DNA of 64,000 nt, from assembly GCF_006489205.2 (NCBI RefSeq), contig NZ_VFYR02000004.1, positions 124,001-188,000 on the forward strand, given 5' to 3'. Numbering within the stretch: the stretch's first letter is position 1; every line of letters starts with the position of its first letter. Positions 1-64,000 of this stretch are shown here, piece by piece. This DNA comes from Brevibacterium sp. XM4083. GTDB taxonomy: Bacteria; Actinomycetota; Actinomycetes; Actinomycetales; Brevibacteriaceae. The position numbers and the translations under genes were made by a program. The notes under the pieces were generated by a model. It was not told the origin of the DNA. It made no database searches and saw only the letters and a list, made by a program, of their open reading frames with translations.

Positions 1-1050
1 GCGGGCATCTGCCACGACGGCGGCAGCACCCTGCTTGATCGCGTCGAGTTCTGCGATGTTGATCGACGCGAAGCGCACTTCGGGGTTCGCGAACATCGTC
101 TGCGATCCCGTTGCGAAGTCAGTCAGTCGGGTGCCCACGCTGATAATGAGATCGGACTCCGCGACGAGCCGATTCGTTGCAGGGTTCCCCTCCAGTCCGA
201 TCCCGCCGAGCGCCCACGGTGCCGCCCTCTGCACGGCTCCCTTGCCGCCGAACGTCTCCGCAACAGGGATTCCCGTCGCGTCGGAGAATCGGGCCAGAGC
301 TGTCTGCGCCTGCGAGTAGAGAACCCCTCCCCCAGCGATGATGAGCGGCTTGGTCGAGGAGGCGACGAGTCCTGCGACTGCTGCGATGTCAGTTGGCTGA
401 GGGATGGTGCGTCGGATCTCCCAATCCCGGGGAGAGAACATCTCCAACGGGTAGTCGAAGGCGTGGGATTGGACGTCTTGAGGCAATGAGAGAACGACGG
501 CGCCGGTCTCGACAGGGTTGGCGAGCACACGGAATGCCTTGGGCAATGCGGTGACGAGCTGTTCGGGACGTGTGATGCGGTCGAAGAATGTCGACACCGG
601 CCGAAACGCGTCGTTGACGCTCAAGCTGGGATCCTGCGGGTTCTCGAGCTCCTGAAGCACGGGCCCCTGTCGTCTGGTGGCGTAGGTGTCTCCGGGGAGC
701 AGAAGCAGCGGCAGTCGATTGACTGTCGCGGTCGCGGCGGCTGTCACAAGATTCATAGCGCCCGGGCCGATTGAGGCAGTGACCGCCAATGTCTGAAGGC
801 GACTGCTGGCTTTCGCGAGGGCAGTGCCGGCGTGGCCGAGCGCCTGCTCGTTGCGTCCCTGGATGAACGGCATGTCGTCGGCGTACTGGGCGAATGCCTG
901 ACTGAATCCGGCGACATTGCCGTGTCCGAAGATTCCGGCGGCCGCGGGAATGAAGCGCTGTCGATGCTCATCGAGCACAGAATGCTGATTGATGAGGTAG
1001 CGGACGACGGCCTGAGCAACGGTCAGTCGCACTGTCGGTTCGTTCTTCAT
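1..1050 (-). CDS. iolD: 3D-(3,5/4)-trihydroxycyclohexane-1,2-dione acylhydrolase (partial, C-terminus off window)
   Basis: This is a thiamine-diphosphate enzyme of myo-inositol catabolism. It hydrolyses the ring of the trione intermediate to 5-deoxy-glucuronate in the cytoplasm. The start is the ATG at 1050, and 350 codons are visible before the left edge, out of roughly 640 in the family. The N-terminus carries the IolD-typical TVRLTVAQA, GIFGHGNV, and DMPFIQGRNEQ, whose Glu is the cofactor-activating residue. SIGPGAMN, LLLPGDTYATR, NDAFRPVS and LPQDVQSHAFDYP follow. These fit IolD better than acetolactate synthase. The aldehyde dehydrogenase upstream reads the same way 67 bases away and probably shares its promoter, putting iolD under the neighbouring LacI regulator. 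No other iol gene is visible, so the rest of the operon presumably lies to the left. Confidence 0.9.
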   Translation of the reverse strand, partial: MKNEPTVRLTVAQAVVRYLINQHSVLDEHRQRFIPAAAGIFGHGNVAGFSQAFAQYADDMPFIQGRNEQALGHAGTALAKASSRLQTLAVTASIGPGAMNLVTAAATATVNRLPLLLLPGDTYATRRQGPVLQELENPQDPSLSVNDAFRPVSTFFDRITRPEQLVTALPKAFRVLANPVETGAVVLSLPQDVQSHAFDYPLEMFSPRDWEIRRTIPQPTDIAAVAGLVASSTKPLIIAGGGVLYSQAQTALARFSDATGIPVAETFGGKGAVQRAAPWALGGIGLEGNPATNRLVAESDLIISVGTRLTDFATGSQTMFANPEVRFASINIAELDAIKQGAAAVVADAR

Positions 1051-1116
1051 TGGTGCTCCCTGTTGACTCGAATGGTGCTGGGTGATCGGCATGGATTCGC
1101 TGTTCGATGGGTCGGG

Positions 1117-2565
1117 CTACGACCGCCACGGCCGACCGTGGAGGACGACAGTCTTCGCCTCCGTCATCTCTTCGACTGCGGCCCGCGGTCCCTCTTTGCC
1201 GATTCCGCTGGCTTTGAGTCCCCCGTATGGCATGAGATCCGCTCGCCAGAGAGGCGTCCAGTTGATGTGGATGCTTCCGGCGTCGACGTCGCGCATGTAT
1301 CGGATGGCGGCGTCGATGTCATTGGTGAAGATGCCGGCGGATAGGCCGTACTCGGTCGTGTTCGCCAGAGCGATCGCAGTCGCCGTATCAGGTGCATCGG
1401 TCACGGCCACAGCGGGTCCGAAGATCTCCTCCTGCGCGAAACGCGAGTGGGGATCGACTCCGCTGACGATCGCCGGCTCGACAATGGCTCCCGATCGATC
1501 GCCGCCGAGTTCCAAGGACGCGCCGTCTTCAACGGCGCGCAGAATGGACTCATGGACGCGCGTCGCTTCGCGTTCGGAGATCAGTGTTCCGACTGTTGTC
1601 TCAGCCGCGCTCGGATCACCGGTGCGATGTTGAGCGACCTCGGCGCGGAGGGCGTCGAGGAAATCGCCGTGCACCGCTTCGTGGACGATGACACGTTGGA
1701 CCGAGATGCAGACTTGGCCTGCATTCGTGTAGCCGCCGGCGGCGACGGCCGCGGCAGCGAGCGGGATATCCGCATCCGGCAGAACTACGACAGGGGCCGA
1801 CGAACCCAGCTCGAGCGAGAGCTTCTTCACCCCGGCCACTTCCGCAATATGGCGGCCGATTGCAGTGGATCCCGTGAAGGATACCTTCCTGATCCGCTGG
1901 TCCGAAGAAAGCCTGTCGCCGATTTCTCCCCCGGGTCCGGTGAGCACTGAGAGCACTCCTTCCGGAAGTCCCGCATCGACGAAACACTCGGCCAGGGCCA
2001 GTGCCGTGAGCGGTGTCGTACTGGCCGGTTTGAGGATGACGGCGTTGCCTGCAGCCAGCGCCGGGGCGATCTTGTGATTGACGAGCAAGGCGGGGTAGTT
2101 GAAAGGCGTGATCGCAGCGACGATGCCGACGGGCTGTCGCAGAGTGAAGCCGACCTTGTCGAGCCCGGTTCCGGGATTGGCATCGAGCGGAAGGCTCTCG
2201 CCGTAGAGCTGGGTGCCCTCGAACGCGGCCAGTCGGATGATCGATCCCGAACGGCTGGCTTCCCCCTGCGCCTCCTTGAGCGTCTTGCCGTTCTCTGCCG
2301 ACAGCGTCTGTGCGATCTCCTCGGCTCGTTCGTCGGCCAGGTCCGCAGCGCGCATGAGAATCGAGAAGCGTTCGTGCGCAGGAGTGGCCCGCCACGTCTC
2401 AGCCCCGACGACCGCAGCTTCGACAGCCGCATTGACATCGTCGGCGCCGGCGATCGAACACTGCCCCACGACACGGTGATCGTAAGGCGAGACGACGTCG
2501 CGCATCGCCCCCGGCCCACTGCCGCGCTGCCACCGTCCACCGATGAGCAACTCATGACGCACCAT
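1117..2565 (-). CDS. NAD(P)-dependent aldehyde dehydrogenase
   Basis: This 482-residue protein belongs to the aldehyde dehydrogenase superfamily and oxidises an aldehyde to an acid or thioester. It has the cofactor-site motif VSFTGSTAIG, the general-base Glu in LSLELGSSAP and the nucleophile Cys in NAGQVCIS, at about residues 245, 265 and 300. The ATG at 2565 is chosen because GGAG lies six bases upstream. The open frame runs on to 2664, but that stretch holds the operators. Position before iolD suggests a role with a semialdehyde of inositol or sugar-acid breakdown. It could be an IolA-type (methylmalonate-semialdehyde) enzyme, but the sequence looks more like the lactaldehyde/glyceraldehyde-phosphate branch, so the substrate is left open. 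Confidence 0.85.
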   Translation of the reverse strand: MVRHELLIGGRWQRGSGPGAMRDVVSPYDHRVVGQCSIAGADDVNAAVEAAVVGAETWRATPAHERFSILMRAADLADERAEEIAQTLSAENGKTLKEAQGEASRSGSIIRLAAFEGTQLYGESLPLDANPGTGLDKVGFTLRQPVGIVAAITPFNYPALLVNHKIAPALAAGNAVILKPASTTPLTALALAECFVDAGLPEGVLSVLTGPGGEIGDRLSSDQRIRKVSFTGSTAIGRHIAEVAGVKKLSLELGSSAPVVVLPDADIPLAAAAVAAGGYTNAGQVCISVQRVIVHEAVHGDFLDALRAEVAQHRTGDPSAAETTVGTLISEREATRVHESILRAVEDGASLELGGDRSGAIVEPAIVSGVDPHSRFAQEEIFGPAVAVTDAPDTATAIALANTTEYGLSAGIFTNDIDAAIRYMRDVDAGSIHINWTPLWRADLMPYGGLKASGIGKEGPRAAVEEMTEAKTVVLHGRPWRS

Positions 2566-2606
2566 CGCGTACTCCAAACTTCCAGCTCGATTGCATTCCC
2601 TCCACT

Positions 2607-2620
2607 TTGAACCGGTCCAA
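2607..2620. promoter_or_regulatory. LacI-family operator, proximal copy
   Basis: TTGAACCGGTCCAA is a 14-bp palindrome with one mismatch and a central CG, the usual form of LacI/GalR-family sites. It lies 42 bases before the aldehyde dehydrogenase start. Its centre is 44 bp (about four helical turns) from a second copy, which suits binding by two dimers on one face of the DNA. Confidence 0.75.
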
Positions 2621-2650
2621 TTCGTTTGCAAGAAGTTCCGCAAGGCACTT

Positions 2651-2664
2651 TTGGACCGGTCCAA
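2651..2664. promoter_or_regulatory. LacI-family operator, distal copy
   Basis: TTGGACCGGTCCAA is a perfect 14-bp palindrome between the divergent aldehyde dehydrogenase and LacI-type regulator genes. Together with the copy at 2607-2620 it probably controls the leftward catabolic operon and perhaps the regulator itself. Confidence 0.8.
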
Positions 2665-2773
2665 TACGGAGACAATGCGAACTTAGTGTGACCCGCCTCA
2701 TGCTGTCAACCCCCTAGCGCGGATCCGATTTCGCGCTGTCGCGGATCGCCCGTCCATCAGGCGGAGATCCTGC

Positions 2774-3865
2774 GTGTGTGATGATGTTGTCATGGCGAAC
2801 ACGGGGGCAGATTCTGCGTCGGGTCAGCGGTCACGGCCCACAATCCGCGATGTCGCCGCGCGCGCCGGAGTCTCCAAATCACTGGTCTCACTCGCTTTCA
2901 CCGATCCACAGAAGGTCGGTCCTCAGCGCCGGGAACTCATCCTCGAAGCCGCTCAGGCTCTCGGCTACGAGCCGAACTTCCTGGCTCGTTCGTTGGCCAG
3001 GGACTCCGCGCCCTTCGTCGGAATCCTCGTCGTCAATCTGCGCAACCCGATCTTTGCCGAGATCGCCGAGGCAGTCCGTCAAGAGCTAGATCTCAACGGC
3101 GAATACGGGCTGATCACCAGCGCCGCGATCACCGACTCGGATGACCTTCCGAACAGCTACGGTCGCATCGATCCGCGGGTTGTTCGCATGCTGCAGGATC
3201 TGCGCCCGAAGGCACTCATCGTCGTCGGAACGGTGCCGGAAGAGGAGGCGATGTTCCGCGGAATACCAACGGTGTACGCAAGTGCAGCACCCAGGCCGAA
3301 CACCGAACACTCCTCTGTGCGCATGGACGACGCTAAAGGCATGGAGCTCGCCGTCGACCATCTCGTCTCACTGGGCCATACGAGAATCGGATTCATCGGC
3401 GGTCGAGGCGGAGCGGTCTCCGCCGGACGAGCCCGGGCTTTCATCACAGAGATGGAATCCCGCGGATTGGAAGCAGTGGTCGAGCCGGCGGGCTTTTCGG
3501 AAGCTGAGGGCTATCGCGCGGCAAATGACCTTCTCAGCCGGGACCGGCGGCCCAGCGCCGTCGTCTGCGTCAACGACATTTCAGCGATCGGAGTTCTCGC
3601 TGCTGCCGATGATGCAGGCGTGGTCGTACCGGACGAACTCGCCGTCGTCGGGTTCGACAACATCCCACTTGCCGACCTCAATCGCATCTCATTGACTTCG
3701 GTGGACCCGCAGAACCGAGAGATCGGTCGCTTGTCGGCCCTTGCCGTGCTCGAACTTCTCGGAGCACAAGGAACTCCGCCGTCTGAATCACTCATCACTC
3801 CCGACCTCGTGATTCGGGGTTCGACGCTAGCCCACCGGCCGCAGGAAGCCCCGCCGTCCGATTGA
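2774..3865 (+). CDS. LacI/GalR-family transcriptional regulator
   Basis: This 363-residue protein has an N-terminal LacI helix-turn-helix (TIRDVAARAGVSKSLVSLAF, about residues 23-42). A hinge (NFLARSLA) and a periplasmic-binding-protein-like sugar-sensing domain follow (GILVVNLRNPIFAEI, HTRIGFIGG, VVGFDNIPLADL). It probably represses the divergent aldehyde dehydrogenase-iolD operon and is released by an inositol-related ligand. The GTG at 2774 is preferred because GGAG sits seven bases upstream. The ATG at 2792 is the alternative but has no good ribosome site. Length and domain order are normal for the family. Confidence 0.88.
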   Translation: MCDDVVMANTGADSASGQRSRPTIRDVAARAGVSKSLVSLAFTDPQKVGPQRRELILEAAQALGYEPNFLARSLARDSAPFVGILVVNLRNPIFAEIAEAVRQELDLNGEYGLITSAAITDSDDLPNSYGRIDPRVVRMLQDLRPKALIVVGTVPEEEAMFRGIPTVYASAAPRPNTEHSSVRMDDAKGMELAVDHLVSLGHTRIGFIGGRGGAVSAGRARAFITEMESRGLEAVVEPAGFSEAEGYRAANDLLSRDRRPSAVVCVNDISAIGVLAAADDAGVVVPDELAVVGFDNIPLADLNRISLTSVDPQNREIGRLSALAVLELLGAQGTPPSESLITPDLVIRGSTLAHRPQEAPPSD

Positions 3866-3894
3866 CACCGCTGAGCAGACAGTGATCCCAGCCA

Positions 3895-4680
3895 TCAGTC
3901 CTGGTGTCGAGCCACATCGGCGGCGAGCACCCCCGGCCACTCAGCGAGGTCGGCCGGTGTCCGGGCGATGATGAGCTCGGAGTGCGGAAGCACGGCGTGG
4001 AGCGCCTCGGCCGTGGAGAGCGGATGGGCGGGGTCATCGGCCCACGCGAGGATCGTCGTGCGCGTCTCCACCCCGGCGAGCGCCTCGGTGGCGGGCAGGT
4101 CGCTGGCCGCGGCCCCGCGGAGCACTGCGGGCAGGAGACGTTCGGGAACCTGCGGAGTGGTCTCCGGTGCGTCGGCGAGCGCAGGGGGTCGGACGGCGCT
4201 CGCCCCGACGGCCAGGTACTCGGCGAAGCCGCCGCCGGCGACGAGGTCGGCCGCTTCGAGGTAGACCTCGGCCTGCGCCGGACGCGTCTGCCAGGCCGTG
4301 GGCGGGACGACGAGGGTGAGACCGGAGAAGCGCCGCGGGTCGGCCACCGCGGCGTGGAGGAGGGTGGCGGCGCCCATCGACGGGCCGACGCCGTGAACCG
4401 TCTCCCCGGGGAAGTGGAGGCCGAGAAGCGTGAGGAGGTCGACGGCCAGACGGGACCAGCGATAGTCGATGGCCGCGCTCCGGCCGGTCGATTCCCCGTG
4501 GCCGCGCGCGTCATAGCGCAGCAGACGGGTGCCGCTGAGACCGACGCCGAGGTCGAGGTGGAGCACGCGGTCGCGAGCTCGCGACGACGTCAGACCGTGG
4601 AGTTGGACGACAGCTCGTCCGCCCTCGTCGCTGAGCTCGGCGGCGATGTCGGCACCGTCGACGGCATGTCTCGACATCAC
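3895..4680 (-). CDS. alpha/beta hydrolase
   Basis: This 261-residue protein has an alpha/beta-hydrolase fold with the oxyanion region QLHGLTSSR near the N-terminus, RYDARGHGES, and a nucleophile elbow GPSMGA around residue 100. The acid is probably in WADDPAHPLS. The expected C-terminal catalytic His is not obvious, because the last 30 residues hold only a His in ARHQD, so activity is uncertain. GGGGAGG lies eight bases before the GTG start at 4680; an ATG follows directly. It is convergent with the LacI gene and divergent from the condensation-domain gene (57 bp apart). Substrate unknown. Confidence 0.7.
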   Translation of the reverse strand: MMSRHAVDGADIAAELSDEGGRAVVQLHGLTSSRARDRVLHLDLGVGLSGTRLLRYDARGHGESTGRSAAIDYRWSRLAVDLLTLLGLHFPGETVHGVGPSMGAATLLHAAVADPRRFSGLTLVVPPTAWQTRPAQAEVYLEAADLVAGGGFAEYLAVGASAVRPPALADAPETTPQVPERLLPAVLRGAAASDLPATEALAGVETRTTILAWADDPAHPLSTAEALHAVLPHSELIIARTPADLAEWPGVLAADVARHQD

Positions 4681-4737
4681 GGACCAGACCTCCCCACCTG
4701 CGGCTCCCTGCCGTGGCTCTCACGTTAGAGTAGCGAC

Positions 4738-6477
4738 ATGCGTTTGACCAACGTGTCTCACCTCAACCTCCCGTTCGGCCGCCTCTACGGCTACGACGTC
4801 GTGACCGGGCCGCTCGGACGCAGGCGCCCGATCTCGTTCGACCAGCAGCGGCATGTGGCCGCCGGAGCGCGCCCCGGATCGTGGATGGCGCTCTCGCTGC
4901 GCCTGCCCGGCGATGTCGACCGCGATGCTCTCGCCGTCGCCTGGTGGGCGGTCATGCAGCGGCACGGCACCCTGCGCACGGCGTTCTTCACCGATGACGA
5001 CAACGAGGTGGGTCTGGCCGAGGTCGAGCTCCTCTCAGGGCGCTGGCGTGAGCATGCGATCGCCCAGGGCGAGGCCGTCAACAGCGCCCTGCGCAGCGTC
5101 CTCGATGAGGCGTGCACCCCGTTCGCCCGGCCCTCCCACCGCCTCTGCGTGCTCGAGACCGCGGCCGGGTCGACCGTCATCATCGGGGCCGATCATGCGC
5201 ACGTCGACATGTGGTCGATGCTCGTCATCGCCCGCGATCTCCTCTCCGCGCTCTCGGCGATCGCCGTCGGCGAGGACCCCGATCTCGGTCCTGCCCCGGC
5301 GTTCTACGAGCACACCCTGGCCCTGTCCGAACCGGGACCCCCGCCGGAGCGGGTGAGCTCCCGGTGGCGGGAGATCCTCGAGGCCGGTGGTGGCTTCATG
5401 CCCCGCTTCCCGCTCCCCCTGGGCGACTCGACCGCGCACCTCGAGCGGGTCGTCGTCCGCGATGTCTTCGACGTCCACTCCTCGGCGGCGTTCTCCGCCG
5501 AGGCCCGGGCCGAGGGTGTCTCGACGCTGACCTTGGCGCTCTCGGCGATGGCGGAGATCACCCGCGAGGTCGGCGGAGGCCCGCTGCGCGCGGTCTTCCC
5601 CGTCCACAGCCGGTATGAGGAGCGCTGGAACGACGCCGTCGGCTGGTTCATCACGAACTCGGTCCTCGAGATCACCGACCCGGCCCCGCGGGCGAGCGCG
5701 GCAGCGGTGCGGGAGGCCATCGACCTCGGCTCCCATCCCCTCGCCGAGGTCCTCGCACCGTGGGGCGGCATGCCCGAGGCCCCGGGGATGTTCGCGATCT
5801 CCTGGCTCGACCTGCGCAGGCTGCCGGTGCGCATCGACTCGACGGGACTCGACGCCCAGTACGTGGGCGCGACGATCCGCACCGACGGGGTGATGCTGTG
5901 GTTCATCCTCGACGAGAACGGCCTCCACCTGCGCTGCCGGTACCCCGATTCCGAGCAGGCCCGTGCCAACGTCGGCGGGTGGCTCGATGCGCTCGTCGCC
6001 CGGATGCAGGACATCGCCGCGACCTCCTCAGGCGACGCCCTGCGCGTGGCCGGCGAGGAGTTCCGCGTCTCACGGGCCCGCCGCGGTGACGTGCCCGCGA
6101 TCCTCACTCTCCTGGACGGCGATGCTCCCGGCGCCGAGGTGCTCGACCGGCTCCATGCCGCGATCACTCGGGATCGCGCCCACTATCTCGCCGTCGTCCG
6201 CGATGAGCGCGCCGAGGTCGCCGGGACGATGCAGCTGACGTTCGTGCCGGGGTTCTCCCACGGCGGGGCGCTGCGACTGGAGATCGCCGGGTTCCGCGCC
6301 CGTTCGTACGGGCTCGGGGAGGCGATGCTCGCGTGGGCGCATGAGCAGGGCCGCAACCGCGGAGCCGATGTCGCGCAGATGACGACGGAGGTCGATTCGG
6401 AGCTCGTCACCGCCCTCGGCTACACGCCCGAGCAGGGCCGGTTCGTTCGCCGGCTGGCCGGTGACGACGATGGGTGA
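4738..6477 (+). CDS. condensation-domain-like acyltransferase fused to a GNAT-like domain
   Basis: This 579-residue protein has two parts. Residues 1 to about 440 resemble NRPS condensation / PapA-type acyltransferases. They include FDQQRHV, RHGTLRTAF, and the active-site region ADHAHVDMWS, where the canonical HHxxxD reads DHxxxD, and later VGWFITNSV. Residues from about 450 to the end look like a GNAT acetyltransferase (FRVSRARRGDVPAI, VAGTMQLTFVPG, GLGEAMLAWAHEQGRNRG). No adenylation or carrier domain is nearby, so this is a free-standing acyl-transfer enzyme of unknown donor and acceptor. The next membrane-protein gene overlaps it by 17 bases. The C-terminal assignment is weaker than the N-terminal one. 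Confidence 0.7.
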   Translation: MRLTNVSHLNLPFGRLYGYDVVTGPLGRRRPISFDQQRHVAAGARPGSWMALSLRLPGDVDRDALAVAWWAVMQRHGTLRTAFFTDDDNEVGLAEVELLSGRWREHAIAQGEAVNSALRSVLDEACTPFARPSHRLCVLETAAGSTVIIGADHAHVDMWSMLVIARDLLSALSAIAVGEDPDLGPAPAFYEHTLALSEPGPPPERVSSRWREILEAGGGFMPRFPLPLGDSTAHLERVVVRDVFDVHSSAAFSAEARAEGVSTLTLALSAMAEITREVGGGPLRAVFPVHSRYEERWNDAVGWFITNSVLEITDPAPRASAAAVREAIDLGSHPLAEVLAPWGGMPEAPGMFAISWLDLRRLPVRIDSTGLDAQYVGATIRTDGVMLWFILDENGLHLRCRYPDSEQARANVGGWLDALVARMQDIAATSSGDALRVAGEEFRVSRARRGDVPAILTLLDGDAPGAEVLDRLHAAITRDRAHYLAVVRDERAEVAGTMQLTFVPGFSHGGALRLEIAGFRARSYGLGEAMLAWAHEQGRNRGADVAQMTTEVDSELVTALGYTPEQGRFVRRLAGDDDG

Positions 6478-7603
6478 CTCCGATCCTCGCCGAGGCGGTC
6501 CCCGGCTCCTGACCTCAGCCGACGGTTCGCGGTCGGTCAGGACACTGACGACACGGCCCGGGCGCTCCTCGCGCACTCGGCTCGAATCCCTGGCGACGCG
6601 GCTGTCGATCATCGCGTTCGTCGTCGTCGCGGTCGGAGTGGGCGTCTCGATCCGCGGTGAGACCATTCCGCTCGGCGGGGAGGACTCCCTCGGCGCGCTG
6701 ACGGGATGGTGGACGGCGCTGACGGCGGGACTGGGATTCGGCCTGTCGTATCTCCTCGCCGGCCGGCGGAAGGAGCTGGCGTGGCGACGACGGCTGCCGC
6801 TGGTCAAACGCGCCCTCGATCTCCTCGCCCTCACCTCGGCGGTGGCGCTCGTCGCCAACATCGCGATGCACGCGATCTTCCAGGTCTTCCAGCTCGGCTT
6901 CCTCGGCCTCGAAGTCGACTGGCTCGGCGGGGCCGCCCTGGCCGGGGCGGCCGCCTCGGTGATGACGTACTTCGCCGTGGTCATCGGCGATGACGTGACG
7001 AGCGTGGTCGTCGTCGGTCTCGTCGTCACCGGGCTGTTCATGGGCACGCTGGCGTCGATGATCCAGTCCCCGGAGGCGACGTGGTGGCAGTTCCACTTCT
7101 CGCGGCTGGGCAACGACACCGGCGTCAACGGGTATCAGTTCAACGTCTCGCTGCTCATCACCGGTCTGCTGCTGACGACGCTGGCGAACTTCATCGGCCG
7201 CGACATCGACCTCGGGCTGCGGCACCGCGGCATCCGGGAGCCCGGGCGCGTGACCGTGCTGACGTGGGAGTTCGCGGCGATCGGGATCTGCATGATCGTC
7301 GTCGGGATGGTGCCCGACGCCGTGAACTTCCCCGTGCACGTCAGCGCGGGGGCGGGGATGGTCGCGGCCTTCGTCGCGTTCTTCCTCACCCTGCTCCGGA
7401 TGGTCCCCGGTCTCCCCCGCGACTTCACGGCGACGTCGTTCACGGTCATCGCCGCGATCGCGGTGGCCATCGCGCTGTGGGTGCCGCTGGGCTACTACAA
7501 CCTCACAGGCATGGAGACGATGGCTGCCGGAGTGCTCTTCGCGTGGCTCTTCCTGCTCGCGCGGATGACGCGCGCATATGCGGAGCCGCCGGTGACGGCT
7601 TAG
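6461..7603 (+). CDS. polytopic membrane protein of unknown function
   Basis: This 380-residue protein has a charged, Arg-rich N-terminus of about 50 residues. By eye about nine hydrophobic segments follow (for example LSIIAFVVVAVGVGVSI and AALAGAAASVMTYFAVVIG). I do not recognise a family. The GTG at 6461 overlaps the end of the preceding gene; an ATG three codons later is the alternative start. The overlap suggests translational coupling with the condensation-domain protein, perhaps as an exporter or membrane partner of its product. The last 72 bases of the gene plus four bases after the stop recur at 8294-8369. Confidence 0.7.
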   Translation: MTTMGDSDPRRGGPRLLTSADGSRSVRTLTTRPGRSSRTRLESLATRLSIIAFVVVAVGVGVSIRGETIPLGGEDSLGALTGWWTALTAGLGFGLSYLLAGRRKELAWRRRLPLVKRALDLLALTSAVALVANIAMHAIFQVFQLGFLGLEVDWLGGAALAGAAASVMTYFAVVIGDDVTSVVVVGLVVTGLFMGTLASMIQSPEATWWQFHFSRLGNDTGVNGYQFNVSLLITGLLLTTLANFIGRDIDLGLRHRGIREPGRVTVLTWEFAAIGICMIVVGMVPDAVNFPVHVSAGAGMVAAFVAFFLTLLRMVPGLPRDFTATSFTVIAAIAVAIALWVPLGYYNLTGMETMAAGVLFAWLFLLARMTRAYAEPPVTA

Positions 7604-7607
7604 ACTC
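7532..7607 (+). repeat. 76-bp direct repeat, copy 1 (3' end of membrane-protein gene)
   Basis: This segment is the natural 3' end of the membrane-protein gene including its stop codon. It matches 8294-8369 with four differences in 76 bases. The interval between the two copies holds a hairpin-rich repeat and a small leftward gene. Confidence 0.9.
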
Positions 7608-7628
7608 ACGCCGCGCATTCAACCTCTC

Positions 7629-7750
7629 GCCGCTCGTTCAACTCTTGCCGTGATCGTCACTGCTTCGGCGACTCACCGGCCGCTCATTCAACACTTGGCA
7701 TGAATATGTCGCCTTCGGGGTCCAGTTTTTAGCGCCAACTGTTGATCGAG
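7629..7750. repeat. intergenic hairpin-rich repeat, copy 1
   Basis: This stretch of about 120 bp recurs at 8970-9090. Each copy has two CGCTC(A/G)TTCAAC blocks. The second block starts an inverted repeat that closes at AACTGTTGATCGAG; the pairing in this copy is degenerate. A GC-rich tail (CACCCGGA...CAGGTGAGG) follows in both copies. Confidence 0.75.
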
Positions 7751-7863
7751 CCTGTTGCGTATCGGGGAAGCTCGAAGCAGGGGCATGAAAGAGCCCCTCA
7801 CCCGGATCATCATCACAGGTGAGGAACCAATGGACTCCATCGATGTTGCTGGAATGGACGACT

Positions 7864-8199
7864 CTATTCGGGGACAGCACCGAAAGTGAACGCAGTATCG
7901 CCATCGTTCGCGTCGGATCCAGACAAGCGGATGAGATCCGTCTTCCTCGGCGTGTCCAACGATGTGAACGGTTCGCCTTCGAGTTCGACGAACAGTTCTA
8001 CGCGGCGCCCTCTCTCGTTGTTGCTGATCCAGTCGAGGACTTCGTGGAGATCTCTGGCATCTGCGAGCACAAACGCTTCGAGGTTCCACGCTTCTGTCCC
8101 GGACCGCTCCCAGAAGTTGACGCGGTAGGTCGGCGAGTCATCAATGCACGCCCCTTCAGAATGAACAGTTTCGTCTGCTCTCATCTCATTCCGTTTCAT
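7864..8199 (-). CDS. hypothetical protein inserted between direct repeats
   Basis: This 111-residue acidic protein is not recognised. It lacks signal peptide and membrane segments and contains YRVNFWERSGTEAWNLEAF and a DLHEVLDWISNNERG helix. Its look recalls small immunity-type proteins, but that is only a resemblance. GC content is lower than in its neighbours. It lies in a 760-bp insert between the two 76-bp repeats, so it is probably acquired cargo. An internal Met six codons in (MRADETV) may be the true start. Confidence 0.55.
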   Translation of the reverse strand: MKRNEMRADETVHSEGACIDDSPTYRVNFWERSGTEAWNLEAFVLADARDLHEVLDWISNNERGRRVELFVELEGEPFTSLDTPRKTDLIRLSGSDANDGDTAFTFGAVPE

Positions 8200-8293
8200 T
8201 CGACTGGTGCGAAGGTGACGGTGATCTCTTCGCTTACATCATTGGTAGCAGATTGTGGGTTGCCCATCTTCCCACAAGCCACTCAAGCGCGGG

Positions 8294-8369
8294 GTGCTCT
8301 TCGCGTGGCTCTTCCTGCTCGCGCGCATGACGCGCGCATATGCGGAGCCACCGGTGACACCTTAGACTC
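8294..8369 (+). repeat. 76-bp direct repeat, copy 2
   Basis: This second copy of the membrane-protein gene's 3' end (72 of 76 bases identical to 7532-7607) includes the stop codon but has no attached gene upstream. It marks the right border of an inserted segment. Confidence 0.9.
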
Positions 8370-8447
8370 GCTGACGGGCTCGGCAGACTCGCGCACGTGG
8401 CCGAGGCCGCCTGCCTGAACCGCCCGTCCTCACTCCTGGAGCGCACT

Positions 8448-8870
8448 GTGCCAGATTGGCTCGTCATCGTCCTCTCGGTCATCGCGGGACTGCTCGTGCT
8501 CTGGATCGCCCTCATCGTCACCCTGTGGGTCCAGCAGCGGCGCCTCGGCAGGACCGTGAATTGGCGGGAGATCGTGCGGCTCGTCCCCGACGTCGTCCGC
8601 CTCATCAGGCGTCTGGCCGCGGATCCGCAGACACCGACCGGCACACGGTGGATGCTCGGCGGGCTGCTCGCCTACCTGCTGCTGCCGATCGACCTGGTCC
8701 CCGACTTCATCCCGGTGCTCGGGTACGCCGATGATGCGATCTCCGTCGTTCTCGTCCTGCGCTTCGCGATCCGCCATGCGGGCATGGAGAGTATCGAGAA
8801 GCACTGGCCCGGCACCGAGGCGGGCCTGCAGAGCCTGCTCACGCTGACGAACGCGAAACTGCAGAGGTAG
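8448..8870 (+). CDS. DUF1232 (YkvA-like) membrane protein
   Basis: This 140-residue protein starts with a transmembrane segment (WLVIVLSVIAGLLVLWIALI). A short cytoplasmic region and the DUF1232 core follow (LLAYLLLPIDLVPDFIPVLG, then DDAISVVLVLRFAIRHAG). DUF1232 proteins are small membrane proteins of unknown function. The GTG at 8448 is chosen because GGAG lies six bases before it. Before the insertion at 7608-8369 it was probably adjacent to the membrane-protein gene. Confidence 0.82.
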   Translation: MPDWLVIVLSVIAGLLVLWIALIVTLWVQQRRLGRTVNWREIVRLVPDVVRLIRRLAADPQTPTGTRWMLGGLLAYLLLPIDLVPDFIPVLGYADDAISVVLVLRFAIRHAGMESIEKHWPGTEAGLQSLLTLTNAKLQR

Positions 8871-8969
8871 GCGGGCGTCCGGGTTAGCGATCGGGTGAGC
8901 GAACAGCCACGCGAACGGACGAAGTCGCGTGTGAACGGACGGCCGGGCCGCACTCCGCACCGGTATCCC

Positions 8970-9090
8970 GCCGCTCGTTCAACACTTGGCGTGTTCATCA
9001 CCGCTCCGGCGACGCCGCGGCCGCTCATTCAACAGTTGGCGTGAAAATCGCGCCTTTGGGGACGACATTTTCACGCGAACTGTTGATCGA
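8970..9090. repeat. intergenic hairpin-rich repeat, copy 2
   Basis: This second copy of the 7629-7750 repeat has a near-perfect stem. TCAACAGTTGGCGTGAAAAT (9029-9048) pairs with ATTTTCACGCGAACTGTTGA (9067-9086) with one mismatch around an 18-nt loop. The GC-rich tail extends to about 9205, just downstream of the leftward tRNA-Met, where it may act in termination. Confidence 0.78.
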
Positions 9091-9210
9091 GGGGCCGCCC
9101 TGTCGATCGAGGGCCGCCCGGGACGCCGGCCCGCTCCCCCGCTCGGCGGTGGCCGAGAATTGAAAACGCCCCCCACCCGGAACAATCTCCCAGGTGAGGG
9201 GCTTATCGAG

Positions 9211-9284
9211 TAGCGCGGGGGAGGCTCGATCTCCCGACCTCACGATTATGAGTCGTGCGCTCTAACCAGCTGAGCTACCGCGCC
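9211..9284 (-). tRNA. tRNA-Met (CAT)
   Basis: The 74-nt cloverleaf read leftward has acceptor GGCGCGG pairing with CCGCGCT (one G-U) and a D arm GCTCAGCTGGTTAGAGC. The anticodon stem CACGA/TCGTG surrounds loop CTCATAA with anticodon CAT, and the T arm contains GGTTCGA-like GATCGAG. The CAT anticodon fits elongator Met; a modified Ile tRNA cannot be excluded by sequence. Confidence 0.92.
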
Positions 9285-9319
9285 TCGAATCAAGCGCCGC
9301 GGTTTTCACGCGGCACGAG

Positions 9320-9392
9320 AGCCCCGAAAGGGAATCGAACCCTTGACCTTCTCCTTACCATGGAGATGCTCTGCCGACTGAGCTATCGGGGC
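9320..9392 (-). tRNA. tRNA-Thr (GGT)
   Basis: The 73-nt cloverleaf read leftward has acceptor GCCCCGA/TCGGGGC. The anticodon stem TCTCC/GGAGA surrounds loop ATGGTAA with anticodon GGT, and the T arm has GGTTCGATTCC. It lies 35 nt upstream of the tRNA-Met gene and is probably co-transcribed. Confidence 0.93.
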
Positions 9393-9539
9393 AACAGGTA
9401 AGAATTTACACGGGTTTGCGCGACCGGAGCAAATCCGTCCCCGGTGACCTCACTCACAGGCAGCTTCGCCCACGCCCGTCCCCGGCTCGCGCCGGAACCG
9501 CAGTACCATCGGGGCCGCCGCTCGAACCCGCTCGGACGC

Positions 9540-10340
9540 CTACTTCACAGGGTCGAACCGACCCGCGAGGAACCCCTGGAGCCGGCCCGGATGGTTCGTG
9601 ATGATCCCGTCGACCTCGGCGTCGAGGAGTTCCCGCCACTCGTTCATCTCATCGGCCGTCCACACGAACACCCCGAGGTCGTTGTCCCGGATCTCCTTGA
9701 CGATCGACTTCCGCAGCGAGAATCCCCTGAACGACGGATTGATCGCCACCGCACCGAGGCTGCGGGCCGTGGCGATGTCCTCGGGCCGGGGCACCATGCG
9801 CAGGAGGAACCGGGTGACCATCGGCAGCAGGTCCCGGCATGTGGCCAGCGTGTCGGTGTTGAACGCCTGGACGACCATGCGATCGGCGGTGCCGGTCTCG
9901 ACGACGAGTTCGGAGATCCTCGCCACCGCCCCCGGCGACCACTCCCCCTTGAGCTCGAGGAGGAGTTCGCCGCCTCGGTGCTGGATGTCGCGCATCACCG
10001 CCGCGAGCGTCGGGATCCGGATGCCCATGAACCCCGGCCCCATCCACGAACCCGCGTCGACGAACGAGAGCTCCTCAGCCGTGAGCTTGACGACCGGGCC
10101 CTTGCGGTTCGTCGTCCGGTCGAGGTCGGGGTCATGGAGGATGACCGGGACCCCGTCGGCACTCGTCGAGGCGTCGACCTCGATGAAGTCGACGTCGAGC
10201 GCCCTCGCCGCATCGACGGCGGCCAGACTGTTCTCGGGAACGACGGCCGAATATCCGCGGTGGGCGATGACGAGCGGGCGCGTGCCGGAGCCGGGTCGCT
10301 CGGTGATGCCCCGCTCGCGCAGGAACTGGAGAAAGCTCAT
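9540..10340 (-). CDS. glycerophosphodiester phosphodiesterase
   Basis: This 266-residue cytoplasmic GDPD-type enzyme hydrolyses glycerophosphodiesters to glycerol-3-phosphate and an alcohol. Signature parts are LVIAHRGYSAVVPENSLAA (catalytic His and Glu, about residues 24-42), VDFIEVDASTSADGVPVILHD (metal Glu/Asp and second His), LDRTTN, and the C-terminal VFVWTADEMNEW and VDGIITNHP. There is no signal peptide, so it resembles UgpQ rather than periplasmic GlpQ. It is divergent from the transporter gene at 10568. Confidence 0.88.
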   Translation of the reverse strand: MSFLQFLRERGITERPGSGTRPLVIAHRGYSAVVPENSLAAVDAARALDVDFIEVDASTSADGVPVILHDPDLDRTTNRKGPVVKLTAEELSFVDAGSWMGPGFMGIRIPTLAAVMRDIQHRGGELLLELKGEWSPGAVARISELVVETGTADRMVVQAFNTDTLATCRDLLPMVTRFLLRMVPRPEDIATARSLGAVAINPSFRGFSLRKSIVKEIRDNDLGVFVWTADEMNEWRELLDAEVDGIITNHPGRLQGFLAGRFDPVK

Positions 10341-10379
10341 GCCTCCACCCTAATTCCAAAGCAGTCATGCCACGCACGC

Positions 10380-10480
10380 GAATCGGAGAACATCGCCGGT
10401 CTTGCATTCTGGATACTCAGTGCTCTATCCCCGCCGCCCAGGAGTAACGTACGCTTCTGAGAATCGGTGAACATCTCGGA
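10380..10480. repeat. paired direct repeats in a divergent promoter region
   Basis: GAATCGGAGAACATC (from about 10380) and GAATCGGTGAACATC (from 10462) are spaced 82 bp apart. A further ATTCTCCGAT in the opposite sense lies near 10495. They sit in the 227-bp space between the glycerophosphodiesterase and the transporter and may be regulator sites. No regulator gene is adjacent. Confidence 0.35.
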
Positions 10481-10567
10481 ATCCGGGATGGCGATTCTCC
10501 GATCCGACACCGCACCACCGCAGTCCGCAACCGCTCCACCACCCTGTCGCTTGACGAAAGGTTCGCC

Positions 10568-11740
10568 ATGGAGGCCATCTTCGCCGCCACGATCCTCCTC
10601 GCCTTCATCGCCCTCGGCGAGTTGGTCTCGATCTGGTCGAAGGCCCGCATTCCCAGCCTGCTCGTCGCGATGCTCGGCGTCTTCATCTTCGCGAAGATCG
10701 GCATCGTGCCCGAATCCGTCGTCGACGACTCGATGCTCGTCCAGATCTACACGATCCTCGTCGCCCCGCTGCTCTTCCACATGGGCACGCTCATCCCCCT
10801 GCGCATCATGCTCAAGCAGTGGCGTTCGGTCATCATCGCGGTCTCCGGCATGCTCGTCGCCGTCCTCCTCATCCTCGCGATCGTCGCGCCGCTCTTCGGC
10901 TTCGAGACATTCGTCGCCGGGTCCGGCCCGCTGGCCGGCGGCATCGTCGCCACGAGCCTGACGACCGAGGGCCTGACCGCCGCGGGCGCCGCCTCGTCGA
11001 TCATCGTCCTCCCGGCGCTCGTCCTCATGCTCCAGTCGCTGCCGTCGATGCCGCTGACGAACTTCCTCCTGCGCCGGTATGCGACGAAGCTGCGCGACAG
11101 CGGCGAACTCCACGAGATGGCGCTGGCCCACCACGAGGAGGAACAGGAGGCGGCGACGAAGAAGAAGCTCATCACCCTGCCGTCCTACCTCGTCGACAAT
11201 CAGCTGTTCATGCTCTTCCTCATCCTCGTCGGCGGTTCCCTGGCCACCCTGCTCGCGATTCCCACGCAGATCCCGTCGTCGATCCTCGCACTCATCCTCG
11301 GCATCCTCGCCACCGCGATCGGGCTGTCCCCGGACAGGGCGATGGAGCGCTCGAACTCTTTCGGCATCGCGATGGCCGGTGTCATCGCGATCGTCATGGC
11401 CCCGCTCGTGACCGCGTCCGTCGAGGACGTCCTCCGCGCCTTCCTGCCGACCGTGACGATCCTCGTCGTCGGCGGCGCCGGCATCGTCATCGGCGGATTC
11501 ATCGCGACGAAGCTGCTGCGCTGGCGGGCGCCGCTGGGCATGTCCGTGGCCCTGACGGCGATGTACGGCTTCCCCGCCGACTACCTGCTCACCAATGAGG
11601 TCGCCCGGTCGATCGCCCGCGACGACGATGAGAAGGAAGCCCTCCTCAACGTCATGCTCCCGCCGATGCTCGTCGGCGGATTCACCTCGGTGAGCGCCGG
11701 GTCCGTCGTCATCGCCAGCGTCCTCGTGGGTCTGCTGTGA
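10568..11740 (+). CDS. polytopic membrane transporter, probable carboxylate/amino-acid or cation symporter
   Basis: This 390-residue integral membrane protein has by eye about ten hydrophobic segments. These include TILLAFIALGELVSIW, VIIAVSGMLVAVLLILAIVAPLFGF, and a glycine-rich GGIVATSLTTEGLTAAGAASS loop like those in GltS-type symporters. A charged cytoplasmic loop (HHEEEQEAATKKK) divides it in two. The family is not certain. Its stop overlaps the M20 amidohydrolase start (GTGA at 11737-11740), so uptake followed by hydrolysis of an N-acyl amino acid is a reasonable inference. Confidence 0.65.
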   Translation: MEAIFAATILLAFIALGELVSIWSKARIPSLLVAMLGVFIFAKIGIVPESVVDDSMLVQIYTILVAPLLFHMGTLIPLRIMLKQWRSVIIAVSGMLVAVLLILAIVAPLFGFETFVAGSGPLAGGIVATSLTTEGLTAAGAASSIIVLPALVLMLQSLPSMPLTNFLLRRYATKLRDSGELHEMALAHHEEEQEAATKKKLITLPSYLVDNQLFMLFLILVGGSLATLLAIPTQIPSSILALILGILATAIGLSPDRAMERSNSFGIAMAGVIAIVMAPLVTASVEDVLRAFLPTVTILVVGGAGIVIGGFIATKLLRWRAPLGMSVALTAMYGFPADYLLTNEVARSIARDDDEKEALLNVMLPPMLVGGFTSVSAGSVVIASVLVGLL

Positions 11741-12933
11741 GAGATCTCCTCGCCGAGGCGGCCGTCCTCCTTCCCGACCTCACCGCGCTGCGGCGCGACT
11801 TCCACGCCCACCCCGAGGTCGGTCTCGACCTGCCGCGGACGCAGGCCGCGGTGCTCGAGGCGATCGCCGACCTCGACGTCGAGGTGACGACGGGAACGGG
11901 AACCACCTCGGTGGTCGCCGTCCTCCGGGGCACCCACCCGGACCGCGGTGCCGATGCACCCGCGGTCCTGCTGCGCGGGGACATGGACGCCCTGCCGCTC
12001 ACCGAGGCGACCGCCGAGCCGTTCGCGGCGACGAACGGGGCGATGCACGCATGCGGTCACGATCTTCACACCGCCGGTCTCGTCGGAGCGCTGCGCCTGC
12101 TCGCGGCACACCGCGACGAACTCAGAGGCGATGTCGTCGCGATGTTCCAGCCCGGCGAGGAGGGGTTCAACGGGGCGTCGGTGATGATCGACGAGGGCGT
12201 GCTCGACGCGGCCGGGTCACGGGCGATCGCCGCCTTCGGCGTGCACGTCAACACCAGTGAGCGCGGGATCGTCTCGACGAAGCCGGGGACCCTGCAGGCC
12301 GGGTCGAGCGTCCTGCAGGTCACGGTGCACGGTCGCGGCGGGCACGGTTCGCAGCCGACCCAGGCCGTCGATCCGGTGCCGGCGCTCGCGGAGATCGTCA
12401 CCGGCCTGCAGACCATGGTCACCCGGCGCGTCGACCTCTTCGATCCCGTCGTGCTCACGGTCACGCAGCTGAGCGGCAGCGAGGCGGTCAACATCATCCC
12501 GGAGCAGGCGTCGCTGGGGGCGACTGTGCGCACGCTCTCGCAGGCCTCGCTGGAGACCGTGCGGGATCAGGCGACGCAGCTGGCCACGGGCATTGCGGCC
12601 GCCCACGGGTGCACCGCCGAGGTGGACTTCGAGGTCCAGTATCCCGTCACCGTCAACGACGCCGCCGAGACCGCGTGGGCTGTCGACCGGCTGCGCGACC
12701 TCCTCGGCGACGATCGGGTGCAGGTGGTCGCGCAGCCGATCATGGCGAGTGAGGACTTCTCCTTCGTCCTCGCCGAGGTGCCCGGGACGTACATGATGCT
12801 CGGTGCCGGGCGCACCGATGTGCCGGCGGAGCAGCAGGGCGACAACCACTCCCCGTTCGTCATCTTCGACGACACGGTGCTCACCGAGCAGGCCGCGATC
12901 CTCAGCCACCTCGCGATCACGCGGTTGGCCTAG
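11737..12933 (+). CDS. M20D-family amidohydrolase (N-acyl-amino-acid or indole-acetyl/hippurate-type)
   Basis: This 398-residue metallo-aminoacylase hydrolyses the amide bond of an N-acyl amino acid in the cytoplasm. Diagnostic pieces are DFHAHPEVG, LLRGDMDALPLTE, MHACGHDLHTAGL (metal Cys/His), and MFQPGEEGFNGASVMI (catalytic and metal Glu). GHGSQPTQAVDP in the dimerisation lid and MASEDFSF near the end follow. Length is normal. The GTG start overlaps the transporter stop, indicating coupling. Confidence 0.85.
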   Translation: MRDLLAEAAVLLPDLTALRRDFHAHPEVGLDLPRTQAAVLEAIADLDVEVTTGTGTTSVVAVLRGTHPDRGADAPAVLLRGDMDALPLTEATAEPFAATNGAMHACGHDLHTAGLVGALRLLAAHRDELRGDVVAMFQPGEEGFNGASVMIDEGVLDAAGSRAIAAFGVHVNTSERGIVSTKPGTLQAGSSVLQVTVHGRGGHGSQPTQAVDPVPALAEIVTGLQTMVTRRVDLFDPVVLTVTQLSGSEAVNIIPEQASLGATVRTLSQASLETVRDQATQLATGIAAAHGCTAEVDFEVQYPVTVNDAAETAWAVDRLRDLLGDDRVQVVAQPIMASEDFSFVLAEVPGTYMMLGAGRTDVPAEQQGDNHSPFVIFDDTVLTEQAAILSHLAITRLA

Positions 12934-12955
12934 GGTCTGGTCTCCGGCGCCCGAC

Positions 12956-13507
12956 TCAGCGCTTCCGGCGGAGACGCCACCAGCGAGGTCGTCGGCGTCC
13001 GGGCTGATCAGGGTCGATGTGCTCCTCGGCGGGGGCTGGGTCCTCAGCAGCGGCAGAGTCTGCTGCCGCAGCTTCGGCTGCCGCGCGCAGTGCGGTGCGG
13101 CGCTGTCGCCAGGAGACCACCTCGGCGTCGATGTCGCGGGGCGGGGTGAAGACCGGGGGGCCGGTGCGGAGGTCGAGGACGGCTTCGCGCACCCGGGCGT
13201 TGAACCCGGTGAGATAGTCGCGGACATCCGACTCCTTGGCGAATGCATCGAGCGTGTCCTCGAGGACGGCGCTCTCCTTGCGCAGCTGGAAGGCGGCGGG
13301 GGCGACGCCGCTGATGTCCTCGGCGTCGAGCTTCTGCTTGATCCACCAGTCGGGGTCCTCGGAGCTGTGGAGACCTTTGAGCGGCTTGCCCATGCCCGGC
13401 AGGTTGTCGAAGTCGCCGCGTCTGACGGCCTTGTCGATCGCCGATTCCGCGACCGCGTCCCGGTCGGCGAGCGAATTCATCCGCCGAGGTGGTTCCTTCG
13501 CTCCCAT
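12956..13507 (-). CDS. DUF1992 / DnaJ-homologue-subfamily-C-28-like protein
   Basis: This 183-residue protein has the conserved DUF1992 core AIDKAVRRGDFDNLPGMGKP followed by DPDWWIKQKL. Function is unknown. An Ala/Pro-rich spacer and a basic tail (RRRPRWWRLRRKR) end the protein. The ATG at 13507 is chosen because GGAGGGGG lies five bases upstream, although the frame stays open far beyond. It converges with the amidohydrolase gene. Confidence 0.8.
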   Translation of the reverse strand: MGAKEPPRRMNSLADRDAVAESAIDKAVRRGDFDNLPGMGKPLKGLHSSEDPDWWIKQKLDAEDISGVAPAAFQLRKESAVLEDTLDAFAKESDVRDYLTGFNARVREAVLDLRTGPPVFTPPRDIDAEVVSWRQRRTALRAAAEAAAADSAAAEDPAPAEEHIDPDQPGRRRPRWWRLRRKR

Positions 13508-13605
13508 CGCTGCCCCCTCCACTGTGGTGCTCTCCACGGTAGTGGGGGGATCCGGGCGTGACAATGCGGGTCCCCCGATGTCGGTGTCATGACAGAACCG
13601 GGCGG

Positions 13606-13668
13606 GAACGCCACAGGGCCCGATGGTCACGCGTTTCCGCTGAACATCGGGCCCTGTGAGTCTGCGTG
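13606..13668. terminator. hairpin repeat copy 1, probable bidirectional terminator downstream of copA
   Basis: The 18-nt arm at 13612-13629 pairs with TGAACATCGGGCCCTGTG at 13641-13658 with one mismatch around an 11-nt loop. The same 63-bp unit recurs at 23211-23274. It lies just after the copA stop on the leftward strand and no T-run follows. Confidence 0.65.
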
Positions 13669-13670
13669 GA

Positions 13671-16013
13671 TCAGGCGCTGACGGGATCGCGCGGAGCCCT
13701 GTCGGTGACTGCTTCGGACACCTCCATCGCGCGAACATCGGCCTGACCCTTGAAGCCGCGCAGACGAAGGCTGTTGCTGACGACGAACACGCTGGACAGC
13801 GCCATGGCCGCGCCGGCGAGCATCGGGTTGAGCAGACCGAACGCAGCGAGCGGGATCGCCGCGGTGTTGTAGGCGAAGGCCCAGAACAGATTGGTCTTGA
13901 TCGTCCCAAGCGTCTTCCTCGCCAACCTGATCGCGTCTGCCGCTGCGCGCAGGTCCCCGCGCACAAGGGTGATGTCGGCGGCTTCGATCGCCACATCGGT
14001 GCCGGTGCCCATCGCGAGCCCGAGGTCGGCCTGAGCCAAGGCTGGAGCGTCGTTGACGCCATCGCCGACCATCGCGACTACCTTTCCCCTCTTCTGCAGA
14101 TCGGTCACGACATCGACCTTGTCCTTGGGCAGAACCTCAGCGAAGATCTCGTCGATGCCGACCTCGGCAGCCACCTGCTCGGCAACCGCCCGATTGTCGC
14201 CGGTGAGCAGGACCGGGGTGAGACCGAGTTTCCTGAACTGGGAGACGGCTTCGACGCTCGTCGGTTTGATCCGGTCGGATACGACGATCACCCCGCGCGC
14301 CGCTCCATCCCAGGCGACGGCGATCGCTGTCTTGCCTTCTGCTTCGGCCTTCCGCTTCGCTTCAGCAAGGCGACCGTCAAGGCGCACCGACCAGTCAGCG
14401 AGCAGACTCTCCCGTCCGGCGACGATGGCATGACCATCGACGATCCCTTGGACTCCGCGCCCCTCGACGTTGCCGAACGACTCCGGCACGGGGAGCTCAC
14501 CGATCTCCGATGATGCACCCGCCGCGATCGCCTGGGCAATCGGGTGCTCAGAGGCGCTTTCGAGGGCACCGGCGAGACGGAGCAGCTCAGATCGCTCGAC
14601 CCCGTCGGCGACGTACGCTCCGGTCAGCGTCATCTTGCCGGTCGTCACCGTCCCGGTCTTATCGAGGACGATGGTGTCGACCTTGCGTGTGGACTCGAGA
14701 ACTTCGGGACCTTTGATGAGCACTCCCATCTGAGCTCCCCGTCCGGTTCCGACGAGCAGTGCTGTGGGCGTCGCAAGCCCCAGAGCGCACGGGCACGCGA
14801 TGATGAGCACGGCCACTGCGGCGGTGAACCCGGCCGCGAGTGGGAATCCGGCTCCGATCCAGGCACCGAGAGTGACCACGGAGATGCCGATCGCGACGGG
14901 AACGAACACCCCTGAGACGCGGTCGGCCAGGCGCTGGACTTCGGCCTTGCCCGACTGGGCGTCTTCGACGAGCTTGGCCATCTGTGCCAGCTGCGTATCG
15001 GAGCCGACGCGGGTGGCGCGCACGACGAGTCGGCCTCCCGCGTTGACTGTGGCACCGGTGACCGTGTCGCCCTCAGTGACCTCGACGGGCACCGATTCTC
15101 CGGTGAGCATCGAAGCGTCGATCGCCGACCGCCCGGACACGATGACTCCGTCGGCACCGATCTTCTCGCCGGGGCGGACGACGAACTCGTCGCCGACTTC
15201 CAGCTCCTCGATCGGGACGCGCTGCTCCTTGCCGTCGCGGAGAATCGCGACGTCTTTAGCCCCAAGTTCGAGGAGGGCTCTCAAAGCGGCTCCTGCGCGT
15301 CGCTTCGATCGTTTCTCGAAGTAGCGGCCGAGGAGGATGAAGGTGATCACTCCCGCGGCGACTTCGAGATAGATCGAGCTGAGCCCGTCGGATCGGGAGA
15401 TCGTGAATTCGAAGGCGTGGGTCATCCCTCGGTCGCCAGCCGTGCCGAAGAACAGGGCGACGATCGACCACAGAAGTGCCGCGGTGGTGCCGACCGAGAT
15501 GAGGGTGTCCATCGTTGCCGTACCGTGCTTGAGATTCATCCAGGCCGCACGGTGGAACGGCCAGCCTGCCCAGATCACCACGGGAGCGGCGAGCACGAGA
15601 GACGCGAATCCCCAGTAGTCGAACTGGAGTGCCGGAATCATGGCCAGAGCAATGACGGGCACAGCCAGAACCGCTGAGGTGAGCAAGCGGTTCCGCAGTG
15701 ACCGCAGTTCTGCGTCCTCGACTGACTCGGGATCCTCACCAGGAGCATCGCTGGAACCCTCGGCTCTGGGAGCCGGCATCTTCGCGGTGTATCCGGTCTT
15801 CTCGACTTCGGCGATGAGCAGCTGCGGGTCGTACCCGTCGGGCGTGGTGACACTGGCCTTCTCCGTCGCGTAGTTGACGCTGGCGGTGATGCCCTCGAGC
15901 TTGTTGAGCTTCTTCTCGATGCGGTTCGCGCAGGATGCGCAGGTCATCCCTCCGATCTGGAGTTCGACATCCTGGCCAGCGGCCGCGGAGGCCTCAGTTG
16001 TGCTCATCGTCAT
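13671..16013 (-). CDS. copA: copper-exporting P1B-type ATPase
   Basis: This 780-residue ATPase moves Cu(I) out across the membrane. It has one N-terminal metal-binding domain with [16 protein letters not shown] (about residues 22-37), then eight membrane segments. Transport site [11 protein letters not shown], phosphorylation motif [10 protein letters not shown], the conserved HP of SEHPIAQAI, and hinge [15 protein letters not shown] are all intact. The start is at ATG 16013 (or 16007), overlapping the upstream exported-protein gene by about 20 bases, so the two are translationally coupled. The operon is probably copper-induced through the CsoR-like operator at 17161. A conserved hairpin follows its stop codon. 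Confidence 0.93.
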
Positions 16014-17004
16014 CACCGTCACTCTGCGAGTTGAGAGCATTGTCTGCTCGTGGAAGGGACACCGTGGAACCCTCGTCGCCGGCATCGAGGACGAGGGGTG
16101 CAGAACGCACCGTTCCGTCGATCTGGAAATCGAAGTACAGCAGGTACCGTCCAGCCGTCGGGACGTTGGCCATGAAAGTGACGTCGGGGCCGGACAGATC
16201 GTCCGGGTCCGGCTCTTCGCCTTCTGGGTGCACGTGCATGTACGCCAGGTCGCCCTCGCGCAACGCCACCAGGTGGCCGAATGCACCGAGATACGGTTCG
16301 AGGGCTGTGACTGGTGCGCCCCCGTCTGTCACGCTCAGTGTCAGAGCGGAATTCTGCCCGGGGATGAGGTCACCGGCGACTGAGACCTCATAACTGTCGA
16401 CGTCGCTGGTCGTGACCTCTGTCTCGGCCGGAGCAGCAGTGAAGTCCCCGTTGACGGAGACTGTGGTCGACAGGGTCAGACCGTCCCCTCCCGCGGGCAC
16501 GAAATCAGCGAAGACTCGGTATTCTCCGGCTTCGTCCCATGACCATGGGATCGTCCACTGCCCGTTCGGGTCCATCGTCGGATGGACGTGACGGAACTGC
16601 TGGCCATCGGCGCGCACGACGATGAGGTGGAGCTCCTTCTCGTGCTCCCTCTCGAAGTCTGTGACGACCTGACCGGTGGTGTCAGTCACCGTCAGAGCCA
16701 GTTGACCCTCACTGCCGGTCTCGGTCGGGGCTGTCACCCCGGCGATGGCAAAGCCGTTCTCAGCCTGACTCAAGCCCATCGCCATGCCCGCACCGGCATG
16801 GTCCATCCCTTCCATTCCCCTGTCTCCATTCATGTCAGCACTCCCTGCTTCATCGTCGCTGTTCATCTCGGCATGGTCGCCGGATCCCTTCGTCCAGTCG
16901 TCGACGACTTCCTGCGGTACAACGGCGTTGGCCGTGACCGAGGCGGCGCCGAAGAGGACGACGAGGCCGACGCCGAAGAGCGTCAGTTTCACCGGTGCGC
17001 GCAT
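15994..17004 (-). CDS. exported metal-resistance-associated protein, Met/His/Asp-rich
   Basis: This 336-residue protein has a signal peptide or anchor ([20 protein letters not shown]). A linker rich in Met, His and Asp follows ([29 protein letters not shown]), a composition typical of extracytoplasmic copper-binding proteins. Two beta-rich domains each contain a HVHP motif (about residues 145 and 265). I infer it binds or delivers Cu outside the cell, upstream of copA in one operon. The ATG at 17004 follows GAGGAGGG. The C-terminus is acidic and overlaps copA. Confidence 0.75.
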
Positions 17005-17160
17005 CAGACCCTCCTCGTTTCGCTGTCGCGCAGCCGAACTCTGCACGCTGTTGCGTCAACGCCAGTCTGGTCATTCCCGCCACGTGGCCAGCGGCCCTTC
17101 TTCGGTGCAGTGATCTCCATTGTGGGCACCCGTCTCTCCCTTCGCTCGGTTCATGGATAC

Positions 17161-17179
17161 TATACCCCCCTAGGGTATA
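17161..17179. promoter_or_regulatory. CsoR-type copper operator
   Basis: TATACCCCCCTAGGGTATA is a pseudo-palindrome of the TACCCC/GGGTA kind bound by CsoR-family repressors. It lies 157 bases upstream of the leftward exported protein-copA operon, between that promoter and the CDGSH gene's stop codon. Confidence 0.75.
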
Positions 17180-17182
17180 AAT

Positions 17183-17434
17183 CTAGTCCTTCTCTCCGTG
17201 ATCCTCCGCACGACCGGCATCGGTGAAACCGTGCCGCTTGTGACTGCCGTCGCAGAACGGCTTGGCAGCGGAATGTCCGCACCGACAGAGGAAGACCGCC
17301 CGGTGCTGGACCTCGTAGATTCCACCGCCGCCGTCAGTGACCTGGAATGTTCCCTTGACCTGGAGAGGTCCGTCGTCGACGACCTTGATTGCGGTCGGAG
17401 GGGTGGAGCCCTCGGATCCCGGCGTCATGCTCAT
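17183..17434 (-). CDS. CDGSH-type iron-sulfur protein
   Basis: This 83-residue small cytoplasmic protein has one CDGSH zinc-finger-like domain that binds a 2Fe-2S cluster through three Cys and one His. The motif CRCGHSAAKPFCDGSH is complete, about residues 50-65. Function in bacteria is poorly defined (electron transfer or cluster storage). It reads in line with the reductase-ferredoxin genes upstream (18 bp gap), so it is probably the third gene of that operon and shares its CsoR-like operator at 18981. Confidence 0.85.
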   Translation of the reverse strand: MSMTPGSEGSTPPTAIKVVDDGPLQVKGTFQVTDGGGGIYEVQHRAVFLCRCGHSAAKPFCDGSHKRHGFTDAGRAEDHGEKD

Positions 17435-17452
17435 GTTCTTTCCTCCCTGATA

Positions 17453-18712
17453 TCAGTGCCCTGGGCCCGGCCCAGGGGATAAGGTTCCGGCGCGAATTGC
17501 CGCGCCCTCCTCGGCGATGACCCGCCTATGACGGGCCAGGCTCGAGGCACTGCCGACCCCGACCGCCCCGACGAGGTAGTCGTTGAGTGTGTAGACGGCG
17601 ACGAACCGCCCGCTAGCCGGGCTGCCTTCGGCGATGGCCACGCGGTCGGCGAGGTGGGGCATTCCGACGGCGAGGATCTTCTGGTCGTACTGGTCGGACC
17701 AGAACGTGGGGACGGGGTCATGCTGGGCAGGGTGCTCGCGCCCATCGAGCTCACTGAGCAGGACCCGCGCGGCGCTTGCGGCCTGCTCCGCGGCGTTCGA
17801 CCAATGCTCGACACGCACGGTTTCGACGGGGAAGAGCGGGTGCGGCCAGCGGACGACATCACCGGCGGCGACCACGGCAGTCCACTGCTTTCCAGAGCGG
17901 TCGAGGACACGCAGTCGGCTGTCGGTTCGCACACCGTCGTCGATGAGGACATCGTCCCCCGCGAGCCAGTCGACGTTGGGCAGGGAGCCGACTGCGGCGA
18001 CGACGAGCTCGGCATCGAGTGATCGCCGACCGTCGACGTCGACGCGAAAGCCGTCCGAGGTCCTGGCGACCTCCGTCACGGTGCACTCCGGCATGAGATT
18101 GACTCCATGGCGATAGTGGATGTCGCCGATGTACTGACCGACCGGGCGCCCGAGTGCATGCTCGAGCGGCTGGGCCGTGCGAGCGAGGAGGTCGACCTGC
18201 CAACCTCTCGACCGGGCGGCGGCTGCGACTTCGGTGCCGATGTACCCGGCGCCGATGACGACCGACCGCCCCCGCCCCTTCATCAGGGTCGCACGCAGCC
18301 GTTGCGCGTCACGCAGAGTGCGGACGCTCGGCACATCAGCGGAACCCATCCCATGGGAGAGACGCTTCGGACGCAGACCCGAGGCGATGATGAGCCCGTC
18401 GAAGCGAATGGTCGAATCGTCGTCGAGGAACAGGCGCCTCTCGCGCATCGAGGAGGCGACGACAGTCTTCGCGATGAAGGCGTCAGCAGTCGGCTTGTCG
18501 GCCCGCGCGAACCGGATGTCGGCTTCCCGCTGCGTGCCCTTGAGCAGGCCCTTGGTCAGCGGAGGACGATCATGATCAGCATCGCCATCGCCATCGATGA
18601 TCGTGATATGACCACTGAAGCCCGCCTTGCGCAGTGCTGTCGATGCGCGAGACCCCGCGAGGCCGCTGCCGACGATGACGACGCGCTGATTCTCCCAGCC
18701 GCAGCGACTCAT
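17453..18712 (-). CDS. FAD/NAD(P)H-dependent ferredoxin reductase
   Basis: This 419-residue protein resembles rubredoxin/ferredoxin reductases of the BphA4/putidaredoxin reductase type. An FAD-binding VVIVGSGLAGSRAS opens the protein, the NAD(P)H site is VVIGAGYIGTEVA (about residue 155), and AAGDVVRWPHPLF and VEHWSNAAEQAA are the second FAD-contact regions. It passes electrons from NAD(P)H to the small ferredoxin encoded upstream, whose stop overlaps its ATG at 18712 (ATGA). The electron acceptor is unknown; no P450 or dioxygenase is encoded in the window. Confidence 0.85.
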   Translation of the reverse strand: MSRCGWENQRVVIVGSGLAGSRASTALRKAGFSGHITIIDGDGDADHDRPPLTKGLLKGTQREADIRFARADKPTADAFIAKTVVASSMRERRLFLDDDSTIRFDGLIIASGLRPKRLSHGMGSADVPSVRTLRDAQRLRATLMKGRGRSVVIGAGYIGTEVAAAARSRGWQVDLLARTAQPLEHALGRPVGQYIGDIHYRHGVNLMPECTVTEVARTSDGFRVDVDGRRSLDAELVVAAVGSLPNVDWLAGDDVLIDDGVRTDSRLRVLDRSGKQWTAVVAAGDVVRWPHPLFPVETVRVEHWSNAAEQAASAARVLLSELDGREHPAQHDPVPTFWSDQYDQKILAVGMPHLADRVAIAEGSPASGRFVAVYTLNDYLVGAVGVGSASSLARHRRVIAEEGAAIRAGTLSPGPGPGH

Positions 18713-18927
18713 GGCTGTCCCCCACCGGCGCCGAACTCCACGAAGGTGATCGCGCGAACCGGACAGCTCTCGATGGCGGCCCTGACATCGTCGAGCCACA
18801 CCTCATCAGGACGCTGGTCGTAGTGCAGGACGAGATCGTCGTCCAGCATGAAGACCTCGGGGGCGCTGAGTGCGCACAGTCCATTGGACGCACAGATCCC
18901 TCGATCGACGTTGATTCTCACCCTCAT
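18709..18927 (-). CDS. small 3Fe-4S/4Fe-4S ferredoxin
   Basis: This 72-residue ferredoxin is of the kind that serves actinobacterial oxygenases. Cluster ligands are Cys in DRGICASNGLCALSAPEVF, with a non-Cys at the second position of the usual CxxC, and Cys in ESCPVRAIT. This points to a 3Fe-4S cluster. It is the first gene of a leftward ferredoxin-reductase-CDGSH operon under the CsoR-like operator at 18981. The start is ATG 18927 with AGGA upstream. Confidence 0.85.
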   Translation of the reverse strand: MRVRINVDRGICASNGLCALSAPEVFMLDDDLVLHYDQRPDEVWLDDVRAAIESCPVRAITFVEFGAGGGQP

Positions 18928-18980
18928 CACTGTCCTTTCCTGAACTCACTCGAAATCGTTCATCCGAGTACGAGTTGATT

Positions 18981-18999
18981 TATACCCTACTGGGGTATA
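18981..18999. promoter_or_regulatory. CsoR-type operator between ferredoxin operon and copZ
   Basis: TATACCCTACTGGGGTATA matches the pattern of the 17161-17179 site and sits in the divergent space between the leftward ferredoxin operon (54 bases from its start) and rightward copZ. It could control both. Confidence 0.72.
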
Positions 19000-19154
19000 G
19001 TGTTCTTCGCAAGCGGAAGTCCTGCAACGGAGTACGGGTTCGGTGGCGCCCTTCCCCTTGCCGCCGACGTCGCCCGCTCCCGCGCCCAAGGGTTTCCGTG
19101 GGCTATGAGTACCGAGAACGACTGGGAACCAGTCGAGAGAAGGAGTCCACAGCA

Positions 19155-19370
19155 ATGAGCACGAACACCTACGTGGTTGAGGGAATGACCTGCGGCGGAT
19201 GCGCCGGCAAGATCACCGAGGCCGTCGAGCAGATTCCCGGCATCACCGATGTCGATGTCGACCTGTCGACCGGCGGGATCACTCTCACGGCCGACCAGCC
19301 GGTCAGCGATGAAGCCGTCCAAGCCGCCGTCGAAGGCGCCGGCTACAGATTCGCTGACACCCGGCAGTGA
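19155..19370 (+). CDS. copZ: copper chaperone, heavy-metal-associated domain
   Basis: This 71-residue single HMA-domain protein has the Cu(I)-binding loop GMTCGGCAGKI near residue 10. It delivers copper to the CopA ATPase in the cytoplasm. The ATG at 19155 follows GGAG with nine bases between. The 155-base leader between the CsoR-like operator and the start is longer than usual. A strong hairpin follows the stop. Confidence 0.9.
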   Translation: MSTNTYVVEGMTCGGCAGKITEAVEQIPGITDVDVDLSTGGITLTADQPVSDEAVQAAVEGAGYRFADTRQ

Positions 19371-19382
19371 ACTCTGCTGAGT

Positions 19383-19427
19383 GAGCCCCGGCCCGACCAC
19401 GGTGATCACCGGCTCGGGCCGGGGCTC
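19383..19427 (+). terminator. terminator hairpin after copZ
   Basis: GAGCCCCGGCCCGA (19383-19396) and TCGGGCCGGGGCTC (19414-19427) form a perfect 14-bp stem with a 17-nt loop, beginning 12 bases after the copZ stop. There is no clear T-run. Confidence 0.75.
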
Positions 19428-19493
19428 GTCACGTCAGGACCGCGCCTGTCACCACCTCTCGCACACCATTGCCCGATTCCAGGAGGCCCCACA

Positions 19494-20858
19494 ATGAAGC
19501 TCTTCGCGATTCGCGACTATCGGCACCTGTTCAGCGCTCAGATCATCGCCCTGTTCGGCACCGGGCTGGCCACCGTCGCGCTCGGCCTCTTGGCCTATGA
19601 CCTCTCCGGTCCCAGCGCAGGGGCAGTTCTCGCGACGGCCCTGACGATCAAGATGGTCATGTACGTCGTCATCGCTCCCATCGCCGGTGCCTACGCCGAC
19701 CGGCTCCCGCGGAGAGCCTTCCTCACTGTCCTCGATGTCGTCCGGGCGGGTGTCGTCCTCGCTCTGCCCTTCGTCACCGAGGTGTGGCAGATCTATGTCC
19801 TCGTGGGAGTGCTGCAGTCCGCCTCAGCGGCATTCACTCCGACGTTTCAGGCTGTGATCCCTGACATCGTGACCGATAGGTCGCAGTACACCCGTGCGCT
19901 GTCGGCTTCTCAGGTGGCGTACACCATGGAGAGCCTCCTCAGCCCGGTCCTCGCAGCGGTAGCGCTGACGTTCATGACGTTCAACTGGCTCTTCATCGGC
20001 ACAGCGATCGGCTTCATCGTCTCCGCCGGCCTCGTGCTGTCCACACGCATCCCGAATGCCGCCGACACCGGGCAGTCTCGGGTCTGGGACAGACTGTCTG
20101 CCGGGGCGGCGACGTTCTTCGCCACCGCTCAGCTGCGTGGCATCCTTGCACTCAATTTCGCTGTGGCCGGTGCAGGGTCGATCGTAGTGGTCAACACAGT
20201 CAATTATGTCCGCGATATCCTCGGCGGCACACAGGCCGATGTCGCCTGGATGCTCGCCGCTTCTGGGATGGGAACTCTCATCGCGGCTCTTGTGATTCCG
20301 CCGATCCTCGACCGCGTCGCCGATCGGACGGTCATGTTCGTCGGTGCCGCGGTCCTGTCCGTGAGCATGATCGGCGCAGTCGTCATGGCGTTCTCCGCGG
20401 TTGCGGAATGGGCGATCACCGCGCCGCTCTGGGTGCTCATCGGCGCCGGGATGGCTCTCATCGTCACCCCGACCGGACGAGTCATCCGCAGCACGGTCAG
20501 TGATTCGGGACTGCCCGCTGCGTTCGCTGCGCAGTTCTCGCTCTCGCATCTTGCGTGGCTGATCACCTACCCGATCGCCGGCTGGCTCGGCACCACCTTC
20601 GGCTTGGGCTGGGCCTGGAGCGTGCTGGCAATGCTCACCATCGCGGGAGCCATCACGGCACCTCTGCTCTGGCCCTCGCACCCCCTCGAAGAGGCCGACC
20701 CCGAACCCAGCGGGATCGACAGCACAGGGTCGGAAGTCGACGCGCCCAACCATCGGGGCGCGGACGGGGTGTGCTCGGTCGACGAGCGTGCGGCAGTCGA
20801 CAACAGAGGCGAGGCCACCCTGCGCGAGGCTCAGTGCGGCTGTGTCAAACCGATCTGA
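19494..20858 (+). CDS. MFS transporter
   Basis: This 454-residue major facilitator has by eye 12 membrane segments and resembles the enterobactin-exporter/macrolide-efflux type (FAIRDYRHLFSAQIIALFGTG at the start, YADRLPRRAF as the loop 2-3 motif). After the last helix lies a 50-residue hydrophilic tail ending in CGCVKPI, whose Cys pair may bind metal. It is 123 bp after copZ, beyond a terminator-like hairpin. Its position suggests metal or drug efflux; the substrate is not shown by sequence. Confidence 0.78.
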   Translation: MKLFAIRDYRHLFSAQIIALFGTGLATVALGLLAYDLSGPSAGAVLATALTIKMVMYVVIAPIAGAYADRLPRRAFLTVLDVVRAGVVLALPFVTEVWQIYVLVGVLQSASAAFTPTFQAVIPDIVTDRSQYTRALSASQVAYTMESLLSPVLAAVALTFMTFNWLFIGTAIGFIVSAGLVLSTRIPNAADTGQSRVWDRLSAGAATFFATAQLRGILALNFAVAGAGSIVVVNTVNYVRDILGGTQADVAWMLAASGMGTLIAALVIPPILDRVADRTVMFVGAAVLSVSMIGAVVMAFSAVAEWAITAPLWVLIGAGMALIVTPTGRVIRSTVSDSGLPAAFAAQFSLSHLAWLITYPIAGWLGTTFGLGWAWSVLAMLTIAGAITAPLLWPSHPLEEADPEPSGIDSTGSEVDAPNHRGADGVCSVDERAAVDNRGEATLREAQCGCVKPI

Positions 20859-20904
20859 CGAGCTTCATCGGCCACCCTCCCGGATCCGCGAGGACTCCAA
20901 GCTC

Positions 20905-21495
20905 TCAGTCCGCGGCGAATGCGCTGAGCAGAACGGCGACGATGTAACCAGTCGCCTCCTTCGGATCGAGCCTGCCCGCTGCTGATTCCTCAGCAGCGGC
21001 GTTCATCACCGCGTGGGTGACGGCGAGCAGCCATTCGACGGAAAGATCACTGCGAAACGCTCCTTGAGAACGACCGCGTTCAAGGAGCCCCCGCAATCGC
21101 GCCTCAGCCTTCTCGTGCATCTCGCGAATTCGGCTGGCCGGGATCTCGTTCTGAGCCGCCACCAGCAGAGTGCTCACCTGATCGAGCAGCGTCCAGCTCG
21201 GTTCGATCAGGCGGGCGAACGCCCCGGCCGCTTCGCCGTCGATGTCAACTGCGGACAGGACGGCCTCGGCTCGCTCCAAAGCATCGGACAGCGCGGCATC
21301 GAGGAGCTCGGCGCGGTTCTTGAAATGCCCGTAGAGCGTCATTCTCCCCACTCCCGCCTCCGCGGCGATTTCAGCGATCGACGCATCCGGGTTCTTCCGC
21401 AGCGCTCGAGGCGCTGCGGCAAGAATCGCCGCACGATTGCGTTGGGCGTCGGCACGCTGGTTGGCCTGCTTGGATTCATTGTTCTTCGCAGCCAT
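20905..21495 (-). CDS. TetR-family transcriptional regulator
   Basis: This 196-residue regulator has the helix-turn-helix SIAEIAAEAGVGRMTLYGHF at about residues 39-58 and an all-helical ligand domain (LLDAALSDALERAEAVL, SWTLLDQVSTLL). It probably represses the divergent DHA2-type pump gene and itself from the operators in the shared 138-bp promoter region. Its sequence is visibly related to the TetR protein at 36573 (VGRATLYGHF, similar helices). An MFS substrate is the likely inducer. Confidence 0.87.
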   Translation of the reverse strand: MAAKNNESKQANQRADAQRNRAAILAAAPRALRKNPDASIAEIAAEAGVGRMTLYGHFKNRAELLDAALSDALERAEAVLSAVDIDGEAAGAFARLIEPSWTLLDQVSTLLVAAQNEIPASRIREMHEKAEARLRGLLERGRSQGAFRSDLSVEWLLAVTHAVMNAAAEESAAGRLDPKEATGYIVAVLLSAFAAD

Positions 21496-21527
21496 CGGCT
21501 CACCTCGGAAATCGGATCAGAAAACTA

Positions 21528-21590
21528 ACTCGTACGGGAATGAATGAGATAGTATCACGGTTATAACTCGTACTCAGATGCATGAGTTAT
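21528..21590. promoter_or_regulatory. candidate TetR operators in divergent promoter
   Basis: AACTCGTAC occurs twice in direct orientation (21528-21536 and 21565-21573). The second copy lies in a wider inverted repeat, ATAACTC (21563-21569) with GAGTTAT (21584-21590). The elements are between the TetR gene and the leader peptide of the pump gene. Confidence 0.55.
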
Positions 21591-21633
21591 CAGGGGCCAA
21601 TGGCCCGTCGTCCGAATCGAAGGAGGACTGATC

Positions 21634-21672
21634 ATGAAAACTTCACGACACAGCTATGGGGGTGCCCGATGA
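21634..21672 (+). CDS. 12-residue leader peptide upstream of MFS pump
   Basis: The short frame MKTSRHSYGGAR starts at ATG 21634 with a strong ribosome site (AGGAGG) nine bases before it. Its stop overlaps the pump's ATG (ATGA at 21669-21672). The pump's own start has only a weak GGGGGTG. This arrangement suggests translational coupling or a ribosome-sensing leader. It is too short to identify by homology. Confidence 0.5.
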   Translation: MKTSRHSYGGAR

Positions 21673-23195
21673 CCGGCGACCCGCAGGCACCGGCACGCAC
21701 CGGAGCCAAGCAGTGGTGGGGGCTGGCGACACTCGTCCTGCCGTCGACACTGCTGTTCATGATGCTCACCATTCTCTTCCTGGCAGCGCCGAGCATGGCC
21801 ATAGACCTTGAGCCGACGAGCACTCAGCTGCTGTGGATCCTCGACATCTACGGCTTCGTCATGGCCGGATTCCTCGTTGCCATGGGCGTCGTCGGTGATC
21901 GTGTCGGCAAACGGCTGCTCATGGTCATTGGTGCGATCGGGTTCGGCGCGATCTCGATCGCGGCCGCGATGACGACCGATCCGGGCATGATGATCGCCTG
22001 GCGAGCCGTGCTGGGGCTGTTCGGAGCGATGATGGTGCCCTCAACTCTCGGCCTCATCTTCGTCATGTTCGCCGATGCCAAAGCACGGGGAATTGCCATC
22101 GGCGTCTGGGCGGGCGGAATTTCAGCCGGTGTCGCGCTGGGACCCCTGCTCAGCGGAATCCTGTTGGAGAGCTTCGGCTGGCAGGCGACCTTCCTCGTCG
22201 CCGTCCCTGTCATGGTGTTGGTGGCGATCGGTGCCCCCCTGCTCCTTCCTGAGCACAGGGATCCCAACGCCCGCATCGACCTCTTCAGTGCCGTGCTCCT
22301 CGTCGCCTCGCTGTTGGCCATCATCTACGGAATCAAGCGTTTCGCAGCGCAGGAGCCCGCGGGCCCGTCGATCGGCCTGCTGATCGCGGGAGCGCTGGTG
22401 GGCCTGTGGTTCGTCATCCGGCAGCTGCGTGCCGAGCGACCGTTGTTGGATGTGCGGCTGTTCGCCAACAGAACAGTCAGCGCCGCCCTCATCGTGTTCA
22501 TGCTCTCTGCGGCAGCGCTCGGAGGGGTCTACTCCCTGTTCACCACCTACCTTCAGTCGGTGCAGGGACTGTCGCCTCTACAGGCCGGATTCGCGATCCT
22601 CCCGGCCGCGGTTGTGCTCATCGTCGTCTCGACATTGGCGCCGGTGTTCGCCCGACGATTCCGACCGGGGAATGTCATCGCGATCGGGTTGGCGACGCAG
22701 GTGGTCGGGTACGGCATCTTCACGCAGCTGGATGAGGGCACTGGACTGGCCCTGGTGATTGCCAGCTTCGCGCTGACATATCCGGGAGTGGCGCCCGCGA
22801 TGGCGCTGACGACCGACCTCGTCGTCGGATCAGTGCCGCCGGAGAAGGCCGGCGGTGCATCGGGCCTGGCGACGACGGCCAATGACCTCGGAATCTCTCT
22901 GGGTGTGGCCATCATCGGCAGCATCGGGGTGTTCGCGTACCGGTCGAGAATCTCCGAACTCCTGCCCGACGGCCTCCCGGACGAGGCCGCGGCAACAGCC
23001 GAATCCGGAGTCGACGGCGCTCTCGCTGTCGCGTCCGAGTTGCCGGCCCAGCTCGGTGATGCGCTGGTCGAAGCAGCGCAGCAGGCGTTCAGCAGCGGCC
23101 TCAACGCTGCCGCTGTCATCTCGGCGATCATCGCTGCGCTGACTGCGATCATTGCCGCCACACGGTTGCGACACGTGCAGCCCACCGGCAAGTGA
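21669..23195 (+). CDS. DHA2-family (QacA/SmvA-like) multidrug MFS transporter
   Basis: This 508-residue proton-driven efflux pump has by eye 14 membrane segments. Typical parts are LWILDIYGFVMAGFLVAMGVVGDRVGKRLLM (broken here by the loop 2-3 motif GDRVGKR), MVPSTLGLIF, and GVALGPLLSGILLESFGW, the motif-C-like region. ATG 21669 is preferred over the longer open frame from 21582 because it overlaps the leader peptide's stop and the homology begins after it. It is divergent from and probably controlled by the TetR gene at 20905. Confidence 0.85.
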   Translation: MTGDPQAPARTGAKQWWGLATLVLPSTLLFMMLTILFLAAPSMAIDLEPTSTQLLWILDIYGFVMAGFLVAMGVVGDRVGKRLLMVIGAIGFGAISIAAAMTTDPGMMIAWRAVLGLFGAMMVPSTLGLIFVMFADAKARGIAIGVWAGGISAGVALGPLLSGILLESFGWQATFLVAVPVMVLVAIGAPLLLPEHRDPNARIDLFSAVLLVASLLAIIYGIKRFAAQEPAGPSIGLLIAGALVGLWFVIRQLRAERPLLDVRLFANRTVSAALIVFMLSAAALGGVYSLFTTYLQSVQGLSPLQAGFAILPAAVVLIVVSTLAPVFARRFRPGNVIAIGLATQVVGYGIFTQLDEGTGLALVIASFALTYPGVAPAMALTTDLVVGSVPPEKAGGASGLATTANDLGISLGVAIIGSIGVFAYRSRISELLPDGLPDEAAATAESGVDGALAVASELPAQLGDALVEAAQQAFSSGLNAAAVISAIIAALTAIIAATRLRHVQPTGK

Positions 23196-23210
23196 TTCCA
23201 CGCCCGCAGA

Positions 23211-23274
23211 GAACGCCACAGGGCCCGATGTTCACGCGTTTCCGCTGAACATCGGGCCCTGTGAGTCTGCGTGG
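23211..23274. terminator. hairpin repeat copy 2, probable bidirectional terminator
   Basis: CACAGGGCCCGATGTTCA (23217-23234) and TGAACATCGGGCCCTGTG (23246-23263) form a perfect 18-bp stem with loop CGCGTTTCCGC. It is the same unit as 13606-13668. It sits between the 3' ends of the rightward pump gene and the leftward tRNA-Tyr, so it can serve both. Confidence 0.7.
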
Positions 23275-23353
23275 CAGATGCAGGATTCGAACCTGCGAAG
23301 GCAATGCCGGCTGATTTACAGTCAGCTCCCTTTGGCCGCTCGGGCAATCTGCC
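23272..23353 (-). tRNA. tRNA-Tyr (GTA)
   Basis: The 82-nt class II tRNA read leftward has acceptor GGCAGAT pairing with ATCTGCC, anticodon loop CTGTAAA with anticodon GTA, a long variable arm, and T loop GGTTCGAATCC. The perfect hairpin at 23217-23263 follows its 3' end. Confidence 0.93.
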
Positions 23354-23512
23354 GCAGTTGGCGCTCGAAGAGCACTCAAGAAGAATACTAGGCCCGTGTC
23401 GCGATTGCCAACTCGGTTGACGCAGGTCACACCGGCCCCTCTCGACTAGACTCGTCTGCAGACCAGGCACGGGTTCCGACCGGCATCACTCTCACCTGAA
23501 GAAGGAGCTTCC

Positions 23513-24004
23513 ATGGCCAGCGAATCATCGTTTGACATCGTCAGCAAGGTCGACCGCCAGGAGGCCGACAACGCCCTCAACCAGGCGGCGAAGGAGGTCA
23601 ACTCCCGCTACGACTTCCGTGGCACCGACGCCTCGATCGCGTGGAGCGGCGAAGCCGTCCTCATGAAGGCCAACAGCGACGAACGCGTCAAGGCCGTCCT
23701 CGACGTCTTCCAATCGAAGCTCGTCAAGCGCGGCATCTCCCTGAAGTCCCTCGACTCGGGTGAGCCCTACCCCTCGGGCAAGGAGTACCGCATCGACGCC
23801 TCTCTCAAGGAGGGCATCGACAAGGACGAGGCGAAGAAGATCTCGAAGATCATCCGCGACGAAGGACCCAAGGGGGTCAAGGCGCAGATCCAGGGCGACG
23901 AGCTGCGCGTGAGCTCGAAGAAGCGCGACGACCTCCAGGAGGTCATCGCCCTCCTCAAGGGCAAGGACCTCGACGTCGACCTGCAGTTCACGAACTACCG
24001 TTAG
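23513..24004 (+). CDS. yajQ: YajQ-family nucleotide-binding protein
   Basis: This 163-residue protein matches the YajQ/DUF520 family ([20 protein letters not shown] at the start, [47 protein letters not shown] at the end). Some family members bind cyclic di-GMP and act with transcription factors; others bind nucleotides or RNA. The ATG follows GAAGGAG at good spacing. This is the last core-type gene before the accessory region. Confidence 0.93.
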
Positions 24005-24472
24005 TCTCCGCGAGATTGCAAGGCAGAACCCGTTCCAGTCTGCACAGAGTCCGCAGAAGGATAACTGAGTCCATCAGGGCGGTGCCGGCGGTGCGGGGTT
24101 TGTCGTCCGCGTTCGGCCATAGATTTGAGCACCGGTATAACGCGGGTGACGGCGCCAAGTGTCTAATCGCGTGATGCACGGTCACCATGTCGCAGCCTGA
24201 GGCGATGAGGCCCTAAGCATATAAGTTCCAGAGGTCATGAAACGTGTACTCTTCCATACCGCACTTCGATCGAGCTTCCCGCCAATAGTGGCCGCCTCTC
24301 CCCCGCTGGAACAGAGTCCCGCCGTCAGTTAACAGCCATTGGCAGCGGTCATCTTCACGAATCCGGTAAGTAGCAATAAGCGCTTATATGAGTTCCACCA
24401 GCTCCTCCGAGACACGGAAAGTCCGCTTCGACCCGCACTTCGGATCCTCGACCTGCACGCCGCTGTGAGACG
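24005..24472. other. gene-poor border of the accessory region
   Basis: About 470 bases without a convincing gene. A short leftward frame ending near 24387 could encode a C-terminal fragment (VEDPKCGSKRTFRVSEELVE), but nothing around it is recognisable. It probably contains decayed mobile DNA next to the IS110 remnant. Confidence 0.4.
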
Positions 24473-24576
24473 CCCGTTACATTCATTGTCAAGCAGCAGC
24501 CGGGGTCTTCGCCTCGTAGAAGGCCTCGGCCCTGACCATCGCGAACAGAACATTGAGCCGGCGCCGAGCCAGACAC
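24473..24576 (-). repeat. 104-bp direct repeat (IS110-type 3' end), left copy
   Basis: This segment encodes, leftward, the last residues of an IS110-type transposase (ARRRLNVLFAMVRAEAFYEA, then KTPAAA and stop) plus the element's end. It matches 32956-33059 over 104 bases with about four differences, in the same orientation. It cuts the MFS gene on its right. Confidence 0.85.
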
Positions 24577-24889
24577 CGAGCCCGAGAAGGATCAAGCCTG
24601 GCCAGTGGACTGCCACCGGAAGGATCGCGCTTCCCAGGCCCATGCACGCCAGTGCGATCGTCACGACGAAGCGACGGTTCTTGACCCAGTTCCGCCCCAG
24701 GAGCAGGAGTGGCTGGATGGCCACCACCATCAGCATCACGATGCTGATCTGGGCTCCGGCTGACATGCCGAGTGCGTCGAGAGTGCTCGGCGCTGTGGTG
24801 TAGAAGGTGTAGAACGCGGCGAGGCCCCCGCCGGCGGCCGTGGCGATTCGAGCCACGGTGCGGGCGGGGGCGGGCCGAGCCAAGGTCAC
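24577..24889 (-). pseudogene. truncated MFS transporter (N-terminal fragment)
   Basis: About 105 residues of an MFS protein remain (ATAAGGGLAAFYTFYTTAPS, SIVMLMVVAIQPLLLLGRNW, VVTIALACMGLGSAI), roughly three to four membrane helices. The frame then runs into IS110 sequence. Start GTG 24889 overlaps the stop of the upstream SMR gene (GTGA), so it was the last gene of the efflux operon. The truncated protein is unlikely to transport. Confidence 0.75.
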
Positions 24890-25314
24890 TGATGCAGGTC
24901 CGGGGAGGTAGTGGCGGTGTCGTCCTTATTCTCAAGCTTCGGGCTGTCGGCGAGCTTGAGCCAGATCACTCCGCCGATGATGACGGCCAGCCAGAAGGCC
25001 TTAACCAGGGTGAGGGTTTCGTCAAAGAACACCGGCCCGAGCAGGGCGGCCCCGACCGCACCGATGCCGGCCCAGACGGCGTAGCCGATGCCGACATCAA
25101 TCCTTTTCAGGGCCACGCTGAGGAAGAACAGCGTGAAGAGGAAGAAGACGATCGCGACGAGGGACCAGGTGAGGTCTGTGAAGCCCGCGCTGCCGTTGAC
25201 GCTGAGGGCATATCCGATTTCGAATACTCCGGCCAGGAGGAGGGCGAACCAGGCGCCGGCCTTTTTCTCAGTCGTTTCGACAGTGGTGGTCTCGTGAGCT
25301 GCGGTGGAAGTCAT
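24886..25314 (-). CDS. SMR-family efflux protein, long subunit
   Basis: This 142-residue small-multidrug-resistance protein has four helices and the essential membrane Glu in LLAGVFEIGYALSVNGS (about residue 32). IGYAVWAGIGAVGAALLGPVFFDE is the conserved helix 3, split here for mention as GYAVWAGIGAVG. It has extra hydrophilic tails at both ends. Together with the 106-residue SMR protein encoded just upstream it probably forms a heteromeric pump of the EbrAB/YkkCD kind. It is part of the leftward operon led by the DsbA-like gene. Confidence 0.85.
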   Translation of the reverse strand: MTSTAAHETTTVETTEKKAGAWFALLLAGVFEIGYALSVNGSAGFTDLTWSLVAIVFFLFTLFFLSVALKRIDVGIGYAVWAGIGAVGAALLGPVFFDETLTLVKAFWLAVIIGGVIWLKLADSPKLENKDDTATTSPDLHQ

Positions 25315-25356
25315 GGGTGAGATTCCTTTCTCGAGATGGGTGAAGTGAACGCGGGA

Positions 25357-25677
25357 TTAGGCAGTGCCGGCGAGGTTGAGGCCGACGACGCCGGCGATGA
25401 CGACGCCGATGCCCAGGAGCTTCTTCCAAGTCAGCTTCTGAGAGAGGAAGAGTGCGCCGAGGATGACGATGCCGACACCGGCCAGGGAGGTCCAGAGCGC
25501 GTAGCCGACGCCGACGTCGAAGGTCAGCAGGGCCAGGCTGAGGAAGAAGGTGGCGATGCCGCCGTTGACGAGGGTGGCGATACTCCACCAAAGTTTGGTG
25601 AAGCCCTGCGCCTTTCCGGCAGAGATGCCGACGGCGACTTCGAAAATGATGGCGATGCCGAGGTAGAGCCAGCTCAT
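25357..25677 (-). CDS. SMR-family efflux protein, short subunit
   Basis: This 106-residue four-helix SMR protein has the conserved Glu in IAIIFEVAVGISAGKAQGF (about residue 13) and GVGYALWTSLAGVGI in helix 3. It is paired with the longer SMR gene 42 bp downstream. It may export cations, guanidinium compounds or the product of the adjacent biosynthetic cluster. Its ATG follows AAAGGACA. Confidence 0.87.
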   Translation of the reverse strand: MSWLYLGIAIIFEVAVGISAGKAQGFTKLWWSIATLVNGGIATFFLSLALLTFDVGVGYALWTSLAGVGIVILGALFLSQKLTWKKLLGIGVVIAGVVGLNLAGTA

Positions 25678-25713
25678 GATGGTTGTCCTTTCAAGGGTGC
25701 ATTCGGACGCTGG

Positions 25714-26202
25714 TCAGCGTCCGTAATTGGTCTGTGTGTGCAAGTAGCGGGAGAACGGTTCATTTCCCCGTTCTGTCGGAAGGTGGTTGAAGAGGTGGGA
25801 CCGGAGCTCTTCGGTGATGCCCAGCGAGGGGTAGCTGGTGCGGTAGTCGAAGCCCCATTCGGCAGCGGTGTCGCGATCGACGGCGACGTAGATGGCGTCC
25901 ACGCCGTGATGGATCGCGAAGCGATAGCACAGTCCGCAGGGCTCTCCGGTGGCCACCAGCGTGGTGCCGGAGAGGTCGTCGCGGTCATTTGCGTTGAGCA
26001 CTTCGCGCATGGCGACGATCTCAGCGTGAGCGGTCGGGTCACCGGTTTCCCGCACCCGGTTGACGCCGAATCCGGAGATGACGCCGCTGCCGTCGACGAG
26101 CACGCCGACGAAGGGCAACCCTCCGGCCTCGACATGCTCGAGGCACCTCTCGACCGCCTCATCCATGACCTGGACGAGGACATCCGATGGGACGGAAGTC
26201 AT
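25714..26202 (-). CDS. nucleoside/guanine-deaminase-like zinc deaminase
   Basis: This 162-residue cytidine-deaminase-fold protein has the zinc site HAEIVAM (proton-shuttle Glu) at about residue 59 and PCGLC at about 88. The spacing and GLPFVGVLVD start resemble guanine and tRNA-adenosine deaminases (CMP/dCMP deaminase family). Its ATG overlaps the stop of the DsbA-like gene. In this context it may modify a small molecule or detoxify one; the substrate is not evident. Confidence 0.78.
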   Translation of the reverse strand: MTSVPSDVLVQVMDEAVERCLEHVEAGGLPFVGVLVDGSGVISGFGVNRVRETGDPTAHAEIVAMREVLNANDRDDLSGTTLVATGEPCGLCYRFAIHHGVDAIYVAVDRDTAAEWGFDYRTSYPSLGITEELRSHLFNHLPTERGNEPFSRYLHTQTNYGR

Positions 26203-26819
26203 GATCGGCCCTCGGCGGCCGTCGCGCCCTCGACGAGCGTGTCGACAGTCTTCTTCAGCCGAGCGGCGCTGGGCACCCCGCGTAGGAGCTGACCTTCGAC
26301 CATGATGCCTGGCACGGAGGTGACGCCCACGGCGTTGACCGCGTAGTCCTGATCTGCCTGCTGCCGGGCACGTCGTTCCTCACTGCGAAGGGCCTGTTCG
26401 GCCTCCGCCCGATCGAGTCCGACCGAAACCGCCACGTCGAGAATCACCTCATCTTCACCGATGTTCCGGTCGTCTTGAAAGAAGGCTTTGAACATCGCCT
26501 CGGAGTACGCCTCGGCCTTGCCCTGCTCCTGGGCCAGTTGCAGCACCATGAACGCCTTCTCCGTGCGCGGCTGGGGAGAGATCGTCGGCAGGGTGATGGG
26601 AACATCAAGCCGGTCGGCCATCGGGTAGACGGCGTCTCTCCAGATCCGCGGCAGGTAGTCGTCCTCGGGGCGCAGAGTGGGAACGGGATCCGGTCGCAGT
26701 TCGAAGGGCCGGATCGTCACGTCGACGTCGCGGTCACGCTTGAGTTCCTCGATCGCTCCCTCGACGAGGAAGCAGAAGGGGCAGACGTAGTCGACGAAGA
26801 CATCGATTTTCGTAGTCAT
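26199..26819 (-). CDS. DsbA-family (FrnE-like) oxidoreductase
   Basis: This 206-residue thioredoxin-fold protein with helical insertion has CPFC in VDYVCPFCFLVEGAIEEL and GVTSVPGIMVEGQLLRGVPS, which holds the cis-Pro. There is no signal peptide, so it acts in the cytoplasm, like FrnE/2-hydroxychromene-isomerase relatives. It is the first gene of the deaminase-SMR-SMR-MFS operon. ATG 26819 is preferred because AAAGG lies at good spacing. The first MarR-type site (26855-26874) is just upstream. Confidence 0.8.
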   Translation of the reverse strand: MTTKIDVFVDYVCPFCFLVEGAIEELKRDRDVDVTIRPFELRPDPVPTLRPEDDYLPRIWRDAVYPMADRLDVPITLPTISPQPRTEKAFMVLQLAQEQGKAEAYSEAMFKAFFQDDRNIGEDEVILDVAVSVGLDRAEAEQALRSEERRARQQADQDYAVNAVGVTSVPGIMVEGQLLRGVPSAARLKKTVDTLVEGATAAEGRS

Positions 26820-26854
26820 GGTGGTCATCCTTTCGGTTCAATATGTATTCTGTT

Positions 26855-26874
26855 TGTATGTGCATGCATATATA
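26855..26874. promoter_or_regulatory. candidate MarR operator A
   Basis: TTGTATGTGCATGCATATAT contains the TGTA(C/T)(A/G)TGCA core shared with sites at 27386 and 32154. It lies 36 bases upstream of the DsbA-like gene, between it and the MarR gene. Confidence 0.6.
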
Positions 26875-26913
26875 ACGGTAGAGATCGCCCCTCCTTCTCC
26901 AGGGTTGGCAACC

Positions 26914-27393
26914 TTACGAGACGAGCTTGCTGATGGTCTCGAAGGAACGGTCGAGGTCACCGAGGTCCAACTGCGGGTACTGCCTGGCTGCCCCGCTGAG
27001 GAGTTCGCAGATCTTCGCTTCGTAGGGTTCGCGGATCTCTGCCACGGAGTTGAGGCCTTTCTCGGTAATGACGGCGTAGACCCCGCGCCCGTCGTCGGGG
27101 CAGGCGTCCCGGAACGCGAGCTCCTTGTCCTCCATGCGGCCGACGAGCCGGGTCACAGAACTCTGGTTGAGGCCGACCCTGTGGGCGAGCTCGGTGATAC
27201 GCAACTCCCGGTCCGAGGTTCTGCTCAAATGCAGGACTGCACGATACTCGGTCAGACCGATGCCGTAATTATCGACGAGCCATTTGCCCAGTGTCGCGTC
27301 CACCGCGGCGACGATCGCCGTGACCTGCGCCCATGCCGTGCTCAGATTGCGGGCCGGGGGGGTGTCTGCTGCCTCAGATGATTCCATGTACAT
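26914..27393 (-). CDS. MarR-family transcriptional regulator
   Basis: This protein of about 159 residues has a winged helix-turn-helix (ITELAHRVGLNQSSVTRLVG) at roughly residues 65-85 and the wing DDGRGVYAVITEKG. The start is uncertain: ATGs at 27393 and 27387 both lie within operator B, suggesting a leaderless, autoregulated transcript, while the open frame continues to a TTG at 27429 next to the previous gene's stop. It sits between the biosynthetic and the efflux halves of cluster 1, and its predicted motif is present before both, so it probably controls the whole cluster in response to a product or phenolic-type ligand. Confidence 0.82.
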   Translation of the reverse strand: MYMESSEAADTPPARNLSTAWAQVTAIVAAVDATLGKWLVDNYGIGLTEYRAVLHLSRTSDRELRITELAHRVGLNQSSVTRLVGRMEDKELAFRDACPDDGRGVYAVITEKGLNSVAEIREPYEAKICELLSGAARQYPQLDLGDLDRSFETISKLVS

Positions 27394-27402
27394 GCACGTA
27401 AC
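27386..27402. promoter_or_regulatory. candidate MarR operator B (autoregulatory)
   Basis: ATGTACATGCACGTAAC overlaps the MarR start codons. Eleven bases (ATGTACATGCA) are identical to site C at 32155. Confidence 0.6.
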
Positions 27403-27425
27403 ACTATCGTGGGCGCCCTTCTGAG

Positions 27426-28199
27426 TCAACCCGCGTCAAATAGGCATCCGTATCCTCTCACCCGGGACCTCAGGTCGGTGCCGTCGAGGCTTGACCACAA
27501 GAGAACTTGATTGGCGGTGAGCATCGTGATGCCGAGCATGGACTCCAGATGGTCGATCGCTCCGATGGCTCGCTGTCCGTTGCCGGCGACGAACACTGCC
27601 TGAGCGCCGGTCGCCGCGACCAGTTCCTCCACTGCTGCGGCAGTGGCCGCCGGAGTGATGGTCAGCGGGCCTCCTGTAGGGCCACTGGGGGTTGCGGAGA
27701 TGATGTCGATGCCCTGGTCGAGGAAGTAGGCCTCGCCGGCTCGGCAGAGGTCGTCGTCGAACCAGGACGGCGCCATGATAGCGATTTTTTTCAGACCCAG
27801 CTTTCGGATCGCGGCGGTGGCCGCGGTACCGGTGGTGTCGAGCTTGATGCCGTGGCTGACCGTTGCCAGGCGTGTGAGCAGTTCTTGCTCACGGTGTGCT
27901 CCGATCTTGAACGAGGAGCTGGTGAAGGCCAGTCCGATGGCGTCCAAGGGCGAGCTGGAGAGGCTGTCGACCGTGCGGTCGATGATATCTGGAGCGATGA
28001 ACTGCAAGACCGGGTCATGGGCGATCTTCTCGTCGATTGTCCCGCCTGGGTGCATCGGGCTGAAGTCCACGCGTGCTCCGTGAATGGTGCTGCGTGTGCC
28101 GGCGAGCATCGCCTGGGCTTCAGCCTCCGGGCCGATGTCGGCGTGAGGGGTGACGATTCCGAGTTTGAAGTCGGATTCCCAACCGTCGTATTTCCACAT
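27426..28199 (-). CDS. Asp/Glu-racemase-superfamily (maleate-isomerase-like) protein lacking the usual catalytic cysteines
   Basis: This 257-residue protein has the two-lobed fold of maleate cis-trans isomerase/arylmalonate decarboxylase (LGIVTPHADIGPEAEAQAML at the start, IGLAFTSSSFKIG, KIAIMAPSWFDDDL, VFVAGNGQRAIGAIDHLE). In family enzymes a Cys lies at the CTSSS position and another at the start of the GNGQR-like loop. Here these read FTSSS and AGNGQ, so classical two-cysteine chemistry looks absent. It is the last biosynthetic gene of cluster 1 and 15 bp from the transglutaminase-like gene. It may bind rather than isomerise, or use different chemistry. Confidence 0.7.
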   Translation of the reverse strand: MWKYDGWESDFKLGIVTPHADIGPEAEAQAMLAGTRSTIHGARVDFSPMHPGGTIDEKIAHDPVLQFIAPDIIDRTVDSLSSSPLDAIGLAFTSSSFKIGAHREQELLTRLATVSHGIKLDTTGTAATAAIRKLGLKKIAIMAPSWFDDDLCRAGEAYFLDQGIDIISATPSGPTGGPLTITPAATAAAVEELVAATGAQAVFVAGNGQRAIGAIDHLESMLGITMLTANQVLLWSSLDGTDLRSRVRGYGCLFDAG

Positions 28200-28213
28200 A
28201 TGTCCTTTCCTTT

Positions 28214-28879
28214 CTAGTTCGGCAACGTCGTTCCGGCCAGGCTCAGCGAGGTCGGAGTGCGTCCGTAGTCGGTGACCATCTTGGGGTGCTTGGCCGCGAT
28301 GAGCGAGAGCAGTGTGTCCATGTCCGGATCGACGTAGGAGCGTTGCTCGCCGCTATAGATCATCCTCGTGCTGTCACTGTTGCGCTGTTCGATGGCGTCG
28401 CCGCTGGGATTGAAGCGGAGGACGTCGATGCCGTAGAGCATGCACAGCAGCGTGTTGAAGATGGGCGCAGCTTTGATCCATCGACCGTTGAGGTAGATCC
28501 GTGCGAACCAGTGCAGGAACTCCTCACCTCCGACGAGCTCGTGCATCGCGGCGTCGGCGACGTGGTTGGTGACCACGTCGGAGCACAGCACGGCTGGAAC
28601 TCCGAGCTTGCGGCACCCGGCGACGAACAGAATGCTCTTGTGCAGGCAGAAGCCGGAGGGTTCATCGACAACGTCGGAGGCGCCGAGGTCTGTGTGCAGC
28701 GCGACGTTGAAGACGTTGTAGTCGATAGTGTCGCGGACAGCGTCGTGGAGGCGTTCGACGGCCTTGGCGATATTCGCTTCGCTGTAACAGCCAGCGTCCT
28801 CGACGAACTGCGCAACGCTCGGGGCGTCGTAGTCGAGCACGGCGGTTGCCTGGGTCAGCTGGAGGTCGCGGGCGATCAT
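28214..28879 (-). CDS. transglutaminase-like protein
   Basis: This 221-residue protein has a papain-like/transglutaminase core. The nucleophile Cys is in EPSGFCLHKSILFVAGCRKL (about residue 78) and the His in EEFLHWFARIYLNGRW (about 123). The usual Asp after GRW appears replaced (IKAAPIFN). Transglutaminase homologues in antibiotic pathways, such as AdmF of andrimid, form amide bonds from carrier-protein thioesters, so a product-forming role here is plausible inference. Its ATG overlaps the stop of the acyl-CoA-dehydrogenase-like gene. Confidence 0.75.
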   Translation of the reverse strand: MIARDLQLTQATAVLDYDAPSVAQFVEDAGCYSEANIAKAVERLHDAVRDTIDYNVFNVALHTDLGASDVVDEPSGFCLHKSILFVAGCRKLGVPAVLCSDVVTNHVADAAMHELVGGEEFLHWFARIYLNGRWIKAAPIFNTLLCMLYGIDVLRFNPSGDAIEQRNSDSTRMIYSGEQRSYVDPDMDTLLSLIAAKHPKMVTDYGRTPTSLSLAGTTLPN

Positions 28880-30006
28880 GAGCTCACTCCTAACATGGTG
28901 GCGATCTTAGTGCGCAGGAGGTCATTCGATCCGGAGTAGATCGCTCCGGGGATCGCGTCGAGGAGGTTGCTCGCCAGCGGTGCCGTGGTCAGGTACCCGT
29001 TGCCGCCGTGGACACGGATGGCATTGATCGCCGAGTCGACGTTGGCCTCGCTGATGAAGACCTTGGCCGCGGCGATCGGGACGGTCACGTCCTCGAAGCC
29101 GTCCAGTCGTTCCGCGATAGATTCCAGCAGGGCTCCGCCCAGTTCGATGGCGATCTGGGTCTGCACGATCCGGTCCGCCACCAGCTGATTGCTGCCGATG
29201 CTGCGCCCGAACTGTTTGCGGTCGTTGACATACTGCACTGAGCGGGTGACCAGCTGCTCCATTTCGCCGATATTGCCGGCGAAAGCCAGCAGGATCTCGC
29301 GTTTCATGACCTGGTCGAGGATCAACAGGCCTGCGCCGCTGTGCCCGATCCGGTTGGTGATGGGTACCCTCACGTCCTCCAGCGCGACCTCTCCGATCGG
29401 CGAGGTGGTCAGCCCGGCCGTGGGCAACTGCTGGGAGGTGTCGACACCGGGCCATCCGGTCTCGACGAGGAAGGCTGAGAGCCCCTTGTCGGCGCCGTCT
29501 TCGACGGTCTTGGCGTAGATCACCAAGGTCGAGGCGATCGGTGCGTTGGTGATGAACCGCTTCGCTCCGTTCAGGACGTAGTGGCCGTTGCTGAGGACGG
29601 CAGTGCTCGTCATCTTCATCACGTCTGAGCCGGCGTCGGCCTCGGTGATGGCGTGCCCACCGATGGCGGTGCCGGATTCGGCCGCCGGAAGGTAGCGGTC
29701 CCGCAGTTGTCGATCTGCGAATGCGCGCAGGCAGTAGATGGTACTGGCCAGCTGAGTCACTGCTGAGAAGGTCAGTCCCCGGTCCGGGCTGGTGCGCCCG
29801 AGTTCACGGACCCGGTTGATGGCGGTACTCATCCCTGTGCTGCCAATGCCCTCGGCAGCGAGGAGGCTGAACAGCCCGCTCGCGGCAGCAGCATTCCACA
29901 GTCCCGTTGGAAAGCCATCCTGCCGTGAGGATGGGGTCGTGGGCGTGTACTCGCGCAAATGGTCGAGGAAGCTCGACCATGGGTCGTCGGTCAGAATCGT
30001 GCTCAT
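28876..30006 (-). CDS. acyl-CoA-dehydrogenase-like flavoenzyme
   Basis: This 376-residue FAD enzyme has AITEADAGSDVMKM and YVLNGAKRFITNA (flavin contacts), RKQFGRSIGSNQL, and IRVHGGNGYLT. At the position where most family members carry the catalytic Glu in YEGTN, this sequence reads YSGSND, so the base must be elsewhere or the reaction differs. Beside a stand-alone adenylation enzyme and a carrier protein it is best compared with prolyl- or aminoacyl-carrier-protein dehydrogenases. I infer alpha,beta-desaturation of a carrier-bound amino acid. Confidence 0.8.
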   Translation of the reverse strand: MSTILTDDPWSSFLDHLREYTPTTPSSRQDGFPTGLWNAAAASGLFSLLAAEGIGSTGMSTAINRVRELGRTSPDRGLTFSAVTQLASTIYCLRAFADRQLRDRYLPAAESGTAIGGHAITEADAGSDVMKMTSTAVLSNGHYVLNGAKRFITNAPIASTLVIYAKTVEDGADKGLSAFLVETGWPGVDTSQQLPTAGLTTSPIGEVALEDVRVPITNRIGHSGAGLLILDQVMKREILLAFAGNIGEMEQLVTRSVQYVNDRKQFGRSIGSNQLVADRIVQTQIAIELGGALLESIAERLDGFEDVTVPIAAAKVFISEANVDSAINAIRVHGGNGYLTTAPLASNLLDAIPGAIYSGSNDLLRTKIATMLGVSS

Positions 30007-30017
30007 GCTCGTCCTCC

Positions 30018-30392
30018 TCAGTAGGTGCTGAAACCGCTAGCGCTGAGCACGTGCTTCTCGTCGCCGCGGATCGGCGGGTTGAAGACGCTGACGAGTTCGA
30101 GATCCTCGTGGTCCGATGCCCGCAAGTAGTGGGGCTCGTTGCCGTCCAGGACGTAAACCACGCCGGGAGTAACCTCGAAGAAGTTGCCCTGGGTGTCTTC
30201 GACGTTGCCCGAGCCGCGGATGCAGTAGCAGGCTTCGAGGTTCTTCCGGTACTCGAGCTTGGACTCGGTGCCGGCGCGGACGACGGTGTGGGCCAGGGCG
30301 AAGCCCATGTTGTCGTTCTCGACCAAGAGGCGGTGGCTGGTGCCATTGCCCCACTCGACAGCGGAAACGTCATTCTTGGACCTGGTGAACAT
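30018..30392 (-). CDS. ectoine-synthase-like cupin
   Basis: This 124-residue protein is strikingly like EctC: VEWGNGTSHRLLVENDNMGF, RAGTESKLEYRKNLEACYCI, GVVYVLDGNEPHYLRA, and LVSVFNPPI. EctC cyclises N-acetyl-diaminobutyrate by dehydration. There are no ectA, ectB or ectD genes here; the neighbours are a carrier protein and an acyl-CoA-dehydrogenase-like enzyme. I infer it closes a ring, perhaps a cyclic amidine or imine, in a secondary metabolite. Length is normal for EctC (about 125-135). Confidence 0.83.
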   Translation of the reverse strand: MFTRSKNDVSAVEWGNGTSHRLLVENDNMGFALAHTVVRAGTESKLEYRKNLEACYCIRGSGNVEDTQGNFFEVTPGVVYVLDGNEPHYLRASDHEDLELVSVFNPPIRGDEKHVLSASGFSTY

Positions 30393-30448
30393 GGAGGTAC
30401 TCCTTTTCTTCTAGAAGGGATTTCGGTGATGGTTGGTCGTGATGGAGG

Positions 30449-30709
30449 TCAGGAGGCCAAAGCGTCGGTCCGGTTGGCCGCGATGAAGCCGGTGATGCCT
30501 TCGGGAGTCTTCAGCTCGTCCGGGTTGATAGGGATCGTGTTGATCGGAATCTTGTAGGTCCGGGCACACCAGCCCAACAGCTGGACGGTGGTGACGCTGG
30601 TGAGAATGCCGGTCGTGAGCAGGTCGACATCGTCGGGCAACTGGTCAGCGGTGATATCGGTGGCAAAAGTCTCGACAATGTACTGCTTGACCTCGTGGAT
30701 GGTGGACAT
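30449..30709 (-). CDS. acyl/peptidyl carrier protein
   Basis: This 86-residue four-helix carrier protein has the phosphopantetheine site Ser in TTGILTSVTTVQLL (about residue 38; the usual D-S reads T-S). It is acidic, as expected. It starts three bases after the stop of the adenylation gene, so the two probably function as a loading pair activated by the divergent phosphopantetheinyl transferase at 32221. Confidence 0.85.
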   Translation of the reverse strand: MSTIHEVKQYIVETFATDITADQLPDDVDLLTTGILTSVTTVQLLGWCARTYKIPINTIPINPDELKTPEGITGFIAANRTDALAS

Positions 30710-30712
30710 TCG

Positions 30713-32074
30713 TTACTCGCTTTCTACGTGTGACTTGATGGTGGGCAGATCAGGTTTGCCGTTGCCGTTCAAGGGAAAGGGGCCGTCGAAGGCATGCAGC
30801 TGGTTCGGCATCGCGAAGGCAGGTAAGTGAGCGCTCATCGCCATGCGAAGCTGGAACCCGTTGACGAGGCGGCCATGGTCGGGCACAGTGTAGGCCAGAT
30901 GCAGCTTCTCGTCGGAACCGGAGTTCTCTAACCACGCGCAGGCCATGCCGACCAGGGCCGTCCGGCGCGCGCAATGCTCGATCTCTTCGAGATTCACGCG
31001 CTGCCCGCGGACTTTGACCATGCGGTCGCGGCGGCCCTGGTACATCAGGTGCCCGCTTGACCAGCTGGCCTCATCCTTCATCGGGTACAGGCCCTCCCCG
31101 GTCAGCGGCAAGGGAGCGATGGTTCCCTCAGCGATGTAGCCGAGCGCCATCCACGGCGTGCGTACGAGCAGTTCCCCGTCCATGGCTTCCTCAGCCGCGT
31201 GAAGGCGGGCCAGGTCTCCGTCGGCGTCGAGGTAGACCTCGCAACCGGAGATGGGTTTGCCGATCGGTAACGTCTCAGCGGCGGCGAACTGCTCGGCCGA
31301 GAGTGTCTCGATGAGGCAGTCGTTGACCTCAGTGGCGCCATAGACGTTGTGGAACGTTGCTGTGGGGAACAGGCGCGTCGCGGCGGCACGCAGGGGTTGT
31401 GCCACGACGCCGCCGGTGAGGACGACGTCGTGAACCGAGGGGTACTCCGCATCCCTTGCGGCGTTGAGCAGTGCGTCTAGTGTGGAGGGAACGACCTGGA
31501 CGAACGTCGGTCGGTACTCATCGAGCATCCGGGTCAGGTATGCCGCGTCGTGCAGTCGCGCTGCCTCCGCTGCCACCACCGTGCCGCCGGCGACCAGAAC
31601 GGCCCAGGTGTCGAGGAGGGAGACGTCGAAGTTCCAGGGGCTCAGACTCAACGAGACCGTCGCGTCCTCGAAGCCGAAGTACTCGCTGCCCCAGTTCAGG
31701 AAGTGAGCCAGACCTGTCACGGGGAGGGCGACGAGCTTGGGTGCTCCCGTCGAGCCGGAGGTGGGCAGAGCGAGCACGCCGCCCTCCGAAGCGTTCGTGG
31801 AGGTCGAGCGTGTTCTGGCGAACTGTTCGACCTGCTCGGCGATCGTCTCCACGTAGGCGGCGGAGGCCGAGGTGGGCACCAGCGCTGCAACTCCTCCCCT
31901 GTTGAGAAGGCTGACGCACTCATCGATGAGGTGACGGTTCTTCGCCGCGCGGTAGATGCCGTACTCACGACCAGTGATGTCGTCCTTGCGCTCGTCTTCG
32001 CCTTCGACGATGGTGCCTGGTTCCAGGCTCAGGCCAGTCACCGCAGTATGGACGCTCGTGACTGTCATGCTCAT
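30713..32074 (-). CDS. stand-alone adenylation enzyme (amino-acid activating)
   Basis: This 453-residue AMP-forming synthetase has A3 PTSGSTGAPK (about 104-113), A4 SPWNFDVSLLD with the Asp that binds an amino-acid amine, A5 NVYGATE (245-249), A8 RRDRMVKVRGQRVNLEEIE, and A10 NGNGKPDLP. It is shorter than usual because the first 90 residues are reduced. It probably loads an amino acid onto the downstream carrier protein. It leads the leftward biosynthetic operon, with AGGGG five bases before the ATG and MarR-type sites upstream. The FDV start of the specificity code is also seen in proline-activating domains, but I do not assign a substrate. Confidence 0.85.
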   Translation of the reverse strand: MSMTVTSVHTAVTGLSLEPGTIVEGEDERKDDITGREYGIYRAAKNRHLIDECVSLLNRGGVAALVPTSASAAYVETIAEQVEQFARTRSTSTNASEGGVLALPTSGSTGAPKLVALPVTGLAHFLNWGSEYFGFEDATVSLSLSPWNFDVSLLDTWAVLVAGGTVVAAEAARLHDAAYLTRMLDEYRPTFVQVVPSTLDALLNAARDAEYPSVHDVVLTGGVVAQPLRAAATRLFPTATFHNVYGATEVNDCLIETLSAEQFAAAETLPIGKPISGCEVYLDADGDLARLHAAEEAMDGELLVRTPWMALGYIAEGTIAPLPLTGEGLYPMKDEASWSSGHLMYQGRRDRMVKVRGQRVNLEEIEHCARRTALVGMACAWLENSGSDEKLHLAYTVPDHGRLVNGFQLRMAMSAHLPAFAMPNQLHAFDGPFPLNGNGKPDLPTIKSHVESE

Positions 32075-32153
32075 GCTGTCCCCTTCCGTGTTCGTTGCGC
32101 GTCGAGCCGATCGGCCCGGATCGGATCCGGTCTGATCACCTCGAATGTTCTTC

Positions 32154-32198
32154 GATGTACATGCATTAACCTAGACTAGTGCTTGTGCATACATCAAG
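32154..32198. promoter_or_regulatory. candidate MarR operators C and D in the cluster 1 divergent promoter
   Basis: GATGTACATGCATTAAC (32154-32170) and CTTGTGCATACATCAAG (32182-32198) lie between the leftward adenylation operon and the rightward phosphopantetheinyl transferase. Site C shares ATGTACATGCA with site B; site D is a near palindrome related in inverse orientation. Confidence 0.6.
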
Positions 32199-32220
32199 GT
32201 TTAACGGCGAAAACGCCAAA

Positions 32221-32769
32221 ATGTGTCATAGATCACCGTCGCCCCTCCGTCTCTGGACGGCCTCCTGGCACAGCGGCGATGACGTTGCCGCGCTCCTTGT
32301 CGAACGAGCACTCGGGACCGAGGCCAGGCGCTATTTCCGCAGTTCAGACCGGTGTTTTCCTCTTTGTTACGAGGACAAGTACTTCTCGGTCTCACACTCC
32401 GCACTGACCGCCGCGGTAGTGGTCGCCGACGTGCCGGTCGGAGTCGACATCGAACAGCGACTCTCTTCGCCCGGGTGCGCGGACCTTGCCTGTGCCTGGT
32501 CGCCTGGCGAGCGTGCTGAACTCCAAGGCGAGGTTGCCGTCGAGCGTGTCTCCACCGAGATCTGGACGGCGAAGGAGGCCGCTGGCAAAGCCCTCGGGGT
32601 GGGATTGCAGGCGATGCCCTCAGCTATTGAGTCATCTCCTGTGCTCACTGCCGCCGCGCACAGGACCATCGTGATGCCCTCGGCGGTCGGGGAGCTCGTC
32701 CACCTGGACTCACATGGCATGTGGCACGGTGAGAGCCATCTCCGGATCGCATGGAGGCAGGACAGTTAG
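32221..32769 (+). CDS. Sfp-type 4'-phosphopantetheinyl transferase
   Basis: This 182-residue enzyme attaches phosphopantetheine from CoA to carrier-protein Ser. Motifs are FSVSHSALTAAVVVAD, VPVGVDIEQ (metal Asp/Glu) and IWTAKEAAGKALGVGL. It is short for the Sfp group, lacking much of the N-terminal half. ATG 32221 is preferred to the GTG at 32179, which would lie inside operator D. It is divergent from and presumably co-regulated with the adenylation-carrier operon it serves. Confidence 0.83.
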   Translation: MCHRSPSPLRLWTASWHSGDDVAALLVERALGTEARRYFRSSDRCFPLCYEDKYFSVSHSALTAAVVVADVPVGVDIEQRLSSPGCADLACAWSPGERAELQGEVAVERVSTEIWTAKEAAGKALGVGLQAMPSAIESSPVLTAAAHRTIVMPSAVGELVHLDSHGMWHGESHLRIAWRQDS

Positions 32770-32866
32770 GGCGTGTCTGATAAATACTGTAACCAGGCGA
32801 TCACACCGTTGAACACGACAGCGGCCCGGTAGACGACGGCGAGCTTGTCATATCGAGTGGCCGAGC
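32770..32866 (-). pseudogene. IS5-family transposase 3' remnant
   Basis: The leftward translation reads RYDKLAVVYRAAVVFNGVIA then WLQYLSDTP, the usual C-terminus of IS5-type transposases, ending in the element's GGGCGTGTCTGATAAA terminus at 32770. Only about 30 codons remain. Confidence 0.65.
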
Positions 32867-32955
32867 TGATGAGTCTTTGTCGATAGGCCCCCGCGGGAGC
32901 GGCCAACGGCGTGGTCAGGCGACTCGATCAGCAGAGCCCTGTAACTCGACGATTC

Positions 32956-33059
32956 CCCGTTACATTCATTGTCAAGCAGCAGTCGGGGTCTTCGCCTCGT
33001 AGAAGGCCCCGGCCTTGACCATCGCGAACTGAACATTGAGCCGGCGCCGAGCCAGACAC
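32956..33059 (-). repeat. 104-bp direct repeat (IS110-type 3' end), right copy
   Basis: This is the same segment as 24473-24576 in the same orientation with about four differences. The two copies bracket cluster 1. Confidence 0.85.
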
Positions 33060-33180
33060 ATGACTGCCGCAATATGACGCTTACCCTCAACCCGTTTCCG
33101 GTCGTAATACGCCTTCGACAACGAGTCATGACACGACGCCACCCACGCCGAGTGGAACAACGTTTCATGCCCCGGGTTTC
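32972..33180 (-). pseudogene. IS110-family transposase C-terminal fragment
   Basis: About 67 codons encode the characteristic C-terminus of IS110 transposases (SKAYYDRKRVEGKRHIAAVM, CLARRRLNVQFAMV). The N-terminal DEDD domain is absent. It abuts IS3-type sequence at about 33175. Confidence 0.75.
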
Positions 33181-33501
33181 GTAGAGGCTCCTTTTCCTGG
33201 TTTCCTAAGCAGCCACGGGTTCTGCCGCGGACTGGTTGACCCATTCAGAATGGACCTCGATCGGCGGACGGTACCCGACCGCTGAATGCAACCGCTCCTG
33301 GTTGTACCAGGCCACCCACGCCGAGGTCTCCGCGAGCACCTCGATCAATCCTGACCACACCCGTCTGTCAATCAGCTCAGCCTTGTACACCGAGTTCAAC
33401 GCCTCAGCCATCGCATTGTCATACGAATCTCCGCGCGATCCCACCGACGCGACAAGCTCGGATTCCGCGAGAGCCTCGCCATAGCGAATCGACCGAAATT
33501 G
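33175..33501 (-). pseudogene. IS3-family transposase OrfB C-terminal fragment
   Basis: About 100 codons are nearly identical to the C-terminus of the intact copy at 51837-52706 (QFRSIRYGEALAES, SRGDSYDNAMAE, AWYNQERLHSAVGYRPP). The fragment ends abruptly after the Gln codon of the HSDRG-Q motif, where the IS30-type element begins. Confidence 0.85.
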
Positions 33502-34998
33502 GGCGAGTTCAACTAGTCGTTGCAACACCGGGTTGTTGAAGCGATCGTAGTTGCTCTTCGAAGACCTCCGCCGGCGTCTTCCAGCCGAGGACCTTCCGGG
33601 GTCGATTGTTCAGCGCGTGAGCGACTGCCTCGAGGTCCTTGGCCGACCAGCGCGACAGATCAGTGCCCTTCGGGAAGTACTGTCGCAGCAGACCATTGGT
33701 GTTCTCGTTCGTGGGTCGCTGCCAAGGCGAGTGTGGATCGGCGAAGAACACTCGCGTGCCAGTATCGAGGGTGAACTGTGCATGAGCGGAGAGCTCTTTG
33801 CCGCGGTCCCAGGTCAGGGTCTTGCGCAACTGCTCGGGCAGGCGGGTCAACGCGGTCGTCAGCGCAGCGTTCATCGCGACCGCGCCGTATCCGGCGAGGG
33901 CGGGACCGTTCTTCACCGGCGGACTCTCGCCCCAGCCGTCGAGCCTGGGCAGGTGTACCAGCAGTGTGGAGCGGCTGGAGCGCTCGATGATGGTGCCGAT
34001 CGCGGACCGGCCTGTGCCGATGATCAGATCTCCCTCCCAATGCCCGGGAACCGCGCGGTCGGCGGCGTCGGCGGGACGCTCGCTGAGGACCACGTCCTCG
34101 GTGACATGCCCCCGCGGCTTGTTCTGAGTCCGCGCCCGCGGCCGGCGAAGTGCCCGCCCAGTGCGTAGGCACGCGACCAGCTCTCGTTTGAGCGCGCCGC
34201 GTCCCTCGATGAACAGGGCCTGGTAGATCGCCTCGTGGCTGATACGCATGGACTCATCATCAGCGAAATCGATCCTCAAACGATGAGAGATCTGTTCCGG
34301 ACTCCACGCCGTCGCCCACCGCCGGTCCTGCCGGTGCGGCTTGTTACGCCCCTTCCAGTCGCCTGTCACTGGCCCAGCAACCCCGGTCCCGTCAGCTCGC
34401 TTGATTGACCCGTCGAGGCGTTCCTGAACGTACTGGCGAAGTCGGTCGTTGGTCACGAGCTTGGCGACTTTCGGACGTTTGGCCGCCTGCTGCGCCTTCC
34501 ACTGCGCCACCACCGCCCGATACTCGGATCTACCGCCTCGAGTCGCGGCGTTGCGCCGCAGTTCCCGTGACACCGTCCCCGGGTCACGACCCAGCTCACG
34601 AGCGATCTGGCGCACTCCCAGGCCTGTGGAGCGCATGATCGCGATCTCCTCACGCTCCTCGAACGACAAGTAGCGGCCGGTGGGCGCTGCAAGCGAGATC
34701 GGTGGCATGCCACAAGCATGGCGAAACCAGCGTGTACCCACCGGCACGGACACGCCCACTGTCAACGCGGCCTCGGCCGAGGTGATACCCGTTGTGATCA
34801 GCCTCCAGAACTCACGCTGCACCGCCCGTGAGGGCTCGGGACGTCCCGGGGACCGCGTCGGGGGCCGCAATGCTCGATCCGCGCGCCACTGCCGTCGCAC
34901 GCCCTCGGGCACATCGCTGGTCTTGGCAATCCAGTCCTTCGTCGCCACTCTTGCCGACCTCCATACTCGAGGTGTTGCGACGACCAATTGAATCCGCC
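33502..34998 (-). mobile_element. IS30-family insertion sequence, apparently complete
   Basis: The element is about 1,497 bp with 28-bp imperfect inverted ends (left 33502-33529, right 34971-34998; five mismatches, both containing GTCGT-GCAACACC). It contains one transposase gene. Its two flanks are different IS3 subgroups, each broken at the same codon. Confidence 0.85.
33509..34987 (-). CDS. IS30-family transposase
   Basis: This transposase of up to 492 residues has an N-terminal helix-turn-helix (RYLSFEEREEIAIMRSTGLG, VRQIARELGRDPGTVSREL) and the IS30 DDE core. Core motifs are VPGHWEGDLIIG (first Asp), LTWDRGKEL (second Asp), and SPWQRPTNENTNGLLRQYFP (Glu). All catalytic residues are present, so it may be active. 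The start may be internal, because the first residues overlap the right inverted repeat. Confidence 0.88.
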   Translation of the reverse strand: MVVATPRVWRSARVATKDWIAKTSDVPEGVRRQWRADRALRPPTRSPGRPEPSRAVQREFWRLITTGITSAEAALTVGVSVPVGTRWFRHACGMPPISLAAPTGRYLSFEEREEIAIMRSTGLGVRQIARELGRDPGTVSRELRRNAATRGGRSEYRAVVAQWKAQQAAKRPKVAKLVTNDRLRQYVQERLDGSIKRADGTGVAGPVTGDWKGRNKPHRQDRRWATAWSPEQISHRLRIDFADDESMRISHEAIYQALFIEGRGALKRELVACLRTGRALRRPRARTQNKPRGHVTEDVVLSERPADAADRAVPGHWEGDLIIGTGRSAIGTIIERSSRSTLLVHLPRLDGWGESPPVKNGPALAGYGAVAMNAALTTALTRLPEQLRKTLTWDRGKELSAHAQFTLDTGTRVFFADPHSPWQRPTNENTNGLLRQYFPKGTDLSRWSAKDLEAVAHALNNRPRKVLGWKTPAEVFEEQLRSLQQPGVATTS

Positions 34999-35898
34999 CT
35001 GCGAGCCCCTATCGCTGTGGACCACGCAGCCGGCTGCGGCTCGTGGCCCGCCACGACGGGCCACGGCGTCCTCGATCGCCGCGACCGCCAGGCGCGATTT
35101 CATCCTGGAATCGATGGCATAGCCAACGATCTTGTTGCTGTAGACATCCTTGACTGCGCACATGTACAGCTTCCCCTCACCGTTGGGGTGCTCCGTAATA
35201 TCGGTCACCCACGCTTCGTTGATCGAACTCGCGGTGAAGTCGCGTTTGACGAGGTCATCACACACCCGCGGGCCGGGCGTCTTGCCGTGTTTCCGGGCTC
35301 GTTTGATGGTGTGGGAGAACAACTGGTCCTGCGAGTACAGTCGCCACACACGACGCTCAGAGGCCCCGTAGCTGGCGGCGTGGAGTTCATCAGCGATGAA
35401 CCGGTGCCCGATACTGAAGGGTCGTCGGTGTGGATGTCGTAGGCGGCATTGATTAGGTGTGCCTCGTCCCAGTCCCGATCCGAGTCGGGGCGCGCACACC
35501 ATTGGTGGAACCCCTGCTTCGAGAAGCCGAGCACCCTGCAGGTCACTGCCACCGGCACCCCGGTGGCAGCATGGTCACGGTACCTGCGGGTACATCATTG
35601 TGGGTGGTGACCACCGAGCTTCACGTTCGCTTGCGAGAGATACGCTGCGGCCTCGCGGAGGATCGTGTTCTCCCGCTCAAGCCCCCGGATCCGCTTCAAT
35701 GCTGCTGCCTGGGCCCGTGACTCCTCGGGATCGCTGGGCGGGTTCGAGTCCGTGCTCACGCAGGCGTGAGTCGCGAACCCAGGCTTGCAGGGCTGATTTC
35801 GATATGCCAAGGTCGGCGCAGACCTGCTTCTGGGTCATTCCGTCGTTGATGAGGTCGAGTGCTGACTGCTTGAACTCATCGGTGTAGATCTTTGGCAT
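34999..35898 (-). pseudogene. IS3-family element remnant (OrfA and OrfB frameshifted, 3' lost)
   Basis: OrfA begins at 35898 (KIYTDEFKQSALDLINDGMT, helix-turn-helix) and shifts frame near 35760 into ALKRIRGLERENTILREAAA. OrfB begins near 35590, shifts frame around 35420, and continues through INEAWVTDITEHPNGEGKLY to VVHSDRGSQ, where the IS30 element cuts it. The OrfB sequence differs from the IS3 copy at 51837, so it is another subgroup. Confidence 0.8.
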
Positions 35899-35904
35899 GA
35901 CCTC

Positions 35905-36480
35905 TCACCTTCCTGGATTCTATCCAGTCGTGAAGTCAACCGAACCTTCAGCAGTCCCAAGCCACTGATCTGCCCCAGCGTGCTGAAGTCGCGGCTGACG
36001 TGCTTCGGCGCCCACGTCAGGCCCTCACGGTGGGCCCATTGGGCCACCGCCTGCCCTGCATCGGTGCGAGAATCCAAACTCTGTCCGGCTACCTTCATGC
36101 GGAAGTCCTCACCAGAGGTGTCCTTGACCCGCCCGGTGGCGTTCTCCAGCCCGGCGATCTCGTCCTGGTGGGCAGTGATGTCCTCGCGAGCGCGGGCACG
36201 AGTGTGTTCGAGCATGGACTCGTTGCGGGAGTGGGCGATTTCGAGGCGGTGGAGTTTGGCGACCTCGGCTTGGATGGTGGAGTGCTCCAATAGCAGTGGG
36301 TTGCAGGAACTGACCGCCTTGGCCTCGGCTGCGGAGAGCTCGGCGGAGTCGATCTCTTCGATCTCACGGGCGTCGAGGAGCCATGCATGATCTGGGAGAT
36401 GAACCGCGCTTTACGTCCCACGGCCTGCCACATGTACGCATCGAAGGACTTCTCCCCCCCTCCCGGCCGCTCGCTAGCGC
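35905..36480 (-). pseudogene. remnant of a mobile-element helicase/methylase protein
   Basis: Decayed leftward coding remains include SFDAYMWQAVGRKARFISQI, EIEEIDSAELSAAEAKAVSS, EHSTIQAEVAKLHRLEIAHS, and GEDFRMKVAGQSLDSRTDAG, spread over two frames. These resemble the C-terminal part of very large helicase/N6-methylase proteins carried on plasmids and integrative elements. It has no intact start or active-site motifs. It suggests the accessory region arrived on, or was hit by, such an element. Confidence 0.55.
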
Positions 36481-36572
36481 AGTACCCGCGCCGGTACCGA
36501 TCTCGCGCAATAGTGTATGAGTTGTGATACGGTAAGTCAGACACTGATGTTTGACTATTGGAGGTCCGGCTC

Positions 36573-37175
36573 ATGCATGAACCTCGCGCCGCTCGGCGCA
36601 CCGATGCAGTCAGGAACACCGAGCGCATCGTCGAAGCTGCAGCACTCCAGCTTCGGCAGAGACCGGACGCGACGATGACCAGCATCGCTCGTGTAGCAGG
36701 GGTCGGACGCGCCACGCTTTACGGGCACTTCGAGTCCCGTCGCGACCTCGTCGACGCAGCACTTGCCAGAGAGTTCTCGGAGGCCCAGCGCGCGCTCGAC
36801 ACCATGACCGGTGACCCGGACTCCGCGCGGGCATTGGAAAATGTACTCAATCGAAGCTGGCAACTCATGGACCAGTCGCGTTCCCTGGTCATCGCTGCAT
36901 GCGAAGAACTGTCACCAGAACGACTGTGGGAATTGCACGAGGTTCCAGCCGCGAGAATCACAGCCCTGATACAGCGAGGCCAAGACGCGGGTACGTTCCG
37001 CACCGACCTCCCTATGTGGTGGCTCATCGCGGCCATTCACCGGATCTTCCACGCGACGCCCGGTGATTTCGGAGTCCGACGCACCGATCCCTCGCAGATG
37101 CCTGCCGTCATGACCGAAACGGTGCTCGCCCTACTGCACAGGCCCACGTCCTCACCTCAGGAAGTGCCCCAATGA
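36573..37175 (+). CDS. TetR-family regulator leading the cluster 2 operon
   Basis: This 200-residue TetR protein has the helix-turn-helix TSIARVAGVGRATLYGHFES at about residues 34-53. It is related to the TetR at 20905. ATG 36573 follows GGAGG by eight bases. Its stop overlaps the NRPS start (ATGA at 37172), so the regulator is co-transcribed with the genes it probably controls. GTAT(N8)ATAC at about 36514-36529 in the promoter is a weak operator candidate. Confidence 0.85.
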   Translation: MHEPRAARRTDAVRNTERIVEAAALQLRQRPDATMTSIARVAGVGRATLYGHFESRRDLVDAALAREFSEAQRALDTMTGDPDSARALENVLNRSWQLMDQSRSLVIAACEELSPERLWELHEVPAARITALIQRGQDAGTFRTDLPMWWLIAAIHRIFHATPGDFGVRRTDPSQMPAVMTETVLALLHRPTSSPQEVPQ

Positions 37176-40165
37176 ACTCGCTGACCAACTCCTCGTATGT
37201 TCTCGATCAGGTTGTCCACCATGGGCAGGCCGGTCCCAGTGCCATCGCACTCATCCACGGGGCAACTCAGATCAGCTATGGCGACTTGGTCAGCCGGGTA
37301 AGCCAAGCTGCCGAGGCATTACGTGCGCACCGCTGGGAGGCCGGGTCGACAGTCATGGTGGCGTTGCCACGCGGCCCCGAACAGATCATCACGCTGCTCG
37401 CCGCATGGGCCGTCGGTCTGACTGTCGTCCCCGTTGATCCGGATGATCCCACCGAGCGACAAACGGCCATTCGCAGCGCCACAGGGGCTGTAGCCACGAT
37501 CACCCTCGCCGGATACGAGCCTACTGACGAGGTGCGCGCCACCCGGATCAAGGACCATTGCACCGTCCCGGACGAGGCCCGCGCAACAGCACCGGGCGCA
37601 TATGCGATCTTCACGTCCGGTTCGACCGGCACGCCTAAAGGAGTTCTGGCATCACACGAAGCTTTCGCTGATCTGATCAAACACCTCGTCAGTCGTTATG
37701 CCATCACCCGCGATGATCGCGTGTTGCAGTTCGCGGCTCCCACGTTCGACACGGCGCTGGAGCAGATCGGGGTCACCCTTGCCGCGGGAGCTACGCTGGT
37801 CCAACCCGATACGCCATGGGCTCCCTCGGAGTTTGCAGACCAGCTGGCACTCTATCGAGTGACCGTCATGGATCTGACTCCGAGCTACTGGCGCGCTGTC
37901 GCTGTCCACGCGGCATCGAGCGTGTCGCATCAAGACCTTTCCGTGCGGCTCGCGATCCTCGGCGGCGCGGCGGTGTCGAATCACGACCTCATCGATGTGA
38001 GCACCCACTATCCGCGCGCCCGGATCATCAATGCCTATGGGCTCACCGAGACTGGCATCACTTCGTGTCTGGCTGAGCCGGACATTTCGTCCCTCCCTGA
38101 AACCGGGCCTGCTGCCGTCGGCGCACCAATCGAGGGTGCTCATGTCGTGGTCATCGACGACAATCACACACCTGTCCCACACGGCACGATCGGCCACGTT
38201 GCCATTGGAGGACGGCTCGCGCTCGGCTCGCTGAGCGACAGTGGCACGCTGACTCCGTTGGCCACGATCGCAGTCGGCGAAGAACCTGTGTATCTCACCG
38301 GTGATACGGGGTATCTGGACACAGCTGGCCACCTCGTGATCGATGGTCGTTCGGATCGTCAGATCAAGATCCGTGGTTTCCGCGTCAGCCCGGACGAGAT
38401 CGAGAACGCGATCCGACGCCACCCGGCTATTTGCGATGTCGCCGTCATCGCTGATGCCTCGGCACTGCGGCTTCACGCGTTCTACACTGTGGCGCTCGGC
38501 AACCCTGACCCTGGTGGCGCCAGCCTGATCGAGACGGCACGCGCCACGCTACCGAGTTACTGCATCCCGAATCATGCGACAGCGCTCGACGCGCTTCCCC
38601 AGACGCCACACGGAAAGACCGACTACCGAACACTCGAACTCATCGCGCCCTCGAGCGCGGACTCTACGTCTCCCGTGCGACCACAAGCGCGTGAGTCGGC
38701 AATCGAGCGAGCGGTTGCGACCGTGTGGACAGATGTTCTCGAGATCGACGTTGCCCAGCTGGGCGCTTCATTCTTCGATGCCGGAGGCACCTCAATCGCC
38801 GCTGCCGAACTCGTCGCACGCACCCGTTCGAGTCTCGGTATCCATGTTCGCTTCGCACGGGCACTCATCGAACGTCTCCTGACCAATCCGACGTTTTCCG
38901 CCTACTGCATCGCTGTCGCCGAGGCCCGCGCAGGCATCCTGCAGGCCGGTGCAAGCCCTCAAGAGCTAATGGATGCTGACCTTCGCCGTCCCGCCCCGAT
39001 CGTCAAGCAGCCGTATGCAGCATCACCGCTCACCTCAGCATCGGCCGCTGTCCTCACCGGGGCTACCGGGTTCCTCGGCGCTCACCTTCTGCCGCGTCTT
39101 CTTAGCCGAACTTCCGCGCGGGTGGCGTGTTTGGTTCGCGCGGAAACCGAAGACGCCGCCCGCGAGCGCCTAATGGCAGCGTGGCAGAAGTACGACTCTG
39201 CCTCAGACATCCCCGAGCACGCTCTCGACCGTATCGATGTCATCCTCGGCGACCTCGCCCAGCCCTCCCTGGGACTCACCGAATCTGCGTTCGACGCGTT
39301 GGCCAACCGGACGGACATGGTGTTCCATTCCGGCGGAACGGTTAACTTCATCTACCCCTACGCAGAGATGAAAGCAGCGAACGTCGACGGAACCTACGAA
39401 CTCCTACGACTCGCCGCCCGTCGCGGCGCACCATTCCACCATGTCTCCACTATGGCCGTCATCGCCGGACACGGCATCGTCAACAACAGGAAACAGATCC
39501 ACGAGGACGACACGCTGGGGCATCTGAATCAACTGGGCGTCGGGTACGTCGAGAGCAAATGGATCGCCGAGCACCATGTGCGTCGAGCCGCCGAAGCAGG
39601 GCTGCCTGTGGGAATCTACCGAGCCGCAGACATTTCAGGCCACTCCTCGCGAGGGACCTGGAACACATCCACGGAGATGTGTTGCATGAAGCGGTTTATC
39701 CGCGATGTCAACGCCGTTCCGGTCGCCGAACTGCCGATGGACTACACACCTGTCGACGTGTTCGCCGACGCAATGGTCCACATTGCGACGACCCAGCCGG
39801 CCAATGGACGTGTTTTCCACCTCACGAACCCGAACAAGTCACACATCTCCGTCCTCCAAGACCGTTTGCAGGCGCGCGGTCATCCCGTCAAAGAGGTCCC
39901 CTGGGACGAGTGGGTCACCCACATGATCGACCTCGCCGTGACCGACCCGCAACACCCTATGACGCCGTTCGCACCCCTGTTCATCGATCGCTGTCCCGGT
40001 GGGCAGATGAGCGTTGCCGAGATGTATCTGGAAGACACCTACCCGGATTTCACACGTACGAACGTCGAAGATGCGCTAGCGGGAACCGACATCACCTTCC
40101 CAGAGGTCGACGGTCCGCTCATCGATCGGTACCTCGATTTCCTCGAACGAAAGGACTTCCTGTGA
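37172..40165 (+). CDS. single-module NRPS: adenylation, carrier, thioester reductase (A-T-R)
   Basis: This 997-residue enzyme activates an acid, holds it as a thioester and releases it as an aldehyde or alcohol. The adenylation domain (about 15-500) has FTSGSTGTPKG, APTFDTALEQ with the amine-binding Asp of amino-acid domains, NAYGLTETG, YLTGDTGYL, GRSDRQIKIRGFRVSPDEIE, and PHGKTDYR. The carrier Ser is in DAGGTSIAAAE (about 541). The reductase has NADPH-binding LTGATGFLGAH (about 629-639) and the YVESK catalytic Tyr/Lys (about 791-795). There is no condensation domain. It is shorter than carboxylic acid reductases (about 1,170), the main alternative. Confidence 0.9.
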   Translation: MNSLTNSSYVLDQVVHHGQAGPSAIALIHGATQISYGDLVSRVSQAAEALRAHRWEAGSTVMVALPRGPEQIITLLAAWAVGLTVVPVDPDDPTERQTAIRSATGAVATITLAGYEPTDEVRATRIKDHCTVPDEARATAPGAYAIFTSGSTGTPKGVLASHEAFADLIKHLVSRYAITRDDRVLQFAAPTFDTALEQIGVTLAAGATLVQPDTPWAPSEFADQLALYRVTVMDLTPSYWRAVAVHAASSVSHQDLSVRLAILGGAAVSNHDLIDVSTHYPRARIINAYGLTETGITSCLAEPDISSLPETGPAAVGAPIEGAHVVVIDDNHTPVPHGTIGHVAIGGRLALGSLSDSGTLTPLATIAVGEEPVYLTGDTGYLDTAGHLVIDGRSDRQIKIRGFRVSPDEIENAIRRHPAICDVAVIADASALRLHAFYTVALGNPDPGGASLIETARATLPSYCIPNHATALDALPQTPHGKTDYRTLELIAPSSADSTSPVRPQARESAIERAVATVWTDVLEIDVAQLGASFFDAGGTSIAAAELVARTRSSLGIHVRFARALIERLLTNPTFSAYCIAVAEARAGILQAGASPQELMDADLRRPAPIVKQPYAASPLTSASAAVLTGATGFLGAHLLPRLLSRTSARVACLVRAETEDAARERLMAAWQKYDSASDIPEHALDRIDVILGDLAQPSLGLTESAFDALANRTDMVFHSGGTVNFIYPYAEMKAANVDGTYELLRLAARRGAPFHHVSTMAVIAGHGIVNNRKQIHEDDTLGHLNQLGVGYVESKWIAEHHVRRAAEAGLPVGIYRAADISGHSSRGTWNTSTEMCCMKRFIRDVNAVPVAELPMDYTPVDVFADAMVHIATTQPANGRVFHLTNPNKSHISVLQDRLQARGHPVKEVPWDEWVTHMIDLAVTDPQHPMTPFAPLFIDRCPGGQMSVAEMYLEDTYPDFTRTNVEDALAGTDITFPEVDGPLIDRYLDFLERKDFL

Positions 40166-40938
40166 GCCTCAACTGGCAACGCATCGCTCACGCAACCGAG
40201 CTCGACAACGGACCCCTCGCCTTTGGCAGCGACGTTTCCGCGAGCCGTCTCCACGCTGCCGCACTCGCCGGGTTCTACTGTTTTCCCACGGCGACCTACG
40301 AACAGACACTCCTCAACGAGATGCGCTACGGTGCCGACGTAGACACCGGCGTTCGCACGATTGCCGTCAATGACCCTGATCCCTACTCGGTCGCGTGGCT
40401 GAACCCAGACCCGCGGCCCGTCATCGATCTGACCTCGCGCGGTGCCGGCCGTAGCATGCGTCGTCTCGCACGACGCCACGGACAATGGCGCACCACAATC
40501 GATGTCGCGTTCGATGACGTCGTGACCAGATGCGCCCAGCACCGGGGCAGCAGCTGGATCACCAGCGCGCTCCGCAAATCACTGCGGAATCTACATGACG
40601 CTGGAGTCGCCCACAGCTGCGAAGTCTGGGATGACGATCAGCTCATTGGCGGCGTCTTCGGTCTGCGACTCGGTGCCGTGTTCACCGCCGACTCACAGTT
40701 CACGGCCGTCGAAGGAGCGGGAAAGCTTGCCGTAGTCGATCTCATGACTAGATTCGCACAAAGTGGAGGCACTTTGCTCGACCTTCAGCACGACACGCCC
40801 CATGCCCGAACTCTGGGAGCAACCGCTATGCCTCGATCGTCATATCTCACCGCCCTCCAACGACTGAACACCCAACGGACCATAATCTCTAGCGAAGCTC
40901 GCTCTGCCAAGCACATCGCGGAGTTGAACACCGCATGA
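40162..40938 (+). CDS. leucyl/phenylalanyl-tRNA-protein transferase homologue (Aat-like)
   Basis: This 258-residue protein matches the Aat family: AWLNPDPRPVIDL, SMRRLARRHGQWRTTIDVAF, SSWITSALRKSLRNLHDAGV, AHSCEVWDDDQLIGGVFGLR, FTAVEGAGKLAVVDLM, and LLDLQHDTPHARTLGA. Aat normally moves Leu or Phe from its tRNA to protein N-termini for ClpS-dependent decay. Here it sits directly behind an A-T-R NRPS (GTGA overlap at 40162), far from any clp gene. I infer it adds an aminoacyl group from tRNA to the carrier-bound amino acid, replacing a condensation domain. Confidence 0.85.
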   Translation: MSLNWQRIAHATELDNGPLAFGSDVSASRLHAAALAGFYCFPTATYEQTLLNEMRYGADVDTGVRTIAVNDPDPYSVAWLNPDPRPVIDLTSRGAGRSMRRLARRHGQWRTTIDVAFDDVVTRCAQHRGSSWITSALRKSLRNLHDAGVAHSCEVWDDDQLIGGVFGLRLGAVFTADSQFTAVEGAGKLAVVDLMTRFAQSGGTLLDLQHDTPHARTLGATAMPRSSYLTALQRLNTQRTIISSEARSAKHIAELNTA

Positions 40939-41699
40939 GCAACTCGACCCAAACCTTCTCACTCGCGTATCGCCCCGACCTCGCAGCCAGTTTCCTCTCG
41001 TTGGACGTTGCCTGGCCTGCCTTCATCGAACCCTCGCGGCTTCTCGTCAATTGGGGTCTCGACGTTCACTCCCAGTACCAGCTCGTCGTACTCGATCAGG
41101 AAACCACTGTCGCCCGAGTAGCAGCCCTGCCTATCCAATGGGACGGCCACCCTGACTCGCTGCCCGACCGGGGATGGGACGGCATCGTCGAGCAATCCGT
41201 CACTGATACCCATCGCGGTGCGGCCCTCAATACGCTGTGCGCCCTCGAAGTGGGTGTCAGCAGCAACCACGCTGGGCGTGGCCTCTCACGTACGGCCCTG
41301 ACGGCTTTGCGCGACGAAGCACGCCGTCTGGGCTTCGAGCACCTGATCGTGCCTGTGCGCCCCACGGGCAAGGCCGAACGCCCAGACGAACCAATCGATA
41401 GCTACGTTGCTCGACGTCGCGACGACGGTTTCCCGGTGGACAACTGGCTCCGTGTCCATGAACGCCTCGGAGCACGAATGGTCGGTCTCTGTCCAACCGC
41501 GATGACGGTCGTCGCACCCATCTATCGGTGGCGACAGTGGACAGATTTGCCTTTCAACCGGTCCGGTGTGATCACCGTTCCCGGCGGAATCGCCCCAGTA
41601 ACGGTCAACCACGAGCTCGACTACGCCGCCTACGTCGAACCCAACGTCTGGATGGAACATCCGCTGACGTCACCCGCACAATCCGAAAGGACACTCTGA
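40935..41699 (+). CDS. GNAT-type acyltransferase
   Basis: This 254-residue protein has GNAT features in the middle (LNTLCALEVGVSSNHAGRGL, SRTALTALRDEARRLGFEHL), where the NHAGRG loop resembles the acetyl-CoA pyrophosphate site. The C-terminal part is unrecognised. It starts at ATG 40935 overlapping the Aat-like stop. GNAT folds also occur in tRNA-dependent amino-acid transferases, so acetyl-CoA may not be the donor. Substrate unknown. Confidence 0.65.
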   Translation: MSNSTQTFSLAYRPDLAASFLSLDVAWPAFIEPSRLLVNWGLDVHSQYQLVVLDQETTVARVAALPIQWDGHPDSLPDRGWDGIVEQSVTDTHRGAALNTLCALEVGVSSNHAGRGLSRTALTALRDEARRLGFEHLIVPVRPTGKAERPDEPIDSYVARRRDDGFPVDNWLRVHERLGARMVGLCPTAMTVVAPIYRWRQWTDLPFNRSGVITVPGGIAPVTVNHELDYAAYVEPNVWMEHPLTSPAQSERTL

Positions 41700-42721
41700 T
41701 GACTGCACTCGAGGACCGCGACTCCGTCATTCAACTGATCGGCGGATACATTGTCTCCAATGCCATCCGCGCCGCGGGGGATTTCGGCATCTTCTCTCTG
41801 CTCGATGTCGATGACGGACTCACTTTGACCGAGGTAGCCCTTGGCGCGCGCATCGACGAAGCGCACCTCATCAGGTTGCTCCGCACCTTGCAACAGGCCC
41901 ACCTTGTCGAAGAGGCCGGGAACCGATTTCACCTCACTTCACCGGGTCGACTGCTGGTGCCTGAACGCGAAGGGACGCTGGCCAACTTCGCTCGGAACTT
42001 CACCAGTCCACTCTTCCAGCGCTCCTGGGACTCCCTGGAGGAGACCTTGCGCACCGGGACACCTGGCTTTTTTCTCGTCAACCAGCAAAGCATCTACGAC
42101 TACTTCGCTGAGGATGATGCTGCGAACGCCCTGTTCAACGGCGCGATGCAAGAGGAAGCAGCCGCGACCGCCACCGCTGCCACCACCATCATCACGCTCG
42201 CCGAGAACGAGAGGGTCATCGACCTCGGCGGAGGCGATGGCACCTTCCTCACCAAGCTGCTCCAAGCGAACCCCACTGCAACCGGAACCGTCTTTGACAG
42301 CCCTGCCGGCATCGCGAACGCCCCCAGTGTCATCGATCGTTCCAGTGTCGCCAACCGGTGCGACTTCCAGGCCGGGGACTTCTTCACTGCCATCCCCAGA
42401 AACGGCACCACCTACATTCTCAAGAGCGTCCTACAAGACTGGGATGACGAACGCGCCTACCAAATCCTGCGAACCTGCGCAGAACAGGTTCCCGCCGGCG
42501 CGAGACTGATAATCATCGGCAACTTCATCCCTGACGACTTCGATCGCAATGCCGCGGTCGGATATCTCACCGACATGTGCATGCTCGTCATCAGTGGCGG
42601 TCGGGAACGCACGCTCGACGATCTACGTCGCCTCCTAGACCGCGCGGGACTGCCGACCGCGTCCCTGTCCCACCGCCGCGTAGGACCGCTTACCGCTGTC
42701 GAACTCACGAGCGCGCCATGA
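41699..42721 (+). CDS. SAM-dependent O-methyltransferase
   Basis: This 340-residue enzyme is of the two-domain plant-type/antibiotic O-methyltransferase family. An N-terminal winged-helix dimerisation domain (SNAIRAAGDFGIFSLLD, LIRLLRTLQQAHLVEE) precedes the SAM domain with VIDLGGGDGTF at about 174-184 and AGDFFTAIP. The conserved LHDW before the active site reads LQDWDDE, so the usual His base is a Gln. It overlaps the GNAT stop by one base (TGATG). It probably methylates a hydroxyl of the pathway's cyclic intermediate. Confidence 0.88.
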   Translation: MTALEDRDSVIQLIGGYIVSNAIRAAGDFGIFSLLDVDDGLTLTEVALGARIDEAHLIRLLRTLQQAHLVEEAGNRFHLTSPGRLLVPEREGTLANFARNFTSPLFQRSWDSLEETLRTGTPGFFLVNQQSIYDYFAEDDAANALFNGAMQEEAAATATAATTIITLAENERVIDLGGGDGTFLTKLLQANPTATGTVFDSPAGIANAPSVIDRSSVANRCDFQAGDFFTAIPRNGTTYILKSVLQDWDDERAYQILRTCAEQVPAGARLIIIGNFIPDDFDRNAAVGYLTDMCMLVISGGRERTLDDLRRLLDRAGLPTASLSHRRVGPLTAVELTSAP

Positions 42722-44358
42722 CGCAGACCACCCGCCCGTTCGATCCTGCTTCGGTTCTGGACCAGATCCTCTCCGGGCATCGACCAAGGCGAACAGCAGA
42801 GCAACCAACTCGCCCTACCCTCACTGCAGAAGAAGACGCCTTCCTTGACTCCGTCAGTAAGTGGTGTGCGCGGGGTGACCTCACTACCCGTATCGAATCC
42901 TCGTTGCAGATTCCTGACGACATCATTGCCGAACTCAGCAAACTGGGCGCATTTCGCATCACGATTCCCCAACAGTATGGCGGCCTTGGTTTTTCTGACT
43001 CCTGCTTGCTCGGGGCATTAGCGATCCTCTCAGCTACACACGCGACCTTGTGTGAGGTTGTCGCCGCTCATCAGGTGGTCGGGGCAGTCCGTCCGCTCAT
43101 AGAGTTCGGCACCGCCGAGCAGCGCAATCGTTATCTGCCAGAACTCACACAGACTTCGTCTGCTTTCGCTCTCAACGAAGCAGCTGTCGGCTACGGGCTT
43201 GGCCCGCTAGGCACCACAGCGTGGTTCGACACCGAGATCAACTGCTATCGCATTTCCGGCACCAAGACTTGGATCACCAATGCGACCATCGCGACCCATG
43301 CAATCGTTGTAGTCGATGTCGCCCCGACACCACTTTCACCCGGAGGAGTAACCGCGCTGCTAATCAAATCCGACGACGTCGGAGTCACGCAGGGCCCGCT
43401 CAGTAGCTTCGCCGGAATGCGGGGACTGCCCAACGGACGTATCCGTCTTGATGACGCCCGCATCCCCGCAGATCGAGTCGTCGGTGCAGAAGGGCACGGT
43501 TTCGACGTGGTCCTCGGCTGTCTGAAACAGTGCCGTGCCGCTCTCCCCGTCGTGTGCCTTATGACAATCACGACATGCTTGCGCTCGGCGTCTAAGTGGG
43601 CGCAGGAGGAGCGCCAGGCCGACCGCGGCCTGCCTACCAACCCGCAGATCCAGGAACTCCTCGCTGACCTCATGGCAACGTCGACCGCTGCCAACGCCGT
43701 CGCCTGGTTCATACTTGACCGACATTGTGCGCCGACCGACGCCGAAGCCGCCAAACTCATACTCAGTGAACTTGCGTCACACGCGACCGACACGCTCCTC
43801 CAAATAGTCGGAGGCCGAGGATATGAAACGGCGTCCTCAGCCATCGCCCGCGACGATCCTCCGTTCGACATCGAACGTCTCTGGCGAGACACGCGCGTAA
43901 CCCGCATCTTCGACAGCTCAACCCAAATGATCAAAGACGCCCTTGGCCAGCCCCTCGCTCAACCCCAGAGCACGCCACCTCTACCCGACTCCGAAAGCAC
44001 CGACGCGACATCGTGGATCGCTGACCAAAGCGAGTTGCTCCGGCAAGCACGCTCGGCGCACCCGGAGAATGCGCACCGGCGTGCCATCGCGGTCAACTGC
44101 GCCTTGGAAATCTTCGTCGCGTACTGCGTCGAAGAGTACCGAACCTATCTCGGCGAACATCAAACTCCCACCACAACAGCTTGGACCGCGGTCCTTAACG
44201 AACTGCAGTCGCGACTTGACGGCCTTCTCCGTGACCTGAACGACGATCAACGACACAGAAGGCGAATGAGCCTGGCCGCTGAACTCACTGCTAGGCCCGA
44301 CCTGCACGGTCGCAGTGCCTTTACTCATCCGCTCTACGAGATTGGCGCCAACCGATGA
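42718..44358 (+). CDS. acyl-CoA-dehydrogenase-like flavoenzyme with C-terminal extension
   Basis: The first 400 of 546 residues form an acyl-CoA-dehydrogenase fold (FRITIPQQYGGLGFSDS, FALNEAAVGYGLG, YRISGTKTWITNA, GPLSSFAGMRGLPNGRIRLD, IVGGRGYETASS). At the usual YEGT catalytic position it reads FDSST, with Asp in place of Glu. A further 130 residues of helical character follow (ALEIFVAYCVEEYRTYLGEH). It overlaps its neighbours by ATGA on both sides. I infer oxidation (desaturation or aromatisation) of the cyclised or carrier-bound intermediate. Confidence 0.78.
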   Translation: MTQTTRPFDPASVLDQILSGHRPRRTAEQPTRPTLTAEEDAFLDSVSKWCARGDLTTRIESSLQIPDDIIAELSKLGAFRITIPQQYGGLGFSDSCLLGALAILSATHATLCEVVAAHQVVGAVRPLIEFGTAEQRNRYLPELTQTSSAFALNEAAVGYGLGPLGTTAWFDTEINCYRISGTKTWITNATIATHAIVVVDVAPTPLSPGGVTALLIKSDDVGVTQGPLSSFAGMRGLPNGRIRLDDARIPADRVVGAEGHGFDVVLGCLKQCRAALPVVCLMTITTCLRSASKWAQEERQADRGLPTNPQIQELLADLMATSTAANAVAWFILDRHCAPTDAEAAKLILSELASHATDTLLQIVGGRGYETASSAIARDDPPFDIERLWRDTRVTRIFDSSTQMIKDALGQPLAQPQSTPPLPDSESTDATSWIADQSELLRQARSAHPENAHRRAIAVNCALEIFVAYCVEEYRTYLGEHQTPTTTAWTAVLNELQSRLDGLLRDLNDDQRHRRRMSLAAELTARPDLHGRSAFTHPLYEIGANR

Positions 44359-45002
44359 CCCCCGCGATCCCTAGCGCCACCCTAATCGCCAATCCGCTGG
44401 CAACTATGATCCGCGCTGGCGACCTCACTCCGGAGGCACTGTGCCCCTTGCCGCAACATCTCGACGAACTCGTGTCAGCCAACTTCGCCTCAGCCACGCT
44501 CATGTTGCAACGTCATCGAGGCTCGCCCTTGGCCAGTTTCTATAAAGGCAACGTCGCCGTGGAACAGGAAGCACACCAGCTCCTCACCCCATTGCTCCAG
44601 GCCTTCAAACTGACTCGTGACGGATCTGCTTCTTTCGATGCTCTGGCCCTCGCTTATCCCGGCTTGATCGCACGAATCGCCGTATCAGGAACCCCATGGG
44701 ACTACCCCGTGGCGTTTCTCCACCTGTGCCGACCCTCTACCCTCAACTACTTGCAACTGCACGAGGCGCTGAGCGCCACCGGCGCCTTCAGCGAACTGGA
44801 ACTCGAACACTTCGCCTTCTTCGGCCACATAGAGGACGAAGAAATCGCTACAGTCCAGCAGCTAGTCACCGACGCTCCAGCAGACGCACTCGGCCGCGCG
44901 TACGCATTGGCGCAACAGCTGGCAACGCTGGAGCAAGTCTTCTGGGAGCGCATGGTCGTCCTCTGCACTGCGAAGGGAGCAACCAGTGACAGGCCTTCAT
45001 GA
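44355..45002 (+). CDS. unrecognised cluster 2 protein, possibly heme-oxygenase-like fold
   Basis: This 215-residue, mostly helical protein has no confident family. HFAFFGHIEDEEIATVQQLV (about 152-171) and an earlier GNVAVEQEAHQLLTPLLQAF resemble the Glu/His/Asp-bearing helices of heme-oxygenase-like diiron or TenA/PqqC-type enzymes, but this is only a visual impression. It overlaps the dehydrogenase stop (ATGA) and the PPOX gene (17 bases), so it belongs to the pathway. Confidence 0.6.
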   Translation: MTPAIPSATLIANPLATMIRAGDLTPEALCPLPQHLDELVSANFASATLMLQRHRGSPLASFYKGNVAVEQEAHQLLTPLLQAFKLTRDGSASFDALALAYPGLIARIAVSGTPWDYPVAFLHLCRPSTLNYLQLHEALSATGAFSELELEHFAFFGHIEDEEIATVQQLVTDAPADALGRAYALAQQLATLEQVFWERMVVLCTAKGATSDRPS

Positions 45003-45558
45003 GGTATCCGTGCATAGCAGTCCCGACCTCCTTGAACGCGCCGTCGCCATCATTCGGCAGGCCGGCTACCTCACCTTGGCAACCGTCAATCCGGCTGGTG
45101 CTCCCTGGGCCGCCCAACTACAGTATGCCTGGTTCGCTTCTCCGCTTAGCCTAGTCGTGGGATCCCACGTCGCTACCCGCCATTCAACAGATATCGCTGT
45201 GACACACCAAGCCGCCGCAGCTGTGTCGCTCCTGCCGGGAATGCCTGAGGGACCTGATGGACTCCAGGTTGCTGGACGCTGCACCGCACTCGCTGGCCCT
45301 GCCCTGGCCGAGCGAGTCGCCTACTTTTACCGACAGATGCACCCCGATCCTGCCAAAGCCTCCGAACTCGCACTTCGGCCAGAACAGCTCAGCGGTGACG
45401 CGATGCTTCGGCTATATGAACTACGCATGGAAGAAGTGTGGATCCTCGACCTCGACCGCTGGGCCCACGAGCAGATATCCGATCGAGTTCAGCTTGATCC
45501 GCAAGCAGTCAGTGAGGCTCTTCGTCGAGCGACGTCGCCAGAATATGCGCAGCGGTGA
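44986..45558 (+). CDS. pyridoxamine-5'-phosphate-oxidase-like flavoprotein
   Basis: This 190-residue split-barrel protein has AGYLTLATVNPAGAPWAAQL at the start and LVVGSHVATRHSTDIAVT, typical of PPOX/FMN-binding families. It may bind FMN or F420 and perform an oxidation or reduction in the pathway. The GTG at 44986 lies inside the preceding gene. Its last 50 bases overlap the end of the convergent phosphopantetheinyl transferase gene. Confidence 0.75.
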   Translation: MTGLHEVSVHSSPDLLERAVAIIRQAGYLTLATVNPAGAPWAAQLQYAWFASPLSLVVGSHVATRHSTDIAVTHQAAAAVSLLPGMPEGPDGLQVAGRCTALAGPALAERVAYFYRQMHPDPAKASELALRPEQLSGDAMLRLYELRMEEVWILDLDRWAHEQISDRVQLDPQAVSEALRRATSPEYAQR

Positions 45559-46201
45559 ACACCATCCCATTGCGCACGCTCCACCGACCGACCAGGTCCT
45601 TCGCGCTAACGCCGGATCGACGGAAGTCGTCAACGAAGTGCGCAGAGAATGACCCCGATACCGGGTCAATATCCAGGCAACAGTCTGGATAGTTGATCCA
45701 CTGGCCCGTAACCGGGAACCAGGCTTTGAATACGGCCTCTTTTGCGCTGAACAACACCCGGTCCCATGAGATCGTTCGATCCACGCTGCGGAGCCGTGGC
45801 AGCATGTCAACTTCGCGCTCGGTTGCGATCACGTCCAGTACTCCGGACGGGAGCGTCGAATCCGGTTCGACATCGATGCCCAGCGCGCGAAGCTTGGTGG
45901 ATCGCGCGACAGCGGCGGCCCTCATGCCGGAACAGTGCGTCAGGCTCCCCACGACCCCTACCGGCCAGATGGGCTCTCGATGCGCTCCACACGGAATCTC
46001 AACCCCTGTGTAGCCAAGTCCCTCCAGAGCTGCCCGCGCACATTCGCGCGTCGTTCGGAACTCAACACGACGCTCGGGGCTTACGTGCTTGATGACGGCT
46101 TCCTCCAGCGGCCAGTGCCTCGCAACTGGTCGGTCCTCGCCGGTCGCAACGATACTGACGCATTCCGGCAACAGAACGCCAAACTCCGACCGCACCACCA
46201 T
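45509..46201 (-). CDS. EntD/Sfp-type 4'-phosphopantetheinyl transferase
   Basis: This 230-residue enzyme resembles EntD: PIWPVGVVGSLTHCSGMRAA, LRALGIDVEPD (metal Asp/Glu), and VLFSAKEAVFKAWFPVTG. It probably activates the carrier domain of the cluster 2 NRPS. It converges on the operon and overlaps the PPOX gene end by 50 bases, which favours long-standing association. This is the second such enzyme in the window. Confidence 0.88.
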   Translation of the reverse strand: MVVRSEFGVLLPECVSIVATGEDRPVARHWPLEEAVIKHVSPERRVEFRTTRECARAALEGLGYTGVEIPCGAHREPIWPVGVVGSLTHCSGMRAAAVARSTKLRALGIDVEPDSTLPSGVLDVIATEREVDMLPRLRSVDRTISWDRVLFSAKEAVFKAWFPVTGQWINYPDCCLDIDPVSGSFSAHFVDDFRRSGVSAKDLVGRWSVRNGMVFTAAHILATSLDEEPH

Positions 46202-46381
46202 CGCTTCAGCTTGCTACGGCGGGCCGTCTGGACGCAATCGGCCCAGTACCCTCAACGGCAAATCAGTGCACGGCAGTCCCGGTCGGACCGACGGCACAGC
46301 ACCCCTGCGGTGCGGCCGTCGGGATGCGTTGACGACGAATGGCGGTCCGACATTACGCACCTTGATATTCCGAGAAGAAGA

Positions 46382-46397
46382 ATACCCCAGGGGGTAT
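46382..46397. promoter_or_regulatory. CsoR/CstR-type operator
   Basis: ATACCCCAGGGGGTAT is a near-perfect palindrome of the ATACCC/GGGTAT type, 33 bases before the small Cys-rich gene. CsoR-family proteins include the persulfide sensor CstR; the CoA-disulfide-reductase-like gene downstream favours sulfur sensing here. Confidence 0.7.
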
Positions 46398-46429
46398 CGA
46401 GCCCCGAAGAGCCCAGGAGGAAACGAAAT

Positions 46430-46597
46430 ATGTGCCGAGCTGTCACGTGCCGCCGATGTTCGAAGACGACCTGGGCTGGCTGCGGCCAGCATGTCACCCA
46501 AGTGATGAGGGGGATCCCGAGGCCGCAGCAGTGCCAGGGCCACGAAGGTGAGCCCCGCGAGCCGGGTTTCCTGCCGAAGCTATTCGGTCGGAAGTGA
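46430..46597 (+). CDS. small Cys-rich protein
   Basis: This 55-residue protein has five Cys in CRAVTCRRCSKTTWAGCGQH and QQCQGHEG, probably a metal- or zinc-binding knuckle. Function unknown. ATG 46430 is preceded by AGGAGG at ten bases. The stop overlaps the next start (GTGA). It is the first gene after the CsoR/CstR-like operator. Confidence 0.7.
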   Translation: MCRAVTCRRCSKTTWAGCGQHVTQVMRGIPRPQQCQGHEGEPREPGFLPKLFGRK

Positions 46598-47675
46598 CCG
46601 TCACGCGTGTACTCGTTCTTGGAGGTGTTGCCGGGGGCATGTCGTCGGCCACCCGTCTGCGTCGCCTCGATGAGTCGGCCAAGATTGTCGTGTTCGAACG
46701 CGTCAATTACGTGAGCTTTGCGAACTGTGGTCTGCCGTATTACGTCGGCGGAGTCATCAAGGATCGAAATGCGGTTCTAGTACAGACACCGGAGGCATTG
46801 CGTTCACGGTTTGAACTGGATATCCGCACCGGCCAGGACGTCATCGCGATCGACCCCGCGTCGCGAACCGTCACGGTGCGTGACGTACGCGCCCTCACCG
46901 AGACGACGGAATCATACGACTACCTCGTGCTCGCAGCAGGCTCTGTTCCGCGAGACGTGTTCGCAGGGGCCGCGGACGGTCCCGCAGTCGCTACCTTGCG
47001 CTCGATCGATGACGTCGGCCGCATCACCGCGCGGCTGGAAAGCGTCGGTGACGGTGTTCGTGCGGTCGTAGCCGGAGGCGGGTTCATCGGACTGGAAGCC
47101 GTCGAGAACCTGGCCCACCGTGGAGCGGAGGTCACACTAGTCCAGCATTCGCCTTACCCGCTAAGCCCGCTCAATCCAGAGATGGCCGCGACGGTGCTCG
47201 ACGAACTCGCCACGAATGGCGTGACGGTTCATGTGAACTCGTCGATCACTGAGCTCACGCCCGAGGGTGTACTGCTCGACGATGGCACTGCGATAGCGTG
47301 CGAGCTGGTTGATCGATGCACGCGGAGTGTGCCCGGCATCGTCCATCGCGGCCCGGGCGGGGTTGCACGTCGGCCCGACGGGCGGCGTCGCCGTCGATGG
47401 GTGGCAGCGCACCAGCGACTCACGGATCCTCGCTGTCGGCGATGACACCGAGAAGATCGACGCCATCTCAGGCGAACCGGTACTGGTGACCATTTCGGGG
47501 CTGGCGAACCGGCACGGTCGTACCGTGGCCGACGTCATCGCCTTCGACGCCGGATTGAGCGCAAGCGAACCCGAAGCGGCCGACGACGCCGTGAGCACCG
47601 CGATCATCGGCGTCTTCACCAAGACCGTCGCCATGGTCGGCTGGAGTGAGCGTCAACTCGTCGCAGCGGGACGGG
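46594..47675 (+). pseudogene. CoA-disulfide-reductase/NADH-oxidase-like flavoprotein, frameshifted and 3'-truncated
   Basis: The first 245 codons read as a pyridine-nucleotide-disulfide oxidoreductase (RVLVLGGVAGGMSSATRLRR, SFANCGLPYYVGG with the redox Cys, AVVAGGGFIGLEAVENLAHR). Near 47310 the reading shifts frame; one extra base in GTTGATCG would explain it. The second half continues as SSIAARAGLHVGPTGGVAVD to MVGWSERQLVAAG. At about 47675 it is replaced by IS110 sequence, losing the C-terminal domain. The frameshift could be a sequencing error; the truncation is not. Confidence 0.85.
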
Positions 47676-48378
47676 CAATACCGGCATACGCAGCCAAATG
47701 CCCAGCAGTCCTAAACGCACTGAAATCACCAGCCGCCAGGAGGATCTGGCACGCGGTCTTATCGCCGACTCCCGGCATCGACGTTAAGACCTGAAGAAGA
47801 GGGAGCGAATCAGCCAACTCAGCAGCTTCTGCCTCGATCTCGGCCCGTTCAACCTTCAACGCCTTGATTCTGGCGGCATGACGCAGCACCACCGACTCCG
47901 ACGCCTCACTGCCCGGCACGGTCACCGTCTGCTCAGCCAGAGCCTCAAAGATCGCATCGATCAGGGCTGAGGGGTCCTTACGGGCATGGTTACGCGCCCA
48001 CCGCTTCACTCCCGACTTCCCCGCCGCACGCAACCCGGCCGGACACCGATACCGAATCAACAGATCCAACACAATGCTCCTGGTCAACACGGTGCCTTTG
48101 AAAACGCGTTCCAGCGCGGGGTGGATCTGGAGCAGCAACGACCTCAGCCGGTTGATCGCTCGAGTGATGTCATGGACCAGGTCCTCATCGGTGCCGGCCA
48201 ACACTTTGATATTAGCCAGGACATCCAATTCGCGGTCCACGGAGCGCAACGTGTGCGGCATCGTGCGCACAGTGTCGGCGATGATGAACGCATCCCTGGC
48301 ATCAGTCTTCGCCTGCCCTGGATACAAGTCGGCGGCCTTGCGCATCGCCAACCCGGGTAGGTAGGCGATATCGGCAAT
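47675..48378 (-). pseudogene. IS110-family transposase fragment, both ends lost
   Basis: Leftward, about 225 codons keep the middle of an IS110 transposase: GQAKTDARDAFIIADTVRTM of the N-terminal DEDD domain, and the C-terminal-domain helix-hairpin-helix region LTSMPGVGDKTACQILLAAG to AAYAGIA. The first catalytic residues and the C-terminal third are missing. It ends beside a perfect inverted repeat at 48379. Confidence 0.82.
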
Positions 48379-48447
48379 GCGGGTTCAAGGGGTGGACGCA
48401 ACACTTCCTCTCTGAAAGGAAGTGTTGCGTCCACCCCTTGAACCCGC
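48379..48447. repeat. perfect 30-bp inverted repeat with 9-nt spacer
   Basis: Left arm 48379-48408 and right arm 48418-48447 are exact complements, separated by TCTCTGAAA. The arms contain AGTGTTGCGTCCACCCC, similar in style to IS30-type ends. It may be two abutted IS ends or a strong hairpin. No gene is attached. Confidence 0.8.
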
Positions 48448-48780
48448 CCCGTCTCTTGCGTCTCTTTTGTACGTTGCCGTGGCCGCACATGAGGCTCTCG
48501 AGCAAGGATTCATTGCGAAAGCTTGAAGCTCGAACGGCCGATGTAAGGATGATCCGTAGGAGACGATCGCCAATTTGTATGCGGCGACCAAGATCAGGAA
48601 TGAAGCACACTTGACGGCGAGTGCAGCCTCGACGTGAAGGCTAGATAGTCTCGTGCAGTCTGGTTCGGTGGCGTTATTCAACGAACGGTCGTGAACTCTG
48701 TCAGTGCGAGAATCGCTCCGAGACTTAGCTCCGAAACTCGTGTCAGTACCTACGCGTACGCTCATTGAATCGAGGCTATT
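48448..48780. other. intergenic stretch without recognisable gene
   Basis: About 330 bases with no supported gene. It probably holds the promoter of the small split gene starting near 48781. Confidence 0.4.
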
Positions 48781-48987
48781 ATGAGTGAAACCGGGAGGTG
48801 GAACACTATGCCATTTGCAACAACTGAAATCATCTCTCTCGAAGATGCACGTGGCCGTCATGTCGCTCTGATTGAAAGCATCAGCGATCTAGATGAGTTC
48901 AAAGCACGCGGCGAAGCTTATGGTGCTTGACCCCTGATCTTGGACACGCTGATTCCAGCACGATGCTGGGGAAGCGAGAATCCAAGG

Positions 48988-49317
48988 ATGGCAAGGAAGA
49001 ACTACACCGACGAGTTCCGGCGGCGGGCGGTGGACCTGTACGAGTCGACGCCTGGCGCGACGCTCAAGGGCATCGCGGGCGATCTTGGGGTCTCGCGGGG
49101 CGCGTTGAAGGAGTGGATCGACAAGCTCGGCTCCGGGACGACTGTCGGCGGTGGCATGGCGGTGCCTGATGGGCCGCGGCCGGAGTCGCAGGCGGCGCGG
49201 GTGGCCCGGCTCGAAGCGGAGAACACAGCGCTGAAGGCCGAGGCCCGCAAGCTCGAGACGGAGCGGGACATACTCCGTCAGGCGGCGAAGTATTTCGCCG
49301 GGGAGACGAACTGGTGA
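48988..49317 (+). CDS. IS3-family transposase OrfA
   Basis: This 109-residue helix-turn-helix and leucine-zipper protein (NYTDEFRRRAVDLYESTPGA, VARLEAENTALKAEARKLET) binds the element's ends. It overlaps OrfB by four bases (GTGA). Confidence 0.9.
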   Translation: MARKNYTDEFRRRAVDLYESTPGATLKGIAGDLGVSRGALKEWIDKLGSGTTVGGGMAVPDGPRPESQAARVARLEAENTALKAEARKLETERDILRQAAKYFAGETNW

Positions 49318-50222
49318 ACCGCTTCCAGTTCGTCGAGGACCACAAGGACGCCTACGGCGTGAAGCGGTTGTGTGAGGTCATTCAGATCGCCCGATCCTCG
49401 TTCTACGCGTGGCTCGCAGCCGCGCCAGGACGAGCCAAGCGTCACGCTGCGGACGCGGCGTTGGCGGCGCGGATCCGGGTGCTGCAGGATCCCGACCAGG
49501 GCGGCGACCGCGCGTATGGTGCACCGCGGATCACCGCTGACCTCAACGACGGCGTCGCGCCGATCGAACGGGTCAATCGCAAGCGGGTCGCCCGGGTGAT
49601 GCGCGAGCACCAGCTCGCCGGAATCCGGCTGCGACGCCGAGTGAAGACGACGATCCCGGACCAGTCGGGCAGGCGCTTCCCGGACCTGATCGAACGCGAC
49701 TTCACGGTCGGCGAGCCGAACCGCAGGTACGTGGGAGACATCACCTACCTGCCCATCGCGGACGGCTCGAACCTCTACCTCGTCTCGGTGATCGACCTCG
49801 GCTCCCGCAAGCTTGCCGGCTGGCAGGTCGCCGACCACATGCGCACCGAGCTCGTCGAGGACGCCCTCCGCGCCGCGGCCCGCGAGCGTGGCTCACTGGC
49901 CGGCGCGATCTTCCACAGCGACCACGGCTCGGTCTACACCTCGAAGGCCTACGTCAAGCTCTGCAAGGACCTGAAGGTCATCCAGTCCATGGGAGCGATC
50001 GGGACGAGTGCCGACAACTCACTCGCGGAGAGCTTCAACGCCGCCCTCAAACGTGAGCTCCTCGCCGGACGCGCGGCGTTCCCGGACCAGGCCACCGCCT
50101 ACCGGGCCGTGTTCCGCTGGGTGAACCGCTACAACACCCGCCGACGCCACTCCGCGATCGGCAACATCAGCCCGAACACCTACGAAGCCGCCGCATCCGC
50201 TACCCTCGCGGAAGCGGCATAA
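49314..50222 (+). CDS. IS3-family transposase OrfB
   Basis: This 302-residue integrase-core transposase has catalytic residues in YVGDITYLPIADGS (Asp), AIFHSDHGSVYTS (Asp), and SADNSLAESFNAALKRE (Glu). It appears complete and potentially active. It may be produced alone through its GTG or as an OrfAB fusion. Confidence 0.92.
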   Translation: MNRFQFVEDHKDAYGVKRLCEVIQIARSSFYAWLAAAPGRAKRHAADAALAARIRVLQDPDQGGDRAYGAPRITADLNDGVAPIERVNRKRVARVMREHQLAGIRLRRRVKTTIPDQSGRRFPDLIERDFTVGEPNRRYVGDITYLPIADGSNLYLVSVIDLGSRKLAGWQVADHMRTELVEDALRAAARERGSLAGAIFHSDHGSVYTSKAYVKLCKDLKVIQSMGAIGTSADNSLAESFNAALKRELLAGRAAFPDQATAYRAVFRWVNRYNTRRRHSAIGNISPNTYEAAASATLAEAA

Positions 50223-50322
50223 CCGAACCGACACCGTGTCCACGATCGAGGGTCAAGGCCCTATGTCTTGAGTGATGACGATCAGGCTCTGTATGACGAT
50301 CTGATGGAGCTGGAATACCTCA

Positions 50323-51054
50323 TTGGAGATTGATCGTTCCTCGCTGGAAACCCAGGCTACTGACTTCGCGCAACGGCTGACTAAGACAGTGCACGCGGTG
50401 GCGCCGCAATGTGATCCGTTCAAGGCTCTCAACGTTGAAGGCACTCCGCGTGTTTCTGTTCGTCAGAATCCGTCGGTCGGCATTCCTCTGGCCGTGGACG
50501 GGCAGCCGTTCCTCAACCTCAAGGTGGACTATCGGTGTTGCCTCGACGGGGATGGTGATTTCCTGGCAGTCGAAAAATCCAAGATCGCGGTCGTCCCGAT
50601 GGCCGGCACCGGTCCGATTTTCCGATACGAATACGACCGGAACTCAGGTAAGGTTCCTTCTGCGCATATGCATGTTCATGCTCATCGGGATGCGTTCACT
50701 TTCTTGATGGCCAAAGCAGGGCAGGGCACGCGCCGGGCTCGCTCGCGTGCTGATGGCAATACGGTCCCATCGTTGCAGAGCATCCATTTCCCTCTCGGCG
50801 GTCACCGCTTCCGCCCTTGCCTCGAAGACGTGCTCGAGACTTTGATAGAAGAGTTCGGGGTGGACAAGCAGGAGGGCACGATGGAGGCGTTGAAGGAAGG
50901 GCGAGCTGAGTGGCGCCGGACGCAAACACGCGCCGTGGTGAGAGATGATCCGCACTCGGCTATAGATGTTCTTCGAAAGTTGGGTTACCAGGTCGAGTGG
51001 GCATCTGAGGGTGCCCCTCCCCCTGTGCGGTGGGAAAGGCTCAAACAGCACTGA
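50323..51054 (+). CDS. unrecognised protein, partner of the split small gene
   Basis: This 243-residue protein is not recognised. It has QPFLNLKVDYRCCLDGDGDF, a His-rich SAHMHVHAHRDAFTFLM, and a C-terminal HSAIDVLRKLGYQVEW resembling a short Arg/Trp-rich tail. The frame opens with a TTG at 50323 overlapping the preceding small gene's end; a later GTG near 50396 is possible. The overlap and the small acidic upstream partner recall two-gene toxin-antitoxin loci, but no toxin family is evident. Confidence 0.55.
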   Translation: MEIDRSSLETQATDFAQRLTKTVHAVAPQCDPFKALNVEGTPRVSVRQNPSVGIPLAVDGQPFLNLKVDYRCCLDGDGDFLAVEKSKIAVVPMAGTGPIFRYEYDRNSGKVPSAHMHVHAHRDAFTFLMAKAGQGTRRARSRADGNTVPSLQSIHFPLGGHRFRPCLEDVLETLIEEFGVDKQEGTMEALKEGRAEWRRTQTRAVVRDDPHSAIDVLRKLGYQVEWASEGAPPPVRWERLKQH

Positions 51055-51086
51055 CAGTCGCGCCGATAAGCCACCCGCATCGCGCC

Positions 51087-51584
51087 TTAACTTGAGGCAC
51101 CCACCAATCTCACCAAATCGCCGATCAGTTTCGAGACCGACTTCCGGCCGAGCCGCCTAGATCCGAGTGTGACATCAATAGAGCTCTTGTCGCGAACTTT
51201 CACATGCGGGCGACCGGCCGATGTGTACTCGCCCCTGAGCTCTAGGCCATCAATCGATTTGACCTCGACTTCCGCGATGTCACTCACCCGCATTAGGTTT
51301 AGTTCACTGTCTCGTTTCCCAGCGGCATCATCTTTCTCATGGTAACCGCTGCCCGACGCCACGAAGCTACTACTGATCGCAACATACTGGATGGCCTGTC
51401 TTGTAGTCGTAGATTCGCCGAGTGAGAGGAACGCCCACATGAGGTCATCGTTGTCGGGTAGCGAATCCGCCAATAAGTGAATCGCAGGGTAGAACACGTA
51501 GTCCCGTGTTTCTTCTTCGAGGAGTTCGTAATCCAGGCCGTTCTGGAGCATCAACCGGAGGATGCTGTCGCAACTGAGACCCAT
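51087..51584 (-). CDS. hypothetical protein
   Basis: This 165-residue protein is not recognised. The N-terminal half is helical (SCDSILRLMLQNGLDYELLE, FYPAIHLLADSLPDNDDLMW). The C-terminal half is predicted beta-strands with VSDIAEVEVKSIDGLELRGE and LGSRRLGRKSVSKLIGDLVR, like a small PH-type barrel ending in a helix. It converges with the 243-residue gene. No membrane or signal segment. Confidence 0.5.
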   Translation of the reverse strand: MGLSCDSILRLMLQNGLDYELLEEETRDYVFYPAIHLLADSLPDNDDLMWAFLSLGESTTTRQAIQYVAISSSFVASGSGYHEKDDAAGKRDSELNLMRVSDIAEVEVKSIDGLELRGEYTSAGRPHVKVRDKSSIDVTLGSRRLGRKSVSKLIGDLVRLVGASS

Positions 51585-51836
51585 GGTGATCTCCGTTCTG
51601 TGAGGATGTTCACAAGCTACAAGTCGGGCCTGACATGAGTTCGCGATCGCCGAGCTGAACCACAGGACATGGTGCAGATGCTTCCCGCACAGACATGTCT
51701 ACTAGGTCATTCGTGTCGCTCTTTGAGGCAAGCGTTGCCACCATGAATCGCGACGTGATTGGTGGCTCAGTTGAGCCACCTGGACCGACCCCTGTGTCAA
51801 GCCCCGGGTTTCGTAGAGGCTCTTTTTCTTGGTTTC

Positions 51837-52706
51837 CTAAGCAGCCACGGGTTCTGCCGCGGACTGGTTGACCCATTCAGAATGGACCTCGATCGGCGGA
51901 CGGTACCCGACCGCTGAATGCAACCGCTCCTGGTTGTACCAGGCCACCCACGCAGACGTCTCCGCGAGCACCTCGATCAATCCTGACCACACCCGTCTGT
52001 CGATCAGCTCAGCCTTGTACACCGAGTTCAGAGCCTCAGCCATCGCATTGTCATACGAATCTCCGCGCGATCCCACCGACGCGACAAGCTCGGATTCCGC
52101 GAGAGCCTCGCCATAGCGAATCGACCGAAATTGAACCCCACGGTCGCTGTGGTGGACCAGCCCCGACACATCTTCACCAGCCCGGAATTTCGCCGCTAGC
52201 GCCATCGTCAAAGCGTCCCTGGCCAGCGACTCCCGCAGATGGTTCGTCACCTGCCAGCCCACGATCTCCCTGGTGAACACATCAAGGATGAACATCGCGT
52301 ACACCCACCCAGCCTGCGTCGGCACGTACGTGATATCGGCGACCCACAGACAGTTCGGACCAGCAGCCGTGAACTCACGGTCGACGAGATCGTCCGGGCA
52401 GTCCTCAGCCCTGGCTGAAGCCGTTTTCGGACGCTTCCGTCTCCGCCGGATCCCGTCGATGCCCAACTGGGCCATCAACCGCTCCACCGTGCACCGGGCC
52501 ACCGGCCCGAACTGGTCGGCGTAGCCGCGGTTGATCGCCTTCCACATCTTCCGTACTCCGTAGCAGGAATAGTTCGCCTCATAGACATCCTGGATCACCA
52601 CCATCAGAGCCTGGTCCCGTCGGGCCCTGGCTGATGGTTGACGTTTCTTGTACGCGTAATACGAGCTCACAGCAATCCGTGCAGCAGTCCCGGACAAGGC
52701 GCGCAC
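51837..52706 (-). CDS. IS3-family transposase OrfB
   Basis: This 289-residue protein has the integrase core complete: WVADITYVPTQAGWVYAMF (Asp), HHSDRGVQFRS (Asp), and SYDNAMAEALNSVYKAELI (Glu). It is preceded by OrfA with a 50-bp gap in frame terms, so a programmed frameshift product OrfAB is likely, as usual in the family. Confidence 0.9.
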   Translation of the reverse strand: MRALSGTAARIAVSSYYAYKKRQPSARARRDQALMVVIQDVYEANYSCYGVRKMWKAINRGYADQFGPVARCTVERLMAQLGIDGIRRRRKRPKTASARAEDCPDDLVDREFTAAGPNCLWVADITYVPTQAGWVYAMFILDVFTREIVGWQVTNHLRESLARDALTMALAAKFRAGEDVSGLVHHSDRGVQFRSIRYGEALAESELVASVGSRGDSYDNAMAEALNSVYKAELIDRRVWSGLIEVLAETSAWVAWYNQERLHSAVGYRPPIEVHSEWVNQSAAEPVAA

Positions 52707-52756
52707 GATTGGCTCGACTCCGAACTCGTGTTTGTTCTCGTCGATAAAACCGACGA

Positions 52757-53089
52757 CTACTTCGATGGGCGGTCGAGCTCCGCCGCGAAGAAAGCCGACG
52801 CCCTCTTCAGGATCTCGTTGGCTCGTTTCGCCTCAGCCAGCTCTGCCCGTAGCCGGCGGTTCTCCGCTTCCAGGTCGACTGACTCAGTCGGTGTGGCTTT
52901 ACCGGAGTCCTTGTGCTTGCGTACCCAAACTCGCAGGGTCTCTTTGCTCAGGCCGAGTTCCTTCGCGACGCGGGTGATGGCTCCGTTCGCAGTGTCCGGA
53001 TCGGCTTGGGCATGGATGACGAGCTCGACAGCACGAGCCTTGAGTTCGTCGGTGTATTTCACTGGCAAGAGAGAATCTCCTTCTTCCAA
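52757..53089 (-). CDS. IS3-family transposase OrfA
   Basis: This 110-residue protein has a helix-turn-helix (KYTDELKARAVELVIHAQAD, AKELGLSKETLRVWVRKHKD) and a zipper (DLEAENRRLRAELAEAKRAN). It is intact. Confidence 0.9.
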   Translation of the reverse strand: MEEGDSLLPVKYTDELKARAVELVIHAQADPDTANGAITRVAKELGLSKETLRVWVRKHKDSGKATPTESVDLEAENRRLRAELAEAKRANEILKRASAFFAAELDRPSK

Positions 53090-53124
53090 TCTCCCTGCCT
53101 CTATTATCCCCGGGGCATGACACT

Positions 53125-53392
53125 GCGAACGTCAACACCGAGACCCTTCAGTCCGCAAACAGCCCGCAGAAATCTCACGAAAGCACCACTTCCGGCAGGC
53201 ATCACCACCAATCCACCAGCCTTTGAGACCCTAGAACTTGCGACACTCAGTCAATTCGAGAACCGCTCAAAGTCAGTTCACCAGTTCACCAACTACCGGT
53301 GACCATGACGGATTCCGACCGTTCATGACCTCGCGCGACCGCGTGCGTCCGACATAAGTCGAACCGTGACGCCGTGCGCCATGAGCGGCGCG
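53125..53392. other. intergenic stretch at the right border of the accessory region
   Basis: About 270 bases between the IS3 element and the metF start region. No gene supported. It presumably holds the metF-metE promoter. I see no recognisable riboswitch. Confidence 0.4.
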
Positions 53393-53431
53393 GTGGACAT
53401 GCCGACCTTGGCACGATGTCGGCATGTCCAC
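53393..53431 (+). promoter_or_regulatory. inverted repeat spanning the metF start codon
   Basis: GTGGACATGCCGAC (53393-53406) and GTCGGCATGTCCAC (53418-53431) are exact complements with an 11-nt loop. The candidate metF ATG (53424) lies in the right arm. It could be a repressor operator or an RNA hairpin hiding the start. Confidence 0.6.
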
Positions 53432-54509
53432 ATCACTGACACACCCGGATCCTGTCCTCGACTCCTCATTCCGCGACGTCGACCGGCGACCGCCGATCGA
53501 CCACCGCCCACCACGACCCCACCCCGACGCCGACGCAACGGTCCGCGAGCCCCGCGCCTCCGCCTCGGCGCCGGTCAGCCTCCCCCACCCCGAACCCGAC
53601 TCCGAGCGCCACCACCCCCTCGCGCTCTCCTTCGAGGTCATGCCGCCCCGCAGCGCGGCACAGGCGGCCGGCACCCCCGAACTCCTCGCCCTCCTCGATG
53701 AGCTTCACCCCGACTACCTCGCGGTGACGAGCTCGGCGAAGAGCAACTGGCTGCACGGCACCGCCGACTTCATCCGCATCATCAGCGAGACCACTCAGCT
53801 GCGTCCGCTCGCCCACCTCGCCTGCACCGCCGGCACCGCTGACGAGCTGCGCGGCTGGATCCGCCACCTCCTCAGCGCCGGAGTGCGCGGATTCCTCGCC
53901 ATCCGCGGCGACTTCCCCACCGGCACCGACCGCGTCCCCGCCGGGCACCTCCCCCACGCCGACGCCCTCGTCCACCTGCTGCGGACCATCGAAGCCGAGC
54001 ACACAGCCAAACTCGCCGCCGGACGCCTCGGGATCGGGGTCGCAGCCTACCCGTCCGGGCACGCACAGTCCTCCGGCCCCGACGAAGACCTCGATGTCCT
54101 CGCCGCCAAGCAGCGCCTCGGCGCGGACTTCGCCATCACCCAGCTCTTCTTCGACCCGGGCCACTTCGCCCGGCTCCGCCGCCGTGCGGACCTCGCCGGG
54201 ATCACCATGCCGATCATTCCCGGCATCCTCCCGATCACCGACATCCGCCGCCTGCACACGATGAGCAGGCTCGCCGAGCTGCCGGTGCCCGACCACCTCC
54301 TCGCCCGCTTCGACGGAGCCGCGAGCCCTCAGGCCCAGCGCCGCATCGGACTCGAGATGACCGCCGAGCACGTCGCGACGATCCTCGACCAGGGCGCCGC
54401 CGGCCTGCACTTCTACACCTTCAACGACCGGACGACGACGATCGACCTGCTCGGAGCGCTCGACCGCCTCGGCGTCTCACTCCACCCCACCCCCGTGCCC
54501 GCCCTCTGA
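53424..54509 (+). CDS. metF: 5,10-methylenetetrahydrofolate reductase
   Basis: This 361-residue enzyme makes 5-methyl-tetrahydrofolate for methionine synthesis. The core starts at about residue 68 with ALSFEVMPPRS and continues with YLAVTSSAKSNWLHGTADFI, PLAHLACTAGTADELRGWI, GFLAIRGDFP (FAD site), VAAYPSGHAQSS, AITQLFFDPGHFARL, and PIIPGILPI. The first 67 residues are Pro/Asp/Arg-rich and not part of the family, so the true start may be internal. metE follows 38 bp downstream. Confidence 0.9.
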   Translation: MSTSLTHPDPVLDSSFRDVDRRPPIDHRPPRPHPDADATVREPRASASAPVSLPHPEPDSERHHPLALSFEVMPPRSAAQAAGTPELLALLDELHPDYLAVTSSAKSNWLHGTADFIRIISETTQLRPLAHLACTAGTADELRGWIRHLLSAGVRGFLAIRGDFPTGTDRVPAGHLPHADALVHLLRTIEAEHTAKLAAGRLGIGVAAYPSGHAQSSGPDEDLDVLAAKQRLGADFAITQLFFDPGHFARLRRRADLAGITMPIIPGILPITDIRRLHTMSRLAELPVPDHLLARFDGAASPQAQRRIGLEMTAEHVATILDQGAAGLHFYTFNDRTTTIDLLGALDRLGVSLHPTPVPAL

Positions 54510-54547
54510 GGCGCACCACATCCACCCCACCCTGCGAAGGAGACATC

Positions 54548-56869
54548 ATGACGACCCCCTTTCCCACCGCGACGATCACCGGCTACCCCCGCATCGGCCG
54601 CCGGCGCGAACTCAAGACCGCGCTCGAACGGTTCTGGGCCGGCCGTATCGACGCCGACGAATTCGCCCAGTCCGTGCGCGCCCACCGCGTCCAGACCTAC
54701 CACCGGCTGGCCGAACTCGGCCTCACCGAGGACTACGCGATCCCCGCAACCTACAGCCACTACGATCACGTCCTCGACACCGCGCTCACCGTCGGCCTCA
54801 TCCCGTCGGCGACGCTGGGCACAGACTTCGACCTCGGCGAATACTTCGCCCTCGCCCGCGGCACCGCCGACCGCTCGCCCCTGGAGATGACGAAGTGGTT
54901 CGACACGAACTACCACTACCTCGTCCCCGAGCTCGAGGATTCGACGCAGTTCAAGGCCCACCCGCAGCACCTCCTTACGCTCGTCTCCGAGGCGCGCGCC
55001 GCCGGGCACCGGGTCCGTCCCGTCCTCGTCGGCCCGGTCACGCTCCTCACCCTCGCGAAGACCGCACCGGGCACGACGACGGCGCCGCTGGACCGCCTCG
55101 ACGAGCTCACGGCCGTCTACCTCGATGTCATCAGCGTCCTCGCCGCGGCCGGCGTCGAATGGGTGCAGATCGACGAACCCGCCCTCGTCGCCGATGCGCA
55201 CGAGTCAAGCGATGACGAACTCGCCGAGGCGGCCGCCCGGGTCTACGGCACGCTGACCTCGGCACTCACGCACACGAAACTTCTCGTCACCACCCCGTAC
55301 GGTTCGCTCCAGGCGGGTCTGCCGGCACTCGCGCACTCCGGGATCGCCGCCCTCGGGGTCGACATCTCCGCGGCCACCCGCCGCCTCGATCCCACCTGGC
55401 TCGACCGGATCGCCGCCGAGGTGCCCGCGTCGGTCCGCCTCGTCGCCGGAGTCATCGACGGTCGCAACGTCTGGGCCGACGACCTCACCGCGACCCTCGA
55501 CGTCCTCACCGGGCTGGGTCGGGATGAGGTGAGCGTCTCGACGTCGACGTCCCTGCTCCACGTCCCCCACACGGTCGCCGACGAGCCGAATCTCCCCGTC
55601 GACGTCGCCGGGTGGCTCTCCTTCGCCGAGGAGAAGGTCACCGAGGTCGAAGCACTGGCCGCCGCCCTCCGTGACGGCCCGCAGGCCCGCCCGACGGCGT
55701 TCGCCCGGGCCGACCGGGCGCTGCGCACGCGCCGCGAATCCGCCCGGGTCCACAACCCGGCCGTGGCCGCGCGCGTGTCCGCGGTGGCCGGCCACGACGG
55801 TCGCCGCGGCGCGGCAGCCGACCGGGCCCTCGCCCAGGAGGCCATCGCCGTGCCGGTGCTGCCGACGACGACGATCGGTTCGTTCCCCCAGACCGCCGAG
55901 GTGCGACGGGCCCGAGCCGACCATCGTGCGGGGCGGATCGACGCCGAGGCCTACGAAGCGGCAATGCGGGCGGAGATCGACCGTGCCGTCGACCTCCAGG
56001 AGCGCCTCGGACTCGATGTCATCGTCCACGGCGAACCCGAGCGCAACGACATGGTCCAGTACTTCGCCGAGCACCTCGACGGGTTCGCGACGACGGAGAA
56101 CGGCTGGGTCCAGTCCTATGGGTCCCGCTGCACGCGGCCGCCGATCCTCTTCGGCGACGTCTCCCGCCCGGAGCCGATCACCGTCGCCTGGTCGACGTAC
56201 GCGGCGTCCCGGACGACGAAGCCGGTCAAGGGCATGCTCACCGGCCCGGTGACGATCCTCGCGTGGTCGTTCGCCCGCGAGGACGTCACCCTCCAGGAGT
56301 CCGCGGACCAGATCGGGCTGGCGCTGGCCGATGAGGTCGCCGACCTCGAAGCCGCGGGCATCGGCATCATCCAGGTCGACGAGCCGGCGCTGCGTGAACT
56401 CCTGCCCCTGCGCCGGGCCGATCGCGCGTCCTACCTCGACTGGTCGGTCCGCTCGTTCCGCCTCGTCGCAGCTCAGGCGGCGCCGGCCACGCAGATCCAC
56501 ACCCATCTGTGCTATTCGGAGTTCGGGGAGATCATCGAGGCGATCGACGCCCTCGACGCCGACGTCACGAGCATCGAAGCCGCCCGCTCGCGCATGGAAG
56601 TGCTCGCCGACATCGCCGCGGCGGACTTCGCCCGCGGCATCGGGCCGGGCATCTACGACATCCACTCCCCCAGGGTGCCGAGCGTCGTCGAGCTCACCGA
56701 GCTCATCGAGACCGCGCTCGAGTCCGTCGACGCCAGGCGGCTGTGGATCAACCCCGACTGCGGGCTGAAGACCCGCGGGTACGCCGAGGTGGAGCCGGCT
56801 TTGGCGAACCTCGTGGCGGCACGGGATGCGGTGCTGACCGGCGTCCGGGCAGGCCAGGCCCCCGGGTGA
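54548..56869 (+). CDS. metE: cobalamin-independent methionine synthase
   Basis: This 773-residue protein transfers the methyl group of 5-methyl-tetrahydrofolate-polyglutamate to homocysteine. Both barrel halves are present: ITGYPRIGRRRELKTALERF and MTKWFDTNYHYLVPEL in the N-terminal half, and TTTIGSFPQTAEVRRARADH and VIVHGEPERNDMVQYFAEHL in the C-terminal half. Zinc ligands are in QIHTHLCYSEFGEI and INPDCGLKTRG. The AGGAG seven bases before the ATG is strong. With metF it forms the methyl-transfer operon. Confidence 0.95.
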   Translation: MTTPFPTATITGYPRIGRRRELKTALERFWAGRIDADEFAQSVRAHRVQTYHRLAELGLTEDYAIPATYSHYDHVLDTALTVGLIPSATLGTDFDLGEYFALARGTADRSPLEMTKWFDTNYHYLVPELEDSTQFKAHPQHLLTLVSEARAAGHRVRPVLVGPVTLLTLAKTAPGTTTAPLDRLDELTAVYLDVISVLAAAGVEWVQIDEPALVADAHESSDDELAEAAARVYGTLTSALTHTKLLVTTPYGSLQAGLPALAHSGIAALGVDISAATRRLDPTWLDRIAAEVPASVRLVAGVIDGRNVWADDLTATLDVLTGLGRDEVSVSTSTSLLHVPHTVADEPNLPVDVAGWLSFAEEKVTEVEALAAALRDGPQARPTAFARADRALRTRRESARVHNPAVAARVSAVAGHDGRRGAAADRALAQEAIAVPVLPTTTIGSFPQTAEVRRARADHRAGRIDAEAYEAAMRAEIDRAVDLQERLGLDVIVHGEPERNDMVQYFAEHLDGFATTENGWVQSYGSRCTRPPILFGDVSRPEPITVAWSTYAASRTTKPVKGMLTGPVTILAWSFAREDVTLQESADQIGLALADEVADLEAAGIGIIQVDEPALRELLPLRRADRASYLDWSVRSFRLVAAQAAPATQIHTHLCYSEFGEIIEAIDALDADVTSIEAARSRMEVLADIAAADFARGIGPGIYDIHSPRVPSVVELTELIETALESVDARRLWINPDCGLKTRGYAEVEPALANLVAARDAVLTGVRAGQAPG

Positions 56870-56887
56870 TCCCGGGCTGAGTCGCGC

Positions 56888-57496
56888 TCACGCTTCGGCG
56901 GTGCGGGTCCCCCACAGGGCATGGGCGGCGAGATCGGCCGCGCGCAGCAGCCGCTCGCGGCTCATGCCCTGGTTCGATTGGGCGGAGAGTCCCAGCCACA
57001 CGGCCTGCACGGCGTCGGTGAGCGCTGTCGGGGACGCGTCGGCCGGCAGATCGCCGTCCTCGACGGCCCGGGTGAATCGGGCGTGGAGCAGCCGCGCGTT
57101 CTCCGTCTGCATGGCGCTGATGATCTCTCCCGCGTCGCTCGCGTCCGCCGAGTCCGTGATGATCGCGCTCGTCACCATGCACCCGGGATGGTCCGCGGGA
57201 TCCTGCGTGAACTCGATGATCGACTCCCGCAGCAGCGTCTCGACGACCTCGCCGATCGCATCCGAAGCAACGGCTCGCCGGTAGATCTCGGCATAGCGGT
57301 TCGCGTAGACCTCGACCGCCTCGGCGAAGAGACCGGCCTTGCTCCCGAAGGCGGCGTAGAGACTCGAACTCGAGATGCCGATCGCCGAGGTGAGCGCCCT
57401 CGTCGACGTGCCGGAATACCCGTGACGCCAGAACAGCCGCGCCGCCTCGAGCAGCGCCTGGTCCCGTTCGAAGGCCGGAGGCCGTCCACGCATCAT
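56888..57496 (-). CDS. TetR-family transcriptional regulator
   Basis: This 202-residue protein has HTH STRALTSAIGISSSSLYAAF at about 30-49 and the following GSKAGLFAEAVEVYANRYAE. It resembles the AcrR/RutR branch whose ligand domain includes PGCMVTSAII. It starts 36 bp from the divergent alpha/beta hydrolase gene and probably represses it. A second Met (57493) directly follows the first. Confidence 0.86.
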   Translation of the reverse strand: MMRGRPPAFERDQALLEAARLFWRHGYSGTSTRALTSAIGISSSSLYAAFGSKAGLFAEAVEVYANRYAEIYRRAVASDAIGEVVETLLRESIIEFTQDPADHPGCMVTSAIITDSADASDAGEIISAMQTENARLLHARFTRAVEDGDLPADASPTALTDAVQAVWLGLSAQSNQGMSRERLLRAADLAAHALWGTRTAEA

Positions 57497-57532
57497 CCTT
57501 GAATTCTAGAGCAGTCGGTCCATAATTGATTT

Positions 57533-58327
57533 ATGGAGCAGATGATTCAGAAAGCGATTCCTCTTGCCGACGGCCATCTCACCGTCGACGTCTACGGCGA
57601 TCCCGAGGGCGATCCGGCCGACTCGCTCGTCGTTCTCCCGGGGGTGATGAGCGATGCGCGGGCGTGGCGCCGGTTCGCCGCGGCGCTCACCACCTGGGCG
57701 CGCGTCATCGTCGTCAATCGGCGCGGTCGGGCCCCGTCATCGGAGCTGCCGGAGGGTCATTCACTTCTCACCGAGGTGGCCGACCTGGGCGCTGTCCTCG
57801 ATGCCTTCGCTGCCCGGCAGCTCTTCGCGTGGAGCTTCGGCGGACTCGTCGGCCTGCACGCGGCCAACGACCGCCGCCTCGACCACGTCATCGCCTACGA
57901 ACCCGTCATGGCGCCCTTCGGAGAACACGCACTGCCAGCGCTCGAGGCAGCCCATGAGGCCGCGGACTGGGACGCGGCCGTCGAGATCATCAACGTCGAC
58001 GTCTCGGGATTCGACGCCGACCATGTCGCGGGCCTGCGCGCGAACGAACACGCGTGGCGGATGCTCGAGGAGCTCGCACGCCCTCTCTACCCGGAGCTGC
58101 GCGCGATCGCCACCGCCTCGGTGCCGGCCGAGTTCGGGGCCCGAGCGCACCGCATCGATGTCCTCATCGGGGAGGACGACCTCGGCGCCGCCCCCTATGG
58201 GACGAGCGTCGCCGACGTCCTCAGCCTCACCCCGCGGGCACGCACCCACACCGTGCCCGGCCAGGGGCACATGGCGCATCTCGAGGATCCCAGCGGTCTC
58301 GCGGCCCTCGTCGACACCCTGCGGTGA
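57533..58327 (+). CDS. alpha/beta hydrolase
   Basis: This 264-residue protein has the nucleophile elbow AWSFGGLVGLHAA (about 100), oxyanion VVLPGVMSDARAW, an acid likely in VLIGEDDLG, and the His in VPGQGHMAHLEDP. The triad looks complete, unlike the hydrolase at 3895. Substrate unknown; the divergent TetR suggests induction by a small ester or quinone-like compound. Confidence 0.8.
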   Translation: MEQMIQKAIPLADGHLTVDVYGDPEGDPADSLVVLPGVMSDARAWRRFAAALTTWARVIVVNRRGRAPSSELPEGHSLLTEVADLGAVLDAFAARQLFAWSFGGLVGLHAANDRRLDHVIAYEPVMAPFGEHALPALEAAHEAADWDAAVEIINVDVSGFDADHVAGLRANEHAWRMLEELARPLYPELRAIATASVPAEFGARAHRIDVLIGEDDLGAAPYGTSVADVLSLTPRARTHTVPGQGHMAHLEDPSGLAALVDTLR

Positions 58328-58328
58328 G

Positions 58329-59258
58329 CTACGCTCCGCGCGGCAGCTCGGTGGGGATGTAGTAGAGGCCCTTCGAGTCCTCTTCGACGCTGACATGAAG
58401 GCGATCGTCGACGCGGACGAAGTCGCTGACCTTGATCGTGCCCTTCTCCCCGCTGAGCTCGCGCACCGCGAACGCGGGGATGAGGCCCTGACGGCCGTCG
58501 GAGTCCACGGCGAGCGCGTACTTCGGGCCGGTCGCCCGGACCCGAACGTCGACGGCACGGCGTTCCTCGGCGCCGGCGAGCACACCGGCCTCGGGCTCCG
58601 GATTCGTCAGCGCCGAGAGCTCGACGGCCAGGGTGCCGGCCATCTCGTCGACGGTTGCGAGCATGTTCGCCATCGCGCGGGCGAACTCGCCGTGGAGTTC
58701 GCTCGGCTTCATCGCCGCGCCCGGCTTGTACATGTCCTCGTGCGTGAGCTCGCCCCACGCATCCTGCAGCCGCGTCTTCACCTGGACCTCCGCGTACACC
58801 GGTTCCCCGTGGTCGGAGGGGATGCGCAGGGTGACGTGGCACGCGCGGTAGCCGCTGGCCTTCGGGTGATCGACGTAGTTCTTCTCTTCGATGAGTTCGA
58901 ACGCTCCCAGCTGCGCGGGGTCGCAGAGGGAGGTGAACATCATCTTCTGGTCCCGCGGGGACTTGCAGAGGACCTTGACCCCGACGATGTCCCTGATCTG
59001 GTCTTCGACATCGATCGCCGAGGTGACCGTGACGTCCGGTTCGGCAGCGACCTTCTCTGCGAGCTTGGCGAGGGTGCGCGCCGGATCCTTGATCCGGTGA
59101 CCGTCGACGTCGAGTCGCGAGATGTCCTTGTCCTTGAGCAGGCCCCGCTGCTGCTCCTTGAGCCAGACCTTGATCCGCGTCGCCGTCGCCTCCCACACGT
59201 CGAGCCGCTCAGCGTAGGCGGCATCGACGTGTCGTCGGAGGTCGGAATCGGCGTTCAC
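58329..59258 (-). CDS. RelA/SpoT-domain alarmone-synthetase-like protein
   Basis: This 309-residue protein has RIKDPARTLAKLAEKV (ATP side), VEDQIRDIVGVKVLCKSPRD (Asp of the synthetase site; the usual Arg is Lys), SGYRACHVTLRIP, and VYAEVQVKTRLQDAWGELTH. These are the hallmarks of small (p)ppGpp synthetases. The last 90 residues (VDVRVRATGPKYALAVDSDG, VDDRLHVSVEEDSKGLYYIP) look like an S1-type beta barrel, unusual for this class. There is no hydrolase domain. It lies between the hydrolase and fprA, 11 bp from fprA. Confidence 0.8.
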   Translation of the reverse strand: MNADSDLRRHVDAAYAERLDVWEATATRIKVWLKEQQRGLLKDKDISRLDVDGHRIKDPARTLAKLAEKVAAEPDVTVTSAIDVEDQIRDIVGVKVLCKSPRDQKMMFTSLCDPAQLGAFELIEEKNYVDHPKASGYRACHVTLRIPSDHGEPVYAEVQVKTRLQDAWGELTHEDMYKPGAAMKPSELHGEFARAMANMLATVDEMAGTLAVELSALTNPEPEAGVLAGAEERRAVDVRVRATGPKYALAVDSDGRQGLIPAFAVRELSGEKGTIKVSDFVRVDDRLHVSVEEDSKGLYYIPTELPRGA

Positions 59259-59269
59259 GCGGGGTCGGC

Positions 59270-60682
59270 TCAGTGACCGGAGACGGGCGCCGAGGCGGTT
59301 GCAGCGTGGTCGCGGGCGGCGGCCAGCATGCCCTCGCGGGTGGCGATCTTCACCCGTTCACGGCCCTCGACGGCTCCGGCGGCCCGTTCGGCGGCATCGA
59401 GCCGGTGGTAGCCCTGCCAGTCGACGAACTCGACGCCCTTGGCCTGCAGCAGTTCGACGATCGAGTCCTCGGCGGGAGCGACCGGCTCGGCGAGCACGCC
59501 GGCGGCGCGGTCGGCGAGGATGTGGGAGATCGTCTCGAGGGCATCGCCCTTCGTGTGCCCGATCAGGCCGACCGGGCCCCGCTTGATCCACCCGGTGCTG
59601 TAGACGCCGGCGACGACATCGGACTCGGCCGCCTCGCTCTGATCCACGGCGTCGACGACGCGCCCCTCATGGTTCGGGATCACCCCGCGGCGCGGATCGA
59701 ACGGCAGCTGCGGCAGTGCGGAGCCGGCATAGCCGACGGCGCGGTAGACCGCCTGGACCGGCCAGTCGACGAACTCGCCCGTGCCCCGGACGTTCCCCGT
59801 CCCATCGAGCTCCTGACGCTCCGTGCGCAGAGCCTCGACCTTCCCATCGCCGAGGATCTCCGCGGGTGCGTGAAGGAAGTGCAGATGCAGCCGACGCTTC
59901 GCCCCGGTGGGTTCGCGCATCGTGAAATCGGTCAGCGTCTTCGCCACCTGCTTGACCTGATTCGATGACTCGATCGCCGCCATCGACCCCTCATCGAACT
60001 CGAAGTCCTCCGGGTAGACGATGACATCGACGTCGGCGACATGGCCCAGCTCACGCAGCTCGAGCGGGGTGAACTTCGCCTGCGCCGGGCCCCTGCGCCC
60101 GAAGACATGGACGTCCGTGACCTTCGAGGACTTCAGACCCTCGTACACGTGGTCCGGGATCTCCGTGACATGCATGTCGTCGGCCTGCTTCGCCAGCACG
60201 CGAGCGACGTCGAGTGCGACGTTGCCATTGCCGATCACCGCGACCTGCTCGGCCTCGAGCGGCCAGTCCTGGCTCACATCGGGGTGGGCGTCGTACCAGT
60301 TGACGAAGTCCGCCGCACCGTAGGAACCGGGGAGGTCGACGCCGGGGAGGTCGAGCGGGGCATCGACGAAGCAACCGGTGGAGAAGATCACGGCGTCGTA
60401 GCGATCGGTGAGCTCGTCAAGCGCGATGTCGACTCCGTACTCGACGTTGGAGAACATCCGGATGTCTCCCCTGTCGAGGACCTTGATCAGGGCGTTGATG
60501 ATGCCCTTGATCCGCGGGTGATCCGGCGCCACCCCGTACCGGACCAGCCCGAACGGCGTCGGCAGACGCTCGAAGAGATCAATGCTGACGTCGAAATCAC
60601 GCTCAGCCTTCGTCAGCAGATCAGCCGCATAGATTCCGGCAGGACCGGCACCCACAATGGCCACACGGAACGGACGAGTCAT
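59270..60682 (-). CDS. fprA: ferredoxin/adrenodoxin-NADP+ reductase
   Basis: This 470-residue FAD enzyme moves electrons between NADPH and ferredoxin. It has FRVAIVGAGPAGIYAADLL, ERLPTPFGLVRYGVAPDHPR, VAVIGNGNVALDVARVLAKQ (NADP site), VHVFGRRGPAQAKFTPLELR, and STGWIKRGPVGLIGHTKGDA, all typical of mycobacterial FprA. ATG 60682 is preferred to the GTG two codons earlier. The 103-bp divergent promoter with rarD contains a partial DtxR/IdeR-like sequence. Confidence 0.92.
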   Translation of the reverse strand: MTRPFRVAIVGAGPAGIYAADLLTKAERDFDVSIDLFERLPTPFGLVRYGVAPDHPRIKGIINALIKVLDRGDIRMFSNVEYGVDIALDELTDRYDAVIFSTGCFVDAPLDLPGVDLPGSYGAADFVNWYDAHPDVSQDWPLEAEQVAVIGNGNVALDVARVLAKQADDMHVTEIPDHVYEGLKSSKVTDVHVFGRRGPAQAKFTPLELRELGHVADVDVIVYPEDFEFDEGSMAAIESSNQVKQVAKTLTDFTMREPTGAKRRLHLHFLHAPAEILGDGKVEALRTERQELDGTGNVRGTGEFVDWPVQAVYRAVGYAGSALPQLPFDPRRGVIPNHEGRVVDAVDQSEAAESDVVAGVYSTGWIKRGPVGLIGHTKGDALETISHILADRAAGVLAEPVAPAEDSIVELLQAKGVEFVDWQGYHRLDAAERAAGAVEGRERVKIATREGMLAAARDHAATASAPVSGH

Positions 60683-60725
60683 TCTCACACCTCTCTAGAC
60701 ATTCGGATACGATTCTATCGCCTAT

Positions 60726-60744
60726 ATAGGTTCTCCTAACACTC
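60726..60744. promoter_or_regulatory. weak DtxR/IdeR-like box
   Basis: ATAGGTTCTCCTAACACTC agrees with about 12 of 19 positions of the iron-regulator consensus and lies between fprA and rarD. The match is below what I would trust alone. Confidence 0.25.
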
Positions 60745-60785
60745 ACGTGACGAACCTCGCACGTGTTCCGCCCTAGACTTTCGTT

Positions 60786-61709
60786 GTGAACACTCCTGCC
60801 GCTCCTGACGACAGCGCCTTCCGGCGCCTCGGACTCATCTACGGCTCGTCGGCGTACCTGCTCTGGGGTCTGCTCCCGCTGCTCTTCGCCGCCGCGGCTC
60901 CGACGAGCGCGCTCGAACTCGTCGCCAACCGGGTGATCTGGGCGCTCATCATCTGCGCGATCCTCCTCGTCTTCGCCCGCGGCTTCGCCCGGACGTGGGC
61001 GATCATGCGCTCGGGCAGGACGTTCTGGCTGCTCGCGCTGGCCGCGGTGCTCATCGCGATCAACTGGACGACGTTCATCTACGGCATCGACACCGGTCAC
61101 CTCGTCGAGATCTCCCTGGGCTACTACCTCAATCCGCTCATCTCGATCGGCCTCGGCGTCGTCTTCCTCGGGGAACGGCTGCGGCACCTGCAGTGGGCGG
61201 CCGTCGGTTTCGGGCTCGTCGCCGTCATCATCGTCGGCCTCGGGCTCGGCCGCGTGCCCTACCTGGCGTTCTCCGTGGCCCTGTCGTTCGGGTTCTACGG
61301 GCTCGTGAAGAACAAGGTGGGAGGCAGGATCGGCGCGCTCGAGGGGATGACGGTCGAGACGGCGATCCTCGCCATTCCCAGCCTCGCCTACCTCGGCTTC
61401 CTCGCCGCGGCCGGCACGCAGACGTTCACCGGCTTCGGCGCCCTCCACGTCGTCATCGTCCTCGCGACGGGACCGGCGACGGCGATTCCGCTCATCCTCT
61501 TCGGTGCCGCCGCCAGACGGATCCCCCTGTCGTGGATCGGCATGCTCCAGTACATCGCACCGACGCTGCAGTTCATCATCGGCATCACCATCCTCGGCGA
61601 GTCGATGTCGGTGACCCGGTGGATCGGCTTCCTCATCATCTGGATCGCCGTCATCCTCCTGTGCACGGACATGATCCGGCAGAGCCGCCGGCCCCCGACG
61701 ACGGGGTGA
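60786..61709 (+). CDS. rarD: EamA-family transporter (RarD-type)
   Basis: This 307-residue protein has ten membrane segments in two EamA repeats. RarD-type features are IYGSSAYLLWGLLPLLFAAA, INWTTFIYGIDTGHLVEISL, GYYLNPLISIGLGVVFLGER, and LLQYIAPTLQF-like MLQYIAPTLQFIIG. RarD proteins are named from chloramphenicol sensitivity; their substrates are not settled. It ends exactly where the convergent prenyl synthase gene ends. Confidence 0.88.
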   Translation: MNTPAAPDDSAFRRLGLIYGSSAYLLWGLLPLLFAAAAPTSALELVANRVIWALIICAILLVFARGFARTWAIMRSGRTFWLLALAAVLIAINWTTFIYGIDTGHLVEISLGYYLNPLISIGLGVVFLGERLRHLQWAAVGFGLVAVIIVGLGLGRVPYLAFSVALSFGFYGLVKNKVGGRIGALEGMTVETAILAIPSLAYLGFLAAAGTQTFTGFGALHVVIVLATGPATAIPLILFGAAARRIPLSWIGMLQYIAPTLQFIIGITILGESMSVTRWIGFLIIWIAVILLCTDMIRQSRRPPTTG

Positions 61710-62738
61710 TCAGCGCGAGCGGGAGACCACGGAGTCGGCGAACTCGAAGAGGGAGTCCTTGACGATGCCCTCCGGCAGCGGGGCCAGCGCCTCCTTGGCC
61801 GCCTGCGACCAGCGCACCGCCTCGGCGCGGGCCTCATCCGTCACCGGATGGGCGGCGAGCGCGGCACGGGCGGTCTCGAGCGCCTCATCCGAGCTGAGAT
61901 CGGCGTCGAGGAGACCGACGATGCGCACCGCCTCGGCGTCGCCCTTCTCCGCTGCGGCACGCACGTAGAGCACGGGCAGGGTGGGGACACGTTCGCGCAG
62001 GTCGGTGCCCGGCGTCTTCCCCGACTGGGAACCGGTCGTCGTGAGGTCGATGATGTCATCGGCGAGCTGGAAGGCGATGCCGACCTTCTCCCCGAAGATC
62101 CGCACCGGTTCGACCAGCGCCGGATCGGCACCGGAGAACATCACGCCGAACTGCGCCGAGGCGGCGATGAGCGACCCCGTCTTGTCCGCGAGGACGTCGA
62201 TGTAGTGCGCGATCGGATCCTCGTCCTCGGTGGGACCGGCGAACTCGGCGAGCTGCCCGAGGACAAGGCGCTCGAAGGTCTCCGACTCGATCTTCACGGC
62301 CTCCGGTCCGAGACCCGCCGTGACGAGCGAGGCCTTCGAGAAGAGGAGGTCGCCGGTGAGGATCGCCACGGAATTGCCCCACACCTCGTGGGCGGCCGGC
62401 GCACCCCGGCGCACGGGAGCGTCGTCCATGACATCGTCGTGGTAGAGGGAGGCGAGGTGGATGAGCTCGACGGCCACGGCGGCCTCGATGACCTCGTCGC
62501 ACTGCGGCTGCCCGAGGCGGGCGGTGAGGAGGACGAGGTTCGGGCGGGCACGTTTGCCGCCGGCGGCGAGCAGATGCTTCGACGCGGTGTCGGGAAGCTT
62601 CCGCGTCTGGTCGGTGACCGCGTAGAGACGCCGCTCGACGATGTCGAGCTGTGCGGCGATGTCGGCCGCGAGCTGGGCATCGGCACCGATGAAAGTCACC
62701 GGAGAGGCTAGGTGGCTCATGTCCTCGTCATTCGTCAT
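61710..62738 (-). CDS. polyprenyl diphosphate synthase
   Basis: This 342-residue trans-prenyltransferase makes the menaquinone or other long isoprenoid chain. It has GGKRARPNLVLLTARLG, first Asp-rich motif LYHDDVMDDAPVRRG, GNSVAILTGDLLFSKA, DKTGSLIAASAQFGV, and second motif FQLADDIIDLTT. Small residues before the first motif (IHLASLYHDD) fit long-chain products. ATG 62738 is preferred over the upstream GTG-type start. It lies 27 bp after the geranylgeranyl-reductase-like gene, so both belong to one isoprenoid operon. Confidence 0.9.
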   Translation of the reverse strand: MTNDEDMSHLASPVTFIGADAQLAADIAAQLDIVERRLYAVTDQTRKLPDTASKHLLAAGGKRARPNLVLLTARLGQPQCDEVIEAAVAVELIHLASLYHDDVMDDAPVRRGAPAAHEVWGNSVAILTGDLLFSKASLVTAGLGPEAVKIESETFERLVLGQLAEFAGPTEDEDPIAHYIDVLADKTGSLIAASAQFGVMFSGADPALVEPVRIFGEKVGIAFQLADDIIDLTTTGSQSGKTPGTDLRERVPTLPVLYVRAAAEKGDAEAVRIVGLLDADLSSDEALETARAALAAHPVTDEARAEAVRWSQAAKEALAPLPEGIVKDSLFEFADSVVSRSR

Positions 62739-62764
62739 AGTTATCGCAGGGTACCTTGCAGGGC

Positions 62765-64000
62765 TCACGCGTTGCTCGTGGCCGGGACGATCCGGGTGAG
62801 AGTGGCAATCACCCGGTCGATGAGATCGGCCTCGGTCATCGTGGGGTCGCGGTAGAGGTTCGCCAGCAGTCTGACGACGAACTCCATCACAACGTCAACA
62901 CCCATACCGTACTTGATTCCGAAGTGCATCAGTGCCGGATGGCCGATGATCGCAGCGAATACCCTGCCCAACGTGAAGTAACCGCCCAGGGAATCCCCGA
63001 TGAGCGCCGGGTACTCGGTGAGCTTGCTGCGCATGATCCGCTCCGGGTAGCGGGCATAGGTCGAGATCACCTCGGCGGCGGTGCGGGCGGATTCGAGGGC
63101 GTAGTCGATGCCCTCCCCGTTGAACGGATTGACCATCCCCCCGGCGTCGCCGATGAGGAGGAGACCCTTATGGAAGTGCGGGGTGCGGTTGAACGCCATC
63201 GGCAGGGCCGCGGACTTGATCGGCCCGAGCGCCGTCGTCTCGTCGATCCCCCATTCGCCGCCCATGTCGGCGATCCACCGCCCGATCACCGCCCGCAGGT
63301 CGACGGAGCCGAACCGCGGTGAGGTGTCGAGGAGACCGGCGCCGATGTTGATCGTGCCGTCGCCCATCGGGAAGAGCCACCCATAGCCGGGCAGCACCTC
63401 GGACTGGCCCTCGGCGTTCGTCGACCGCATCTCGACCCAGCTCTCGATGAAGTCATCGGCGTGCCGGGGCGAGGAATGATAGGCGCGCACCGCCACTCCC
63501 ATCGGCCGGTCGTCGCGCTTCTCCAGGCCCATCGCCACGGCCAGGCGGGAGGAGACGCCGTCGGCGGCGACGACGATCGGCGCCCGGAAATGGGCGTCGG
63601 GTCCGACCCGCCGACCGCGATGATCGGTTCCGGCGGCATGGACCCCGCGGATCCATCCGTCCTCGCCGATGTCCGGGCTCAGGGCCTTGACCTGCTCGAA
63701 CAGGCGGGCCCCCGAGCGCTGGGCATGCCGGGCGAAGGCCTCGTCCATGCTCATCCGCGGGCGGGTCAGCCCGTAGTTAGGAGTCCCGTCGATATCGGGC
63801 CAGGCGATCTCGAGCCGGTGACCTCCGCCGATGAGGCGCAGCCCCCGGTTGCGGTGCCAGCCCTCGTCCTCCGGAGTCTCGAGGCCGAGGAAGCCGACCT
63901 CCTTGACCGCCCGCGGGGTGAGCGCGTCACCGCAGATCTTGTCCCGCGGGAACCCCGACTTCTCGAGGATGACGACATCGTGCCCGGCCTGGGCGAGATA
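62765..64000 (-). CDS. geranylgeranyl-reductase-family FAD enzyme (partial, N-terminus off window)
   Basis: 412 codons are visible leftward; the start lies beyond the right edge. Seen are AGHDVVILEKSGFPRDKICG and DALTPRAVKEVG, then GLTRPRMSMDEAFARHAQRS, FRAPIVVAADGVSSRLAVAM, and LLIGDAGGMVNPFNGEGIDY (FAD contact). This is the geranylgeranyl reductase / menaquinone reductase (MenJ-like) family that saturates isoprenoid double bonds. Pairing with a polyprenyl diphosphate synthase supports partial saturation of menaquinone side chains, common in actinobacteria. Confidence 0.87.
   Translation of the reverse strand, partial: YLAQAGHDVVILEKSGFPRDKICGDALTPRAVKEVGFLGLETPEDEGWHRNRGLRLIGGGHRLEIAWPDIDGTPNYGLTRPRMSMDEAFARHAQRSGARLFEQVKALSPDIGEDGWIRGVHAAGTDHRGRRVGPDAHFRAPIVVAADGVSSRLAVAMGLEKRDDRPMGVAVRAYHSSPRHADDFIESWVEMRSTNAEGQSEVLPGYGWLFPMGDGTINIGAGLLDTSPRFGSVDLRAVIGRWIADMGGEWGIDETTALGPIKSAALPMAFNRTPHFHKGLLLIGDAGGMVNPFNGEGIDYALESARTAAEVISTYARYPERIMRSKLTEYPALIGDSLGGYFTLGRVFAAIIGHPALMHFGIKYGMGVDVVMEFVVRLLANLYRDPTMTEADLIDRVIATLTRIVPATSNA

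Follow-up and report, generated by a model that had tools for sequence, protein, structure and literature searches.

The window analysed here is a stretch of 64,000 nucleotides that carries, between positions 36573 and 46201, a cluster of nine genes, all with clean reading frames:

36573..37175, + strand: TetR-family regulator (PF00440, 32.1 bits), whose stop codon overlaps the start of the NRPS gene (ATGA)
37172..40165, + strand: A-T-R NRPS of 997 amino acids (PF00501, PF00550 and PF07993; TIGR01746 Thioester-redct, 273 bits)
40162..40938, + strand: divergent Aat-like L/F-tRNA transferase of 258 amino acids with a GTG start (PF03588, 140 bits)
40935..41699, + strand: GNAT N-acyltransferase of 254 amino acids (PF00583, 18.8 bits)
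41696..42721, + strand: PF00891 (Methyltransf_2) methyltransferase (125 bits), in which LQDW replaces LHDW
42718..44358, + strand: acyl-CoA-dehydrogenase-like (ACAD-like) flavoenzyme of 546 amino acids (Acyl-CoA_dh_1/M/N)
44355..45002, + strand: predicted TENA/THI-4/PQQC-type (TenA-like) helical protein of 215 amino acids, assigned via its homologue at the Streptomyces locus L046
44986..45558, + strand: PNPOx-like (PPOX) flavin/F420-type protein of 190 amino acids (PF01243, PNPOx_N, 32.4 bits)
45509..46201, − strand: Sfp/PptT-type phosphopantetheinyl transferase (PPTase; 4PPT_N, 77 bits; ACPS, 50 bits)

The eight plus-strand genes form one overlapping chain. Six of its seven junctions are start/stop overlaps of 1–4 bases (ATGA, GTGA, CTGATG), the remaining one is an overlap of 17 bases, and the convergent PPTase gene overlaps the PPOX gene by 50 bases. 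The open reading frames and Pfam matches bear out the inventory of nine genes, the overlapping chain and the convergent PPTase given in an earlier, sequence-only reading of this DNA.

IS30-type transposase genes occupy the left flank of the cluster (33.5–35.5 kb), and IS110- and rve-type transposases the right flank (47.7–50.2 kb). The GC content of the cluster is 61.6%, compared to 65.3% on its left and 67.2% on its right, and among 41 genomes examined in the genus, only 7 (its own included) contain a match to the PPTase. The cluster thus forms a GC-poor island flanked by IS elements, which, together with the restricted distribution of the PPTase, suggests horizontal acquisition. Because of the same restricted distribution, the PPTase is plausibly an accessory enzyme serving the T domain of the NRPS. 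Just left of the IS30 element, the region 28879–32766 encodes a prolyl-PCP-dehydrogenase-like ACAD (PigA model, 274.9 bits, under the cut-off of 500), an amino-acid adenylation protein of 453 residues and another member of the PPTase superfamily, possibly representing another small NRPS-type cluster or its remnant. The right-hand IS region contains a 34-nt near-perfect palindrome (48379–48447; 97%, 1-nt loop).

The NRPS consists of an A domain (186 bits), a T domain (28 bits) and an R domain (208 bits). The Pfam profile search found no condensation (C) domain in the protein, in agreement with the sequence-only reading. The T-domain serine is present (GGTS), and the R domain contains the motifs TGATGFLG and YxxxK. 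We extracted the ten specificity residues of the A domain via alignment to known core motifs and obtained the code DTEDIGAITK. The comparison of codes took in 11 A-T-Rs, with those of loci L086 and L088 left out, and the code is invariant among them: ten other Aat-paired A-T-Rs, 38–46% identical to the window NRPS, share it exactly. A 2025 survey of Arg-activating codes lists Asp235, Ala/Val236, Glu239, Asp278, Ile/Val/Leu299, Gly301, Ala322, Val/Ile330, Thr/Asp331 and Lys517 (PMC12283262). Given that the window code agrees with this consensus (D-A/V-E-D-I/V/L-G-A-V/I-T/D-K) at 9 of 10 positions, the A domain is predicted to load arginine as its building block. A literature search for the literal string DTEDIGAIT returned no match.

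The cluster Aat is a member of the Leu_Phe_trans family (PF03588, 140 bits against a cut-off of 22.7) and scores just under the threshold of the housekeeping equivalog model TIGR00667 (139.6 versus 143.55 bits). In the alignment, it retains the catalytic Asp and Gln of the LxDxQ motif, and the invariant Glu of ESMF is replaced by Asp (DSQF). The same replacement is found in every A-T-R-linked Aat examined, and an extra segment after FP is likewise common to the cluster Aat and the A-T-R-linked Aats. In the phylogenetic tree, the NRPS-linked Aats, including the window copy, lie on one side of a branch with a support of 94/99; the window Aat itself forms a long branch, the exact position of which among them is not firmly resolved. 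A second, housekeeping Aat is encoded on a different contig of the same genome. Each of 56 other genomes of the genus contains one Aat, and none of these (0/56) is of the cluster type. The cluster Aat is distinct from the housekeeping N-degron enzyme. When a plasmid collection was searched with the Aat, only housekeeping-type relatives of less than 40% identity were retrieved, and a scan of genome contigs gave a single match, which was housekeeping-like, came from a MAG and was 43% identical.

The Aat of E. coli naturally adds Leu or Phe to N-terminal Arg or Lys. This rationalizes why Arg-S-PCP would be a natural acceptor for an enzyme of this family, and by analogy we infer that it is the acceptor of the cluster Aat.

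The pairing of an A-T-R with an Aat recurs elsewhere, as the sequence-only reading had proposed to check: we found 13 further loci. An Aat of the cluster type is present in 9 of 199 sampled Streptomyces genomes. Seven of the nine genes have counterparts at the Streptomyces locus L046, namely those for the NRPS (46% identity), Aat (47%), GNAT (49%), methyltransferase (40%), ACAD-like enzyme (38%), TenA-like protein (~30%) and PPOX protein (36%); this locus additionally encodes a P450 and an MFS transporter. The order GNAT–methyltransferase–ACAD after the NRPS–Aat pair is the same in L046 and in the window. The recurrence of the pair in 13 further loci and the joint occurrence of seven genes in L046 argue that the A-T-R/Aat association is not due to chance. 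Locus L085 (genome G835) contains a minimal NRPS–Aat–GNAT trio, without the methyltransferase and ACAD-like genes.

Eight Streptomyces loci (L047–L053 and L075) and three loci from another family (L086–L088) encode an A-T-R and an Aat, with no matches to the GNAT, methyltransferase or ACAD-like protein. These Aat-linked A-T-Rs form a second class, which has the same Arg code wherever the code was extracted. The A-T-R of L047 carries a fused MbtH domain, as confirmed by Pfam. A gene for a protein of ~1100 amino acids lies beside second-class A-T-Rs, and in L050 it encodes a PAS-GGDEF-EAL protein. Since the second-class loci contain no gene for a capping enzyme, they are better candidates for producing arglecin-type pyrazinones or free dipeptide aldehydes, which may act as signals.

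Two further Aat contexts were observed in Streptomyces L054 (G657) and in L074 (G481). In L054, an Aat homologue lies beside a free-standing condensation domain, an A-T protein and an A-T-C protein, and its other neighbours are an SDR, an IspD-like cytidylyltransferase and a GHMP kinase; C domains are thus kept in this different combination of Aat and NRPS. The L054 Aat, grouped with the others by its NRPS neighbourhood, retains the Glu of ESMF. In L074, an orphan Aat (9292–9984), 50% identical to the window Aat, adjoins a DNA cytosine methyltransferase-like gene; no cluster-type A-T-R was found in that genome.

The window GNAT scores just under the PF00583 cut-off of 20.7 bits and is 49% and 41% identical to the GNATs of L046 and L085, respectively, both of which adjoin an A-T-R/Aat pair. 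Its putative substrate is the free amine of a dipeptide aldehyde. The GNAT family is broad: 72 of the 395 genomes in the class encode a member, elsewhere without a conserved context, and it was therefore dropped as a marker of the cluster. In the methyltransferase, a Gln (LQDW) aligns with the catalytic His of the LHDW/LHNW motif of CalO6, DtpM and MmcR, and the L046 homologue likewise has QDW. Because of this replacement, it is uncertain whether the enzyme would perform classic O-methylation. The ACAD-like enzyme has an Asp (RIFD) where ACAD9 has the Glu of IFEGT, and Asp is also found in L046. The 215-residue protein, listed as an unknown in the sequence-only reading, has no direct Pfam match. 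Its L046 homologue, ~30–31% identical, matches PF03070 with 31.3 bits (cut-off 22), from which we assign the window protein to the TENA/THI-4/PQQC family, to which it probably belongs. Its AlphaFold model, built from two sequences, is poor (pLDDT 53), and a Foldseek search with this model gave nothing at E ≤0.001; the top-ranked entry was a TenA with an E of 0.17.

A C-less A-T-R paired with an L/F transferase has been described by Aguilar et al. (2023) in the livipeptin cluster of S. lividans 66 (Sli0883–0887, MIBiG BGC0001168), which encodes an A-T-R (Sli0883), an L/F transferase (0884), an N-acyltransferase (0885), an O-methyltransferase (0886) and a butyryl-CoA dehydrogenase (0887) (PMC10548850). 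In E. coli extracts, Sli0883–0885 gave rise to inhibition of trypsin and papain. All three proteins were required: the NRPS–transferase pair alone produced no inhibitor activity in the absence of the acyltransferase (PMC10548850). RNase abolished the inhibitor activity, a result that applies to Sli0883–0885 only (PMC10548850). The livipeptin A domain was predicted to be specific for arginine, the L/F transferase was proposed as a substitute for the C domain, and the livipeptin product itself is a predicted structure (PMC10548850). The gene trio of L085 matches the three-gene livipeptin core of this published reconstitution.

Judging from its sequence, the window quite probably contains a divergent livipeptin-type cluster, in which the Aat replaces the C domain and which directs synthesis of an N-acyl-Leu/Phe-argininal that is further tailored. 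The PPTase would arm the T domain of the NRPS, and the A domain, according to its code, would load arginine. The Aat-like enzyme would then take Leu or Phe from its tRNA and attach it to the amine of Arg-S-PCP, for which no C domain would be needed, and the R domain would release Leu/Phe-argininal. By acylating the free amine, the GNAT would stabilize a protease-inhibiting peptide aldehyde and block its cyclization to a pyrazinone. The methyltransferase, the ACAD-like enzyme, the TenA-like protein and the PPOX protein would act later as modifiers, and the TetR protein would regulate the operon. Because an acyl-dipeptide-aldehyde requires none of these four modifiers, the final product would have to be more elaborate. 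We refer to the His-less methyltransferase, the Asp-type ACAD, the TenA-like protein and the PPOX protein as the conserved tailoring set. It is conceivable, though rather doubtful, that this set makes a new scaffold from Leu/Phe-argininal, which might be an oxidized heterocycle methylated at N or C; the unstable ‘livipeptin’ activity would then stem only from an intermediate of the pathway.

The sequence-only reading had favored a pyrazine or methoxypyrazine product. In a related scheme, Leu/Phe-argininal would cyclize, the flavoenzymes would oxidize it to a pyrazinone resembling arglecin, N- or O-methylation would follow, and the GNAT would serve in side-chain acylation or self-protection. 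Free-amine dipeptide aldehydes do cyclize, the cluster encodes several redox enzymes and a methyltransferase, and arglecin (Leu-Arg) and argvalin (Val-Arg) are Streptomyces pyrazinones assumed to have this origin (PMC11212599). However, N-acylation would block the very amine that must cyclize, and the need for the acyltransferase in livipeptin activity fits a capping step (PMC10548850). In addition, the flavoenzymes would not be required, given that aromatization can be spontaneous, and the methyltransferase lacks the His of LHDW. We therefore consider a pyrazinone unlikely. The arginine code also speaks against a small alkylmethoxypyrazine: any pyrazinone would be cationic and arglecin-type, not volatile. 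In the literature search, nothing linked a methoxypyrazine or pyrazinone with an L/F transferase. The code, the presence of a putative capping GNAT and the LQDW motif thus argue against the product originally proposed.

A simpler scheme, in which the NRPS alone makes argininal, two molecules of which condense to a symmetrical pyrazine while the Aat acts separately, is suggested by the Xenorhabdus indica ATRed, which forms a pyrazine from two phenylalaninals (PMC7586950). The tight coupling of the Aat to the A-T-R, both here and in 13 other loci, and the RNase dependence of the livipeptin system (PMC10548850) make this scheme very improbable. We give still less credence to the cluster Aat being an ordinary N-degron enzyme that lies beside the NRPS by chance. 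It does belong to the same Pfam family and keeps the catalytic residues, but its gene overlaps its neighbours, the Glu-to-Asp change is common to A-T-R-linked Aats, and the single Aats of the congeneric genomes are not of this type. The housekeeping copy on another contig likewise argues against a cluster Aat acting only on protein N-termini, a case that the sequence-only reading had raised. Just as implausible is the other case it had raised, in which the NRPS would function as a carboxylic acid reductase on a substrate other than an amino acid. Such reductases have the same A-T-R order, and the NRPS matches their equivalog model NF041592 weakly (153 bits; cut-off, 1300); in contrast, the amino-acid-adenylation model TIGR01733 gives 278 bits, and the code is an Asp235-type amino-acid code of the Arg type.

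We conclude that the cluster is real and well-formed, and that the idea of an Aat in place of a C domain is sound but does not constitute a new pyrazine route. What finds support in the original proposal is the Aat as condensation catalyst, with which a single A domain suffices for a product of two residues; the principle is not novel, having been published as livipeptin (PMC10548850). With this cluster, the rare logic of recruiting an N-degron enzyme as the peptide-bond former of an NRPS is no longer confined to Streptomyces and its relatives, but reaches a smaller actinobacterium, on an island flanked by IS elements. As all eleven paired A domains examined share the arginine-type code, a possible reason for the recruitment is that Aat already joins Leu and Phe to Arg. 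Being homologous but divergent, and having a conserved tailoring set, the cluster provides a useful comparison for solving the livipeptin structure.

AusA (aureusimine) and ATRed likewise release an amino or peptidyl aldehyde by reduction, as proposed for the window. Unlike the window system, AusA uses a condensation domain, ATRed has no donor of a second residue, and both operate without an Aat and without an N-acyl cap. The GNAT-fold aminoacyl-tRNA transferases VlmA, PacB and DhpH similarly use aminoacyl-tRNA donors in natural-product pathways, but they are grouped with FemX-type enzymes rather than PF03588 and do not act on A-T-R NRPSs (PMC12945691). E. coli Aat (PDB 2z3k, 2cxa) and the window Aat have in common the fold family, the catalytic Asp and Gln and the presumed Leu/Phe-tRNA donors. 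In contrast to the E. coli enzyme, the presumed acceptor of the window Aat is Arg-S-PCP rather than a protein N-terminus, and the window Aat features the Glu-to-Asp change in ESMF and the extra segment after FP. Compared to the five kinds of gene in the published livipeptin cluster, the window additionally encodes the TenA-like, PPOX, TetR and PPTase proteins. It belongs to a different actinobacterial order from S. lividans, and is only 30–49% identical to its closest full homologue found, L046. Of the characteristics of the livipeptin cluster, a C-less A-T-R, an adjacent non-housekeeping L/F transferase and an Arg-type A domain are found in the window, and a dependence on tRNA would be shared as well. 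According to the published description, from which this likeness is drawn, the livipeptin genes are consecutively numbered, and both clusters combine the A-T-R and the L/F transferase with an N-acyltransferase, an O-methyltransferase and an acyl-/butyryl-CoA dehydrogenase.
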